A stretch of 64,000 nt of DNA from Purpureocillium takamizusanense (lineage: Eukaryota; Ascomycota; Sordariomycetes; Hypocreales; Ophiocordycipitaceae): NCBI RefSeq assembly GCF_022605165.1, contig NC_063081.1, forward strand, positions 248,001 to 312,000, written 5' to 3'. Below the pieces are notes generated by a model. The model was not told where the DNA came from, searched no databases, and saw only the letters and a list, made by a program, of their open reading frames with translations. Positions within the stretch are counted from its first letter, which is position 1. Every line of letters starts with the position of its first letter. A program made the position numbers and the translations under genes. This document shows positions 1 to 64,000 of this stretch, piece by piece.

Positions 1-654
1 TAGGTGATGGCCCGCCGGGCATCCCCTGGGCAGTCGGATATACCACTTGAGACGGTACCCCAGCAGGGTCAACAACCATCATTGGTGGGTCAAAACCCCG
101 GTGGCTGCTGTGGAAGGATATGCCAGGATCATGTGTGCCGCCTTGAGGATTGTTCGCAAGGTTGGTGTCAGTATAATCATATTGGGATAACTGGTCATTG
201 GCAAAGAGGGACGCCATATTGAATGCCCCCGTGGGCTGCCCTGTTGTGTCCATGGACTGGGAACCAGGTTCATACGCGTGTTGGGGGACATAGTCGACGG
301 CTTGGTCCTGTGGATCGAGGAGGGAGGGTGCGAAATGCGCGGTCCTGTTGTCCCACCGAGAGAACAGCTCCAGCGGACGTTGGCTCCAGCTACTGTCGAA
401 TTCTTGAAGGTAGCCCTGGATCTCGCCAGGTCGACTGGACGCGGCGGCATTTCCCTGAGATTCGTCGAGTTCCTCATTCATCCTGAACGAACGCATGAGC
501 CTCTATTGATCGAACAAGGAGAGCTGGAAAGCCAGCGTCATACTTACGTGAACGGGTAGGTGGAAGAACTGTTGAGATGGTGGCCGTTCGCCATGTCGGT
601 GGTCATGAACCCCGGCAGCATCCCGTGCCCACGGCCGAGCTCGTCCTCAGCCAT
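1..654 (-). CDS. N-terminal part of an unidentified protein, possibly a transcription regulator (runs off left edge)
   Basis: Two minus-strand exons are visible: 654-548 and 482 to beyond base 1. They are joined over a 65-bp intron (547-483, GTAAGT donor, CAG acceptor), and the join keeps the frame. The first ATG at 654 begins MAEDELGRGHGMLPGF. About 196 residues can be read. They contain no domain I recognise: the stretch is acidic and rich in Q, P, S, N and G with scattered aromatics, as in disordered activation regions of fungal transcription factors. The roughly 6-kb gene-free stretch upstream also fits a developmental or regulatory gene. The function is inference; the DNA-binding or other domain, if any, lies outside the window. 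Confidence 0.55.
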
Positions 655-1557
655 AATGGTGGCGAAGTATTTCGTTCGTATGGGGCGTCTCGGAGAAAAA
701 CGATGATCGGGGGAGGTGGCAGGACAAGCCCGTGGTGAGTGTAAGTTGCTTGCCGACGCTGGGGCAGCTGGTCTGGTATGGCGGGCGGAGCGGTGACAAA
801 TGGGCACAAGCAGCAGGCGGGCGAGGATGGATTGGCAAGAGCACTTGAACGAGCGGGGTCTTGTCCCAACGATGGTATGGCCGCCAGACGCCGTGACAAG
901 CGAGCAGCTGTGGCGGTGTCGAATGGTCTTGGAGATGTGGGAGGTAATAGAATGGCTGGCGCGTTGTCGTGCCCTTTCGCCGTGTCGGTCGGGATTTGCT
1001 CGTCTAAGTCCGCACGGAGCCAGGCGGAGACGGGGAGCGACGACTGGGGCAACGACGTTGGCCGCTGGAGCGTTGGTGTCGAAGCCGCGTGCCTCTCGTC
1101 GACGTGGCCTAGGTAAGGTACTGTATCCTCGGGTGACGCAACGTAGATGGGAGAAGCCAAGCCAAGGTAGTAAATAGTGCCCAAAAGCTCGTACTTCGTA
1201 GAGTGCGGTCAAGTCGCAGATTCGACGGCCAAGCAGACGGCAAGACTGCAGTAATAATATATTTGCAGCGACGAAACGGAGCGCCTCTGCGGGGGCGGCC
1301 AACGACCTTTAAATTTGGTCGCAGGTGCTGCGGCCGCCGGGTGGTGTGTGGTTGCAAGGTAGAGGGACGAACCGTGTGGGCGGCCGGGGGAGCTTATGAA
1401 CGGCTGCCCAGGCGGCCCACCGTTGGCAAGTGTAGAGATTTTTGGGGATTGGGGTGGGAAGGCGACGAGACAGACAGACACCCTGGAAGGAGCAAGGAGC
1501 ATACAAGCCCGGGAAGGCGGTATGAATCGTTTTTGGGTGGCGGGACGCGTTGGGTAA

Positions 1558-1643
1558 GTGGAAGGAAGAAAGGAAGGAAGAAAAGAAGGAGAGGAGGAAG
1601 GAGAGAAGAAGGAAGGAGGAAAGGAGGGAAAGAGACAAGGAGG
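1558..1643. repeat. GA-rich purine tract
   Basis: About 85 bases almost entirely of G and A on the plus strand, built from GGAAGGAA/GAAAGGA-like units. It is non-coding and lies in the long upstream interval. Confidence 0.9.
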
Positions 1644-3542
1644 CTAGCAGGCAGTGCAGGCGACGGGCGTGACAGCGGCGGGTATGGTGAAGCTTCACGA
1701 CACACGTCTGGTTGCATGCAATCACACAGGTAAGTTGACGTCCGAGTCTGGAGAGCAACGGGAGTGACCCCACTAGGCGAGAGAGAAGAGGAGGCGGATG
1801 GGAACTGGCGAGACGAGGGGCACCATATACATGGCGCCTAACGATGGGTAGGGAAGGGTAGGGCAGGGGCAAAGCCATTGTCGACGACGCAGCAGGCCTC
1901 GCCTCCAGACCACCGCCTGTCGACCGCCGTTGTGCTCTTCGCTCTGGACGGCGCCCGCCCGCCCCGGCAGACGCGTTGCGTCGGTCGAGCTACGGACAGT
2001 TGAACGTGTTGAGCCAGCCATAACGACGTACTGGGTACTTGACGCCCGCATGTGCAACAAGTGGAGAGTGGCTCGTTGTCGACCGAAGTTGCTCGCCATG
2101 TCAAGGACGCCAGGGGTCGGGATTGGGTCAGTTGGTGAATCGGTATCGCGGCGGGATGTGGCCCTCTACACCCAGTGGATAGCGCAGGAGTGTCGATCTC
2201 GCGCGCCAGCGAGAATCGTTCTCCGTGCCTTGGTGGTTGGACAACGGCGGCGGCGGCGGCCACAGCGCAGTGGCAGCAACAGCAGCAACAGCGGCGGCGG
2301 CAACGGCAGCAGAACCACGGCCACACACAAACCTGCGTCATGCGCTACAATTTGACTGCCCAGGTGGTAGACGGGGCCTGTCCCTGTCTCTTGGGGCCCC
2401 GGGAGACGGAGAGAGCTGCCAAAACGGAGGGAGGGGTGACAGTGGGAGGGGATCTGGTGGCCATGACCGCCGACAGGGGGGGAGTGCGCCAACGAGCTGG
2501 CGGAGAGCCGCTTCGGTCGCTTCGGTACGATTGACGTCAGGCGTTGGCTCTTGAGGCCCAAGAGCTTCCAGCCCGAAGATTGATGGGCGCTCATCAGCTG
2601 ACCATGTTGGCAGGAGGCAGATTCTCGTTAGCGGAAATCCTAGATCTACTCTGGAGGTCCTGCCACCTTTTTTGAGCTAAGACTTCATCCGGTCCCTTGA
2701 TTCTCTTCTCTTCGGGCGATGCTGCCCAGTGCTGCACTTGACCAGACGGATGTCTGTTAGTCTTTGGGCAGTGCTGGGAGATGGGCATCGTGGACGTTGT
2801 CAAGGCTCGGCCCGAACAACTACTACGAGCGCGAGTCTGAGCCCCGTTTACCTCTCAGCCTGCCTGCCCACAGCCAAAGGATTTGATGAGTGTCCCACGA
2901 CCGAGCCGGACTTTGTTTCTCTCCGTGACTGCCAGAGCGTCGCGTACGAGAAACAAGAGTCGGTGTCGCGCGGAGATGGGGTGGCGGTGCGGTGTCGTCG
3001 AGCACTGGGACACCAGCCGGCGGCGGAGGCGATGCACACCTGCCTTCAGGTTCACCCACTTTGACGAGGCCAATTCTCGGTATAGGACCCATTGGCTCAC
3101 GACATCCGCCGGCCACACGCGCGCACAGTCACTTGCTTGAAAAAGGTGGCTGCTCTGGTTGCAATTCACCTTTGGCGTCGCCGCCAAGGAAACGGCGCTC
3201 ATGCTCACCTTATCTCCATGATGACCGACGCCGGCCGGATGGATGGGATGGCATTGTTTGGCCAGAGGATAGACAGGTAGTCGGCCAGGCACCTACTGTA
3301 CCTAATAACCCTCGGGTTTGCGGGTGACGGGGAATAAGGTATGTCACACTCGCCCCATCAACCCCCCGGTAGGCGGCGCGCTATCCGTGTGACAAGTGCC
3401 ATGACGGGTAGGAGAAGGAAGTACTTGGCAGGACGTGGATCGCATAGCAGGCCAGCCAGACCAGCGCTAACACGCTTTGCGTCCCCTTCATCGCTGCCGG
3501 ATTCAAAGGAAGAAGCGGCTTGCTTCCTCATCCTCTTGCCAT

Positions 3543-3579
3543 GCTGGCTGGCTGGCTGGCTGGCTGGCTAGCTGGCTGG
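3543..3579. repeat. (CTGG)n microsatellite
   Basis: About nine units of CTGG with one CTAG interruption. It is non-coding. Confidence 0.9.
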
Positions 3580-4570
3580 GTTGGCAGCGAGTTAAACCTC
3601 TCGCTTCGATTTCGGTGAGCGTGAAGTGGATTAAGCCGACGCGGGTGCTCGACTTGACCCTCGTTCTGCAACGATTGGAAGGGGGATGGAGGCTCCACCC
3701 TTCAGACCGAAGAATTGAAACAAAGCGCAAACAAACAAAACGCATCAGAGGCGATGACGACGACGACAACGGTGACGATATCCGGGGCGAGGGAGAAGGG
3801 GCGCCACCCTGGAGCGTGGGGACATTGTCGTTCCAAGTGAGACGCTGCCGCGAGACGAGTGGCACTACCGGCGGCGGGACGAGAGAGAGCTCGCAGCACA
3901 CGTGCGGTTGGATCAGTTGGTCCCTGGATCGGGCCGCAGCCCCAGCTGAAAAGGGTTTACCCTCAATCTCCCGCCTCCCCTCTCTTGGGACACGCTGGCG
4001 AGAGGGTTGGGGGTGGCTTAGGGGAGGAGGGGGGGATGGATGAATAGGTGGTGTGCGCGCGTACTGGCGTCTGCGAGTCTTCGGGCCTCCAAGAGCGGCA
4101 TGGCGGCGCTGCCATTGTGCAAGAGGTTGGTTGGGGTCGGAGCGGTTCCCTTCTTTTGAGACTCGCAGGATGCAATCGAGCCGGGAGGAGGGCACACTAA
4201 AGACAGCCAAGCAGAAACGGAGAGGAAGCAAAAAAGCATTAATGAAACCAAGATGCAAATCACATGAACCATCGATGCATTGTCAGGGCGGACGGGGCTG
4301 GCGTCGCGGGAAGCCATCGTTAGCGAATCGATGCGCTGTCCACCGACCGCACTTTTTTATCAATTTTTTTTTGATCGGGGACCCCAAGGCGCTGACGATG
4401 ACGACGACGACAGCGACAGCTTGCCAGCGACAAAAAAGAACCCCGGTAGCTCCGACGTGGCCGGCGGCGCCTGATTATCGCTGGGGGATGGGGGGGGGGG
4501 GAGAGAGAGGAAAAAGCAAAGGTAATTAGCACGATTGCCTCGTCGACGCCTCGCGGGTGTGTGCTCTTTC

Positions 4571-4591
4571 CTGCTGCTGCTGCTGCTGCTG
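4571..4591. repeat. (CTG)n microsatellite
   Basis: Seven CTG units in non-coding DNA upstream of the YbjQ gene. Confidence 0.9.
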
Positions 4592-4875
4592 CCGCTGGCC
4601 CGCTACCACGACGAAAGGAAAGAGCGAATGATGGACGGCCCCGTCTCGGCCACGACGCCCCGAGGGGATTGATCGCCCTCTTTTTTCTCTCTCTTGCAAG
4701 CCACGCCCTCTTTTTGCCGCCACGAGCGCGGTCCGCATCGCCTGTCGTTGGCCAACAGACGAAGCGAGTACTTGAACGAGGCCGTTTGCCCTCCTTCCTT
4801 CCGAATCGGACCGCGCTGTCCGTTGAGGAAGACTCACTCCTTGTCTTGTTTGTTTCCTCCTCCCTGTCCTTGCAC

Positions 4876-4919
4876 GGGGGGATGGGATGGGATGGGACGG
4901 GATGGGATGGGATGGGATA
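4876..4919 (+). repeat. (GGGAT)n pentanucleotide array
   Basis: About eight GGGAT units, one changed to GGGAC, preceded by a run of Gs. On the plus strand this gives at least eight G-triplets at 2-nt spacing, a regular potential G-quadruplex. It is non-coding. Confidence 0.9.
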
Positions 4920-5592
4920 AGCGCGACGGAAAGAGCCGCAGACAGCACCTCCTCGCTCCCGCCTCTCGCCAGCCGCCACCCCGTCCTGTCTGTCCGTCCG
5001 CCTCTCCCGGGACGGCAACGGCCACAGAGACGGGGGAGGGAGGGAGGGAGGAGAAGGATGAGGAGCCTCCTTCGGGGGGGCGACCGTACCGCATGGCCGT
5101 TCGACCCTGACCTTTTTCTTGGTTTCGCCACTCCGGGTCCCGCCCCCTTGCCGGGTTTCCCTCTTCCCCAGATGAACGGATCTTGAGGCTCTGCGGCTCG
5201 GGGGTGTCGGGGGTTTCGGGGTTGGTGCGTCGCATTGCCGACTGACGTGACAGCTACCCGCTCTCCCCTCCTGCCATCCCCTCCTCCCCTCCTAGGTATC
5301 CTTGGCTGGTTGTCATCCTGGCTGGCTGGCGGGCTCCCTCCCCCGTGGAACACAGGTGCTGGCGATGATGCCTCCGGCGCGGGGGAGGGGAAGGCGGGGG
5401 GGGGGGGGCGTTGCATGATCGACACCGACAACGACGCGCATGGGCGGCGACACAGCATGGCATGTCGGACGGTCGTTTGTCAGTCAGTCGGTCGCCAGAC
5501 GTCGTCGTCAATGAACCAAGTTGGAGGAACCTAAAAAGGCAAGCATGCAGGCAAGGGGAGCCACAACAATCGTCGGTCGGTGCCCACGCGGC

Positions 5593-5618
5593 ACAGCAGC
5601 AGCAGCAGCAGCAGCAGC
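5593..5618. repeat. (CAG)n microsatellite
   Basis: About eight CAG units in non-coding DNA. Confidence 0.9.
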
Positions 5619-5656
5619 CCCGTTGGAGATCTTGGGACGGAGCCTCGAATACCGGG

Positions 5657-5679
5657 CCAGCCAGCCAGCCAGCCAGCCG
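5657..5679. repeat. (CAGC)n microsatellite
   Basis: Five to six units of CAGC; non-coding. It lies about 40 bases from the (CAG)n tract. Confidence 0.9.
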
Positions 5680-6728
5680 AAGAAAGCCAATTCAATGGGG
5701 CAGTGCAGTGTAGCGCACGCACGCACACTGCCGTCGGCTCTTCTTCTTGGTCATCATTGAGTGGGTGGTCAGTCTTCATCAGTCATCAGTCGGTCAAGCC
5801 ACTCTGCCCCTCGTGCTCCTCTTGCCCTGCCTCACTCTCTCGTCGTTCCCTCGATCCTCTCCAACGCTCGCGAGGAGCTTCTTTGTAGGTCGCCACCCTC
5901 TTGTTGCCGCTACCATCGCCAGCCCCAGCCAGCTTCCCCTGAACCCACAACAGCGCTAAGCCATCCCCCCCAAAGCCCCTCCACCCCCCCGCCCCAAAAA
6001 CGCTCCAGCAGCCTCCCGTCCCACATCTTTTTTTGCCCTTCCCGCTCCCCAGCCAGCGTCCCGCGGCCGTTGCGTTGCCCCTCCTCCCGTCTCCTCTTCG
6101 AGGCTCCTCCCGCCGCAAGGTACCTTCGAAGGACGGGTCCCGCGATTTCGTCGTCTTTCGCTCGGATACGAAATACGCGCCGCCAGCTCACTGGCTCGCA
6201 CCCTCGCCCCATCATGCCACCCAAAGACACTCGCCGCTCCGCCCGCCAATTGGGCAGAGAACCCACCGTAGCTGGGCGGCCGTGGGTTCATCTACTACTG
6301 GCCATTACAACTTTGCCCGTTGCCTGGCGCGCGAGTCCAGCCACAATTGCTGCTACCTGCTATCCGCTAAAGGGGCTCGGCTTTCGTGATGCCGGTATTT
6401 GGGGCTGGGCTGGGCGCGGTGCGGCGCCGAGCAGAGGTGCCGATCTCGCGTGGCTGCTGGTCGAAGGATATATAAGTATGGGTGGGTGGCCTGTAGGGTC
6501 GAGTGTAAAGAAAGAGAGAGGGGTCGTAGTAGATCAATTGAAAAGAAAGAGAATCAACCTCATTCTTGTCCCAAACCACTTCTCCCTCTCTCAGATCGGT
6601 GGCGATCGAACGAACAAGACGACGACGACGAGTTCGACCAACAGAGCGAGCGCAACTGCCCAAGTCCCGGGCACCATCACCACCACCACCACAGCTCGTC
6701 ACCAAAACCAACAAACTCCTCCCGCACA

Positions 6729-7484
6729 ATGGGTTTCGGCGCCAAGGAAAAGACCCCCGAAGAGGTCGCGCATATCCCGCCCCAGCTGTCCGACCTGCAC
6801 TGCTTCACGGAGACGGAGGGGGTCATTACAACCAGTGAGCCAAAAGCCCGCCCCAGCTTTTCCCTCCCCCTTGATTCAGGTCAGGTGGTATTGTAGCTTA
6901 GTAGCATCAAAAGGTTGTACGGTACTTTGCTGACGGAGCATTTGCCTGCTTAGCCATGATGGACCTTCCGGGATACCGCGTCGAAAAGGTCCTGGGCACC
7001 GGTACGTGTAACGTCTTCCTTGTCTCTGTAGCCTTACACGCCCCCCTCCCCTCCCCCCCCCAATGGCCCGGCCCCTGCACCCCCAGATGCGCGCGCGCAC
7101 GGGCACACACACATATACTTCGTATACTGTACACACATACAAACTAACACACACATGATGTGGGTTCCAGTCTACGGCATCAGCGTGCGGTCGCGCAACA
7201 TCGCGGCCAGCCTGGGCATGGTGATGAAGAGCTTCGCGGGCGGGGAGCTGCGGTGGTTCACGTCGATGCTCTACGCGTGCCGCAACGACTCCATCGGCCG
7301 CGTCGTCGACGAGTGCAAGCGCCGCGGCGGCAACGCCATCATCTGCCTGCGCTTCGACGCCGGCGACATGGGCGGCTTCGCGCAGACGGCCGCGTACGGC
7401 ACCGCGTGCGTCGTGCGCCGCGTCGAGGGCGCGACGGTCGAGGTGCCATCGCAGCTGGCTGGCGGTGCTGGTGAGGCGGCGTGA
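6729..7484 (+). CDS. YbjQ/UPF0145-family protein
   Basis: Three exons, 6729-6834, 6954-7001 and 7171-7484, give 155 residues. Both introns have GT...AG ends. The core (about residues 30-135) matches the YbjQ family, often labelled a putative heavy-metal-binding domain: a TTTMMDLPGYRV start, then VYGISVRSRN, a central helix with RNDSIGRVVDEC, and GGNAIICLRFDAGD followed by GTACVVRR. The family is common in bacteria and scattered in fungi; it forms small beta-rich oligomers and its biochemical role is not established. The fungal copy carries about 25 extra N-terminal residues (MGFGAKEK...). The ATG at 6729 follows an A-rich leader and is the first in frame. Family identity is good; function is unknown. 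Confidence 0.85.
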
Positions 7485-9767
7485 TTGACACCTATACTGT
7501 GGGTATAAGCAGGTAACCTGGGGGGGGGGGTTTATTACTACACCTTACCTTAAACAGCGTACGAAAGGTACTAGGTATTGCTGCTGCAACGACGGGGCAG
7601 TGCGCGTGGATGGTTGGGTAGGTGGGTGGTACTCATGTGGGCAGAGAACTGATGGTGGTGGTGGTGGTGGTGGTTGACTGACGGAGGATGATGACTGTTG
7701 GATTTGTCAGGTTTGTTGGAGAGATACCCTTCTTTCTCGTGTCATGTCCATGTACGTTGTCAAGTATGCATGGACAATATGGCATGTCTGGAATAGAAAT
7801 CTGCTTGCTTTCTCATGGACCGATGAAAGCGACCGCGCGCGCGTCGTCGTCGGCAACAAACTTCGGGGGGAAAAAGTCGCCACGGTTCGTTCGCAGCAGC
7901 ATGCGCAAACCCCATCCATCATGCCACACCGTCCCGCCCCAGCTTTTGGCTACCAACTACGTTACTACCTAGCATTACAGTCATCACCGTGTCAATCTGC
8001 TTGGAGTACGCATGTAAGTTAGCTACGTAGTAACAATGTTGGGGTTGGTGGTTTTGTGTGTGTGTCAAACATGCTGTACCGCCCCAAGCGTCTCACATAC
8101 CTAGCCAGCGAGGTTATCCATCACACGGGACTGGATGGAGCCTCTGAGCGTCATCATGGCTGTTGTTTGCAACAGCCAGGTGGTGGTACGCATCAAGTCT
8201 CTCACCATTTGATGATCTTCGGATCATGTAATAAGCTGCCGAGGTCCCACGTTTTCACGGTATCTGGGCCAGGCGACACCCAATGGTGGGACCTCTACTG
8301 GCGAAGCGCGTCTCTCGCCCTTGGCAAACTGTGGCTTCCCCAACGAGGGGCTCAATGGGGATAATGGAATGGGCATGAACGCTGACGATGTCTCTTGTAT
8401 AGGTAGTCATTGGCTTCACCGGCAGCGGAGCTGTGCCGGGCAAAGAGTGGGCGCCAGCTGGAAAGCTAAGAAGACGGCCGACTTTCGAGGCTAGCATCAA
8501 GGCTCTCGGCGATAAAGCTCGTTGCAACCCTATCAAGCCGCGTTGTACCATGCGCGTATATAACCTAAGGCATGAGGTTCAGACGCGACGATATATCGAG
8601 GCGCTACACCGTCCTTTACAATGACATACCGCTGTCCTCCGTAGGCTCATCACAGCCCATCGCATCCCTAGGAGGGTTCAAGCTCAACAGCTTTACAAAA
8701 AAAAATAAAAAATTGCGGTGCTTGTGAATGCAACTAAACTTTATCTCATGAACCTAACCTCAGAGGTCATTGCTTTCTGCCTCCAAGTTAAAACGATCTA
8801 TCGGGCTCGATACTTCTACAGATTCAGATCCGTGGATCTTATAGTGACATGATACATAGCTACGAGGCGCGTATTAATGACGTTATGCCGAGTCACCGCC
8901 CTGGACAGACGTCTGGTTTTGGGCAGATTGGGAGGAATAGAGCGAAGGAGAGGGGGGGGGGGTCATTATGACTGACAGAGGACTGAGGCCTGATTACCAA
9001 GGTTAGCCTTCATACTCGATCTGAGCACGCACACACTCTTAGTCATGAGGCGTGTTTTTGACCTCGTAAACTAAAGTTTCGATATCCGAATATCGGGCTA
9101 GTAGTTCGCGAGTAAAGCGCGCACGGCGAGACGGGAGATAAACTCCGGCACCGTATCCATGCCGTATGCTACCTGAATATACTTTTTCCCATTATATCAT
9201 ACTGAAACCTCGAGCGATACAGTGCATACCTTCTTCAATAGGTAGCCCACGTAGCTCAGAGCGTAGGATCAGCTCCCACTTGCCCATCAGGCGCCACGTG
9301 GCTCAGTACTTCCGATAGTAGGTTGAGAACGGCTTATAAATTCTTTACTAACATAATGCGAGTATGTTCAGGCATTCCTTGCGCTCTAAAGCTTTTAGGA
9401 ATAGGCTTTCTGGGCCGTTTATCCTAGACTGGACCAGTTATGTCATTGAATCCCTGTAAACCTGGATAAAAGGAGGACGGTTCTCCCTCGTCGACGTATC
9501 TCTTCGTAACGAATCTAGAAACACAGACACCATCTAGTATTCCTTCTTGTCGCCTCGCAACATCTCAGTAATCCTCTTCCGTCTCTCATTTATCGCGCCG
9601 GACTGTTGTTAAGAGGTCACAATCAATCCAGACAATCCGCTACATGTATTCTACACACCTTTCCAACGCTCGAATATAGTATCAACGATCAAGACGTGAG
9701 ATGCTATAAATCATATCAAGTACTGGAGCCTCGGAGCTAACCTTCGCACAGGAAAATTACCAAATCA
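7485..9767. other. Gene-poor interval, AT-richer in its second half
   Basis: No convincing gene. A (TGG)n tract lies near 7653-7673. From about 8640 to 9767 the DNA is visibly more AT-rich than the rest of the window, with A-tracts near 8697-8712. Open frames at 7744, 8056 and 8433 show no recognisable domain. Confidence 0.5.
9705..9711 (+). promoter_or_regulatory. TATA-like element before the cysteine-rich secreted gene
   Basis: TATAAAT lies 57 bp upstream of the ATG at 9768. It suggests a short leader. Inferred from position only. Confidence 0.4.
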
Positions 9768-10103
9768 ATGGCCAATCTCGTCATTGCTTTGGCTCTTTTC
9801 GTCCTGGCCGCATCGGCTGTACCGGGTAGCGACCCGCTCGACGTGCGCCAGAAGCAGGCGAAGTGTGGTGAGCACTGCACAAAGTGTATCTTGGCCTGCT
9901 GGGCCGGGGCTACCTATTGCAACGGCGAGTGTGAGAGAGACTTCACTGCACGCAGCTGTGGTGATTCCTCTTGGTCTGTGAAGGATCCTCAGGCTTGTGA
10001 CACTTCACCCGACCCAAAGAAATGTCGAGAGTGTGGGATCTGTTTGAAAAAGTGTAGTGACGGGGTAATTAAGTGTGAAAGGGAATGTAAAGCCGCATTC
10101 TAG
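9768..10103 (+). CDS. Small secreted cysteine-rich protein (14 Cys, effector-like)
   Basis: Intronless, 111 residues. Residues 1-17 form a clear signal peptide (MANLVIALALFVLAASA). The mature part has 14 cysteines at 33, 37, 40, 44, 51, 55, 64, 77, 86, 89, 92, 96, 103 and 107. Two blocks share the pattern C-x2-C-x3-C-x6-C-x3-C (37-55 and 89-107), each preceded by one more Cys, so the protein is an internal duplication. C-x3-C-xn-C-x3-C is the signature of alpha-hairpinin-type disulphide folds. No catalytic residues are visible. Size, secretion and cysteine content resemble fungal effectors or defence peptides. The gene sits alone in AT-richer DNA. The role is inference; I recognise no named homologue. 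Confidence 0.8.
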   Translation: MANLVIALALFVLAASAVPGSDPLDVRQKQAKCGEHCTKCILACWAGATYCNGECERDFTARSCGDSSWSVKDPQACDTSPDPKKCRECGICLKKCSDGVIKCERECKAAF

Positions 10104-10604
10104 GAAAGGGTTCTAGCTATCTATTTGGGGAAAAGTTCTGTAAATTGCTCTCTATATTATTCAGACATGAGTAACGCGAGTGTACCATAGCACCAGACGC
10201 ATGCATGTCGGGCATTTTTCCGGACCTTTTTCTCTTTCACAGGCGCGAGCTGCCGCAATCTGACTCACTCTGGATGCTACGAAACACAATGTAACCGATG
10301 CAAGTCAACGTTTCCAAGTCCAGTCTCCGCTGACACGCGAGCGATGCGACGACGGCAGCGGGTGCCCAAGTCTGCGGCGGTGGCACAAGTCGCGCGGCGT
10401 CATTGAACAAGCGCTGTGAGGTCGCGCTCGGATGATGTCATCCACATAGAAAAGCCCACGCCTAACCAGCTTGCAAGTCCCATCTGGCTTCGCTGAGCCT
10501 GCCAGACGTGCACCCCGCGCACATCATGCAGGGCCAATTTGTGTCTCAACCATGGAGATATATGCGGTAGGTGCGCTCTACGTGTCCCATGTCACGTTCC
10601 ATGA
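10104..10604. other. Intergenic region, no feature seen
   Basis: Holds the 3' flank of the cysteine-rich gene and the upstream region of the mitochondrial carrier. Nothing else can be supported. Confidence 0.5.
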
Positions 10605-11649
10605 ATGCGAGCAGTCGGACTGAGCCCGTCGCACCAGGCTGGCGCCGTCGCGGCCTTCACCGTCGACGTCCTCGTCTATCCGCTCGACACCCTGAAGACG
10701 CGTTACCAGAGCCAGGACTACATCAAGACGTACGCCCCGGGCTCCAGCAATAAAGCCCTAGCGATCCGTGGCCTGTACCAGGGCATTGGCAGCGTGGTGC
10801 TTGCCACTCTCCCAGCAGGTGAGTTAGATGCAACGGGTCGACCGCTCGGCTGACCCTGAGTGAGGCGGGTCGCATGGAACCGCGGACGCACAGGCTGTCT
10901 TACCACGCAAGACGGTAGGCTGACAAGGCTTTTTGTGCACAGCCGGCTTGTTCTTCTCGACGTACGAGCATGCCAAGGAAGTCATTGGAAGGACGGTGCA
11001 CGTCCACTCCGCCTTCGTCCACTCGTCCGCCTCGGCAGTTGCCGAGATGGCATCGTGCCTCGTCCTCGCCCCAGCCGAGGTGATTAAGCAAAATGCTCAG
11101 ATGCTGCGACAAGACCCTGCCAGTCGCAACGCCAACAGATCGACGTCACTGCGAGCCTTTCGCCAACTCGCCGGTCCAGGCGCCCCGGGGCGCTTGTTCT
11201 CGGGTTACACGGCGCTCGTCGCGCGCAATCTGCCCTTCACCGCCCTGCAATTCCCAGTCTTTGAACATATTCGTTCGCGTCTATGGCAGTCCAGGCTCAA
11301 GGACCGCGTCGACCAGAGCAGAGGCGTGTGGGAGACTGGCATGGTGGCCGGCGCCAGTGCTGGTTCTGCCGGCGCGTTCGCAGCGTTTGTGACGACGCCC
11401 AGCGATGTCGTCAAGACCCGCATGATGCTCATGGGCCCGGACGACAGCATAGAACGGTCCAGGAAGGGGGCGTGGAGTGTGACGAGGCAGATATACCACG
11501 AGCGAGGGCTCAAAGGCTTCTTTCGAGGAGGGCTCTTCCGCTCTGCCTGGACTGCCTTAGGAAGCTCGTTGTATCTTGGGACGTATGACATGGCTAAGCT
11601 CTGGCTGAAGCGTCGGAGACCAGAGATAGACGACTCAATTGGACTGTGA
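10605..11649 (+). CDS. Mitochondrial carrier, PET8/S-adenosylmethionine-transporter-like
   Basis: Two exons, 10605-10818 and 10943-11649, give 306 residues. All three carrier signature repeats are present: PLDTLKTR near residue 26, PAEVIKQNAQ in the middle, and PSDVVKTRMM near the C-terminal third. Together they define a six-helix inner-membrane carrier. Features such as LFFSTYEHAK, the PAEVIK motif and ARNLPFTALQFPVFEH are closest to the PET8/SLC25A26 group, which imports S-adenosylmethionine and exports S-adenosylhomocysteine. The ATG at 10605 leaves ten residues before the first helix, normal for the family. An extra upstream exon cannot be excluded, but the ones I tried broke the frame. 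Substrate is inferred from similarity. Confidence 0.8.
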
Positions 11650-12793
11650 CTCCACATGGTGTCGTTTTACGGTAGCGGCGGGTTGATCTGCACACGTAGT
11701 CTCTCGCCGTCAATACCTTATCGCTGAACTACATGGTACGCTTGCGATCTGATGTTTCCGTCAGCGCCTCGTCTCGTTCAACGGGCAGGATCGAAGCAAG
11801 CGCGCGGGTTGCCCCGCGTGGCTGCGCGGGCTCGGCCGACAATGATCGGGCTTTTTGCGTCCCGAGAGCCCTGTTGCCTTGCAAGTGCGAGAGCTTCCCG
11901 GAGCCGACGGACAGGTTGAAGATCGAATGATTGAGACGATCCCCAACTGCCGACATCCAATAGGCAAGGAGCCGAATTTGACGTCTGCAAGGGTCCTGCA
12001 ACATTCTAGAAAGCCCCCTCCGTCGCCATCAATCAAGGGTTGGCGCGGGTGGCGCGCCACAGGGCCGATGTCGCCATTGCGGCTCAAACTTTGCCTGTGT
12101 TGGCTGCGGAGATGGTGTGATGCGATGGTGCAATCAAGGGGCTAGCGCACAACAGCCCAGCCCAAACCCTCTTGACCACGCATTGACGTCGATCTGGGGA
12201 ATGTCCAATTCCTCGATGCCCTCTCGCGCCTCCGGGCAAACCTAGGCAGTATCACGAGAGCCAGACGACTGAAACCTTGCCAATTCGGCAATTCGACGCA
12301 GTCCCGTGCAGTCGCCAGTGCATACTGTCGTGGGCTCGCTCCGTAGATGCCCCAGTGCCCGCCCGACTCCGTGGCTCGTCGTTGCTGATCTTGGATTGCG
12401 AAATCCGGGCCCCGGACTGCCTCATCGCTGCTAAAATTGCTCTGACTGGCCCGCTTCCACAAACGCGCCCCTCCCCAAGGATCCTGCCGTGCAGTCCAGC
12501 AATGTCGACCCTCAGCCGTGCGCTGCGCTGGGTATCGGGTGCCCGGGGAAACAGCTGTCGTGCCCGCATGGCGGTGTGCTGTCGCTTGCTGGATTCCCTC
12601 CATCCCGTTCCCTTGCTTCTGCCCTTTATTTGTCCCTGACTCGCGCCCGGGCTGCCCGTGCCTTTGTCGTAGTTTTTCCCTGGCCGAGCCAACTCGACGA
12701 ACGGTTTTTTTTCCTCCCAGAAACATCGCCGTTCTTCGTGTTGCAGCGTTGCCTCGCCGTCCGAGTCCCCGCGCACCAGTCCCCCCTGCCACC
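11650..12793. other. Intergenic region, no gene supported
   Basis: Contains the carrier's 3' flank and a long C/T-rich leader-like stretch before the next ATG (12794). A long minus-strand open frame at 12142-12951 overlaps the next gene and has no recognisable domain. Confidence 0.5.
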
Positions 12794-13500
12794 ATGGCAG
12801 CACAAGCCCAGACAGCGCTCCCCGTCGACGTGCCGGTCTTCTCCAGGGAGAAGGAGGCCATTTCCGCACTCCGCGATGACCTCCTACCACAAGATCGCCT
12901 CATCATCCAGTCGCCGTACTCGGATCCAGAGCATCTGCTGGATCTCGACACACTGGATCGCGAGAACGCCCTCCTCGCTCAGGCTCTGGCTCGCTTGCGG
13001 GCAACCCGTGACGACTATGCCACGGCGCCGTACACCGAATCCTTCAACTGGTCCGAAGTGATCGCCGAGCTGAAGCAGCTTGCCGAGGCGTCTGGCAAGG
13101 GCTTCAAGGAGACGTCTTTTTACATCGTCGCATTTCGCTCGCAGATCAAGCCGAGCACCGAGTACAGCCACCTCGGTGAGCTGGACAAGGCCGCCCATGC
13201 CGAGGCCGTAGCCAGCGGCGGCTTTCTCAAGTGAGCCTTCTGCGTCGATGCTTAAAGCCTGGCTCCATATGCTGATTATGGCGCAGGTACTGGTTCGGGT
13301 CGCCGGATTCCGAGTTGCGCAATCTCGCAACCTGCATTTGGAGGTCGCGCGAGGATGCGATGGAGGGCGGGAGGGGTCCCGCCCATCGAAAAGCCGCAGG
13401 TTCTACGCGGGCTTTGTATGCGTTCTGGAAGATCGACCAGCATCGCCTCGTCGTGCGAGACAATGTCGACAGCTGGGGAATCGTTCCTTGGAGTCAGTGA
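12794..13500 (+). CDS. UPF0643-like conserved fungal protein
   Basis: Two exons, 12794-13230 and 13287-13500, flank a 56-bp intron and give 216 residues. The start follows the context CCACCATGG. The protein has an acidic N-terminal half and a conserved-looking core FYIVAFRSQIKPST, then YSHLGELDKAAHAEA, and across the intron YWFGSPD. The end includes ALYAFWKIDQHRLVVRDNVD and a Trp-rich tail. This resembles the uncharacterised UPF0643 family known in fission yeast and filamentous fungi. No signal peptide, membrane segment or catalytic motif is visible. The function is unknown. The family name is from memory and should be confirmed by a profile search. Confidence 0.75.
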
Positions 13501-14133
13501 GGGCGCGCTCGAGCGTCTCAGTAGGGGCGAGCAGGCCAACTTCAGCGACAGCGACTCCGTGAATGCCGACGGAAGACACATGGCATCGCGGAAGCTCTTT
13601 CATGGAAAGTGCGCAAGGGGCGGTCTCATATTAGCGATAAATAGCGTTTTAGAAGGTGTAGAACCTTGATGGTATTGAAGAGACAGCATTGCTGCCACGC
13701 TATTTGTACTCTCGAGTGACCTCAGACGGATATGAAAACAAATTCACGCACTCGCGTGAGGCGTCAAGAAACTGATTTGCTTCTTGTGATACCTACGGTT
13801 TGTAGCCCTTGGGGGCGATTGGGAAGCTCGAAGGACAGTGAGTCAATCCGTGGCTGGTGTCGCACACTGCGGCGAGGGCGTCGGGCATCGATGGGGTTGA
13901 AAGGTCGAGGATCAGCCGGTGCTGGTTGAGCTCCAGGGGCGCCGCCTTCACCCCCACCAATTCTGCCGCGTCTCACCGCCTCCAACCCACAACGCCCACA
14001 AATCGGCACGCGAAAAGTTCGATATTCCATCAAACGAGACGGCCTCGCATTCTCACCGACCCCGAACCTTCGCGCCAGCTCCTCTCTGTGCGTCCACACC
14101 GGTCTCTAGAGCTTCTCGAACGAAACGGACAAT
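13501..14133. other. Intergenic region, no feature seen
   Basis: Separates two genes in the same direction. It ends in a C-rich leader before the eIF3h start codon. Confidence 0.5.
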
Positions 14134-15337
14134 ATGAGCGACTCTCTTAAGGATGCGCCTTTCCAGGCGGTGCAGGTCGAGGCTCTGGTGAGTCGGCAAT
14201 GCCCCACTTCGATATCCAAATGCCATCATGGGGGGTGCTGACGTTGGGATAGGTGATCATGAAGATTGCCAAGCACTGCTCCTCGGCTTTCCCTACGACC
14301 GCGACGGGTTCCATCGTCGGCATGGACCAGAACGGCCTCCTCGAGATCACCAACACGTTCCCTTTCCCCACAGTCGATGGCACCACCGCCGACAGCCACC
14401 AGAACGACGCCTCGCAGATCGCCGCGGCCGCTCCTCGGCAAAAGTCCAACGTCGCGTACCAAAACGAGATGATTCGGCACCTCAAGGAGGTCAACGTCGA
14501 TGCCAACAATGTTGGCTGGTACACGAGCGCCACGATGGGCAACTTTGTCAACATGAGCTTCATCGAGAACCAGTACCACTATCAAAAGGACAACAGCCGG
14601 ACTGTGGCCCTCGTCTACGACGCCAGCAAGAGCTCGCAAGGCAACCTCACCCTGCGAGCATTCCGCTTGACAACTACCTTCATGAACGCCTACAAGGAGG
14701 GCAAGTTTACGACGGAGAAGTAAGTCGGCGTGAACGCCGTTTAGGATACGATCTTGTTGCTGACCCATCGTCTAGCCTGCAAAAGACGAAGCTGTCCTTC
14801 CGCGACATCTTGGCCGAGCTGCCCATTACCGTCCACAACTCGCATCTCCTCACATCTTTCCTGCACCAGATGCCTACCCGCCCCTCTTCGGACGAGATCG
14901 AGCAGCCCAACTCGCTCGCCGACCTCAAGGATGCCGACTCCAGGGTGCCACTGTATCCTTCTGTCGACACCCTTGACCTCTCCATCGACCCGTTCCTGGA
15001 GAAGACGTGCGACCTCCTTCTCGAGAGCATCGAGTCCCACTATACCGACCTCAACAACTTCCAGTTCTATCAAAGACAACTCGGCCGTGAGCAGGCCAAG
15101 ATTACGCAGTGGCAGACGAAGCGCAAGGCCGAGAACGCTCAGCGCGCCGTTGCCAAGCAGCCACTCCTACCCGAGGACGAGTGGCAGCGACTGTTCAAGC
15201 TGCCCCAGGAGCCTAGCCGGCTGGAGGGCATGCTCAACGCGAAGCAGGTGGATCAATACAGCAAGCAGGTGGATGGTTTCACTGCCAACGTTAGCGCCAA
15301 GATGTTCGCCGTGAGGGAGAACCTGCTGCCCCAGTAA
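14134..15337 (+). CDS. Eukaryotic translation initiation factor 3 subunit H
   Basis: Three exons, 14134-14187, 14253-14719 and 14776-15337, give 360 residues. Residues 10-155 form an MPN domain: [15 protein letters not shown], then [20 protein letters not shown], and [14 protein letters not shown]. The His-x-His...Asp metal ligands of active JAMM proteases are absent, as expected for eIF3h, a structural MPN subunit of the translation initiation complex. The C-terminal half is helical and charged ([17 protein letters not shown]). Length agrees with fungal eIF3h. eIF3h belongs to the set present in filamentous fungi but missing from Saccharomyces. Expected in the cytoplasm. Introns are short and all joins keep frame. 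Confidence 0.93.
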
Positions 15338-16247
15338 AACGGTCTGCCGTCAGGGGGCAGAGTCAGGGATCAAGGCACCAATTGGCAGGTTGCATTGACG
15401 GCGTTCCGGATGGAGGGATTGAATGAGTGCTTGTCTAGATTTAGCGACAAGAGTTGTGCTTGAATGCACTCGTGTGAATACCCAACGCGGGGCCATGGCG
15501 CGCCACCACCTGCCTGTGAAGACATTGCTACGACTACACACGATGCTGAATGGCGTAGTGTCCATGGGGAGGAGCTACAAAGTACCGTCTCCCTGCCTAC
15601 CGGGGCCTTTGGGCTGGTGCGAGCCGTTTCGGCTACGAGGCTGCAGCGCCTGATGCACGAACCCATCGACGATTGCATTTCCGAGTCACGAGAATACTGG
15701 TAGAAATCCGCCACAAAATCAATCAGCCAGCTCAAGCATCGCCAACCAGAGCAAGTGCTGCCTGCTTACGACAGCCGCCGACGATGCTGGCGTTGAAGGG
15801 CTCATGGGCTGACATAATATCTCCCGCTCACGGATGGTGGGCTGGTGCGAGTGCCAGGCACGCTGTGGATACGGCCACATTGCGCCAAGTCATGGCCTGC
15901 CGGCGGCGGTGGTCAGAGGCTCTGTTACTCCGAAACCGATCGCCCGAGCCGCCAGGACGGCGTTATCGTTACCACAGCCACGCGCGCAGTTGCTGAGGGG
16001 TATACTGTACAGAACTTTCGGCGCTCGCTCTGGGCGCGCTCCTGCCCCGCCCGCAAGCAAATTTTGCCCCTCAATCTTCACCGCCCAATCCCACCTCGAC
16101 AATCTGCCATCCCCCTCCTCCTCTCCGCCCCCCCTCGCCGTGAAAGTACTTGAACCCTTCCGTCTTCCTCTCCTCAAACACCTCAATTGTCTCGCCCTCA
16201 TCCAAACTCCCATCCACCGCCCTCTCCCCCGTCACAACACAGCCACC
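15338..16247. other. Intergenic region with pyrimidine-rich leader of the SAH hydrolase gene
   Basis: Nothing gene-like. From about 16060 to 16240 the plus strand is strongly C/T-rich, ending CAGCCACCATG. This is typical of highly expressed fungal genes. Confidence 0.5.
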
Positions 16248-17656
16248 ATGTCTGCCCCCGCCCAGAAATTCAAGGTCGCCGACCTGTCCCTCGCCGCCTT
16301 TGGCCGCAAGGAGATTGAGCTGGCCGAGAATGAGATGCCCGGTCTCATGTCCACACGCGAGAAGTATGCCGCCGACCAGCCCCTCAAGGGTGCCCGCATT
16401 GCCGGCTGCCTGCACATGACCATCCAGACGGCCGTCCTCATCGAGACCCTGACTGCTCTCGGCGCCGAGGTCACCTGGACGAGCTGCAACATCTTCTCCA
16501 CCCAGGACCACGCCGCTGCCGCCATTGCTGCCGCTGGTGTCCCTGTCTTCGCCTGGAAGGGCGAGACCGAGGAGGAGTACAACTGGTGCCTCGAGCAGCA
16601 GCTCCTTGCCTTCAAGGATGGCAACAAGCTGAACCTGATCCTCGACGACGGCGGTGACCTGACCCAGCTCGTCCACTCCAAGTACCCCGAGATGCTCAAG
16701 GGCTGCTACGGTGTCTCGGAGGAGACCACCACTGGCGTTCACCACCTGTACCGCATGCTCAAGGACAACAAGCTCCTCGTCCCCGCCATCAACGTCAACG
16801 ACTCCGTCACCAAGTCCAAGTTTGACAACCTGTACGGCTGCCGCGAGTCCCTTGTTGACGGTATCAAGCGTGCTACCGACGTCATGATTGCTGGCAAGGT
16901 CGCTGTCGTCGCCGGCTTCGGTGACGTCGGCAAGGGCTGCGCCATGGCTCTGCACGGCATGGGCGCCCGCGTCCTGGTCACCGAGATTGACCCCATCAAC
17001 GCTCTCCAGGCCGCCATGGCCGGCTACCAGGTCACCACCATGGAGAAGGCTGCCAGCATCGGCCAGATCTTCGTCACCACCACTGGCTGCCGTGACATCC
17101 TGACTGGCGTTCACTTCGAGGCCATGCCCAACGACGCTATCGTTTGCAGTGAGTACCACCCCTACCACCATGTTTTGAGTCCGCAAGGTAATCTGACAGT
17201 GGCATAGACATTGGTCACTTCGACATTGAGATCGATGTTGCCTGGCTCAAGAAGAACGCCAAGTCGGTCCAGAACATCAAGCCTCAGGTCGACCGCTTCC
17301 TGATGCCCTCTGGCCGCCACATCATCCTCCTCGCCGAAGGCCGCCTCGTCAACCTGGGCTGCGCCACCGGCCACTCCTCCTTCGTCATGTCCTGCTCTTT
17401 CACCAACCAGGTGCTTGCCCAGATCATGCTGTACAAGGCCAACGATGAGGCTTTCGGCAAGAAGTACGTCGAGTTTGCCAAGACGGAGAAGCTCGAGGTC
17501 GGCGTCTACGTCCTGCCCAAGATCCTGGACGAGGAGGTTGCCCGTCTCCACCTGAACCACGTTCAGGCCGAGCTCAGCAGCCTGTCCAAGGTCCAGGCCG
17601 AGTACCTCGGCCTCACCGTTGAGGGCCCCTTCAAGAGCGACATCTACCGCTACTAA
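16248..17656 (+). CDS. S-adenosylhomocysteinase
   Basis: Two exons, 16248-17148 and 17208-17656, give 449 residues, the usual eukaryotic length. The enzyme reversibly splits S-adenosylhomocysteine into adenosine and homocysteine in the cytosol, relieving inhibition of methyltransferases. Visible motifs are CLHMTIQTA with substrate-site His56, the ILDDGGDLT segment, [11 protein letters not shown] with the catalytic Lys189 and Asp193, the NAD-binding GFGDVGKG (223-230), and [16 protein letters not shown]. The C-terminal tail ends SDIYRY, matching the tetramer-exchange tail with its final Tyr. Codon use is strongly C-ending, as in highly expressed genes. A minus-strand open frame of 371 codons opposite exon 1 is a shadow of that bias. 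Confidence 0.97.
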
Positions 17657-18125
17657 ATTTCCTCTCTGTACTACATACCCAAGAGTCCTTCAACTGGACT
17701 CGTACGTGTAACGACTTTCTGCCGGTGTCCCGGACCCGGTAATGGGCAAACTTGTGGATTCAACAGCATGAAAATTGCATGGCATCGGGGCTGGGAGACT
17801 AAAAGACATGTGCCGTTCTGATTTCTTGTTTTTGCTTTTGTTTGCGTTAAATGAATGGGCATCTCGCTGGGTGGACGAAGGCGGAACACATCTGCTTTTT
17901 CAACAAAACGGCGTTGGCTTTGACAAGACATGATTCCCCCACTGGCGAGATACAAAAGACACATGATGGATGGGCAAGATGAGGCGGAGCTTGATGGAAT
18001 CGCACCGCGACGGCCCGTCAACCGCGGCCATGGATAGATGGATGACTAGGTCTACCTGAATAGACACTTCTCGCTTGAGACTATCTGCGCCAATACTGGT
18101 TTGAGATGCGTATGTCGATGGAACC
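17657..18125. other. Convergent 3' intergenic region
   Basis: Separates the 3' ends of the SAH hydrolase gene (plus) and the 2-hydroxyacid dehydrogenase gene (minus). No further feature. Confidence 0.5.
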
Positions 18126-19676
18126 TTATAAATTGGCCTGTCCACTCTCTTCGCACTGCATGGCCTTTTGCTCCGGGACGATGCTCTTGAGCTTTCCTTT
18201 GGTGACGGCCATGCGTACGTTGTCAATGGCCCACTCCTCCATCTTGGTTTCTGTCTCGAGGGTCCATGTGCCTACGTGTGGCAAAAGCAGAACATTTGGG
18301 TTCGCGAGCAGCCCCGGGTGGATATGAGGTTCGTTCTCGTAGACGTCGAGTCCCACGCTAGCGACTCTTCCGGAATTCAGAGCCTCGACAAGGGCGGCCT
18401 CGTCCATGACGGCGCCACGGGCTGTGTTTACAATGACGATGCCGGGCTTCATGATGGCAAACTGGGGTGTAGATATGATGTGACGGGTGCTCGGCTGACG
18501 ACGGGTATTAGTAGTCTTGATGAGACAGACGGGCTTGCATGACCACGCACGACACCGACACCGGGAGGACAGCACGACCTCGAGCTAGGATGGACAGACT
18601 CACGTTCAGGGGCAGGTTCAGGCTGAGGACGTCGCTCTCCCTCAACAGCGTCTCAAAGTCGACGTACTCGGCGGTGGCGGCATCGTCTCCTGCTCGTCCT
18701 CCTCCTCCGCCACCACCACCACCGCCACCGCCACCGCTCAGGGGCGACCGATTATGGTAGCGGATGCGCATGCCCAAAGCGCGGGCCTTTGCGGCGAGGT
18801 TGCGGCCGATGCCGCCCATGCCGAGGATGCCGAGGACCTTGCCGCGGGGGTCGCGGCCGAGGGGGAGGGGCCGGCCGTCGGGTCCGGTGCGCCGGGCGCC
18901 GCGGGCGCGCAGGGAGGCGACGGCAGCGGGGAAGCCGCGCAGGGCGCCGAGGAGCAGCCAGATGGCGGTGTCGGCGGTGGCGTCGTCGACGGCGGTGGGG
19001 GTGTTGGAGACGCGGACGTTGTGTCGGGTGCATGCGGTGATGTCGATTTGGTCGTATCCGGCGCCTGGGGGAGATGGTGATGAGAGCTACATTACATGTG
19101 CATGGGAGGGGAGGAAGAGGAAGAGAAGAGGTCGGTTGTCTACTATCTAATGCGTGGCCGTGTAAAGGCGAGCCGGGAGGGAGGGAAGGAAAGGAAGCAG
19201 AGAAAGGTAGGTAGGTAGTGCCCACTCACCGTTATGGCAGAGGAAGCGAAACGACGAGGGCAGGGCGTCGAGCAGCGCGCCGTCGATGCGGCCCGTCACT
19301 CGGGCGGACGCAAAGGTGCGGTAGGCGGCGACGACGCCGTCGAGGGAGCCCGACTGGCATTCCGCGATGAAGTCGGCGCGGTTGCGGGCCCGGGGCCGCA
19401 GGACGTGCGCGATGTCGGCGAGGGATGCCCAGGCTTCGTGGGCACTGGAGGACGTCAATGTACCGAGGTCAGGTCAGGATGGAGGGTAGGGTGTGTGTGT
19501 GTGTGTGTGTGTACGTTGAAAGCGACTGCGTGCCTGCCCTCTGGCAACAAGACGCTTCGAGTCGATTGGTGGTGATGGTGGTGGTGGCAGGAGGAAGAGT
19601 GAGTGAGTGTGTGAGTGTTCCCGTTTACGTACTGTTCAATCTCGCCCAAGAGCAGCACCTTGGGCTTGTCTGCCAT
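18126..19676 (-). CDS. D-isomer-specific 2-hydroxyacid dehydrogenase (glyoxylate-reductase type)
   Basis: Four exons on the minus strand (19676-19633, 19444-19230, 19064-18604, 18494-18126) give 362 residues. The NAD(P)-binding loop is GILGMGGIG (Gly168, Gly170, Gly173). The catalytic triad is visible as Arg266 in VNTARGAV, Glu295 in YENEPHIHP and His313 in LLPHVGT. NGAGYDQID and TADTAIWLLLGALRG are typical of the family. The best fit is a cytosolic NAD(P)H-dependent glyoxylate/hydroxypyruvate reductase; the exact substrate cannot be read from the sequence. Odd points are a run of 13 glycines (197-209) inserted after the NAD-binding motif and a first intron of 188 bp carrying a (GT)n microsatellite. 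No organelle signal is seen. Confidence 0.88.
19491..19512. repeat. (GT)n microsatellite in intron 1 of the dehydrogenase gene
   Basis: Eleven GT units on the plus strand within the intron at 19445-19632. Confidence 0.9.
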
Positions 19677-20351
19677 GGTCAATGGTGGTTGTTGCTGTTG
19701 TTGTTGAAACTGAAGCGATGCGTGGGTTGTCGGGACTCGGGACCACCGTGGCGGGTTCAATGAGTAGGTAGGTATGGCGGGGCGGGGTCAGTTGGAGTGA
19801 AGCAAATCACGATGGGATGAGTCCAAGGTAAAGTCGTGGACCTTGTGCGAAGCGATTGCCCAACGTTGACGCGGATTCAATTGTGTCTGGAAAGCTTCAT
19901 ATTAGAAGTCAAGAAGGGGTCCTGGTCACTGGTGGCCCATTGGCGGGGCTAAAGCCTGTTCGTTTGTTGTCGCTGTGTCACGTATACATAAATGGTTGAG
20001 AGGGCGCAACTTTACGTGCTAGGCATGGCATAGTATCCGCCATACACGTATTAAGGCTTGGCCTCCACTACGAGTGGGTGTCTGCAGCAACATTGACAGG
20101 CTCAACTGCCCTGCCGCTTTTCCGCTCCGACAAGTACAAATTGGTATATTTGAAAGGGAAGTCTTACAAGTCCATTTCATGGCCTGGGACTCTAATGCTG
20201 TCTAAAACGGCGCGCCATGCCCCTTTTAATCTCTCAGTTGCCTGTCTGTCTGCTGGTAAACTCGTGTGCGATATCCAGTATCACGACCATGCATTGATGT
20301 CTGAGCGCCGCCATCGGATGGTGGAGGAGGAGAATATGCGGCGGCGAGTTT
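19677..20351. other. Intergenic region, no feature seen
   Basis: Promoter side of the 2-hydroxyacid dehydrogenase gene and 3' flank of the carbonic anhydrase gene, both on the minus strand. Confidence 0.5.
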
Positions 20352-21559
20352 TCACGCCCATGGGTACGGAATCGGGATCCTGGGGACGGTCCCAACGCGC
20401 AGGCGCTTCTGCGTACGCTTCCTTACGCCGACATTGTTCTGCAGGAACCGCGCGTTGAAGCCAATGACGGACCGGGCCATCTTGAAGGTGCCGGGCTTGA
20501 TGGCCAGCTTCTGCGTCGACACGAGCCACCGCACGCCCTCGGTGCATGGAGGCGTGGTGAGCGAGCCCTCGTACCTGCGTGCGCACAGAGCAAAAGCACA
20601 ATGACATCAGCTCCTTTCTCCAACAATCTCTAACAACAACAAAAAAAGAGAGATCGTCTTTTCGCATCAGGGAGAGATTCAGGGATGAGGCTTACGTCTG
20701 GAACGAGCCCGCGGAGAGGACCTCGACCAGCTCGCTCATCTTGAGCGCGCCGGTCTCGGTCTTTGTCCCCGGCCGGGCAATCTTGTCGACGGACCCGAGG
20801 ACCTCGTCCAGGAGCGCTGTATTCTTCGTGGTGGAAGCGTTGCCTGCCGTGGTGTCTTCGTCGACATCGTCATCGTCGTTGTCGTTATCGTCGTCGTTAA
20901 TGTCAATGAAGTTGGCAATCACGGCAATCTGCCCGGCGGCGGGACCCTGCCACACCATGTGCATCTCCATGGCCATGCTGGTGCCGTTGTCGAGGTGCTC
21001 GCTGGGCAGGTGGAAGTGGAACTGCTGCAGCGTATACGGCACATGCTCAAATGTCATGTTGCCGCCACCGCCCGCGGCGACGACGACCTCGACGGTGGTG
21101 CCGAGGTTCTCAAAGTCCGTGCCCCCCGCCGCCCTGTCGGGGATGCTGAGGGACAGGTTGCGGCCGCGGATCACGGCAAAGGACCCCGGCGACATGTCAA
21201 TGGGGGATTGCTTCGAGCCATGAGCGCAGAGGGCGTTTTTGGTAGGGTCCAAGTTGACCCAGCTCGCGGGACCCTGCAGTGGTGGTGTTTGTTAGTATAG
21301 TTGTAAGTTTGGCCTGAGTGAAGGCGGCGGCGGGTGGTGGTAAAGCAAGGTGGACCGGGAAGTCATGGGTGAAGTATTAGACTCGGACGGTGCGTTTGTT
21401 AGTTAATACCTTTTCCCCTGAGTATCCGAATGTGTTTACTTTGACCGCGCCGCCCTCTGGCCTGGGCTCCAGGATGGTGCCATATGCGCACGACGCACTT
21501 ACCTGGCCGGTCAAGCACAGAAACACCAGACCTGCTGTTGCTACTGCTCGGAAATACAT
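20352..21559 (-). CDS. Secreted alpha-type carbonic anhydrase
   Basis: Three exons on the minus strand (21559-21410, 21273-20696, 20574-20352) give 316 residues. Residues 1-22 are a signal peptide (MYFRAVATAGLVFLCLTG...). The mature part is an alpha-carbonic anhydrase, a zinc enzyme that hydrates CO2. FGYSGEKGPASWVNL and KQSPIDMSP are followed by FHFHLPSEH with zinc ligands His136 and His138, and by MEMHMVWQG with His155. The substrate-pocket motif SLTTPPCTEGVRW spans exon 3, and Cys56 can pair with the late Cys. An acidic insertion, almost only D and N, follows IANFIDI near residues 174-186. The tail after NARFLQNN is longer than usual and basic. Expected outside the cell, in pH or CO2 handling. 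Confidence 0.92.
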
Positions 21560-23623
21560 TTCACAACAAGAAGAAAGAGAGGGGAGAAGAGAGTGGTGTG
21601 GGAGCCTCGGATCAGGCTCAAACTTGGAGCAGAGTTTCGACTTGCGTGAGGACAGCGATGAGCGGGCACCAACACCACAACGGGAGGCCTGGAAACAAAA
21701 GAACATAGGCGAGTGAACCGAGTGAGGGAAGAGTAGAGAAACAAGGGATTTCTACTAATGACACCCTGACATGCTGCCTTGCCAACAGAGGACGCGCCGT
21801 TGAGCATATAAGCTCGCGTGCCACACGAACAAGACAGCGGCCTACAGAATGCATATGCAAGGAGCCCATGGATATTCTACTGCCTGCCTCGAATTATTGC
21901 GAGTGGGGGCGGACAAGTTGGTCGTCGGTGATGGACTGGATCTTTCTTCCTCGTGTGTCACTCATCAGAGCGTTGCCTCGCGTTCTCCATATGGGGAGGA
22001 GGAGCGCCAGCGCTGTGCGTCTCGGGAGGCGTGTCGCCGGGCGATGGAGGAGTTGAGGCATAGCCCACACTCGAGGGGGGTTCATGCCCCGTTTTGCCGG
22101 CCCGCCACCGCTGGAAAGTCGTCGAAGCGATAGTATGCATATGAGATGAAGGAGCATGGCGTTACGTTTCACGCTGCTGTGAGATTGAGGTTAAAATGAT
22201 GTTTGCCGCCACGCGAGCGGGGAGGGAAAGCGGCCCCCCCTTCCGCGGTTGTAGGAGGAGGAGGAGGAGGACAGAGGAGGAGGACGGAGGCTCCGCAGCC
22301 CAAAGAAGGCCATGTCAACGGCCACAGATAGGAGGTCCCCAGTTCCTTGCGCTGGGCATGCGGCTTAAGCGAGGTATCGCAGCCAGACGTTCTCGTCGGG
22401 AAAACACACCCCGCGTACGAGGTATCATGTGGCGGCTTCGTGCAAACCATGCTCTAGGCTCGACACGGAAAGAGGCTGGAAGGCATGTACTAGATCCCAG
22501 CGGCTGGACGGCAACTGCGCACAACAGCGGGAGAAAAGAACCAGAGGCCTAAGCGTACGGTAGCAGTCACCTGGCAATATTGACGTTCCCTGTTGCGGTG
22601 TCCTTAGAGTCCAGCCGGCCTTCCGCTGTCTGTGGTTTCAAGACCTCATCCAGTGAAGCCTGCGTACAAGCCTTCCCCGCGTTGACGTGATCGGATGAGA
22701 CTATCGTGGGTCGTTGGCGTCCTGCATCTTTTCAAGAATCACAACAGCTCTCCATCTCTGGTCTGGGCCAGGCAGACGCCACGGCCGTCAACTCCCTCCG
22801 AGCGGTCCCTTTTTCTCGGCGCGGGGGCGTGGCGGTCTGATGTTTCTGCCACAATAAACAAGTACTGCTGTGCGAAAGTTCAGTAGATGTTGTAGTAAGT
22901 ACAGTGCAGTGTGCAGACCCAACATCCGGAGTTGACTGGCGTCTCTCGTACTATCGTGGCCAACGGGGCAGGATCCATCAGAGGATCGGGTCTTTGCAGG
23001 AGCTTCTTGGCCGGCGGCCCCTTTGGCTCGAGCGCGCGTGCATGTTCAGGACGCTGCCGAATTTCACCGTCTTGGCGGCTTGCGCTCCTGCATGCATGGT
23101 GTTGTACGAAGTAGGTCTTGACGCGTACAGGTAAGTAAATGGTGTGGTCTTTCCCGCCTAGCCCCGCCCTGTGTCTTGCCGGTGTGCTACTTCTTGCCTG
23201 CGTTGGCGCCAGGGACATTGACATTGACTTGTTACCATTGACCGAGTCTCAAGCGGCCTGACTACCGAATAGTACTGTCTTAATAGGCAAAGGATAGATG
23301 ATAGGATCAAATACTCGGCGAATGTGCTCCCACCACCAAACTAAGTTACTTGGTGCACAAGCATAGAGCAGAGCAATGCTATCAGAGGAGCAATGAGCAT
23401 GCCCAAGTCCGTTCGAGGCTGGTCGACGTCCTCGTCTCCTCCTCGAAGCATCTGCGCACAGCGAATTTCTGAACGCGGCAAGTCTTTGTATATTAATATC
23501 AATGCAAGCTACGCGGGTATCGCAAGTCCAGCCCTGCTGCCTGTCAACACATACCACCGCTATAATCATAGAGCGCCGTCTACTCTGCATCGCAAACTCC
23601 GCCCGTCGCCGCCACCGCCGCCG
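21560..23623. other. Two-kilobase intergenic region, no gene supported
   Basis: Upstream of the carbonic anhydrase gene and downstream of the DUF1640 gene. Open frames near 22196-22552 (plus) and 22880-23224 (minus) lack domains, and no splice arrangement gave a convincing product. Confidence 0.45.
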
Positions 23624-24582
23624 CTACATGAGCAAGCGCCAGGCACCGAGCAGCAGGGCCGCGAAACCAGTGCAGACGCCAATCAGCCACTGCAGCGTCT
23701 GGAACTTGACCTGCTCCAGCTTCTCGCGCAGCGCCGCCACCTCCTGCTCGATCTTGCTCTCCGTCTCCTTGATCTTGAGCTCCTGGCCCACGGCCTCCTC
23801 GCGGATGCGGCCCTTTTCGAGGTTGAGGTCGAGGCGCACGCTGGCCTGGGTGCGGCCGATCTCGTCGCGCAGGCGGCTGCTCAGCTTGGTGATGTCGTTG
23901 GTCAGGCGCTCGTGGGCGCTGCGCGTCGTGTTGGACTCGGTGCTGTCGGCCGAGAGGAGCTCGGAGCGCAGCTTGGCGAAGTCGACCTTTTGCGTGTACG
24001 TGGCCTTGGCGGCGTCCTCGCGGAGGACCATGGTGCGGGTGAGGTTTTGGATGCTGCGGGGGGGAACGTGTCCCGGAGGGTCAGCGGCACGAGCAAAAAA
24101 AAAAGGTACTACGTGAGGCGAGATGCGGGGACGTGAGCGGCGGCCAGGCGGGCGTACCTCTCCTCGATGACGTCGTTGAGGACCTTCATCATGGCCACGG
24201 ACTGCTCCTCGGTGAACCCCTCGCCCTGTAGGCGCTTGACGAACTTGAGCGTATCAAAGTGGTGGTCGCGCTGCCGCAGCGCCGTCGCGTGGAACGCACG
24301 ACGCAATATCGGGCTGCTCCTCCTCCGCGGCGACGGCGGCGTCGCAGGCGCACCATCCGCGATGGATGAGGGTCTCGCGGGCGGCGACGAGCCATGGTAA
24401 AACGAGCGTCTCGCGCCGGACGTCCGCCCGTCCTGGAACGCGACAGCCCACGGCCGCGATGTCGATGCGACGGATCGAGACACTGCGTGCGGGGTGGCGG
24501 CGGCGCCCGCGGCCCAGCTCAGGCGCGGGAGCAGAAATCGGGGGAGCATCTCGGCGGCCATGAGGCTTGGTGCTGCTGCCAT
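23624..24582 (-). CDS. Mitochondrial DUF1640/CCDC90-family coiled-coil membrane protein
   Basis: Two exons on the minus strand (24582-24158, 24053-23624) give 284 residues. I chose ATG 24582 (CCCCCCATGG context). An in-frame ATG at 24675 would add 31 P/T-rich residues. The N-terminus is an arginine- and alanine-rich presequence ending near RRAFHATALRQRD. The core FDTLKFVKRLQGEGFTEEQS starts the DUF1640 region. It is followed by LNDVIEESIQNLTRTMV, a long coiled coil (LRDEIGRTQASVRLDLNLEK...) and a C-terminal membrane helix WLIGVCTGFAALLLGAW. Relatives include animal MCUR1/CCDC90B and yeast Fmp32, inner-membrane proteins linked to calcium-uniporter or cytochrome-oxidase assembly. The precise role here is open. 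Confidence 0.88.
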
Positions 24583-24675
24583 GGGGGGCGGACGAGGAGT
24601 GCGCGGCGGCAGTTGCGTTACGAGCGGGCGGGAAAAGGGGGCGGAGTTTGTTGGCGACGTTTGGGCTGAAGGCAT

Positions 24676-25810
24676 GAACGTGTGAAGGTGGAGGGACGAA
24701 TTTCGGCGATCATCGGCCCTGAGAGGGGTCCCTGGCGCGCGCGGCGACGGAGCTCCATGATTGGTGGGCTGTTATGTAACAGCTGTCGCAAGCCCGCCGC
24801 CCGCGACACGGAAGCGCGCGCCCCAAGACACGCTGGGCTACCCTGAGCCGGTTGAGGAATATCATTTTCCTTGTCCCTCAATTCAATCTCGTCAGATTAG
24901 GAGGATTCACGGAACAAATCCGAAGTCGTCCAAGCCTACATGCTCAATTCACGTCAGCACGTCTGGACAATCGAAATTCGCGATCGGCGGACAGCTTTGG
25001 CATGGGGCCTTGACATTCGGCAGAAGAAACGGCTTTCCGCGGCATTTGAGCTCCCACGGACGCCAATGAACAAGCTGCTGCGACCATAGACATGGAATGG
25101 AGGACAAGCAACCCTGAGTTACCTCAGCTCGGCAAATTGGCAACGCTGAGTATCAATTTCTTTCGAAGGATCCGCCATCTCCAAGTTCGATTGGACGGGT
25201 CAGCGCCTCGGCTAGAGGTTCAAACTTGGTACGAAGTACAGTTGAGCAAGAAACGAGCCAGTGCTTGTTCCTTTGCCGACCGCGTTGTTTGCAATTCTGT
25301 TATCTGTTGGCGGATGACATTAGGCCTCGGCGCAGGTGTCCCGACTCGGCGTAGAGTTGAGCCTTGCTTGGGGCAATGAGGATCATGCGTGGCTCATCAA
25401 ATGTGACCACCCGACGGCTTATTATCTGACAAATGCACAAAGCAGCAGCTTCGACGTTCATTCGTCGCGGTTTGTTGCACTGGCCGCTGCTGGGCGGGAG
25501 AACCCACGCAATGGCGGGATTCAGAACCGGAGTTCGGAATTGGAATGAACCCGATTCTCGAAAAAAGGGCAATTAGCGGGGTCATTGCCGTCACCGCACG
25601 GCATTCACGATTGCCGCCCGAGGGCGAACCCCGACATACAACTCGAGGTCGAGGACGCCGCCGGCCACCCATGGTCAAACCCGCTTCTTTATTATTGTAC
25701 ATGGGGTTCAATGCCTTTCGCCCCCTTGGAGTCTCTTACTGAAATCCGAGATTTGAGGCCCTCGTCCAACGTCAGCCATTTTATCCGCCACGGTACCAGC
25801 CAGCGGGGTC
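24676..25810. other. Divergent intergenic region, no feature seen
   Basis: Lies between the 5' ends of the DUF1640 gene (minus) and the Zn2Cys6 regulator gene (plus). No gene can be supported in it. Confidence 0.5.
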
Positions 25811-27922
25811 ATGACCGACGGAACCATGTCTACGGGAACGGGGTCGAGCAACGGCCTGCCCGCGGGCTATGGCCGTTCGTGCACCAACTGCTCCAAGGCC
25901 AAGTGCAGGTGCATACTGCGTTCTGAGGGTGGGAGCTGTGAGCGCTGCCACCGGCTCGGCAAGGAGTGCCACCAGATCGCCGCCACCCGCAAGCGCACGT
26001 CCAAGAGGTCCACCAGCTCCAGGACGGCGCAGCTCGAGGAGAAGCTCGAGGACCTCGTCTCGATCCTGCGGGCCACGCAAAAGGGCGACCAAAATGTCCT
26101 AGATGCATACGCCTCGTCGACGACGACGACGAAGCCGTCGACAAAGGTCCACGCTTCCTCGATGCCCCATCTGTTCCCAACCAGCCGCCTCGACTCCCTA
26201 GCCGCTGCGGCAACAGCGGACACGCCGCCGCCGCCGTCGGCTCCGGAGCCTGCCAGCAAGTCTTTCTGCGTTGACACTGCGATTCCAAGCATTGGCAGCG
26301 ATGCGTACGTGCGCCCTGAGCCGACGCCGGCGGAGGCGGAGATCTACATTGGCAAGTTCCGCGACTGGCTCAGGAACTTTCCCTTTATGCATCTTCCCGA
26401 CCATGTCACGGCGGATGCGCTACGTAAAGAGCGGCCGTTCCTGTGGACGTGCATCATGAACATGACATCAATGTCCCTGCCGCAGCAGCAGATCCTCAGG
26501 GACAAGGTTCGCCAGGAGCTTTCTGATCGCATGGTGTTCAACAACGAGCGAACCATGGACGTTCTGCTGGGCCTGATTGCATACATAAGCTGGTAAGTCA
26601 TGGTTTAGACGCAGTCAGCGGCGCGAGAGCCCATTCATTGCTGCAGCGTCTCACACTACATGTTATACAGGGCCACCATGAATACCGGACCGGGCTCGAA
26701 ACCCTTCCTCATCCTGTACAGCCAACTAGCAGCCACCATCCTCTATGACATGGGATTGACGCGAAACCCGCATGAGGAGCACATGTCCGGCTTGTACCTG
26801 AAGGTTTGGAGTCTGCGGCCGACCCCGCCGCCCAAAGTCCGGACAATGGAGGAGCGCAGAGCAGCCCTGGCGCTGTGGTATCTCACCTCCGTGTAAGTGC
26901 AACGCGGACAGTGGCGCGCCGCCCCCTTGTACAACGAAGCTGACATGTAGATTGTACCCGCCTGCAGGTGCACCTCGTTCATTGGCAAGATGGAGACGCT
27001 CCACTGGACATCGCACATGGAGGAGTCGCTAGAGACTCTGGATCGTGAAAAGGATCAGCCTCTCGATGAGATCCTGGTGGCGCTCGTCCGGACGCAACTC
27101 ATCAACGAAGAGGCGCAGAAGCTCCTGCGCCTTCAAGGCTGCGGTGACGACAGCCAGGGACCAACCCACATCTACAAGCCGGGCCTGCTCATGCGTCTTG
27201 AGGAGCTCCGTCGACGGCTCCCGCCGGCACTGCACTCGCACTGTACGTCTTACCTCTCCTTTTGCACGGTTCAGCCAAAGGGGAATGACTCTTGTCTTGT
27301 CTAACAAGCCGCAGATGTTGTGCAGCTGCAGCTGTACGCCACAGAGGCCGAGGTCCACTCGGTTGCGCTCTTCACTGGCCAAGCGATCCCGGAAGCCACG
27401 AGGATCAGCAGCATGTTCTCGTGCACCAAGGCATCGGCGACCTGGTTCGAGTGGTTCTTTAGCGTACCGCTCATGGAGGTGCCGGGCCTGCCTTTTAACG
27501 TCTACGTCAGCATGTCCCACCTGCAGGCGATTCTCTACCGGCTCACCACGTCGGAGGATCCGGCGTGGGACAAGCAGGTCCTCCGCAACACGGCGGACCT
27601 TCTCGTGCTTCTGGACAAGACCATTGACGTCTTCTGCAAGGTCGGAGAAGTGTACTGCCTGCGCACCGACGACAGCGACGGGACCGTCTTCCTCAAGGGC
27701 GCTAGGATCCTGCGAAACGTGAGGAACTTTTGGGAGCCGGCGTTGGCTCATATATTGAACAACAATCTGCCGACCCCGACCAGCCAGACGAGTCAGCCGT
27801 TGAACGCCATGCCGCCGTTGGAGCCGAAGATGATGATGGACCCCAGCCACATCATTGGGCCGGGATTCGACCTCAACGACATGACGTGGATGACGGATAT
27901 TTTCGGGCCCTGGGAAACATAA
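25811..27922 (+). CDS. Zn2Cys6 (fungal binuclear cluster) transcription factor
   Basis: Four exons (25811-26592, 26671-26892, 26968-27242, 27315-27922) give 628 residues. The N-terminus carries the binuclear zinc cluster C24-x2-C27-x6-C34-x8-C43-x2-C46-x6-C53. A basic linker (TRKRTSKRSTSSR) and a short coiled coil (AQLEEKLEDLVSIL) for dimerisation follow. The middle region (about 160-500) is helical with stretches such as FLWTCIMNMTSMS and LALWYLTSVCTSF, resembling the fungal middle homology domain. The tail is N/P/M-rich and acidic. It is a nuclear regulator with unknown targets. Downstream lie an MFS relic and a broken enoyl-reductase gene, so it may be the regulator of a decayed secondary-metabolite locus (inference). 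Confidence 0.92.
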
Positions 27923-29183
27923 GGATGTCCCCCGGTTTATCAATCGACGTAATAGAATGCAGCAGAAAGCGACCGCCGGTTTGCGCGGCCGTTGCGAGCG
28001 TCGCTCCGCCAGAGTGCGGATGGTGATCCTTCGCGCCCGCCGCTGGCGGGGCAGGATAACCACCAGCATGCAGCCAACCCTCCGCATCTCGGTTTCGCAG
28101 GACTGGAGAAGGATCGCCGTTGGCAAGAAATTGCCATTTCCGACGGATTGGAGAGTAGGGCGTCGCTACGCAACGGAGCACCACTGTGGCATTGCTACCG
28201 TGGATGGGCCTCGCAAGCTGCGCCTTGTATACGGCAGCGTTTCGCAGGACGACAGCATTGCGCGGCCTATTGGATCTGTTTCCGCGGTCCTACTAAATCT
28301 GTCTCACCGAGTGGCAGATCTTCCGCCGATTGAGCCGCAGCCTTTTGAGCTGTGGCCAGGGCGCCAAAGGCCCTCTGTTGTGTCGCAGCATGGCACAGAT
28401 CGTCCCCGAAAAGGAGCTGGCAGCGAAGCGATAATCGTACTTTCAGCGACGGTTCCGGCTCGAAGGAAGGCTTCGGCGGCACGCCGGACCTCGCACTCAG
28501 AGAAGCTCCGCCAGCGTACGTCGAGAACCCTGCCGACGATGCGGGGCTCACCTTCGGAAACGACGACGACGACAAGCACGCCGAGGGTGACGAGGAGGGC
28601 TACGTCACGGGGTGGAAGGAAGCTGTTTGGACTGATGCTCGCCATCACGATGGCTTGTTTTCTGGTGCTGTTGGACATGTCTGTCATTGTCACACACTGT
28701 ACGGATACGCAGGCGTCACTCCACTTGTATAGGGCTGCGATGGATGCTTTTAAGGCGAAGACAGTAGGGTGGATAGGACGTGATCGGTGGTTCGGTAGCA
28801 ACGTCACGGGGGGCGAGTTATTGGGCGAAATAACTTCCGCCGTTCTATGATACGTACATCGTAGAACGATGAAATTTATTCGAAATTTCCGGATCAAGAA
28901 ACATACATTAAAGTCACACGGCGGGCCCAAAGTGTAAACGTGCGAGTTGATGGCTGGTGTTGGACTACGACCGCAAAGTAGAATACTATAGCTGAGGACC
29001 GCCTGTGGTTGCGGGTCTTTGGGTGGTGCTCCCGCTCCAAAAGCTTGACCACCAAACAGGCTTCGTACTTCATACATCCATCTCACTCACTCACCACCAC
29101 CACCACCACTACCATCCATCATCGCATCAGTCCTCCACCGCACATCACGTACAACCGCGCATCCGAAAGCGTGCACGCCCGCT
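27923..29183. other. Intergenic region holding the MFS relic
   Basis: Apart from the relic at 28390-28710, nothing gene-like is seen. A long minus-strand frame (28304-29086) is antisense to the relic and has no domain. Confidence 0.5.
28390..28710 (+). pseudogene. Relic of an MFS transporter N-terminus (frameshifted, truncated)
   Basis: Three consecutive pieces in three frames read like the start of a DHA14-type MFS drug transporter. The first is MAQIVPEKELAAKR (from 28390), stopped by TAA. The second frame gives an acidic cytoplasmic leader ending in GYVTGWK near 28617. The third frame gives KLFGLMLAITMACFLVLLD, the first membrane helix, through MSVIVT (about 28618-28692). The second break coincides with a tandem AAGG duplication (tggaaggaagctg). 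After helix 1 nothing else of the 12-14-helix protein is found, so at least 85 per cent is missing. Too short and shifted to be functional. Identification rests mainly on the helix-1 sequence. Confidence 0.65.
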
Positions 29184-30011
29184 ATGAACCGGCCACGCAA
29201 CCGGCAGCCGCGGCCAAACCGCCATCACGGCGGCAGCAACAAGCCCAGTACCACCCCCACCGGCGCCAGCAGCAGCAGCAGCAGCAGCACGCAACAGCAG
29301 CAGCAGCAAGACACCACCGCCACCGCCACCAACAACAACAACAACAACAACTCCCGCCCAAGCCGCGGTGGTCGGCCTTACCGCTACTACACCCCCGCCA
29401 CGCCGCAGCAGGCCGCCGGCACGGTGCCGACCCTCCGGCAGGTCGTCCCGGGGGCGTCGGTCCACGTCGTGCTCAAGGAGGACCAGCCCACGGGGCGCGA
29501 GACGGCCGGCATCGTGGCCGAGCTGCTCACGCGGGGGGACCACCCGCGCGGCATCAAGGTGCGCCTGCGGGGCGGGCAGGTCGGCCGCGTGCAGCGCATG
29601 GCCGACAACACCACCACCACTGCTGCCTCTTCTTATTCTTCTTCTTTCCCTTCCTGGGGCAGGAACGGCGAGGAGGCAGGCAGCAGCAGCAACAACAACA
29701 ACAACAACCGCGTCGCCGCTCCCCCTCTGTCAGCGGGCAGGTTCACCCATCGCTACACGGACGTGAGGCGCGAGCTGGACGAGTTCCCCGAGGGTCCGCC
29801 GGCGAGGAGCTTGGCGGATTTCATGCCCGCGCTCCTGCCCGACAATGAAGACGCCGCGGCCGCCACGGGCGGGGAGCGGCGGCGGCGGGTGGAGGAGGAG
29901 GATGTGTCGGACGCGGGGCTGCCGCCTGTCGTCCGGTGTCCCGTCTGTGAAGCGTTTGAGGGCGACGAGACGGCGGTGACGCATCATGTCGAGCGCGAGC
30001 ACTTTGGCTGA
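29184..30011 (+). CDS. YwbE-domain protein with C-terminal zinc finger
   Basis: Intronless, 275 residues. The N-terminal 60 residues are low-complexity (poly-S, poly-Q, poly-N). Residues about 82-140 form a YwbE (DUF2196) domain: VPGASVHVVLKEDQPTGRET, then GIVAELLTRGDHPRGIKV and LRGGQVGRVQRM. This small beta domain is best known as a free-standing bacterial protein. A second Ser/Asn-rich linker follows, then a stretch with FTHRYTDVRRELDEFPE. The C-terminus has a finger CPVCEAFEGDETAVTHH...H (C-x2-C-x11-H-x5-H), like ubiquitin-binding UBZ fingers. The biochemical role is unknown; the finger suggests ubiquitin or nucleic-acid contact (inference). The start is the first ATG after a CAC/CAT-rich leader. 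Confidence 0.82.
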   Translation: MNRPRNRQPRPNRHHGGSNKPSTTPTGASSSSSSSTQQQQQQDTTATATNNNNNNNSRPSRGGRPYRYYTPATPQQAAGTVPTLRQVVPGASVHVVLKEDQPTGRETAGIVAELLTRGDHPRGIKVRLRGGQVGRVQRMADNTTTTAASSYSSSFPSWGRNGEEAGSSSNNNNNNRVAAPPLSAGRFTHRYTDVRRELDEFPEGPPARSLADFMPALLPDNEDAAAATGGERRRRVEEEDVSDAGLPPVVRCPVCEAFEGDETAVTHHVEREHFG

Positions 30012-30847
30012 GAAGATGGATGCCGACTTGATGACCACCAGGGGGGGACTACAACGCCTCGGATGCCAAAAGACGACCTGTCTGCCTGGAGCTGCAGTAT
30101 GAGACGGAAGTCCCCCGACTTGCTGAGAGAACGAAGAAGTAGGCACCGACATAGGGAAAAGTGCCAAATCCGAGGAGTGAAATCCGAGGGTCTGCCTATG
30201 CGGAACATCCGACGCGAGGCGTTGGGCCAACACACGTTGTGGTTTCGCTCCGCACCGGCTGCTGGTCTCTGGAATCTCCGCACGGCGAGGCAACACCAGC
30301 ATTGAAGTCCACACCGGGGTCCATCACTCAAGCAGTTTCCAGCCGGGGGTGCTGCAGGTCGTTGGATAACACGTCTGTCCCGTCCTAGGCTGGAGACAAG
30401 GAAACCTGGTGTCTCAGGACCCATGTTGACGTGCCTTTTCGAAAACCAACGGGTTTGCGATGCAGCATTGCGGCGCTGGCGGATGTCACAGGCACCACTT
30501 GTTGGTCAAGGACTCCATCTCGGCCGCCCTCAATATTATACACTGCACCTTCCGATTATGTCGAAGCGAGGTCAGCTCGGCATGCAGCGCACTATGCAAG
30601 AGACCCAACGGCAGCGATTTTGATGGATACGACTGGCCCCGTCGGGTTGGCAGAAGCAGGCACCGAGTATGCTGGGTGTTCAGGCAGCCAATAAACCAGC
30701 TGCGGAGCAGCCTCCTCTAACGACATGTTGAACTCGATCTTGATAAATATCGCATGGGCCTCAAATGTCTGATGGCAACTGCTTCTCACAACACAGTAGT
30801 AGCATATTATTCGGTGAGAATGGCACGAACGGGAAAACTCAACTACC
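30012..30847. other. Intergenic region, no feature seen
   Basis: Open frames at 30423-30720 show no recognisable domain. Confidence 0.5.
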
Positions 30848-32615
30848 ATGGCTCAGGCATCGTCACACAATGGCAAGATGGAAGAGCTGGCCCTCTACGG
30901 TGATCCCGAATTTACCGCTTTGCGCCGCAAGGTTGACATTCCGTACATGCCTTGTCTGTTAAATCCATGCTTTGCGCCGTCTATAAAGGAATCTTTGCGT
31001 TCGAATGCAGGTTCTTTGTCCGAGATGCTTTCACTCAACAGCCTTGCTTGCCCCCGACAAGGCCGCTAACTGAATGTTCCCTCTCCCAAAGCACACCGGG
31101 ACCGGATCAAGTCCTCATCAAGGTCGTCGCGGCCGGCTTGAACCCTAAGGACTGGAAGGTAAACAAAGCGCATAGCGCATACATAGTCTGACTTGGACGT
31201 TCGACACTTGTATATGACTTTTTGGCCCGTTTGATGACCGAGATCCCGCCTCGTGTAGCACACCGAGGACCGCACGGAGGACGAGGCCTTCAACGTGGGC
31301 GACGACATCGCCGGCTTCGTCGAGGCAGTCGGCGAGGAGGCCTTTGAGTACCCGGCGACCGCGTGGCCGCGTTCCACCGCATCGGCGAGCCGGGCGGCGG
31401 CTTCGCCGAGTACGCCGTCGCGCCGAGCTCGACCACGTTTCGCCTGCCGCCCAACGTCTCGTTCGAGCAGGGCGCGGGCATCCCCCTGGCGGCCATGACG
31501 GCGGCCATTGCGCTGTACCAGGCCCTCCGGCTGCCCCTGCCGACGAGCGTGCCGGCGCGGCGAGGGGGGGACGGGGACGGGGAGGGGGAGGAAGAAGGCA
31601 CCGCGGGTGGTGTGCTCATATACGGGGGCTCGACGGCGGTGGGCGCGTACGCGCTGCAGCTCGCCAAGCTCAGCAACCTGAGTCCCATCGTCGCAGTGGC
31701 GGGCAAGGGCATCGAGTACGTCCGCTCGCTGGATGCCGCGACGCACATCATTGGCTACCGCGACGGCGACGTGGCGCAACGGGTCATCGAGACGGTCAAG
31801 GCGCACGCCCCGGGACAGCAGCAGCAGCAGCAGCCGCCGTTCCGCCATGCACTCGACGCGGTGTCCGACTTTGGGAGCCACAAGGTCATCAGCGACATTC
31901 TCGTCGGCTTGTGCGATAGCAGCGGCAGCGGTGGTGGTAACGAAGGCGAGGGCCATGTCGGGCAAAGGAAGAAGAACAAGATGATGCTAATCAACATGCT
32001 CGACCTGAGCGCGGAGATGGACGACTCGTGGCAGTGGCCGGACGGGGTCGCCTGGTCCCTGACGTTCGTCGCCAGCGCGTACGGGCGCAAGCACCCGTGG
32101 ATGAGCGAGGAGCGGGCGCGCGCGGACAGGGACTTTGCGTGCTGGTTCTACCGCTACGTCGAGCGCCTGCTCGCCGACGGGAGGCTGAGGCCGCATCCCG
32201 TCGAGGTGCTGCCGGGCGGGCTGGATGGGGTGCTGCAGGGCGTCAAGGACTTGAGGGACAATAAGGTGTCGGCGAAGAAGCTGGTTGCGAGGTACGTTTT
32301 CTTCTTCTTTTTTTGCGGCTGTGTGGCTGGTCCCCCTTGGTGAGAGGAGAGATGATGGTTTTGGTGGTGACTGACTTTTTGTCCAGGATCGCCGATAGTT
32401 ACTCCGGGGCTTTGACCGCTGGTGATTGCGTGTCGTGCATGGGAAGAGCCTACCTGTATAATATAAACGCATCGACGTCGAAAGGGGGGAAAAAGGGCGA
32501 GAATGTGAAGCAGATGGCCCTGCTACAGCCAGTCACGATCCATCCCGATGTCCCACTTCGTGCGATAGAATCATCATCGTATTCTCATTCCCCATGCTTG
32601 AATTACTCAAAGTAA
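30848..32615 (+). pseudogene. Medium-chain dehydrogenase/enoyl-reductase-like gene with a frameshift
   Basis: Exons 30848-30942, 31092-31158, 31259-32291 and 32387-32615 encode an MDR-family protein of the zinc-free enoyl-reductase type (trans-acting enoyl reductases, quinone-oxidoreductase-like). Visible are DIPTPGPDQVLIKVVAAGLN, GDDIAGFVEAVGEEAFEY, the nucleotide-binding region GVLIYGGSTAVGAYALQLAK, and a C-terminal VSAKKLVARIAD. Between EYP and GDRVAAFHRIGEPGGGFAEY, near 31352, the frame shifts by one base. Restoring it needs one nucleotide, and no GT...AG pair nearby would rescue it without losing the GDRVAAF motif. Either the gene is a young pseudogene or one base was miscalled. Poly-Q (near 31818) and poly-G/E insertions and a tail of about 70 residues after RIAD also suggest relaxed constraint. 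Confidence 0.7.
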
Positions 32616-32777
32616 AGACGCCCCCAAGCCAAGGGCTCCCAAGAGCAACCCTACGGGCTAATTCATAAAAAAAAAAACTTGCGTGATGCTGTCTATATGC
32701 TGATGGTGATGATCCCCCTGCGCCACTGTTGTTCCCGCGGGCGGCTCAGCGCCAACAAGCTCTTGAAGCTTGTGCTC

Positions 32778-34112
32778 TCAAAGCTTGCTCTTGGCGCCGG
32801 CCGAATCTTCGGACACGACCGCGACGACGACGCATATGTCGTCGACCTTGCCGCCGCGCCACTGCTCGTGCGGATAGTACTTTTGCACCTCCTTGGCGAA
32901 GGGGCCGTCTATCTTGGTGTTGACGCTGGCGCTCTTGGCCGCCCCGACGAGCTCCGTCGCCAGCAGGCTCTGGAGCGTCACGGTCCGCTCCGGCGTGGTG
33001 GTGGTGGTGGTGGTGGTGGTGGTGGCCTCGCCGGGAGAGCCGCGGTCGCCGCCGGCCCGCGCCCGCGCCCGCGTTAGGGCGTCTATCGAGTCGGCGCAGC
33101 GGACGCCGCCGGCCTCGGTCATCTGCCAGGCGCCGCTCGAGACCATGACGCGGCTGGCGATGCGGAGGATGTCCTGGTTGAAGAGGTTGTCTAGGACGCC
33201 GTCGGTGGCGAAGATGAGGACGTCCCCGTGCCGCAGGTAGTGCTGCGTCACGTCGGCGTCGCGGGGCAGGTCGCTGAGCTGCGTCCCGCCAAAGGCGGCC
33301 ATGCGGGCGGCGAGCCGCGGGGGGATGAGGGAGAGCTGAAAGGGCGTGTTGAAGGCGTGCGTCTGCGGCTCCGAGTAGGCGTTGACGCCGTTGAGCCGCA
33401 GGTGGAGGAACCCCGAGTCGCCGAGGTTGGCCACGTCCAGGGTCCCGTCCGGCGCGGCGATGGCGACGCACGCCGTGCTGCCGCCCGCGTGTAGGCTCTT
33501 GTCGTTGCACACGGCGTCGTAGCCCCCTTGCATCAACCGGCGCGCCGTCAGGGGCGGGCTCTCGGCGCCGTCGTGTTCGTAGGCCACCGCCGCCATGTAG
33601 TCGCAGAAGCCGTGGGAGAAGTCGGCCGGGTCGACACCCGAGTCCGTCCACCCCCCGACGCCGTCGGCGACGCCAAACGCCACGGCGCCCGAGTCGTTGA
33701 CGCGCGAGACGAAGAATGCGTCGTGGCCCGAGTCGGGGCGGGAGGAGCGGCGACGCTGCCGCGGGGGCTGGATGCGGTTGTAGGGGTTGAAGTGGAACAC
33801 GTGTGTGGACGGGTCGTACGGGCGGTCCTTGGCGATGAAGGAGGCGGCGATGTTGTAGGAGAATCGGGGGTTTGTCGCGAACGACGACGACGAGGTTGAG
33901 GACGGCCGTGACGGCGTCCACGGGGCGCCCGCGTTGCAGGCGGAGGCCACGGGCGGTGCCATTTTCGCGCGGCGTAGTAACGGGACTGTAGACGTGGGCA
34001 TCAGTCGGACCGCCCCGCGAGAAAAGGTGCGAGAAGAAGGGCCACTACCTCTAGTAGTAGAGGAAGCTCGCCATGTTGTTGAGGCGGCCGCTCTGGCGCT
34101 GGATGCAGCCAT
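32778..34112 (-). CDS. PP2C-family protein phosphatase, PTC7-like (mitochondrial)
   Basis: Intronless on the minus strand, 444 residues. ATG 34112 is the first in-frame methionine. The N-terminal 50 residues are rich in A, S, T and R with no acids, a mitochondrial presequence. The catalytic PPM domain shows FGVADGVGGW (metal-binding Asp150), GGSTACVAIA, VANLGDSGFLHLR, the helix-loop FATDGVLDN, and KVDDICVVVAVV with the late metal-binding Asp residues. The arrangement matches PTC7/PPTC7, which acts on mitochondrial proteins including the coenzyme Q machinery in yeast. A poly-Thr run coded by a (GGT)n tract sits at about 33000-33030 in the loop before the C-terminal strands. Its neighbour SDHB is divergently placed about 1 kb away. 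Confidence 0.9.
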   Translation of the reverse strand: MAASSARAAASTTWRASSTTRGSGPSSRTFSRGAVRLMPTSTVPLLRRAKMAPPVASACNAGAPWTPSRPSSTSSSSFATNPRFSYNIAASFIAKDRPYDPSTHVFHFNPYNRIQPPRQRRRSSRPDSGHDAFFVSRVNDSGAVAFGVADGVGGWTDSGVDPADFSHGFCDYMAAVAYEHDGAESPPLTARRLMQGGYDAVCNDKSLHAGGSTACVAIAAPDGTLDVANLGDSGFLHLRLNGVNAYSEPQTHAFNTPFQLSLIPPRLAARMAAFGGTQLSDLPRDADVTQHYLRHGDVLIFATDGVLDNLFNQDILRIASRVMVSSGAWQMTEAGGVRCADSIDALTRARARAGGDRGSPGEATTTTTTTTTTPERTVTLQSLLATELVGAAKSASVNTKIDGPFAKEVQKYYPHEQWRGGKVDDICVVVAVVSEDSAGAKSKL

Positions 34113-35152
34113 GGGGCAGCGGAGGGCGAGACGCGATGCGCCGCCGGGTCGCTTCGTCACCGGAACAGATAGTAGGGTCCAAGCAAGCGTCTCCCGGCTC
34201 GAGCAGTCGTTGAGCAAGGCGCTCGGACAGTCATGTACGACGCGGATGCTGTGACATGTTGGGTCTGGGTCTCGGAGGAAGCCAGATGGTGAGAAAATCT
34301 AGGGCTGCCAATGTGGCTTCCCATGGATAAGTTCCATTCTTAGTACACCCACTGTAGCTCTGTGGGCTGAGGTGCCATCCGTAGGGGGTTAGGGGGTGCC
34401 CAAGGGACTCTTACGGGGAGCCATGCCACTGTAAGAACTGGAAGCTGGAACCCCCCCCCCCCCCGCCGGGACGGGGTGTTGTGTTGGGTCAGTGGAGGTC
34501 CACCCAAGACGCGCAGTTCAATTGGCACAGTACTCCGTACTAGGTAGTTACGGAGTACATTAGTACGTAGTCCCCCAACCCTGCGGCGGTGGCGGTGGCG
34601 GCGGCAGCGGCAGACCGACCTGGCCGGCCCGGCACAAGCCGTAAAAATAGGAAATTCCAAGTCCCATCGGCGAAGCTGGGCCCCGGGCGCCGATCGTATT
34701 ACCTAAGCGGCAGGCATGGAGCATCACGGGACGCAGAATTGTTATCCGAAGTCGTTCCGCATCTTCACAAGCATCGGACCCGGCTTTCTCCTTCCTAGCC
34801 GAATTGACAATGTCGCGCCTCTGATTGGCCCCCGGAGGTGAGCCGCTCCAGTCTTCCAATAACCGAGGATGGCTACTTGTGCTCTGCTCCCCCAAATTCA
34901 TGACGATTACGACCTCACGCCACCCTGTCCGTGTCGCCGTGATCCCCCCCCCCGACGAGACAATTCAGAGGTAGTCTCAGCCAGCGCGCCTCGTGCGTCG
35001 GAATCTCATCAACTACCTCGATTTCTCCGCTCGATCCCTCCATATATCTTCTACACTAGCTTGCGACTTCACCCGTGCAGCTGGTTCCCCCTCGGCACAC
35101 GTGGAAACGCCTCTCCTCGTCCTCCCTCGTCCTCCGAAACAACGCGCCCACA
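34113..35152. other. Divergent intergenic region between PTC7-like and SDHB genes
   Basis: Contains a C homopolymer of about 16 bases (34450-34465), a perfect inverted repeat (34530-34558, listed separately) and the C/T-rich SDHB leader. Confidence 0.5.
34530..34558. repeat. Perfect 10-bp inverted repeat with 9-nt spacer
   Basis: GTACTCCGTA at 34530-34539 and TACGGAGTAC at 34549-34558 are exact reverse complements and could form a small hairpin or a dimeric binding site. Confidence 0.9.
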
Positions 35153-36142
35153 ATGGCCGCTCTCCGCTCTTCCTCGACCCGAATTCTCGGCTCGTCCGTT
35201 CGGACGATGGCCATGCGCCCCGGTGCCGTCTTCACCCGCTCAATGGCTTCGGTCAGCGACGCGCCGGCCGAGCAGCAGCCGCGCATGAAGACCTTTTCCG
35301 TCTATCGATGGAACCCCGACACGCCGAGCGAGAAGCCGCGCATGCAATCCTACACGCTCGACCTCAACAAGACGGGACCCATGATTCTTGATGCCCTGGT
35401 CCGCATCAAGAATGAGCTTGACCCGACCCTGACCTTCCGACGCAGCTGTCGTGAGGGTATTTGCGGCTCTTGCGCCATGAACATTAACGGCCAAAACACC
35501 CTGGCCTGCCTGTGTAAGTCTTCGAGCATCAGCATCGGCCGCGTCTCTGCGCTCCCCCATGTAAACCCGAGCGCCTCGACTAACGCTCGTTCTCCGCAGG
35601 CCGAATCCCCGCCGAGTCCGCCTCCGAAGTCAAGCTCTACCCTCTGCCGCACACCTACGTCGTCAAGGACCTGGTCCCCGACTTGACGCACTTCTACAAG
35701 CAGTACAAGTCGATCAAGCCGTACCTGCAGCGCGACACGCCGGCGCCAGATGTACGTGGAACGCGCATAAGATGAAAGATGATTAGTTGGCGCAGAGGAT
35801 ACTGACCGAATGCAGGGCAAGGAATACCGCCAGAGCAAGGAGGACCGCAAGAAGCTGGACGGTCTGTACGAGTGCATCCTGTGCGCTTGCTGCTCAACGT
35901 CGTGCCCCTCGTACTGGTGGAACGCGGAGGAGTACCTCGGCCCCGCCATTCTGCTGCAGTCTTACCGATGGCTCGCCGACTCGCGAGACGAGCGCAAGGC
36001 CGAGCGCAAGAGCAACCTGGAAAACAACATGAGCCTATACCGGTGCCACACCATCCTCAACTGCACACGCGCTTGCCCCAAGGGCCTGAACCCCGGCAAG
36101 GCCATCGCTGAGATCAAGAAGCAGATGGCGCTCGGCGCATAA
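35153..36142 (+). CDS. SDHB: Succinate dehydrogenase iron-sulfur subunit (complex II)
   Basis: Three exons (35153-35513, 35600-35751, 35816-36142) give 279 residues. A cleavable presequence (about 1-32, R/S-rich) targets the mitochondrial matrix side of the inner membrane. The 2Fe-2S domain has Cys99, Cys104, Cys107 and Cys119 ([10 protein letters not shown]...NTLAC). The second domain holds the 4Fe-4S ligands Cys191, Cys194, Cys197 and Cys258 and the 3Fe-4S ligands Cys201, Cys248 and Cys254. It passes electrons from the flavoprotein SDHA to ubiquinone. Positions altered in strains resistant to carboxamide (SDHI) fungicides are all in the ancestral state: Pro202, Asn207, His249, Ile251 (equivalent, by a constant offset of 23, to Botrytis 225, 230, 272, 274). 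Confidence 0.97.
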
Positions 36143-36758
36143 GGCGCTCAGAGCAGTGGCGGCGAGGGCGTGGGAGGTTCCTTTTCTCTCAGTGGCGAAG
36201 ATGGGTGGCATTAGACGTTTACCGACTGGTTCTTTTGCTGCGGGTCGGAAGGTTATGGTATACAAAACCGCGGGATGGGACGGAGAAACGGTTCCAGGAC
36301 GGGACCGCAGGGACTACGGTCCCGTGTATAAGCATGGACGGTGTTGTACGTCGAATGTCTGATGCAGAATAGCAATTTTTTTTTCTATGTTACGCCGGAG
36401 TCGTCGGCCACGATGGCGGGTCGGGACGTTTGGCCCGAGAGTCGCGGTCGACTCTGGGCCACTCGTGTGCCTCACATGTCTGTCGGTCGATACATCAGTC
36501 GATGGAACAGCTCTGCGGCGACTTTTCTCGAACGTCTCCGACGCAACAATGCCGCGTCTAAGCCGCCGATAGCCCAGAGGATGCGTCGTCGCGAACTGCT
36601 GGGTACGGGAGTGCTCCCTGCTCCGGGTCCGGCCGGTGGGAGGGCCATTCATGACGAGCGAGATTTTCAGGGTGCATGTAGCCCGCATGGTCCTACCTAC
36701 CTATGTACCTATGCAGCAGCGCGGCTCGGGAGGCCATGGGCATTAGCATAACAGAGAC

Positions 36759-36778
36759 CACACACACACACACACACA
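36759..36778. repeat. (CA)n microsatellite
   Basis: About ten CA units in non-coding DNA. Confidence 0.9.
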
Positions 36779-38470
36779 GAGGCTGGCTCTCCCGCGCAGA
36801 GTGACATTGGACGCTGGGCAGCGCGATGGCAAAGACCCTGCACATCATTCGGTATTGCCTCCCCTCGCCCTGGGCTCCTCCCGACGATCCGGCAGCTGCT
36901 GCTTTGCCCACATGAAACCTGGTCAGGTTGACGAATACATGACGAGAAGAATACGAGATTGTTGGCGATCGATCGGCTATTCAGTCTTTGCATTGACGTA
37001 GGTGTTGAATAACTCTTAGCTGGACGACGTAGATCCCCAATTCACACCGCAGTTCCAGTTCCGAGGAGGAAGGCATAGCCGCCGCCGCAGCCGCCGCCAC
37101 CTGGCGGTGCAAGCGGGGTCTCAAGAATTATGCACGTATGAGCCCGCAGTACATACATACATGATCGATTGTCATGGGACGACCGCTGACCGACCGACCC
37201 ATAGCATAGCATAGCATAGGTAGGTAGCTGCTCGTTGTTCGTCGTGCCGGGGCCAAGCTTGTTTCGCCACGATGCAACCCTGGGGCTGGGAACCGGGCAT
37301 CGGGGCCTTTTTCAGTCCTTTACCTAGTACTAGCGGTAGTAGTAGTAGGCGCAGCCCAGATGCAAACGTTCCTGCAGGCGCGGCACATCCTACGTACGAT
37401 ACTACTACAGCAGCACTTATGCCGCAGGGGTAAATATTCCGCGACGGAGGAGAAGAAAAATCCATCAACGTTCTAGTCTGACGGTCGGCCGTTGGATCAG
37501 CAGCAGGTCGGTCAAGAATAGCCCGCCCGCCGGCTTAAGGTCTGGCAGGGCAGAGGCGGGTGTCAGTGCATGTACGTGTATAAGCTGTGTCTCCATAATA
37601 TCGAACTCAGGGGAGCCCAGTCGACGGCTTCGATCGCAGGACGTGCATACGAGGAATCAAACTAAACGTTATTATTACAAAGAGCCAGTAGAATGCCGAG
37701 CTTACAATGTATGAAGTTACTACGATCCACGCTGTAGGTAAGAGTGATTTTTGCAGAGACTTGACGGGGGGCAGCACAGCCGTAGCATGTGCACCTACGA
37801 TGGGTTGCAGTCGGGAGTATCTCACGATAGTTTCGTAGCCGGGGGCGAGGCGTTTGGCACAGCACGTCACGTTTACCATTGGAAATTCAGTTTCGCACAC
37901 CGACAAAAACGAAGTTTGCTAAGCGTCTCCTCGAGTTACCAATCCTCTGTTCCTCGCCGTTTGCTACGGCGCGGGATCGAGAGCAAGCGAGCCCAGCGTT
38001 CATGTTGCCCCGGCACTTGTGCGGCGATCCTCCATGTCGCTCGCCCTGGCTACACCACCATGCGGCTTGCACAACAAACTTTTCCCTCCCGGACGCGGGC
38101 TCATCGGGTGCCAGTAGTAGGGATGGGTCGATTTCTCTCAGGGTGGCAACCAAGACGTAAAAAAAAAAAAAAAGGGAAGACAAAGGGCACAACGGGTATG
38201 CCTCTGCAGGGCCCCCATGTGGTTGCATTGCATGACATGACATGCGATGCGAGGCCGGCTGGGCCAGCAGGACAATGCAGCGGGCGCAAGCTTCGCTCGA
38301 CATTGTTGATGGGCGGGCAGCGTCGGATCTGCACTTCGGCGAGGACGACGGCGGCGGTGGTCTGGCGAGGCCCGAGGCTGGTATCACGATGGTGTAAGTG
38401 AAAACTTCACACAGTCTAGACTTTTCTGTAAGACCTTTGCCACTGTCCGAGGGGGTTGGTGCAAATCAGA

Positions 38471-38478
38471 TATAAAAG
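38471..38478 (+). promoter_or_regulatory. TATA box of the secreted repeat-protein gene
   Basis: A canonical TATAAAAG lies 209 bp upstream of the ATG at 38687. It would allow a leader of roughly 170-180 nt. Strong TATA boxes are not obvious at the housekeeping genes of this window, so regulated expression is likely (inference). Confidence 0.5.
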
Positions 38479-38686
38479 CGTAGCGTGCCGCCGTGTTCAA
38501 AAGCCTCACTCAGACTTGGAAGTCGACATCAGCAGTGACAAAACAACCCTGAGGCTCAACAACATACTTGCCTACTTGGCCACAGATCAGTGCACGACCA
38601 GTCTCCCCTGTACTTGAGCCAACGACTTACACAAATTATCTCGTCTTCTCTCTCTCTCTTTTCAGCAATTCTACCTCGCAGAAAAC

Positions 38687-39781
38687 ATGAAGACTGCAGC
38701 GGGACTCGTCTTTGCCCTCGCTGGCATAGCCAGCGCGGTGCCTCGACCTACACACACTGAATCCACCTGCCTCGATGAGTCCGTCTGCATCGACGGCATG
38801 AGCGAGTGCGGCGTGGTCTGGGGCGGGTACGCTCTCTTTCGCCCTCTCCTTTTCTCTCCCCCTGTGATTCGACTTGAATCGATGAATGAGCACTCTATTG
38901 ACAATTCGTTCGCAGGTGCTACAACCCGTGCTCCCAGCCGTCTCCGACTCCCGCCCCGTGCCCCGCCACGTCTTCCGACAAGTCGACGATCACGGCTCCT
39001 CCGGTGACGCCAACGACCGCCCCTGAGGATGACTGCCACACGCGCATCATCTGCATTGACGCCATCAACGAGTGCGGCATCCGCTATGGCGGGTAAGTCT
39101 AGAACCCCGTTCGTTCCGCTGCCGAGGCTCGCAGGAAACAGGAGCGCTGACACTTTCTGGACTGGAACGCGCAGCTGCATCCCCGACTGCAAGCCCTGGG
39201 CGCTCAGCACGCCTCCCTGCCCGAGCTCGACGTCGACGTCCAAGAGTGTGGCGTCCGATGAGGGGTACATGACCGCGTGGAAGCGCCAAGAAGACGGCAA
39301 GATGACGGCCTGGAAGCTCGACGACGGCTACATGACCGCTTGGAAGGACGACGACGGCTTCATGACCGCTTGGAAGTCTGACGACGGCTTCATGACGGCC
39401 TGGAAGTCTGACGACGGCTACATGACCGCCTGGAAGCGAGACGAGCAGAACACGACGCCGGCGTACAAGTCCGGCTTCATGACTGCCTGGAAGAGCGACG
39501 ACGGCAAGATGACTGCCTGGAAGGAAGACGATGGCAAGATGACCGCCTGGAAGGACAGCGATGGCAAGATGACTGCCTGGAAGGACAGTGACGGTAAGAT
39601 GACCATGTGGAAGGAGAACGATGGCAAGATGACTGCCTGGAAGGAGAGCGACGGCAAGATGACTGCGTGGAAGGACAATGACGGTAAAATGACGGCTTGG
39701 AAGGTCGACGACGGCAAAATGACTGCCTGGAAGGACGAGTCTGGGTTCATGACCGCCTGGGCTCCTCAGCCGACGCAGTAG
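38687..39781 (+). CDS. Secreted protein: two six-cysteine modules plus sixteen MTAWK repeats
   Basis: Three exons (38687-38826, 38916-39092, 39175-39781) give 307 residues. A signal peptide covers about 1-17 (MKTAAGLVFALAGIASA). Two modules follow with identical spacing C-x5-C-x6-C-x6-C-x3-C-x9-C: Cys28, 34, 41, 48, 52, 62 and Cys87, 93, 100, 107, 111, 121. Each is cut by a phase-2 intron in the Gly just before its fourth Cys. A Pro/Thr-rich linker joins them. From about residue 135 to the end run 16 copies of a mostly ten-residue unit, consensus DG(K/Y/F)MTAWK plus two mostly acidic or polar residues. It is interrupted once by an NTT-containing spacer. Two Lys-Arg pairs lie inside the array. 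I know no named family; wall-associated protein, effector or peptide precursor are all possible. Confidence 0.85.
39256..39770 (+). repeat. 30-bp coding minisatellite (MTAWK array)
   Basis: Sixteen tandem units, mostly 30 bp, coding the decapeptide DGKMTAWKDS and variants. The GACGGC and ATGAC(T/C)GC(C/T)TGGAAG parts are strongly conserved with many synonymous changes. Copies 1-7 carry mainly Y or F before Met, copies 8-15 carry K. Confidence 0.92.
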
Positions 39782-40050
39782 TAGTCGCGAAGACTACCCG
39801 CCGCCGCAGCACTTCTCGAAACGACGGCCAAGGAATGACGCATAACGACACTGGATAAAGGGACAGGCTCAAAAAGTTTGATGCTTTTTTTCGTTTCTTC
39901 GCTTGGTTTTCTCGGCTAGGGATTTATGGAGAAAAGGCCTGCTCGGTAGGAGCGGCATGCCCCTAATAATGCATAATAAGTAGACCTTGACTTAAAACTA
40001 CATAATAGCACGCTTCGGTTCCTTGATTTCCTAGTTCGGTATATGCCTTG

Positions 40051-41573
40051 TTAATAATACGTACTGCTTCCGGGCGTGGAGCTCGTCCGCCCATAGTCTA
40101 CCGATGTTCCAGGGTAGGCTCCCACGGGCATGGCTGGACTGCCATGAGCCTCGTCGTCGGAGCTCAACTCGTGGCCTAAGTCATCTTCTCCGTCTGGAGG
40201 AGATCGCATAGCCTCCAGAACGTCTCTTTCCAGGACTGGGGGCTGGTACGGCCGTAAGGTGCAAATCTCGCGCCCCGAGGGCATCTTGGCGAGGAGCGAA
40301 TTGACAGGTGGTATCAGCTGGGTGTTCATCTGCGACCTGGATCAGCCAGTGCACATTGTTGCCCGCAAATCGTCAATGGGACGGGGCTTACAGTGTCATT
40401 GATCTTGTTCCACTTCGCGTCAAGCATCTCGAGGATCCTCATTTCCTCTAGCCGACCAGCATCGACACCCCAGGCCGTTTCCTTCTCGACACGCCGGTCT
40501 TCCCTCTTCTCCGTCAGGTCCTTCTTGAGCCGGCTGAAACTCAACCCTTTCTTGCCGTCCCTGTCTTTGGGTTCGACGCCGAGCGCTGCGAAGCCCGCAC
40601 GGAGCCAGCCGATGCCCTCGGCCGTATTGCCATCGATTTCCGCGTGGATGCCGAAGAACCTGCAAGCCTTGGCTCGGCTTGTCCGTCGAAGGTCCTCAAT
40701 GTATTTGGTCACGGCTTGGCTCATCTTGCCGGTGCCGGTGCCCGCAGACTGACACAGTGAAGCCGCCTTGGCTGCGTGGTCCGACGCCGCGAGACAGAGA
40801 CGGGCATTCAAGTGGGCCTTTGTCTTGGGAATATCCGGCGACTTGAACATCCACTCCTTGTCGTTTTTGTTCCTATCTTGCGCAACGGCGGCGGGATACG
40901 GGTCATCTTTCGTGACTGCAAGAAGAGTTGCCTCGGCCAGCGCCAGAGACGCCAGGCCGCGGGCCGTGGTCGGGGCCACGTCCACGCTGGGCGGGGTGCT
41001 GGATATTTGCTCGCTCCGGTTTGCAAGGTAGTCATACAGCGAGGCGGCATCAAGAAGGTGCTTATTTGCCGTTTGGATAGCTGCTGTCCTCTCCGTCGAG
41101 CCGATGAATTCCCCATTGATGACGTATAGCGGCTGAAGTATTGATCTCGCGGTAGAGACGTAGGCAAATGCGAGCGTTGATAGAACAAAGAAAATTTCGT
41201 ACTCCAACGAGTTGATCTTGACCCGCGGCCGTTCCTTCCCCGGGACAATATCGCCGGACAACGTCGGCCGCCAGCTAATGGCCGGCGCCGTCTTCAGGAC
41301 GACATTGATGCTCTCCCCGCCAACGAGAGCGCTAGAGCTCACGCCGGCGTCCACGGCGAGAAGGTAGGGGATGTACCCGTCCAGGCTGGCTATAACGATG
41401 GCGAGATCGCCGGATCGCGAGGCTGGAGGCAAGCGCTTGTGTTTCTTGAGGGCATCTCGCATGACCCCTCGCTGGGTGCTGGCGTGGATGGGTAGTGACG
41501 GATGAGAGTCACAGCTGAAGCAGGACGAGAAGGAGAATGCCGACGTGGTAGGCAGAATAAATGGGAACGGCAT
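40051..41573 (-). CDS. palC: pH-response regulator PalC (BRO1 domain)
   Basis: Two exons on the minus strand (41573-40392, 40329-40051) give 486 residues. The N-terminus [20 protein letters not shown] and the segments [28 protein letters not shown] and [20 protein letters not shown] are characteristic of Pal[20 protein letters not shown] and [16 protein letters not shown] (across the 62-bp intron) also match. PalC has a BRO1-like fold that binds the ESCRT-III protein Vps32 at the plasma membrane, in the ambient-pH signalling route that leads to PacC processing. The tail after [10 protein letters not shown] is acidic and Ser/Gly-rich. Length and domain are complete. Regulation cannot be read here. 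Confidence 0.95.
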
Positions 41574-41978
41574 CTTGAAGGCTCAATAAGTGTCATATAT
41601 GACTATCGAGAGTGAAAGCATGCCATGTTGGAATGTCTGAAGCGACACTGGACTGAAGCGAGTCTAGGTTAGGTGGCTTTCTGGAGCTTGGCCTGGCGGG
41701 TGGCAGCCCAGTGGCATCATAGGCCCACGGTAAAAGTTTCCACTATTCATACTGTGTATTTGCAGACATCTTAGCGCTGCGCTACAGTGCCTTGGACAGT
41801 GCATTGCCTCGCCTCCAGGAGCCCACTTCCCCTTCCAACAGGACACTTATTAGTGCCGACCCAGAGAACTACAGCTCCAAAGCAAGCGAGCGGCTCGCAT
41901 CCTCAACCCACGGCCGCATTTCCGGCTGCTCCATGAGCGCCACCACCTTGCAACCGACTCCGTCGATGCGGTGACACC
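41574..41978. other. Divergent promoter region between palC and the ALG6-type gene
   Basis: About 400 bp shared by two divergent genes. No further element identified. Confidence 0.5.
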
Positions 41979-43829
41979 ATGGCAATGGCCAGTCCCTCGC
42001 CGCACAAAGCCCGGCGCAAGCCCAAGAAGCCCGGCAATGGCGCCGACGCAATCGCGCGAACGCGCTCCGAGGCGCTCGTCCGGACGCCCACCTTTCCCCT
42101 GTCTGCGTTCCTCTGGCCCGCGCGCAGCTCTTCGTCGCAGTGGGAGGTGCTCCCGCTCATCCTCATGGTCGTCGGGCTCTTCCGCTGGGCTGCCGGTCTC
42201 TGGGGCTACTCTGGTATGGCCCAAGGCGCTCGCTCCTTGTCTCGCGAAACAGAAGCTGACCAGCCGCGCCTGCACGCAGGCTTCCAACGGCCACCCATGT
42301 TTGGCGACTACGAAGCACAGCGGCACTGGATGGAGATCACGACGCACCTCCCGATTTCGCAATGGTACTTTCACGACCTGCAATGGTGGGGTCTTGACTA
42401 CCCGCCGCTCACGGCCTATCATAGCTGGGTCATGGGCAAGATTGGCGCCCTCATCGACCCGGTTTGGTTCGCCTTGTTCACCTCCCGCGGCTCCGACGAC
42501 CCGACATTGAAGATATTCATGAGGGCAACGGTCATCGTGTCCGAATATCTCACCTATATCCCGGCCGTCGTCGTCTTTGTGCGGCGTTATAGCCGACTCA
42601 ACGGCGTCGCTTCTTGGACGAGCTCTGTGGCATTGGTCGCGATCCTCATGCAGCCATCAACGATTCTCATCGACCACGTCCACTTTCAATACAACACAGT
42701 CATGCTAGGCCTCGTCCTTGCGAGCATGTCCAGCTTGCTTGCCGACCGGTACCTGTGGGCGGCAGTCTTCTTTGTCGCGGCCCTAGGCTTCAAGCAGATG
42801 GCCTTGTACTACGCCTTCAGCGTCTTCGCCTACCTCTTGGGCAAGTGCGTCTTTCCCACCATCAACATTACCAGACTACTCGCCATTGCTCTCGTCACAC
42901 TCATCTCGTTCGCCGTCTTGGTGCTTCCACTAGTCTTGGGAACCTTGTATGATAGGCATCGGGGCCTCGACCCGCGACCGGATCTGGACGGCCCTCCGCC
43001 ACCCCTGCCTCTGTTTCCTTTCCTGAATCAGTATTTTGATACCCATACCCATACCGTTTACTACGCAGTTGTTCAGCAGATGGTGCAGATGGTGCACAGG
43101 ATATTTCCCTTTTCGAGGGGCTTGTTCGAAGACAAAGTGGCCAACTTTTGGTGCGCGGCCAATGTTGCCTTCAAGCTTCGCAATCTCCCTCCTGCGCTTC
43201 TGCAAAGGGCAGCGCTCGGAGCGACACTCGCCGCCATCATCCCGCCCAATGTCGTCTTGTTCTTGCGACCGCGGAAAACAACGATGCCTCTCGCTTTTGC
43301 GGCAACAGCCTGGGGCTTCTTCTTGTTCAGCTACCAGGTTCACGAGAAGAGCGTTCTTTTGCCCTTGATGCCGATGACTCTGTTGCTCGCCGGGAAGCAA
43401 GGCATGAACGGAAATACTCGGTCCTGGGTCGGTTTTGCGAACCTGCTAGGTGCCTGGACAATGTTTCCGCTGCTGCGCCGCGTGGACCTCCGGGTTCCCT
43501 ACGCGGTCTTGTCGCTGCTATGGGCATATCTCTTGGGGCTTCCTCCAACGTCGTGGAGTGCGCCTTTCGAGGTTCAGGACGGTCGTTCCAAGCGCATGCA
43601 GTGGGCGACGGCCTTGCTCCATGGGGCCTTTTACATCACCATGGGCGTTTGGCATGCCGTTGATGCATTCGTCAAACCACCGGCGGGGAAGCCTGATCTG
43701 TGGGTGGTGGCAAACGTCGGAGTCGGCGCAGCTGGCTTTGCGCTATGCTATTTGTGGTGCCTCTGGAGGCTTCTGATGGAGAGCGGTCTGCTGCCTTCAG
43801 GCACAACATCCAAGTCGAAAATGCAATAA
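41979..43829 (+). CDS. ALG6: Dol-P-Glc:Man9GlcNAc2-PP-dolichol alpha-1,3-glucosyltransferase (ALG6)
   Basis: Two exons, 41979-42213 and 42280-43829, give 594 residues. It is a multi-pass ER membrane enzyme that adds the first glucose to the dolichol-linked N-glycan precursor. The lumenal signature FGDYEAQRHWMEITTHLP followed by WYFHDLQWWGLDYPPLTAYH carries the catalytic Asp and the family WGLDYPPL motif. HFQYN and QVHEKSVLLPLMP are also typical. Many hydrophobic helices follow. The 66-bp intron (42214-42279) has no stop and is a multiple of three, so an unspliced reading simply adds 22 residues inside YSG|FQRPPMFG. I call it an intron because of its GTATGG donor, a CTGAC branch site, the CAG acceptor and family alignment. 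An internal ATG at 41985 is also possible. Confidence 0.93.
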   Translation: MAMASPSPHKARRKPKKPGNGADAIARTRSEALVRTPTFPLSAFLWPARSSSSQWEVLPLILMVVGLFRWAAGLWGYSGMAQGARSLSRETEADQPRLHAGFQRPPMFGDYEAQRHWMEITTHLPISQWYFHDLQWWGLDYPPLTAYHSWVMGKIGALIDPVWFALFTSRGSDDPTLKIFMRATVIVSEYLTYIPAVVVFVRRYSRLNGVASWTSSVALVAILMQPSTILIDHVHFQYNTVMLGLVLASMSSLLADRYLWAAVFFVAALGFKQMALYYAFSVFAYLLGKCVFPTINITRLLAIALVTLISFAVLVLPLVLGTLYDRHRGLDPRPDLDGPPPPLPLFPFLNQYFDTHTHTVYYAVVQQMVQMVHRIFPFSRGLFEDKVANFWCAANVAFKLRNLPPALLQRAALGATLAAIIPPNVVLFLRPRKTTMPLAFAATAWGFFLFSYQVHEKSVLLPLMPMTLLLAGKQGMNGNTRSWVGFANLLGAWTMFPLLRRVDLRVPYAVLSLLWAYLLGLPPTSWSAPFEVQDGRSKRMQWATALLHGAFYITMGVWHAVDAFVKPPAGKPDLWVVANVGVGAAGFALCYLWCLWRLLMESGLLPSGTTSKSKMQ

Positions 43830-44260
43830 GCTGGTACGATAATCGTGGAAGTTGAGGTAGACGGAGACTAGACGTGGATGATCAAAGTCCACCAGCGACA
43901 CAATAGATACGGCAGCTCAACTGAGTGCCAGTTCACACGAATGCATCACTCTTTGAGAGCACTCCGTCGGGCGTCTCTGTCCATGTCGACCCCCCGGGCT
44001 TTGAGGTGACCGGGGTTGGATGCGGATCTCACGTCATTAATTAGAGGTCGGACTGAAAGCATTGCCTTCGAAAAGCTCGAGTTGTCATTTCCATGAACAA
44101 GGTCTAAAATGCCGGCCGTATTCCCGCCCGCAACCCTGTCCACAAGCAACCAATCCTCTCACGCCGGAGACATGCAAGAACAGTCGCGTAACCCGCCCGA
44201 AGCATTCCCGAAAGCTGTCGTTGGGCGTCATAACCGTGCGGATCCCTCGTGGGAAGGCGC
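43830..44260. other. Convergent 3' intergenic region
   Basis: Between the 3' ends of ALG6 (plus) and ribosomal protein P2 (minus). No other feature. Confidence 0.5.
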
Positions 44261-44700
44261 TTAGTCGAACAGACCGAAACCCATATCCTCGTCGGACTCC
44301 TCCTTCTCCTCCTCCTTCTCCTCGGCAGGGGCGGCGGCAGCGGCGCCGCCAGCAGCAGCACCACCGGCGGCGGGGGCGCCACCCGCACCGCCAGAGGGGA
44401 CGGAAGCCAGCTTCTCGGAACCGGAGGCAATGAGCTGCGGGGTCTGTTAGCATCTTGCTCTCTCTTCCCTTTTTTCGTGTCTTGAAGACAAGGGGCGCGC
44501 GCGCGCGAAAAGGTTATTGGCGCATCGAAGGGGCGTCGTACCTCGCTGACGTCCTTGCCCTTGAGCTCAGCGATGAGCTTGTTCAGGCGCTCGTCATCGG
44601 CCTCGATGCCGACGGAGGAGAGGACCTTCTTGACGTCGGCAGCCGAGGGGGAGGCGTTGCCGCCAAGGCCGAGGAGGAGGTAAGCTGCGAGGTGCTTCAT
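44261..44700 (-). CDS. 60S acidic ribosomal protein P2
   Basis: Two exons on the minus strand (44700-44542, 44434-44261) give 110 residues, the standard length. The N-terminal dimerisation domain reads [15 protein letters not shown], then [21 protein letters not shown] hinge of Gly and Ala follows, then the acidic tail ending [11 protein letters not shown] that recruits elongation factors to the ribosomal stalk. The intron between GKDVSE and LIASGSEKL contains a short (GC)n run. A further intron probably sits in the 5' leader (44863-44715, GTGAGT donor, GCAG acceptor), leaving a 14-nt leader exon before the ATG, common for fungal ribosomal protein genes. Confidence 0.96.
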
Positions 44701-45714
44701 TTTGAAAGTGGTGACTGCGCGTTCAGATTCTCGTGGTCAGCGGGAGATGGTTCCGGACAGGCTCGATCGCGTCCCGAGGAAGGCGCATGCCCGTATCGCC
44801 TCCACGGCGGCGGCAGCGCAGCGCATTGGGCGCGATGGAGCGCGGCAGGGGCGAGGAACTCACAGTTGGAGTGATCGAAGAGGAACACGAGAAATCAATC
44901 AATTTAACCGCAAGTTGGGCGGAGACTGAAGCCTTCGAGTTCTGGTTGACTCTTGGTGGTTTGGTAGACAAAAAGGTCGAGGTTGAAAAGTTGGCCCGGC
45001 TGCAGACAATTTTACATCTGTGGGCGCCAAAAATGTGATTAGGCGAGCAAATTGTTAGGGCGCGTGGGGCACGCTTGCTGTGCTGAGCGTGCAGCTAGAA
45101 GGGCAAAATTGGAGCCTAGGCGTACCCGGGTACGTACCGACTACTGCCCCTCCTCCTCGCTCCCCCCACCCCTTCACCATTGCTGCGTGTGGCGCTCTCT
45201 CCGAATGCCGCGCGCACCGCCACATCCCTCGGCCTCGCTTTGTAGCATCACGTGGCCTCAGCCTCGTGGGCTCTTTGTGGCGCAAACTTTCCTGTCGGCC
45301 TCATGCCTGCCTGTCTGCTGGGCCTGCTGGTGTTTTGTTGGCCTGAATCACTCATTGGACTCTTCCTGGCCTGCGCCCTTTTGCTTTGTTCATCCTTGGG
45401 TCTTCCGTTCTTCAGTCATCTATTAAGGCGTCTCAGGCCCTCTCTCCGCCTTTTGCCATTTTTGGTGTGCGCAGCTCGCCCACGCTGTCACGCCAGCCGT
45501 TTTTTCTTGCCTCCCGCCGAGATACGAAAGGATCGACGCCCTGAACCGCCGCTTCATGAGGGGGTAGTCGGCCTGAGCACGCCACGTCGCCCAGCGCTCC
45601 CGGTGGAGAGCGTCTTGGCTTTTCTCAACGAGCATATTATACTTCTTTTCTAATTCACGACGTTGGTCTGGCTCTGGTGACGCCTCTGTTTTTTCCAAGG
45701 GCAGGGCGGTCACG
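44701..45714. other. Divergent region with probable leader intron of the P2 gene
   Basis: Holds the inferred leader intron of P2 (44715-44863) and a C/T-rich stretch before the SPT2-type gene. The plus frame 45252-45653 (hydrophobic, Cys- and Leu-rich) is read from this pyrimidine-rich DNA and is not supported as a gene. Confidence 0.45.
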
Positions 45715-46925
45715 ATGCCGGTATGTCTTGTTTGTACCCGCGACTGAGGACATGAGCAGAGTGGGAGACTGACCAACCAACCACCCCCCGGGTCCAAAAG
45801 ATCGGAGACCTTTTGGCTCAGATTACTGGCGACCAGTCGACTGCCGGCTCGGCCCGAACACCTACGCTCCCACGGGGCAGCCAGGTACCGACGAAGCGGA
45901 AGCCCGACGATGACTTGCGCGGCAACGCCTCCAAGTCGGTTCGCCACGAGCCTTCGCAACGGCCGAGCCACGGCTCGCGCCCGACAAGCGACAGGCCCGC
46001 TGCATCGCACCGGTCGGCTTTGAACGGCTCGAAACCCGCCCCGGTCGACAGGACCAAGTCGGCAAACGCGATATCGAAGCCAGCCAGGCCCGCCATCCCT
46101 GGAGCGCGGTCGAGCCCGAACAATACCCCGGCACCAGTCCCGGCCGCCCCAAGAGCACCCCCGAAGAAGGGATCCTTTGCTGAGATTCTCGCGCGAGGGC
46201 AACGGGCCCAGGCCGTAATGGGTCAGGTGGGCAAGATCCAGCACAAGAAGGTCGAAAAGGGAGCAGCAGCCAGGAACAAGGAGGACGTGAAGACTCCTCA
46301 ACCTGGCAAACCGACTTCCGCTCAGGCAAAGGGAAAGCAAGCGGCTGGATACTCTGGGACATCAAAGGCCGCTCCCCGAAACGGCACGAATGGCCATCGC
46401 GTGGCGGGCAAGAAGGACCCTCGAGACACCCAGGCAGGCCGATCGAAGACCGGAACCTCTCGACGCGAAGCAGAAGAAGAAGCCGCCGCCGCCGCCGCCG
46501 CCGCCAAAAAGGTCAAGAAGGCAGCCCTTGTCAACACGGGCTACGCCGGCACCGCGCGGCCCAAGCCCGCGGAAGCGGGCCACCGCAAGAAGGAGACGCC
46601 CCGTGGCGGAGCGCTGCTCAACGCGCCCATATCTCGGGGCTCGTCGAAGCGCTCGCGCTACGAGGAAGACTACGACGAGGAGCTCGACGACTTCATCGAG
46701 TATGACGACGAGGAAGACGAGGGCGGCCCGAAGTACGGGTACGAGTCGGACGGATCCTCGGACATGGAGGCCGGCCTGGACGAGCTCGACGTCGAGGAGC
46801 GCAGGGCCGAGTATTTCGCCCGCAAGGAAGACATCGAGGAGGAGCGCCTCGAGAAGACCCTCAAGGCGGCCAAGGAGGATCGCAAGCGCAAGGCCATGGA
46901 GGAGCTGCGAGCGCGCCGCCGCTGA
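45715..46925 (+). CDS. SPT2-family chromatin protein
   Basis: Two exons, a six-base first exon 45715-45720 (ATG CCG) and 45801-46925, give 376 residues. The join gives MPIGDLLAQITGD, the conserved start of filamentous-fungal SPT2 proteins, which supports the tiny exon. The body is disordered, rich in K, R, P, S and A. It contains KKGSFAEILARGQRAQ and a poly-Ala stretch. The C-terminal SPT2 domain has a very acidic segment (DYDEELDDFIEYDDEEDE) followed by a basic coiled helix ending KAMEELRARRR. SPT2 binds histones H3-H4 and helps keep nucleosomes during transcription. Expected in the nucleus. Confidence 0.9.
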
Positions 46926-47463
46926 CGTGGCGGCGGGGCCCAAGGAGCACCCTGATACCACGAAGGCTTGATTACTTGTCCGTGTTTGGGCATCACCTGG
47001 GGCGTTGGGAAAGAATGGCCATGGCATTTGCTACCGTATCCTTAGCCTCGATTCATTAGCGGCGGAGTTTGATCGTTTCATCCCTCTCACTTGGATCTAT
47101 TTCCCCTTTTCGAGCTTACACGTGGAGAGAGTCGGTCAACCAGGGGCCCGGTTGAGATAGCATGCAGCAAGGGTTTGGGTGTTGGCACCAGGCAGCGATG
47201 TATTTCGATACCGAGACTGGCATTTGAATTTGTAAACATGTCATGCAAGATGCACAATTTATTCGTCATTACCATGAACTATGCCTCAATCAGCAATATA
47301 GCTGCTGCCCCGAACAGAAAGAAACTTAACAGCAATCTTAATACCCGCATAAAAGACTCCTTCCCACGATCTCGCTCCAAAATTTATGCACATGGCCTGC
47401 TACTGAGCAGATTTCATTGCCCTCGACACGAACGCTCTCGTACCTCTTCCTATCCCGTTCGTT
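46926..47463. other. Convergent 3' intergenic region
   Basis: Between the 3' ends of the SPT2 gene (plus) and the NUFIP1/CCCH gene (minus). It is locally AT-richer. No other feature. Confidence 0.5.
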
Positions 47464-49402
47464 TCAAGGGAGATCGTCGCTTCCAGACTGCTTGCCGTTC
47501 CCGCTGCCATATGGCTGCAGAAGCCAGCCCTGGTAGTGCTCAGCCCCTTGGCTACTGACCACCTTCGCAGCTGGGATGGCTGACGGCGGCGGATGACGGC
47601 GACTCGAGTTGGCCTCTTTCTTGATGGGGGGTTCGGGCAACGATGCTGGGGCAGCCGGCAGGAGACTCGATCCGTTGGGCTTCTTGTTCTTGTCCTTGTC
47701 TTCTTTCACGTCCACGTCCATGGCGTCGGCGCTTCCTTGGCCCTTGGGGATAGCCTTCATGGCTCCCTTTTCGCGCAGGTACTGGATGGACTGCAAAATG
47801 GTCAAATCTTCTTGCTCCTTATCGTTGAGAATCAAGCGTTGCTGAATGGTCATGCGGCCATCGTTGGCCTCGCGTTCTTTCATGGCTGCTTCTCTCACTT
47901 CAGGATCGTGAACGAAGCGGCACTTGCCCTTCTTTCCACACGTTCCACCGGTGGCGTAATACTTGCAGTGTTTCGAGATATCAGCCTTCTTGGCCGGAGG
48001 TGGAGGAGGCGGCGCGGCGGACTCGGTACGAGAAGACATGACTTCGGGCTTCTCGTCATCCGACGAATCTGGAGACACGTCCCGCATCTCATCTCCCTCA
48101 TCGCCTTGCTCACGCTTTCGCTTGATAGAAGACTCGACCTTGCGAAGCTGCTTCCGTAACTTGTCGGCTTGCTTTTCCAGAGAGGCAGCCTTGTCCTCAT
48201 CCTTTCGTGCCACATCGGCAGCTTTCTTGGCCTCCACTCGCGCGCGCGTGGGGTAATTCTTGCGACGTTCGGCCAAGAAAGCGGCAACGTCGGAAATTCT
48301 AGAACGGGTCAGGGTTCCTCGAAAAGTCAACCTTGGGAATTAAGGTGACATACTGCAGGGTCTCGGCGCCAATAAGATCTACGAGAGCCTTCTCCTCTCC
48401 TTCGTCGTCTTCCGACTCAGACTCCATGCCGGGGGTCAAACCTAGTGTGTTGGTCTTGCGCTTCTTCTTCTTGCCAGCCGACTGCGTATCGACCTTGACC
48501 TTGGCATCGTTGCCGTGGTTCTGGTGATTCTGCTTTTGCTGACCGTGATGGTGGCGAGCCTTGTCCCCGCCGCCGTGATGGTGACCACCACGCCCGCGAA
48601 CGCCGTCTCTGTGCCCTCCACCTCGGCCGCGACGATGGTACTGACCACCGTGGTGGCTGTCCTGGTGATGGACAGGCGCGGGAGGAGGAGGCGGTGGCCC
48701 CGAGTATGGATACTGGGCTGGGGGATAGTGGGCAGCGCGAGGATCATGCGGGTATGGCTGGCCGTACACTGGCGCCACTGGCTCGTGGTCGTAGGCCTGC
48801 CGGACTGGAGCTCCCATGTGCGAATGCTTGGAAACACCCCTGTCGCTGTAGCCGCCTCGACCTCTGTTGTTAGAATAGTGCCCCTGCTGGGGCGAGCCTT
48901 GATGGCCCCAGTGAGACGCGGCCGGCTGGGGAGGAGCAGCCTGATACGGGTGACCATACTGCTGCGGCGCGCCGTAGGCAGGCTGCTGGGAGTATTGGGT
49001 GGGGGCATATGACTGAGGAGCGTAGTTCGGATGGTAATTTGATGGGGAGATGGGTGAGGGAGCATGGGGATGAGCGTTCTGCGGAGGGGGGGCGTGAGCG
49101 TGTTCCGGAGCCCACTGCTGTGGATGAGGTTGGTGATAGTTGGCTGCTGCGGACGACGCGCCGTATGCGGTCATGCCATGGGCCGCATACGGCTGCGGAG
49201 GGTACTCGTAATGAGTTGGGACCGCCGCGGCGGCGGCCTGATAGTCGCCTCTGCCCCGGGAGTACTGACCCCCGCGACCGCGACCACCAGATGGGCCCCC
49301 TCCCCGGTGGTGAGCGTAGGATGGCGTCGGTTGCGCATACGCATGATGGCCGCCCGAGGTGGACGGAGGAGGCGGTGGCGGAGCATAGCCGTAGCCAGAC
49401 AT
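47464..49402 (-). CDS. NUFIP1-domain protein with CCCH zinc finger
   Basis: Two exons on the minus strand (49402-48354, 48298-47464) give 627 residues. The first 290 residues are low-complexity, rich in P, Q, Y, H and A, with RGG-type clusters (GGRGRGGQYSRGRG). A Lys/Arg patch KKKKRKTNT follows. Across the 55-bp intron the NUFIP1 domain reads ISDVAAFLAERRKNYPTRAR plus VEAKK. A coiled, charged region leads to a CCCH finger, CKYYATGGTCGKKGKCRFVH (C-x8-C-x5-C-x3-H). NUFIP1/Rsa1 proteins scaffold box C/D snoRNP assembly, and the CCCH finger suggests RNA contact. Expected in the nucleus. The exact fungal role is inferred. Confidence 0.88.
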
Positions 49403-49970
49403 TGTTTCTGTCTCGGCTCGAGCCCGTTGAGAGTCGCAGCAGAACACTTGCCTGCGGGTATAAAATTCGAACCGAACAACGGCGGTCTGACTTTGTCTGG
49501 GTGCTCTTGGGCTTAAGAGGCGGTCGGTGATGTTATTCGGTCAAGCAAAAGGCGACATACGACCAAAAAGACAAAGGCAGGCGAGGGGACAGAAATGACA
49601 AGTCGATACGGCCGTTGACGAAAGACACAAACTCGAAGGGGCGACACGCCGTGAAGAAGCTTGGTTGACGAACGGGAAGGTTGTGGCGGCCCAAGAAAAA
49701 GAGTTGAGGGAGTCGCGGCGCGTCTCGCAGCCGGGCTAGTCCAAAAGTGGCGGGCGGTGAAATCTGGTCGCACGAGGGTCCGGCAGAATTTTGACCTTGG
49801 CGCAGAGCTTCCTGCTTTCACCAACTCTACTCGACAACGACTCATCCCTTGCCTTTAAATCTTAGCCAGTCGGGTACCAAAGCGACTTTTTTGTCAAGAA
49901 AGAATTAAATAAGAACCTTCTTCTAGGAGATCTCAGTCGAATTGGGCCGTCTGCGCCCGTCAGACGCACC
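49403..49970. other. Divergent promoter region
   Basis: Shared by the NUFIP1/CCCH gene (minus) and the RPC25-type gene (plus). No specific element identified. Confidence 0.5.
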
Positions 49971-50805
49971 ATGTTCATCTTGGTATGCCCCGCTACTCAC
50001 TCCGCCCATGGAAATTCGATGCCGGAAGCTAACGGGAGCAACACCCATAGACCAAGATCTCGGATCTTGTCCAGATCGACCCAAAGGACTTCTCAAAGCA
50101 TAGCATAGTTGCTCTGGAGGACAACATCAACGAAAAGTATGCTAATAAGGTATGCTTTTATCCTGGATGCTCGCACTGGCTGGGCTGGCTGGCTGACGCA
50201 GATATTCAGGTCATTCAAAAGATCGGCTTGTGCATATGTCTATACGACATTCTGTGGACATCAGAGGGACTCATTGGCCATGGCACTGGCCTTGTCAACG
50301 TCAATGGTGAAGAGGCTCTCCCATTTGGCTGCGTGTCATTGTGAAGCTGTCGGCGATGTATGCTGACAGAACGCAAGTCGAGTTTCGAATGATCGTCTTT
50401 CGACCTTTCAAAGGAGAAATTATGCTTGGCAGGATACGAAGCTCCACACCTGCAGGAATCAACATAAGAACAGACTTCTTCGACGATATTCTTGTTCCGT
50501 ACGAGCACCTGCCAGAGGGCGCAGAATAGTGAGTGCCGTCGCGTCCCGGAGAAGGTGAACGGACCATGCTGACCTGTCACAGCAACCACGGCGAGCAGCT
50601 CTGGATCTGGAACGTCGACGAAGAGAGACTCTTTTACGACAACCACGAGATGGTGCGGTTTCAAGTCGTTGACGAGGAGTGGCATGACCAGACGCCGGCG
50701 GGGCCGTCACAAGCCGAGGACACACCGGCAAAGTCACCGTACAAGATCAAAGGGAGCATGGCACAAGACGGGCTGGGCGTGTGCCTATGGTGGGATGAAG
50801 GCTGA
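49971..50805 (+). CDS. RPC25: RNA polymerase III subunit RPC8/Rpc25
   Basis: Five exons (49971-49982, 50051-50149, 50210-50306, 50378-50528, 50583-50805) give 193 residues. The first exon holds only MFIL. The protein is the RPB7-like subunit that forms the Pol III stalk with Rpc17. The RPB7 N-terminal domain spans about 1-80 (ANKVIQKIGLCICLYDILW), and the OB-fold S1-type domain follows (VEFRMIVFRPFKGEIMLGRI, then FFDDILVPYEHLPEGA). The C-terminal QLWIWNVDEERLFYDN and the ending LGVCLWWDEG are typical of RPC8 rather than RPB7. All five joins keep frame. Its 3' end lies 76 bp from the convergent EMC3 gene. Confidence 0.93.
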
Positions 50806-50881
50806 AGAGCGCGACATGACCTGCGTGCGAGACGCCAACTTTTGTATTGTACACAGTCTATATCCGGCCACTACCATGAAT

Positions 50882-51893
50882 CTACGATTTGATACCCTCT
50901 AGTAGACGCTCCTCGACATCGTCCAAGACGGAGTAGTGCTCGACGACAGCCAGGTTCTCGGCCTCGGCCTTGAACTGCTTGTCCGGGTCCTGGCCGGGGC
51001 CTCCCATGCCACCCATGGGCATTTGCTGTGCAGCCATCTGCTGGGCCATTTGGCTAGCGGCTGGACATATAATTAGTCTCCGTGGATGACTTAGGCAGAC
51101 AGAGGAAGCTCACCATTGTCACTGCCGAGCAAGAAGACGTAGACAAACTGCAGTCCGAAGATGCACAGAAAGTACCAGCTGATGCTGGACATCCACCGAG
51201 GGTCCATGTCCTTGGTCTGTACGCCCGCCTGCAGCATGCTCTTGAACTTGATGGTGATGGGGAACGGCAGCTTCACTGGGAGGGGAGTCAGCGCGGGAAC
51301 CTCGGGATTTGCGCAGGGATGAATGGATGGAAAGGGGGGGGGGAGGACGCACTGATGACATATCCGCTGAAAAAGGCATTGATCCAGCTCATGATGAGCG
51401 TGTTGGGGATGATCATGGCCATGTTGTTCTTCATCATGCCCATCATGCCGTCCATCTGGCTCGGGTCGGTCAACGGGTTGGCGGGGGGCTGGCCCTTGCG
51501 CTCGGGCTCCTTGAGGAAGGCGCCCGACTCGTAGCCGGCGACGAGGGCCTCGCGGCGGGCCTCGAAGGCGCGCTGCGAGAGCGCGTGGTAGCTGGAGCGG
51601 AGGGCGACGCCGCGGGCGAGGGCGCGCTGCTCGCGGAGGGCGCGGGCCTCGAGCTTCTTGGGGGCTGTGGCCATGAGCACCGAGGCGTAGTGGCGGAGCA
51701 CGCCGGTGAGGACCATGACGACGGTGATGGGGATGAGAATCCAGTAGCTGCAAGAGGGGCATCGTCGGGACGCGCGCCGCCACGGTCAGCAAGACGTCTT
51801 CATGGCATGGAGTGGGCAGCAGGGCGAGGACGGGGGGCGGTCGCACAAGAGCTGGGGGTCCCTGTGGAGGGTCTGCACGGGGATCTGCGCCAT
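50882..51893 (-). CDS. EMC3: ER membrane protein complex subunit 3
   Basis: Four exons on the minus strand (51893-51847, 51747-51353, 51275-51114, 51060-50882) give 260 residues. EMC3 is the Oxa1/YidC-like core of the ER membrane complex, which inserts transmembrane helices. Three membrane segments are visible: FYWILIPITVVMVLTGVL, a Met-rich helix NMAMIIPNTLIMSWINAFFS with the conserved positive cytosolic loop before it, and SISWYFLCIFGLQFVYVFLL. The sequence MKLPFPITIKFKSMLQAG between helices 2 and 3 is highly typical. The tail is Q/M/G-rich (AQQMAAQQMPMGG). Start codon 51893 gives the expected short lumenal N-terminus. Confidence 0.93.
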
Positions 51894-52390
51894 CTCGAGG
51901 ATCGCGCGCTCGCGGGGTCGGGGAGGACGAGATGGCGATTGAAGGCGGCAAGCGGTTGGAGAGACGGTCAAGGTACGTCCCGCGGGCGGCTGTGTACAAT
52001 GGAGGGATGGTGATGATGGAGGTGGTGATGGTGGAGGCTGCTGCCGGGCTTGCTCTGCGGAGCTTTGATTCTGGCGCAGACGCATGGACGCAAGGCAAGC
52101 TGTGCCGCGTGTGGTGGGGCTGCCGCTGTCTGCCAATTCGCCTCAGCTGGAAGGCCACCTTAGCTCTCCGCGCCAGAGCCAGGCCAACTTACACCACTGC
52201 TCTGCTCCAGACCAGACATCCATCCCATTGATCGCATCCCCCCAGCCTTCGTCCACGTCGCAGCAACGACCACGCGCGATACCTTACTTACTTTTCCTCG
52301 AACTCGTGCGCGCGCGCCCGCTCACAACGAATTCTTACCCCCGCCCCCTCCCACGGCTGCTCCGCGAGAGCGCCCTCAACACCAGCAATC
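51894..52390. other. Divergent promoter region
   Basis: Shared by EMC3 (minus) and the signal-peptidase-subunit gene (plus), both ER membrane functions. No specific element identified. Confidence 0.5.
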
Positions 52391-53454
52391 ATGGCGACCG
52401 AAAAGATCAGCCTGTACAATCTCGCCGGTAAGATGCTGCTGCTGCTGCTGCTGCCCCTCGTCGAAGCTTTGCCGTCGCCCTGTCCCCGGCATCTTCTCCC
52501 TCCTCCGTTCCTTCATATACTCGCGATCATGTCTAGACTTTCCGCACCCTCCTCGCTGACCATTGTCCCCTTCGCGTCCGTCCGCAGACCTCAAAAACAC
52601 CTCCGACGACGCCATCCCCAACTACCTCAACTCCCTCAAGTTCAAGCAGTCCCACTTCCTCACCGACGTGCGCCTCGCGCTCGGCTACACGGGCTTCGCC
52701 CTCGCCGCCGCCTGCTTCCTCTGGGACTACAAGCTCGGCTTCGAGAGCACCAAGACGTACACGGCCGTCGCCGTCGCCGTCTACACCCTCATCAACGGCG
52801 CCCTGACCTTTTGGATGGCCGAGGTCGAGAAGGGCACCGTGTACCAGGGCGTCGCGCCGTCGGGTGAAAAGGTACGCGGTCTTCTTAAAAAAAAAACCCC
52901 CCTCTCTGGGCCTGCTCTGCTCTGTCTCGCGGCCGTGAGGCGTCCTTAATCTGTCGTGGCTGTCTGCTCTGGCAAACCAAACCCAACCCCCCTCCCCAGT
53001 CGCTCGATGCTGCCACATGGACCTATCATACTGATAAACAAACCAAAACCACACACAGATCACCATCAAGACCGCCACAAAGAAAAACGACCCCACGTAC
53101 CGCCTCACCATCTCCGTCGAGCCCAATAGCAAGAACGCCGGCGCCGGCGCCGCCCCCCCGGAGGTCGTCGAGCTGAGCACGCCCTTTACCGCCTTCTTCG
53201 ACGAGACGGGCCGCTTCGTCGCCCAGCCCTTCCAGGAGGCCCTCGCGTCCGCCGTGCCCCTCATCGGCCGCCGCGACCCCAAGCGCGTCAAGCTCGCCTC
53301 CCAGGCCATGCTCGACGCGAACCCGGACCTGCTGGACGCGGTGCTGGCGGCCAACAATAGCAGCGGCAGTGCCGGGGAGGACCCTGCGTCGTCGAGTGCT
53401 GCGACGGGCGCCGAGCCCGCGGAGAAGAAGGGCGGGAAGCGACGCAAGGCCTAG
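52391..53454 (+). CDS. SPC2: Signal peptidase complex subunit 2
   Basis: Three exons (52391-52427, 52588-52871, 53059-53454) give 238 residues. SPC2/SPCS2 is a non-catalytic ER membrane subunit that couples signal peptidase to the Sec61 channel. Two closely spaced membrane helices are visible (LGYTGFALAAACFLWDY and TYTAVAVAVYTLINGALTFW) with a short lumenal turn. A cytosolic domain follows (ITIKTATKKNDPTYRLTI, then FTAFFDETGRFV). The tail is Lys/Arg-rich (AEKKGGKRRKA). Length and topology fit the family. Introns are 160 and 187 bp, longer than most here. Confidence 0.9.
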
Positions 53455-53810
53455 GCGTTCATGCGCGTGGTGGTGCCGCCGGTTGGCCGGCTACATGTAG
53501 AGGTGTAAAAGGAGGTGATGTGTGGAAGGGGAAGCGTGTACGAAGCGGGATGACAAAGGAGGGAGTGAGAGCTGGCATTATATCCGTTTCGGTTTGCTTG
53601 GGACAGTATATGGCAGCGTTATGGCAATTTATGATTGAAACCGAACACCCTCTCATTTGCGACTCCTACGCGACCACTTGACTGCGCGCGCGCACACAAT
53701 GTTGTCTAACGGCGTAACCTATCTATGCCCTCGACCAGCCCGTTCAAACCCCACCAAACTCCAGACTCACCCAATGCTACATGGCGCATTTATATCGCAT
53801 CAGATCTTCC
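53455..53810. other. Convergent 3' intergenic region
   Basis: Between the 3' ends of SPC2 (plus) and MMS19 (minus). Nothing else seen. Confidence 0.5.
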
Positions 53811-56800
53811 TCACTTCATATCTACCCACGCCGCGCGTGCCAGTCTAGCCGTCTTCCTGAGGTCACGCACGCGATGCCCGCACGCCGTTGCCAACTCGCG
53901 CTGCACCTGCGCAGCAAATGGCACAACATGTCTCGACTCGAAAAGCCGAGGCAGACCGCCCACAATCTCCAACGCAATCTTGCCACACTCGGCCTGGACC
54001 GCGGCATCCGCAGCCGGGGAGCCGCTCGCGTAGTCCTCCGGCATCCAGTCGGGTCGGGTGCGAGTCGGTGTCGACCGACTCGAGAATAGGCTGATGCAGA
54101 CGTTGATGAGGCTGCGAATATGGCCTTGGAGTGTCTCTGGTGCCTTGGTGATGATTTGTTTCAATACGTCCATTGCTGCCTTGGCGTCGGGGCCAGTACC
54201 CAGGTTTTGAGCAACGGAGATGGCGACGCGCACCACTTTGCCCGAGTCGTCCTCATATACCTCAAAAGGCAGTTCGCGAACCATCAGCAATGTGGCAATG
54301 GCGTAGTTCGTTTTGATGAGTGGCTCCTGTATATCGGATGATCCGCCCACAGCAATGGTCATCATAGGCTGGACGAGGTCAAAGTAGAGCTTTTGCTTCC
54401 ACAGCGGCTTCATGACGCCTCCACGACCGTAGTATGCGTTGCCGAAGCCAGCAATGACATCCAAACCTCGCGCAAGACGGTACCCGGAGATTTTACTATT
54501 GGGAGCTTCCCGCAGCAGCTGGAGCAAGCCTTTAGTCTGCTTGCCGGTGCACCGAAGTACCAAGGCTCCAACTACTACATAGATGGTCAGGACTCGTTCG
54601 ACTCCGTTGCTTTGGTGCTGCGGGTTTGACTCGACAGAAGCTTGTTTCAGAGCATCCGCCAGATGTTGTTCCAGTACTGCGACCGTCTCGGGCAATGTCT
54701 CGAGCTTGTACTTGTTTGCCAAGTAGCCGAGGATAGACCTGATGGACGGAAGTACAGCCGGATCAATCGACTCAGCCACGGGGGAGGTGCATCGAACCAA
54801 GACCCGTTGTGCAACCCCGATTTCATACTGTAAACGCTCGTTAGCTGGCATTATCTCTGCACGGGAAACGACGAAGAAGACTCACAAGTTGAGCAATGAC
54901 GGCCGCCGGCATGTTCCGCAATAATCCTGCGGAGAGAATGCTCAACGGGCCTAAGACAAGCCAGTCCACCAATTCGTCCCTGGATGGGTCTCCCCCTGGG
55001 GCAAGCGACACGTCCTCATCGCGGAATAGGGTCAGAGCCCACGTCGCCATGCCGTAGCATGAAAGATTCTTGCTGCTCATCTTGTTGATGACATGAGAGG
55101 CAAGGTTAGAAAGCTGGTGCAAGTACCGGAGCGTGGGCGTATCGGTCCCGGAGAACGAGTAGGTAAAGCAAAGTCCCTTGTTTCCGCTCGGAAGACTGAG
55201 GGATTTGGTTGCGCGACGATAGAGCTGTCGGCAAACACCAAGAACGATGAGCAGGCCATCATCGTTCAGCCTGGAAATGCTTTCTCGAATTGCGCTGATG
55301 TCCTTCTGGGCATCAGGAACTGCAAACACTTGATTCGACGGGCTTGACACATCGCTGTCAAATGATCCGAGTTCAGGGTACCTAGAGGTAAACTCGGGGG
55401 ACCAAGGATTTTCTGATAGCCTCTCTGACCAGACGTGATCGCCTAGAAGGTTGTTGCAAGCTTCGTCAAAGTACTGTAATGCCACTAACAGGGCGTCGAC
55501 CAAAGTACCCCAAAACTCAGGATCTGGCCTGGTGTCCATGGCAGTGCTCAGTTCGTTGTACACAGTGCCAACCAGGGCCAGAAAGTGTTTCATGGCGTTT
55601 GATTGGGACGACCTCATGTCCGAGAATCCGACCACAGAAAGTATAGAACAGAGTCTTTGCGCAGAGAGTGATGTCTCAGCACTGGCCGTAGGATCGCTAT
55701 GCCGAATAGCAGCCGCGACTCTTGCAGTCAGCGGTAGATATCCTGGTGGGTAACCATGTATGGAGCGCTCAAGTGCCTTGATGGATTCGTTGACCAGCTC
55801 ATCTGATGCTGCCTTTTGCGACTGGTTGTGGCGAGGCAAGGAAATGATGTCAAACAATGACTCGCATATTTCCGCACAGGTGGTCCCCGGAAGTAACAAG
55901 TGGGCGTCAGGCTGAGCCGAGCCTGGAGCGTCCCGTTTTGTGACTGCGAACTGGCGAGCGAGCGCTCCTATTCCCTGAACAGCCTCGGTTGCCAGCTTGA
56001 TGTCATCGTATGATGAATTTGCGTCCTTGGCGAGCTTCACAGGATTCCCATAAACGTCGGTGTAGAGTGATCTGAAGATTGAATCCACTGCTGCGAAGTC
56101 GGCCCGCTCAGCATCAGTCATTTCGATATCGGCCAAGAGTAGACGAGTTTCAAGAATAATGTGTAGGATCTTGTGCAAATCTCGAGAGTGCGCCGGCGAC
56201 TTCGGGTGGCGCAAGTTGTCTTTAATGTGCGTGATCGCAGGTGCTACAATCAGGACAAACGCTGCTGTGCTTGCGCTCAAAACGCTGACCAATAATCGTC
56301 CGGAGGCTGCGGTATATGTCGGGTTGGACAAGTCTTCGACGCAGTCTCGAGTGACATTGAGGCAGAAGTCGCGCAGCTCGTCGCCCTTCAATCTCGTCGT
56401 AAGGGTTCTCATCACTTCGAGGGTGGCGTTGATGGTATCCTCAACCTCTCCGTTGCGCACCTCATACTTGAGGCTGCTCCATATTCTATTGACGAATGCC
56501 GAAATAGACTGATCGGCCCCTGTATATTTTTCGAGGCACATGTCGATAGTTTGCAGGATATCCACCTGGAAATGATTAGCCAAATACTTGGGACAACAAT
56601 GTGTTAACGTACCTTGACATTGACAGTGACCCCATCTCCTTGATCTAGCTTTCCCAATAAGAAGGGGAAAGCAAGAGGCGCAAGACTGTCATTGGAGGCA
56701 AAGCACCGCCTCAGCTCTCGCTTGAGCTCGGCAGGTTGGACCTTGCTCTGCGAGGTACGCGGCAGGGTGATGGGAAAGTAGGCTTTGAAAGTGCCATATA

Positions 56801-57640
56801 CTTCCTCCACCATTTCTTTCGAGGGCGAATAGTTTGCAAGGAAGTAGCTCAGGATTCCAAACCATACCATCAGACAATCGGGATCCCTCTCGTTCTGGCA
56901 CAGCTGGAGGAGATCGTTCATGAATCCGGAGGATGCATCCCGATGCTGCAAGTCGCTGGCGATTGTGGGGTCCACAACCAGCTGCTTGAGCAACTCATAC
57001 ACTGCGAGGCGCGTCTTTGCGACCTGGCGAGGGAAGTCGTCCTTGAGAGTGCAGACCTTTGAAATGATGTCGCGAGCGCTTTGCGGCTGAAAGGACTTCA
57101 TGCGAGCAATCTGCGATAGGGCAGTGGCGGATGGCTTGATTCCTGCTTTGTGATCGACGTCGAACATGGCACCGAAGAAGGCCACTAAAAGTTTTACTGC
57201 CCGACAATGAGCACAAGCATAGGTTGAAGACATTGAGACGGTGTGCTTACCTTGACTAGGCTTGAGAACGTCGGGTTTCAAGAAGTCTATCGTCTCGGAC
57301 AGGAATTCGAGCGCTGGATTGTTTAGCCATTACTCGGATCACAGTCTCCTGGGAGATGAATACCTTTTGCCCTGGCTGTCCAGTCGGTCGAGTCTTGGCC
57401 ATTTTGCATCTCATCATCGTCGCCGCCGGGCATCCATGGCTGAACGGATTCGACCCAGCGCGCCACGGGATTCGAGGCTGGTGGTGCGCTTGAGAGTTCT
57501 GCGCGAACAGCATTAGCCTTAGTAACTACGTAGTTAGTGAAGATTGAACAACCTGTGGCAGCTCTTTGAGCGATGATGTTGCGCTTGGCAGCATCGTCCT
57601 CGAGCACGAACTCGAGGGCGAGCTGGCGAAAGTCAGCCAT
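53811..57640 (-). CDS. MMS19: MMS19/Met18, cytosolic iron-sulfur targeting factor
   Basis: Six exons on the minus strand (57640-57553, 57498-57364, 57313-57251, 57196-56613, 56565-54886, 54827-53811) give 1188 residues. The protein is a chain of HEAT-like helical repeats. Family landmarks are MADFRQLALEFV at the start, VARWVESVQPWMPGG, KALEFLSETIDFLKPDVLKP-like residues across introns 2-3, GIKPSATALSQIARMKSFQP, NERDPDCLMVWFGIL, and LLGKLDQGDGVTVNVKVDIL. MMS19 works in the CIA targeting complex, delivering Fe-S clusters to nuclear and cytosolic enzymes such as helicases and DNA polymerases. Intron 1 (54 bp, GTTGTT donor) is in frame and stop-free, so its splicing is inferred; keeping it would add 18 residues. 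Confidence 0.93.
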
Positions 57641-58190
57641 GGCGCAGGGATGCAGGTCGCCCAAGGCCGTAGTCCTCAGAAGCGGTCCTCAGAAGGGCGA
57701 GGCCATGCACCTTGGCACGTGCGTCTGCAACAGTGCCGTGGGAGGTGAGGCGAGCCCGGGGTATCCCGTGAATGGCGGGGCAGCAGTTTGTTGCCGCTGC
57801 GCTGGGACGAGGGGCAGTGACAAGGACTGGGGTCCCGTTCCGCTTCGCCGTTGCTTGTGCCGGGTCTCTGGGCTGATTCGGCTGTGCAGGGCGGTAGGAG
57901 AGCCGCCTAGGGTTCAATGGCGTCGTCTGGTGCCTGTGTCAACGATGCTGAGATGAGGCAGATGGACGGGTTGAAATATCGTGCCGACGTCGGCTTTAGT
58001 GGGGGAGGTTTTGGCAGCCGCAATCAGGAACGGACGGAATTTCCAGTTGAATCCCCAGGCGCTGCCGACGACCCACTTTTCCACCCATGACGGCATTTCC
58101 ATGATTCGAGCATCGCCTGTCGTCGCTTGTTGCAATTCTTCCATCGCCAAACTACGGATCGGGCCCCTCTGCGCGATCCGGTTTACCATC
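57641..58190. other. Divergent promoter region between MMS19 and ATP11
   Basis: 550 bp shared by two divergent genes. An in-frame extension upstream of the ATP11 ATG exists but reads like leader DNA. Confidence 0.5.
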
Positions 58191-59201
58191 ATGGCATCCT
58201 TACGGATACCGACTCTACGGCACCTCGCCTCTTGCCCCCTGCGCGTGGCCCGCCTCGCGACCCAGCGACGCTGGGCACAGGTGCATGACGTGCGCTTCCT
58301 CACCCAGCAGCCTCCCCAGGCCGTGCTCGACAAGTACCGCTCCAAGCTCGAGCAAAAGGCCAAGCAGGAGGGCCACGACGGCATCGACGGATTGAAGAGC
58401 GCGTATGCGGACAAGATCCAGGCGCAGCGCAGGCAAGACGGCGTCGAATTCCCCGCGACAAACTACATACCGCAGGCTGGGGACACGCCCGTGACGCAAC
58501 CGAACCGCGGCCCATTGCCATCCGACACGGCCTTTTCAGCCGATGCTACAGCTTCCGGAGCCCCAGCGGCTGCCAAAGTTCCGACGGCGGGCGCCGACAA
58601 GCCGGCAGTCAAGACGCTCGACGAGATACTCGACCTCGGAAAGGTCCGCGAGCTGCCCGAGAAGGAGCTGACGGCCATCTGGCGCCTTCGACACGCCAAC
58701 GCGCCGCAAAACATTTGCGCCGTCATCCCCACGGCGACATACCAGGCCATGGAAGACGTCGCCCGCAAGTCGCCCCAGTTCGTCTTGCCTGTGCCTCACG
58801 AGAGCCAGGGCGCCGAGATCCACTTCCTCCAATGGACCTTTGACGCGGCTTCCAAGACGAGCACCGTTCTCTTCACGCAGCTCGCCGAGTACAAGTCGAG
58901 AGGCGAGTTCGCGCAGCCGCACACTACCGTCACCCACCACCTCGACCTCGCGGGCGACAAGGGCCTGGTGCTGATGCAGGGCCAAGTCATGGACGGCCGG
59001 GGCATTCAGCCCGAGCACGCCAAGTGGCTCGTCATGTGCCTCCAGAGGTTTTACGGCGGTTGGGAGGGGGGTGAAGGCGAGCTGACGGGCGACCGGAAGG
59101 AGAGGGCAGACGAGAGAAGGAAACTGCTTGAGTGGTTCGCCAATGGCGACTCCCGATTCAGCGTTGAGAAGCTACTGGAGGAGGCTGAGCGCATGGGCTA
59201 G
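58191..59201 (+). CDS. ATP11: Mitochondrial F1-ATPase assembly factor ATP11
   Basis: Intronless, 336 residues from ATG 58191 (TTTACCATCATGG). This is favoured over an upstream in-frame ATG at 57981 because it begins a clear presequence rich in Arg and Leu (MASLRIPTLRHLASCPLRVA). ATP11 is a matrix chaperone that binds free beta subunits of F1 until they join alpha. The coiled region YRSKLEQKAKQEG, the motif TLDEILDLGKVRELPEKELT, IWRLRHANAPQNICAVIP, and FPVP-type substrate-cleft segments (FVLPVPHESQGAEIHFLQW) identify it. HTTVTHHLDLAGDKGLVLMQ lies near the C-terminus. Length fits fungal orthologues. Confidence 0.92.
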   Translation: MASLRIPTLRHLASCPLRVARLATQRRWAQVHDVRFLTQQPPQAVLDKYRSKLEQKAKQEGHDGIDGLKSAYADKIQAQRRQDGVEFPATNYIPQAGDTPVTQPNRGPLPSDTAFSADATASGAPAAAKVPTAGADKPAVKTLDEILDLGKVRELPEKELTAIWRLRHANAPQNICAVIPTATYQAMEDVARKSPQFVLPVPHESQGAEIHFLQWTFDAASKTSTVLFTQLAEYKSRGEFAQPHTTVTHHLDLAGDKGLVLMQGQVMDGRGIQPEHAKWLVMCLQRFYGGWEGGEGELTGDRKERADERRKLLEWFANGDSRFSVEKLLEEAERMG

Positions 59202-59316
59202 ACATACAAGGCAGGGGTGGTGCATATACGATAAAAGGCATACACGGCGGCGCATCTTGTACTATAACGTAAATTATGTACAATCTACATCTAGCATGAG
59301 TCCCAAAGCGGCTCCC

Positions 59317-61252
59317 CTAGAGCCTGGCCCTTGGCCCTTCATCCTCTTTCCTGGCCTGATCCCTCAGCAGTCTTCGGAGGATCTTGCCGGCCTGCGACTT
59401 GGGCACCTCCTTGATGAAGCGCACGCCGCCACGCAGCTTCTTGGGCGGCGCGACGCGCTCGTTCAGCCAGGCGACAATGCCCTTGGCCAGCGCCTCGCTC
59501 TCCTCGACGCCCTGGCGCACGACAACGTAGGCGCGGGGGATCTCGGTGTGCTGCTCGTTGTCCCAGACGCCGACCACGCAGACGTCTGCGATGTCCTCTC
59601 GGCCGATGAGCTTGGCCTCGAGCTCGGCGGGCGGGACCTGGAAGCCCTCTGGATTTTTGTGCAGTCAGCCAACAGCGTCTCTTGCCCGGTGTTGGGGGGA
59701 AAGAAAGAAGGAAGGCAAGAAAGGGGGGATAAAAAAATGGCGTACTGTATTTGATGAGCTCCTTCATACGGTCGGTGATGTAGTAGTTGCCCTTGGGGCA
59801 GACGTAAAAGACGTCGCCCGTCTTGTACCAGCCGTCCTCGGTGAAGGTCTCCTTGTTCAGCTCGGGCTTGTTCCAGTAGCCCTGGAAGATGTTGGGGCCC
59901 TTGAGCAGCAGCTCACCAGACTTGTGTTAACATGGTATGATTAGCGCCCCTTGCTTCCCAGCAGCGTTTCCGAGTTTGGGTACCTGGCCATTGGGAACAG
60001 AACTCACCTCTCCGGAGGGGACCTCCTTGCCCTCCTCGTTGACAATCTTGGCCTCCATGTTGGGCAGCAGACGGCCGACAGAGCCCTGGAAGCGCCACCA
60101 CTCGTCCTGCAGCTGGGTGTGGACCGAGGGGCTCGTCTCGGACAGGCCGTAGCCCTGCTTGACGCCGATCTTGAGGCGCTCCCACACGGCGACGACGAGG
60201 TCCCGGCTGAGGGGCGCGGCGGCCGAGTTGATCCAGCGGACGGAGGAGAGGTCGTACTGGCCGACGACGGGGGCCTTGCCGAGGGCGAGGACGATGGGGG
60301 GCGGGACGTAGAGGAAGGTGATGCTGTGGTCCTGGATGATGCGGCAGGCCTTTTGCAGGTCGAACTTGGGCATGATGACGCACTTGGCGCCGCTGAGGAG
60401 GGTGACGTTGAGGACGACGCCGAGGCCGTAGATGTGGAAGAAGGGGAGGACGCCGATTTGTGCGTCGATGTCCCAGTTGAGCGTCCGGACGTCGAAGCGC
60501 CGCGACTGGTGCGAGTTGGCGACGACGTTGTGGTGCGACAGCATGACGCCCTTGGGGAGGCCCGTCGTTCCCTGAGGGTTGTGTTTGTGTCAGCGCGATG
60601 AAGTGTACGGCTAAACCCCCACCCCCCACCCCCCCCCCCCCTTTTCCCCCCAGGCGGTCCTGTGTTGCAATTCTCCGAAGAGAAGTCTGATCAGACAGAA
60701 ACGGGGACACCTACCGAACTATACACCAGGTACGCCAGGTCCTTCTTCGGGTCTATCGACGGCTTGGAAGGCTGCAGCCACGCGCCGCGGGCGTTGACGT
60801 CGGTCCAGTGCCTGTGAATGCCCGTCTCATCGCGCCCATCACCCATGAGGATGATGCGGTCGCGCGGGATGCCGACCTTTGCGGCGGCATCGCAGGCGAT
60901 CTTGAGGAAGGGCTTCTGGGTGACGATGGCCTTGGCGCGCGAGTCGTCGAGCTGGCGCGCAAACTCGTCGACGGTGTAGGTCGGGTTCGCGGGGCTGGCG
61001 ATGCCGGCGGCCCAGTGCAGGCCGAGGTTGACGATGGGGGTGTCGATGCTGTTGGGGGAGAAGAAGGCGAGGACGTCGCCCCTTTGCCAGTTGTAGAGGT
61101 GCCGAAGGCCCTTGCCGAAGGCGATGGAGAGGGACTTGATGTCGGCGAAGGTGTAGGAGCGGTTGGTGTCGCAGTCGACGAGGAGTGCTGCGGCCGCCTT
61201 TGGGTCAATATCAAGGGCAAGCAGGAGTGAAGAAGGGGAGATGGGGAAAGGA

Positions 61253-61305
<53 letters not shown>

Positions 61306-61433
61306 AAAAGGAGAAGTGAGCGGGCGGGTTCCGTACTGTGATTGTAGGGATACTCCTTGGGCTGTTCCATGTACATGGTCCAGAGGTCGATGTTGGGGAT
61401 GGCGACATCCGTCCACGCAGATGTGTGTACCAT
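59317..61433 (-). CDS. 4-coumarate-CoA-ligase-like acyl-CoA synthetase, peroxisomal
   Basis: Five exons on the minus strand (61433-61337, 61187-60715, 60571-60008, 59920-59746, 59648-59317) give 546 residues. Adenylate-forming family: phosphate loop SSGTTGLPKGVM (about 189-200, across intron 2), VLPFFHIYGLG, QGYGLSETSPS, WYKTGDVFYVCPKGNYYITD, and C-terminal PKSQAGKILRR with the catalytic Lys. It makes an acyl-AMP and then an acyl-CoA from a carboxylic acid; the substrate cannot be read here. The ending Ala-Arg-Leu is a type-1 peroxisomal signal. The first acceptor (GCAG before 61187) was chosen because it alone restores frame, giving YNHTLLVDCDTN. Intron 1 holds a 50-base poly-G tract. Confidence 0.92.
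61255..61304. repeat. 50-nt poly-G homopolymer inside intron 1 of the CoA-ligase-like gene
   Basis: Fifty consecutive G on the plus strand (poly-C in the transcript), within the intron 61188-61336. Assembled length may be inexact. Confidence 0.9.
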
Positions 61434-61858
61434 CTTTGCGACTCGACTTCAACGGTGCGGCTCGCGGTTGAACGAAACGCTCTAGGATTCCCGTTCCGCT
61501 TCTCAATGACGATTCGAGTATATGACTATGTGCCAATGTCTCTGACACAACGGCGACGGAAGTGGGTGGTCTCAACAACAGGGCAGACAGGCACGCAACA
61601 ACGCTCGCAAGAAAGAGTAAAATCGTCGTATAGTCAAGGAGGGAGGACAAACATCAGGGGAGGAGGAGGAGTTGCGGCGGCCGGGCGAGCTGAAAAGGGC
61701 CGGCGAGCGGCATCGGAGATGCTTCGAAAACGAGCCTCGGGTTTCGCGAACGGGGCGGCGCCTGGCGCCTCTCAACAGGGTAGAGGTGCGCCCGCCAAGG
61801 TTTCATGGAAGATGGGCAGCATCGCGTGCGCACACGCCCGCCTTCGGGGTTAAGTCGC

Positions 61859-61878
61859 CACACACACACACACACACA

Positions 61879-61906
<28 letters not shown>
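61859..61906. repeat. Compound (CA)n(CT)n microsatellite
   Basis: About ten CA units run directly into about fourteen CT units. Confidence 0.9.
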
Positions 61907-61911
<5 letters not shown>

Positions 61912-62721
61912 CGCGTCTACCATCGTCACTGGCGCGGGTGGAAGGGGAGGGAGGGAGGGAGGGGCCCCCATCTTTCTTTCGGTCTGGAGTGACGCAGCCA
62001 GCCCCAGCTTTCAAAGCTCATGGCCACAACGTAGGTACGCATCTAGTACTGCTGCTGCTGCTGCTGCTGATTACTACCGCATCATCTCACAAACTTCGCC
62101 GACCCGCGTCCCGCTGGCGGACCGAATCCCTGAAGCCAGCGGGCGGGATGATTGCGCATATCGACTCGAACCCCCAGACAATTTCCTGGGATAATACAGT
62201 AACTACCGTATTTCGTATGTACATGCGTACATGCGCACCTACTAGTTAGGACGGAAGGAAAGTCTGTGCGCGCCACGTTTATTAACCGCCGGGGGGTTGC
62301 TTGCTTCGCGCCCTCGGTCCGTGGAGTCGGGTTTGGGTCACCGCCAGAAGTTGGACCTCGGCGCAGGGCGGGGGCAGACGGGGCAGACGGGGCAGACCAG
62401 GGCCAAAAAGGTAGGCGCTCAACTGTGGGGAGGGGGCACTACAGTCCGGCCAAGGCGGACCCGAGCCCGCGATTGCGGGGGATGGGCGGAATTGGGGGCG
62501 GCTAGTATGTACTAAGCTGCGAGGCAATCTTCAACCCGCTCCGCGGCCCTCGTTCAGTTACGTAGAAAAATCGGTGCCCGGGTCAACACAGAGGGGGTTG
62601 TCAGCTCCCTCAGGCCTCAGGCAGACATGTTCAGACCGCCAATTCCATCATTGCAGCGTCTCGCAGAGGAGTCACTCTTCTTGTTTTTTCGGAAAGCTTC
62701 TTACGGCAAAAGAATGCCTTC

Positions 62722-62750
<29 letters not shown>
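62722..62750. repeat. (AC)n microsatellite
   Basis: About fourteen AC units in non-coding DNA. Confidence 0.9.
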
Positions 62751-62752
<2 letters not shown>

Positions 62753-63569
62753 GCCACCCAACTTGACTCCGCGGTATTAACTTTCGTCAACATTTAATGG
62801 GGCCATCTACATCATGGAGGGTAGGGGGGTGTTGCAACGCCGCAGCGAGGCAGAGTCAGGCATGGCAGGGCCCTCGATTGGCATCATTCGACGCGCAGCA
62901 ATGATTGCAGAGCACCACCGTCCGTCCAGCCGCCCGCGTCTCCGTAAGTTACAGCCGGCACGGGCGGGCCCCGGGGGGCAGGTGGAGAAGGAAGCTGCTG
63001 GGGTGCAGCAGCAGTTCGCGGTTGAAGTGCCGACGACTTCCCAATCCGGCCGTCTCGACCGCCCGGGTGCGTGCCGACTCCACTGCCGAGCCGCGGTCTT
63101 GATACGTAGTAAAAGTCCTTTGCTGCAAGGCCATGCTCTTTTTTTTTTTTTTTTTTTTTTTTTTGTTTCTTCGATATACCCGTGCTGCCACGCGGCTGTC
63201 CCGTTGCCAATGAGTCGTGATACTGTCGCGGGTGGCTAACCTACACTTACACCCGTGCCGTGCGTACACGAGTCGCATTATTTGCTTACAGTCCTCCATG
63301 TTTACTTTTCATGACTCTACCCTGGCTCATGCGATGGAGCCAAGGTCCCTCCTTTAAGCGTACTGCGTACGTATTTTGACCCGAGTCTGATGACGCAGAT
63401 GCCACGACCATTTGAGGCCTGGCCCAAGGCGACCGTTGTATGTGCCGAGGCATTGGTTAATACATAACAGCCAATGCTACAAGTCTGTGCAATGCTTCCA
63501 TTGATCACCGCGCCGGCAGAAAAGTAGCTAATAATCGACAATCGGATACCAGTGCTCAAGCAGACCGGT

Positions 63570-64000
63570 TCACAGCGACGCCTGCTCCCTGTAGTGCCAG
63601 GCAGGGACCTTGTACAGGGGAATCTTCTTCCTCATCGTGTCCAGCACCTCGTCTCGCGTGAACGGCGACAGGTTCGGAACATCTCTCGGCTCGGCCTTGA
63701 CGCCCTTGGCATGCACGAAGAAGGCGCTCGACGGCGTCTTCTCGCGTTTGCCAAACGAGACAATCGCCTTGGCCCAGTCGTCGATGCACTTGCGCGTCTG
63801 CGGCGCCTGGCGGAAGATCAAGGGAAACGTGTGAGGCATCCCCTGGTACTCGTAAAAGGTGACCGGCACGCCCTGGCTGTGCGCCCTCTGGGCCAGGAAC
63901 GCGACCGCGTCGACGCACTGCTCTTCGCCCGACGCTATCCACATCGGGCAGGACCCGGACCAGTCGTCTACCGCGGCGGGACTGACCAGCGGGTGCATGA
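63570..64000 (-). CDS. C-terminal part of an alpha/beta-hydrolase (esterase/lipase type, runs off right edge)
   Basis: The last 143 or so codons of a minus-strand gene; the nucleophile elbow lies outside the window. The visible part resembles alpha/beta-hydrolase fold-3 (hormone-sensitive-lipase-like) enzymes. MHPLVSPAAVDDWSG precedes PMWIASGEEQCVDAVAF, where the acidic catalytic residue is expected at or near the Asp. VPVTFYEYQGMPHTFPLI carries the catalytic His. The C-terminal 50 residues (KTPSSAFFVHAKGVKAEPRD...) form a tail reading FTRDEVLDTMRKKIPLYKV. The substrate is unknown. No stop or frameshift is seen. A start cannot be assigned. Confidence 0.8.
   Translation of the reverse strand, partial: MHPLVSPAAVDDWSGSCPMWIASGEEQCVDAVAFLAQRAHSQGVPVTFYEYQGMPHTFPLIFRQAPQTRKCIDDWAKAIVSFGKREKTPSSAFFVHAKGVKAEPRDVPNLSPFTRDEVLDTMRKKIPLYKVPAWHYREQASL

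What the first reader, a model, noticed from the sequence alone, without database searches (positions are those of the whole stretch)
39256..39770. Sixteen-copy MTAWK decapeptide array in a secreted protein
The C-terminal half of a signal-peptide protein is almost only a ten-residue unit, DG(K/Y/F)MTAWK plus two variable residues, 16 times (seen). Met-Thr-Ala-Trp-Lys is nearly invariant while codons differ synonymously, so the peptide itself seems selected. I know no described family with this unit. Options are a multi-copy peptide precursor (fungal RiPP or Kex2-processed precursors have such repeat layouts), a wall- or glucan-binding repeat (a faint likeness to DGKMxTGW-type repeats), or a D-x-D-G calcium-binding array. 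Against a RiPP: only two Lys-Arg sites, and no UstY-like (DUF3328) gene in the window.
Basis: partly seen in the sequence, partly recalled or inferred. Interest (0 to 1): 0.78.

Follow-up and report, generated by a model that had tools for sequence, protein, structure and literature searches.

The report
Repeat-tailed secreted protein of insect-killing fungi
An insect-parasitic fungus encodes a small, probably exported protein whose tail repeats one ten-residue phrase about seventeen times; related fungi keep the phrase but change the number of copies, which points to a repeat family without a name whose job is still unknown.

Summary
A three-exon gene (38687-39781, +) encodes 307 residues: a signal peptide (by eye), two six-cysteine modules, and a tail of 16 MT(A/M)W units plus one decayed unit. 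Among the 16 units pN/pS is 0.24, and 0.04 for MTAWK, so the peptide itself is selected. The cysteine modules belong to a broad, unnamed family of fungal secreted proteins. The tail turned up in five other proteins only (P. lavendulum, Ophiocordyceps australis, O. sinensis, two unnamed sources), with 3 to 16 units and WAPQPTQ at the end of four of them, as here. A dibasic pair follows the first unit in six of six arrays, against 7 of 44 later non-terminal units. I infer that Kex2 separates the head from a multivalent extracellular tail. AlphaFold draws the P. lavendulum tail as a beta meander with D-G turns, at low to middling confidence. It fails the published test for Kex2-processed repeat proteins, and no UstYa gene lies in the window. 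The ligand is unknown.

The parts
38471..38477 (+). TATA-like box upstream of the gene (TATAAAA)
   Evidence: read in the sequence; not tested
38687..39781 (+). gene of the repeat-tailed secreted protein, three exons, 307 aa
   Evidence: junctions supported by P0001
38687..38737 (+). signal peptide, residues 1-17, cleavage expected after ASA
   Evidence: by eye on the translation; no predictor was available
38768..38961 (+). cysteine module 1 (C28-C62, interrupted by intron 1)
38827..38915 (+). intron 1, phase 2, within the second Gly codon of WGGC
39034..39220 (+). cysteine module 2 (C87-C121, interrupted by intron 2)
39093..39174 (+). intron 2, phase 2, at the equivalent place in YGGC
39257..39760 (+). 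decapeptide array: 16 MT(A/M)W units plus one decayed unit
39281..39286 (+). Lys-Arg after unit 1; a dibasic pair follows the first unit in six of six arrays
39434..39439 (+). Lys-Arg before the decayed unit, also present before it in P0001 and P0068
39440..39469 (+). decayed unit DEQNTTPAYK (DEQNMTPAYK in P0068, DDDKISPAYK in P0001)
39749..39778 (+). last unit and C-terminus MTAWAPQPTQ
   Evidence: identical in five of six tails, MTIWDAPKPTN in the sixth

Best explanation
This is a secreted two-part protein: a disulfide-rich head of two six-cysteine modules and a multivalent tail made of a short, selected peptide motif, roughly [D/E]-D-G-x-M-T-(A/I)-W-K. Shown from sequence: the gene anatomy, the selection on the peptide, the homologous tails with changing unit number, and the conserved ends. 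Inferred: the chain enters the secretory pathway; Kex2 cuts after the dibasic pair that follows unit 1, freeing the tail from the head; the tail then acts outside the cell by displaying many copies of the Trp-bearing motif for avid binding to a surface or partner, or for self-assembly. In the Purpureocillium form, ten-residue units with D-G turns could stack as an extended single-layer beta meander (8-residue strands, 2-residue turns). Gain and loss of units would tune length or avidity. The binding partner (own wall, insect cuticle or host protein) is not known.
Confidence: 0.42

Rival explanations
1. A multi-copy peptide precursor in the manner of Kex2-processed repeat proteins: each unit, or MTAW(K), is a small secreted active peptide, released at dibasic sites and at single lysines by another protease.
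For: Signal peptide by eye, tandem near-identical units, purifying selection on the unit. All 13 dibasic pairs in the six tails follow the MTxW core or its equivalent, 11 directly and 2 after one or two residues; this is partly forced by the unit's composition. Kex1 trimming would leave the Kex2 fragments before the last one ending in MTAW (inference). A relative of the head, P0020, has five cysteine modules with four KR sites between them, so Kex2 release may occur in the wider family (inferred from sequence).
Against: Only 2 of 16 intact units carry KR. KR/RR digestion gives 3 fragments here, under the four that the published survey demands. O. sinensis has no KR/RR in the part tested, only one KK. 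Older units vary inside the core (MVAL, MTPW, MTAL, MTIW), which is unlike one fixed bioactive core.
Confidence: 0.27
2. A wall- or chitin-binding protein: cysteine modules and Trp-bearing hairpins bind polysaccharide.
For: One Trp per ten residues, which would alternate between the two faces of the modelled sheet (inference from the strand register; coordinates were not inspected). Database names call two relatives of the head CBM1 domain-containing (P0015, P0028).
Against: No CBM1, LysM or choline-binding profile among the matches of the window protein, nor any Pfam match in P0015; P0028 was not scanned.
Confidence: 0.17
3. A calcium-binding array (D-x-D-G loops).
For: D-x-D-G in 4 and E-x-D-G in 3 of the 16 intact units of the window array (units as listed).
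Against: The acidic positions are not kept: KSG, VDG, DTG, DNG and DEDR occur in relatives; no EF-hand, dockerin or RTX profile among the matches.
Confidence: 0.05

Closest known systems
Kex2-processed repeat proteins (KEPs; for example Rep1 of Ustilago maydis, alpha-pheromone precursors, ustiloxin precursors)
   Same: probably secreted, tandem short units, dibasic pairs at the unit boundary
   Different: most units lack a dibasic site; 3 fragments against the required 4; cysteine-rich head; no UstYa gene near
P0001, Purpureocillium lavendulum protein named 'PQ loop repeat family protein'
   Same: apparent ortholog: two cysteine modules, same kind of array and same C-terminus, 72% identity over 99% of the query
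   Different: 15 intact units plus the decayed one; extra N-terminal residues; the name has no support, no PQ-loop match at E up to 1
Unnamed fungal secreted family of C-x5-C-x6-C-x6-C-x3-C-x10-C modules (mostly Sordariomycetes)
   Same: the head of the window protein is a member
   Different: of the 70 database proteins collected only five carry an MTxW tail
CPAP G-box and OspA free-standing beta-sheets
   Same: modelled architecture of the P. lavendulum array: antiparallel meander without a second layer
   Different: aligned identity 10-17%, no sign of common descent; model confidence is low to middling

Membership tests
Kex2-processed repeat protein (criteria of PMC6339444, section 24 read) | at least four fragments after cutting at KR/RR (or KK) | tested here: not met
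   3 KR/RR fragments and no KK in the window protein; P0001 and the partial P0068 give 4
Kex2-processed repeat protein (criteria of PMC6339444, section 24 read) | at least three similar repeats separated by Kex2 sites | tested here: not met
   two KR sites cut the tail into blocks of 1, 5 and 11 units, the decayed one counted
Kex2-processed repeat protein (criteria of PMC6339444, section 24 read) | signal peptide | tested here: inconclusive
   typical N-terminus by eye; no predictor at hand
UstYa-type (dikaritin) fungal RiPP | UstYa (DUF3328) gene close to the precursor | tested here: not met
   35 PF11807 matches listed genome-wide (a lower bound), none in the window; nearest about 203 kb from its edge
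UstYa-type (dikaritin) fungal RiPP | core repeats each ended by KR (recalled) | tested here: not met
   2 of 16 intact units
Choline/glucan-binding repeats | Pfam profile match | tested here: not met
   not among the four matches at E up to 10 (HMMER filters drop most weak matches)
Calcium-binding arrays (EF-hand, dockerin, RTX) | profile match and kept acidic ligands | tested here: not met
   not among the four matches; acidic positions change among relatives
Ptu / Toxin_30 family (PF08117) | Pfam score above cut-off | tested here: inconclusive
   no match in the window protein; three of ten proteins scanned (P0006, P0009, P0010) pass narrowly (25.3, 28.1, 24.9 bits against 24.5), best stretches covering about half of the profile
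Unnamed six-cysteine module family | C-x(3-9)-C-x6-C-x6-C-x3-C-x(8-12)-C with usual D, N, G and YGG positions | tested here: met
   two modules in the window protein, the first with S and W in place of N and Y; 130 modules in 63 of the 71 proteins examined
CPAP G-box/OspA-like single-layer sheet | same fold | tested here: inconclusive

The most novel reading that the evidence does not exclude
A new kind of secreted fungal module: a Kex2-freed, free-standing single-layer beta-ribbon built of near-identical decapeptide hairpins with Trp on both faces, lengthened and shortened by unit gain and loss, that assembles outside the cell or coats host surfaces in Ophiocordycipitaceae.
Probability: 0.15. 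Interest if true: 0.75.

Novelty: new variant of a known kind. Interest (0 to 1): 0.5.

Why it matters
If the tail is a real extracellular module, it adds a repeat family without a Pfam match to a group of insect-parasitic fungi, with a natural series from 3 to 17 units for testing how copy number affects function. The near-perfect repeats, D-G turns and almost fixed C-terminus would also make it a simple natural model for free-standing beta-sheets. A survey that asks for a dibasic site between repeats would pass over the window protein, so other secreted repeat proteins of this kind may have been missed.

Tried and rejected
Literature, by full-text search: MTAWK (two unrelated papers on plants of Mizoram), APQPTQ (one unrelated paper), Ophiocordyceps with small secreted tandem-repeat effectors (none), decapeptide repeat with fungal and secreted (passages of PMC10057649 read describe an alpha-pheromone precursor with KR/RR sites, as a comparison), Purpureocillium with RiPP and KEX2 (only PMC7329392, of which passages and part 1 of section 6 were read), P. 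lilacinum with tandem repeats (one term badly formed; listing only), O. sinensis with KEX2 (listing only). Nothing seen describes this unit; the library lacks most subscription journals.

The PDB sequence matches to beta-lactamase inhibitory protein II (E 0.005) align short D-G-K and A-W words and were not followed. Pfam CTD, RHS_repeat, DUF7110 and Phage_Y01A are below their cut-offs. A test for within-species homogenisation of units was weak: P. takamizusanense and P. lavendulum units differ, within minus between, by 0.14 residues in ten, reached by 106 of 2000 permutations, so concerted evolution is not claimed. Foldseek found no match at E 0.001 or below in the PDB or the viral library; the top viral row is a MORN-repeat protein at E 0.0047. 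A second copy of head or tail in the same genome was sought and only the gene's own exons were found. Absence of the tail in other fungi rests on three capped protein searches with limits on candidate length.

Full report
What is there. The window lies in a 35.57 Mb genome of 14 contigs. These numbers match the Purpureocillium takamizusanense PT3 assembly (35.6 Mb, 14 scaffolds; PMC9302088, whole text read), and the best protein relative is from P. lavendulum; the species name is inferred from this. The gene has three exons (38687-38826, 38916-39092, 39175-39781) and encodes 307 residues. The first protein search returned three proteins, none of them marked as encoded by the window itself, so this product may be unannotated or modelled differently.

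Anatomy. Residues 1-17 look like a signal peptide (by eye). Two six-cysteine modules follow (C28-C62 and C87-C121). Each is cut by a phase-2 intron at the same place, inside the second Gly codon of (W/Y)GGC. A phase 2-2 exon can be duplicated without breaking the frame, which may explain relatives with up to five modules (inference). The tail, residues 134-301, holds 16 MT(A/M)W units plus a decayed one, then APQPTQ and the stop.

Chance and selection. TRF gives the array a score of 368. Among the 16 units, Nei-Gojobori counts give pS 0.546 and pN 0.131 for the eight-codon core (ratio 0.24; bootstrap over units 0.13-0.35) and 0.550 against 0.024 for the MTAWK codons of the first 15 units. Met and Trp have one codon each and the last Lys is always AAG where present, so the MTAWK value rests on Thr and Ala. 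High synonymous divergence argues against a recent expansion as the cause of the uniform peptide.

The head family. A profile of four sequences found 67 proteins at E up to 0.01; only the 7998 candidates sharing most words were scored. Named hosts are mostly Sordariomycetes (classes recalled), with exceptions such as Dactylellina and Hortaea. By pattern, 63 of 71 proteins examined (70 from the database plus the window's) carry one to five modules; the commonest spacing, 5,6,6,3,10, is seen in 66 of 130 modules. Three of ten proteins scanned pass Pfam's Toxin_30 cut-off narrowly. In the same genome the three matches to a head-family protein are the gene's own exons.

The tail family. Of 70 database proteins collected, five carry an MTxW tail. 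They are P0001 of P. lavendulum (16 units counting the decayed one), P0068 from an unnamed sample (9; its reading frame appears to run through intron 2), P0066 of Ophiocordyceps australis (6, most of them spaced 17 residues), P0069 of O. sinensis (5) and P0070, an unnamed fragment (3). The C-terminus MTAWAPQPTQ is identical in five of six tails including the window's; O. australis has MTIWDAPKPTN. The decayed unit sits after a KR and before SGFMTAW in the window, P0001 and P0068, with 6, 3 and 3 units before it and 10, 12 and 5 after it, so units were gained or lost on both sides.

Processing signs. All 13 dibasic pairs in the six tails follow the MTxW core or its equivalent, 11 directly and 2 after one or two residues; this is partly forced by the unit's composition. 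More telling, the first unit is followed by a dibasic pair in 6 of 6 arrays, against 7 of 44 later non-terminal units. The six sequences are related and the rule was framed after seeing the list, so the Fisher value (1e-4) overstates the case. Cutting there would separate head and tail. By the published criteria for Kex2-processed repeat proteins (PMC6339444, abstract, outline and section 24 read) the window protein fails with 3 fragments; P. lavendulum and the partial P0068 reach 4, O. australis 3, O. sinensis and P0070 1. P0020, an unnamed relative of the head, has five modules with one KR between each neighbouring pair, which suggests Kex2 release in the wider family.

Surroundings. Of 42 ORFs of at least 170 aa kept after removing overlaps, 30 were scanned with Pfam and 18 matched, 13 of them above the curated cut-off. 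They include a 2Fe-2S domain (succinate dehydrogenase type, recalled), ALG6/8, SPT2, NUFIP1, EMC3, MMS19, ATP11, S-adenosylhomocysteine hydrolase, eIF3h and a mitochondrial carrier; PP2C, BRO1 and an acidic ribosomal protein fall just below their cut-offs. No UstYa match lies in the window; of 35 listed genome-wide the nearest ends at C14:44641, about 203 kb from the window edge.

Verdict. An unusual, probably secreted repeat protein, found so far only in Ophiocordycipitaceae and unnamed samples within the three searches made, under clear selection for its repeat peptide. The most likely reading is a Kex2-separated, multivalent extracellular tail; a peptide precursor is the main rival. The function is inferred, not shown.

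Noticed in passing
P0020 (321 aa, ENA source without organism): Five cysteine modules of the head family with four KR sites between them (three of them EKR): a candidate Kex2-processed precursor of cystine-rich peptides.
   Followed up: partly
window 38827-38915 and 39093-39174; relatives P0016, P0017, P0025, P0039, P0049, P0061: Introns fall at the same phase-2 place in both cysteine modules, and these six database relatives end in ..YGG, which looks like gene models cut off at that exon border.
   Followed up: partly
P0001: The P. lavendulum ortholog is named 'PQ loop repeat family protein' and has extra N-terminal residues before its signal-like stretch; no PQ-loop match was found at E up to 1, so the name looks wrong.
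   Followed up: yes
window 61255-61304: A run of 50 G, unusual for a genome; could be an assembly artefact or a true homopolymer.
   Followed up: no
P0058 (Trichoderma velutinum): A head-family protein with a different low-complexity tail rich in S/T-P repeats, so repeat tails may have arisen more than once behind this head.
   Followed up: no
window 4879-4918: Eight copies of GGGAT in tandem.
   Followed up: no
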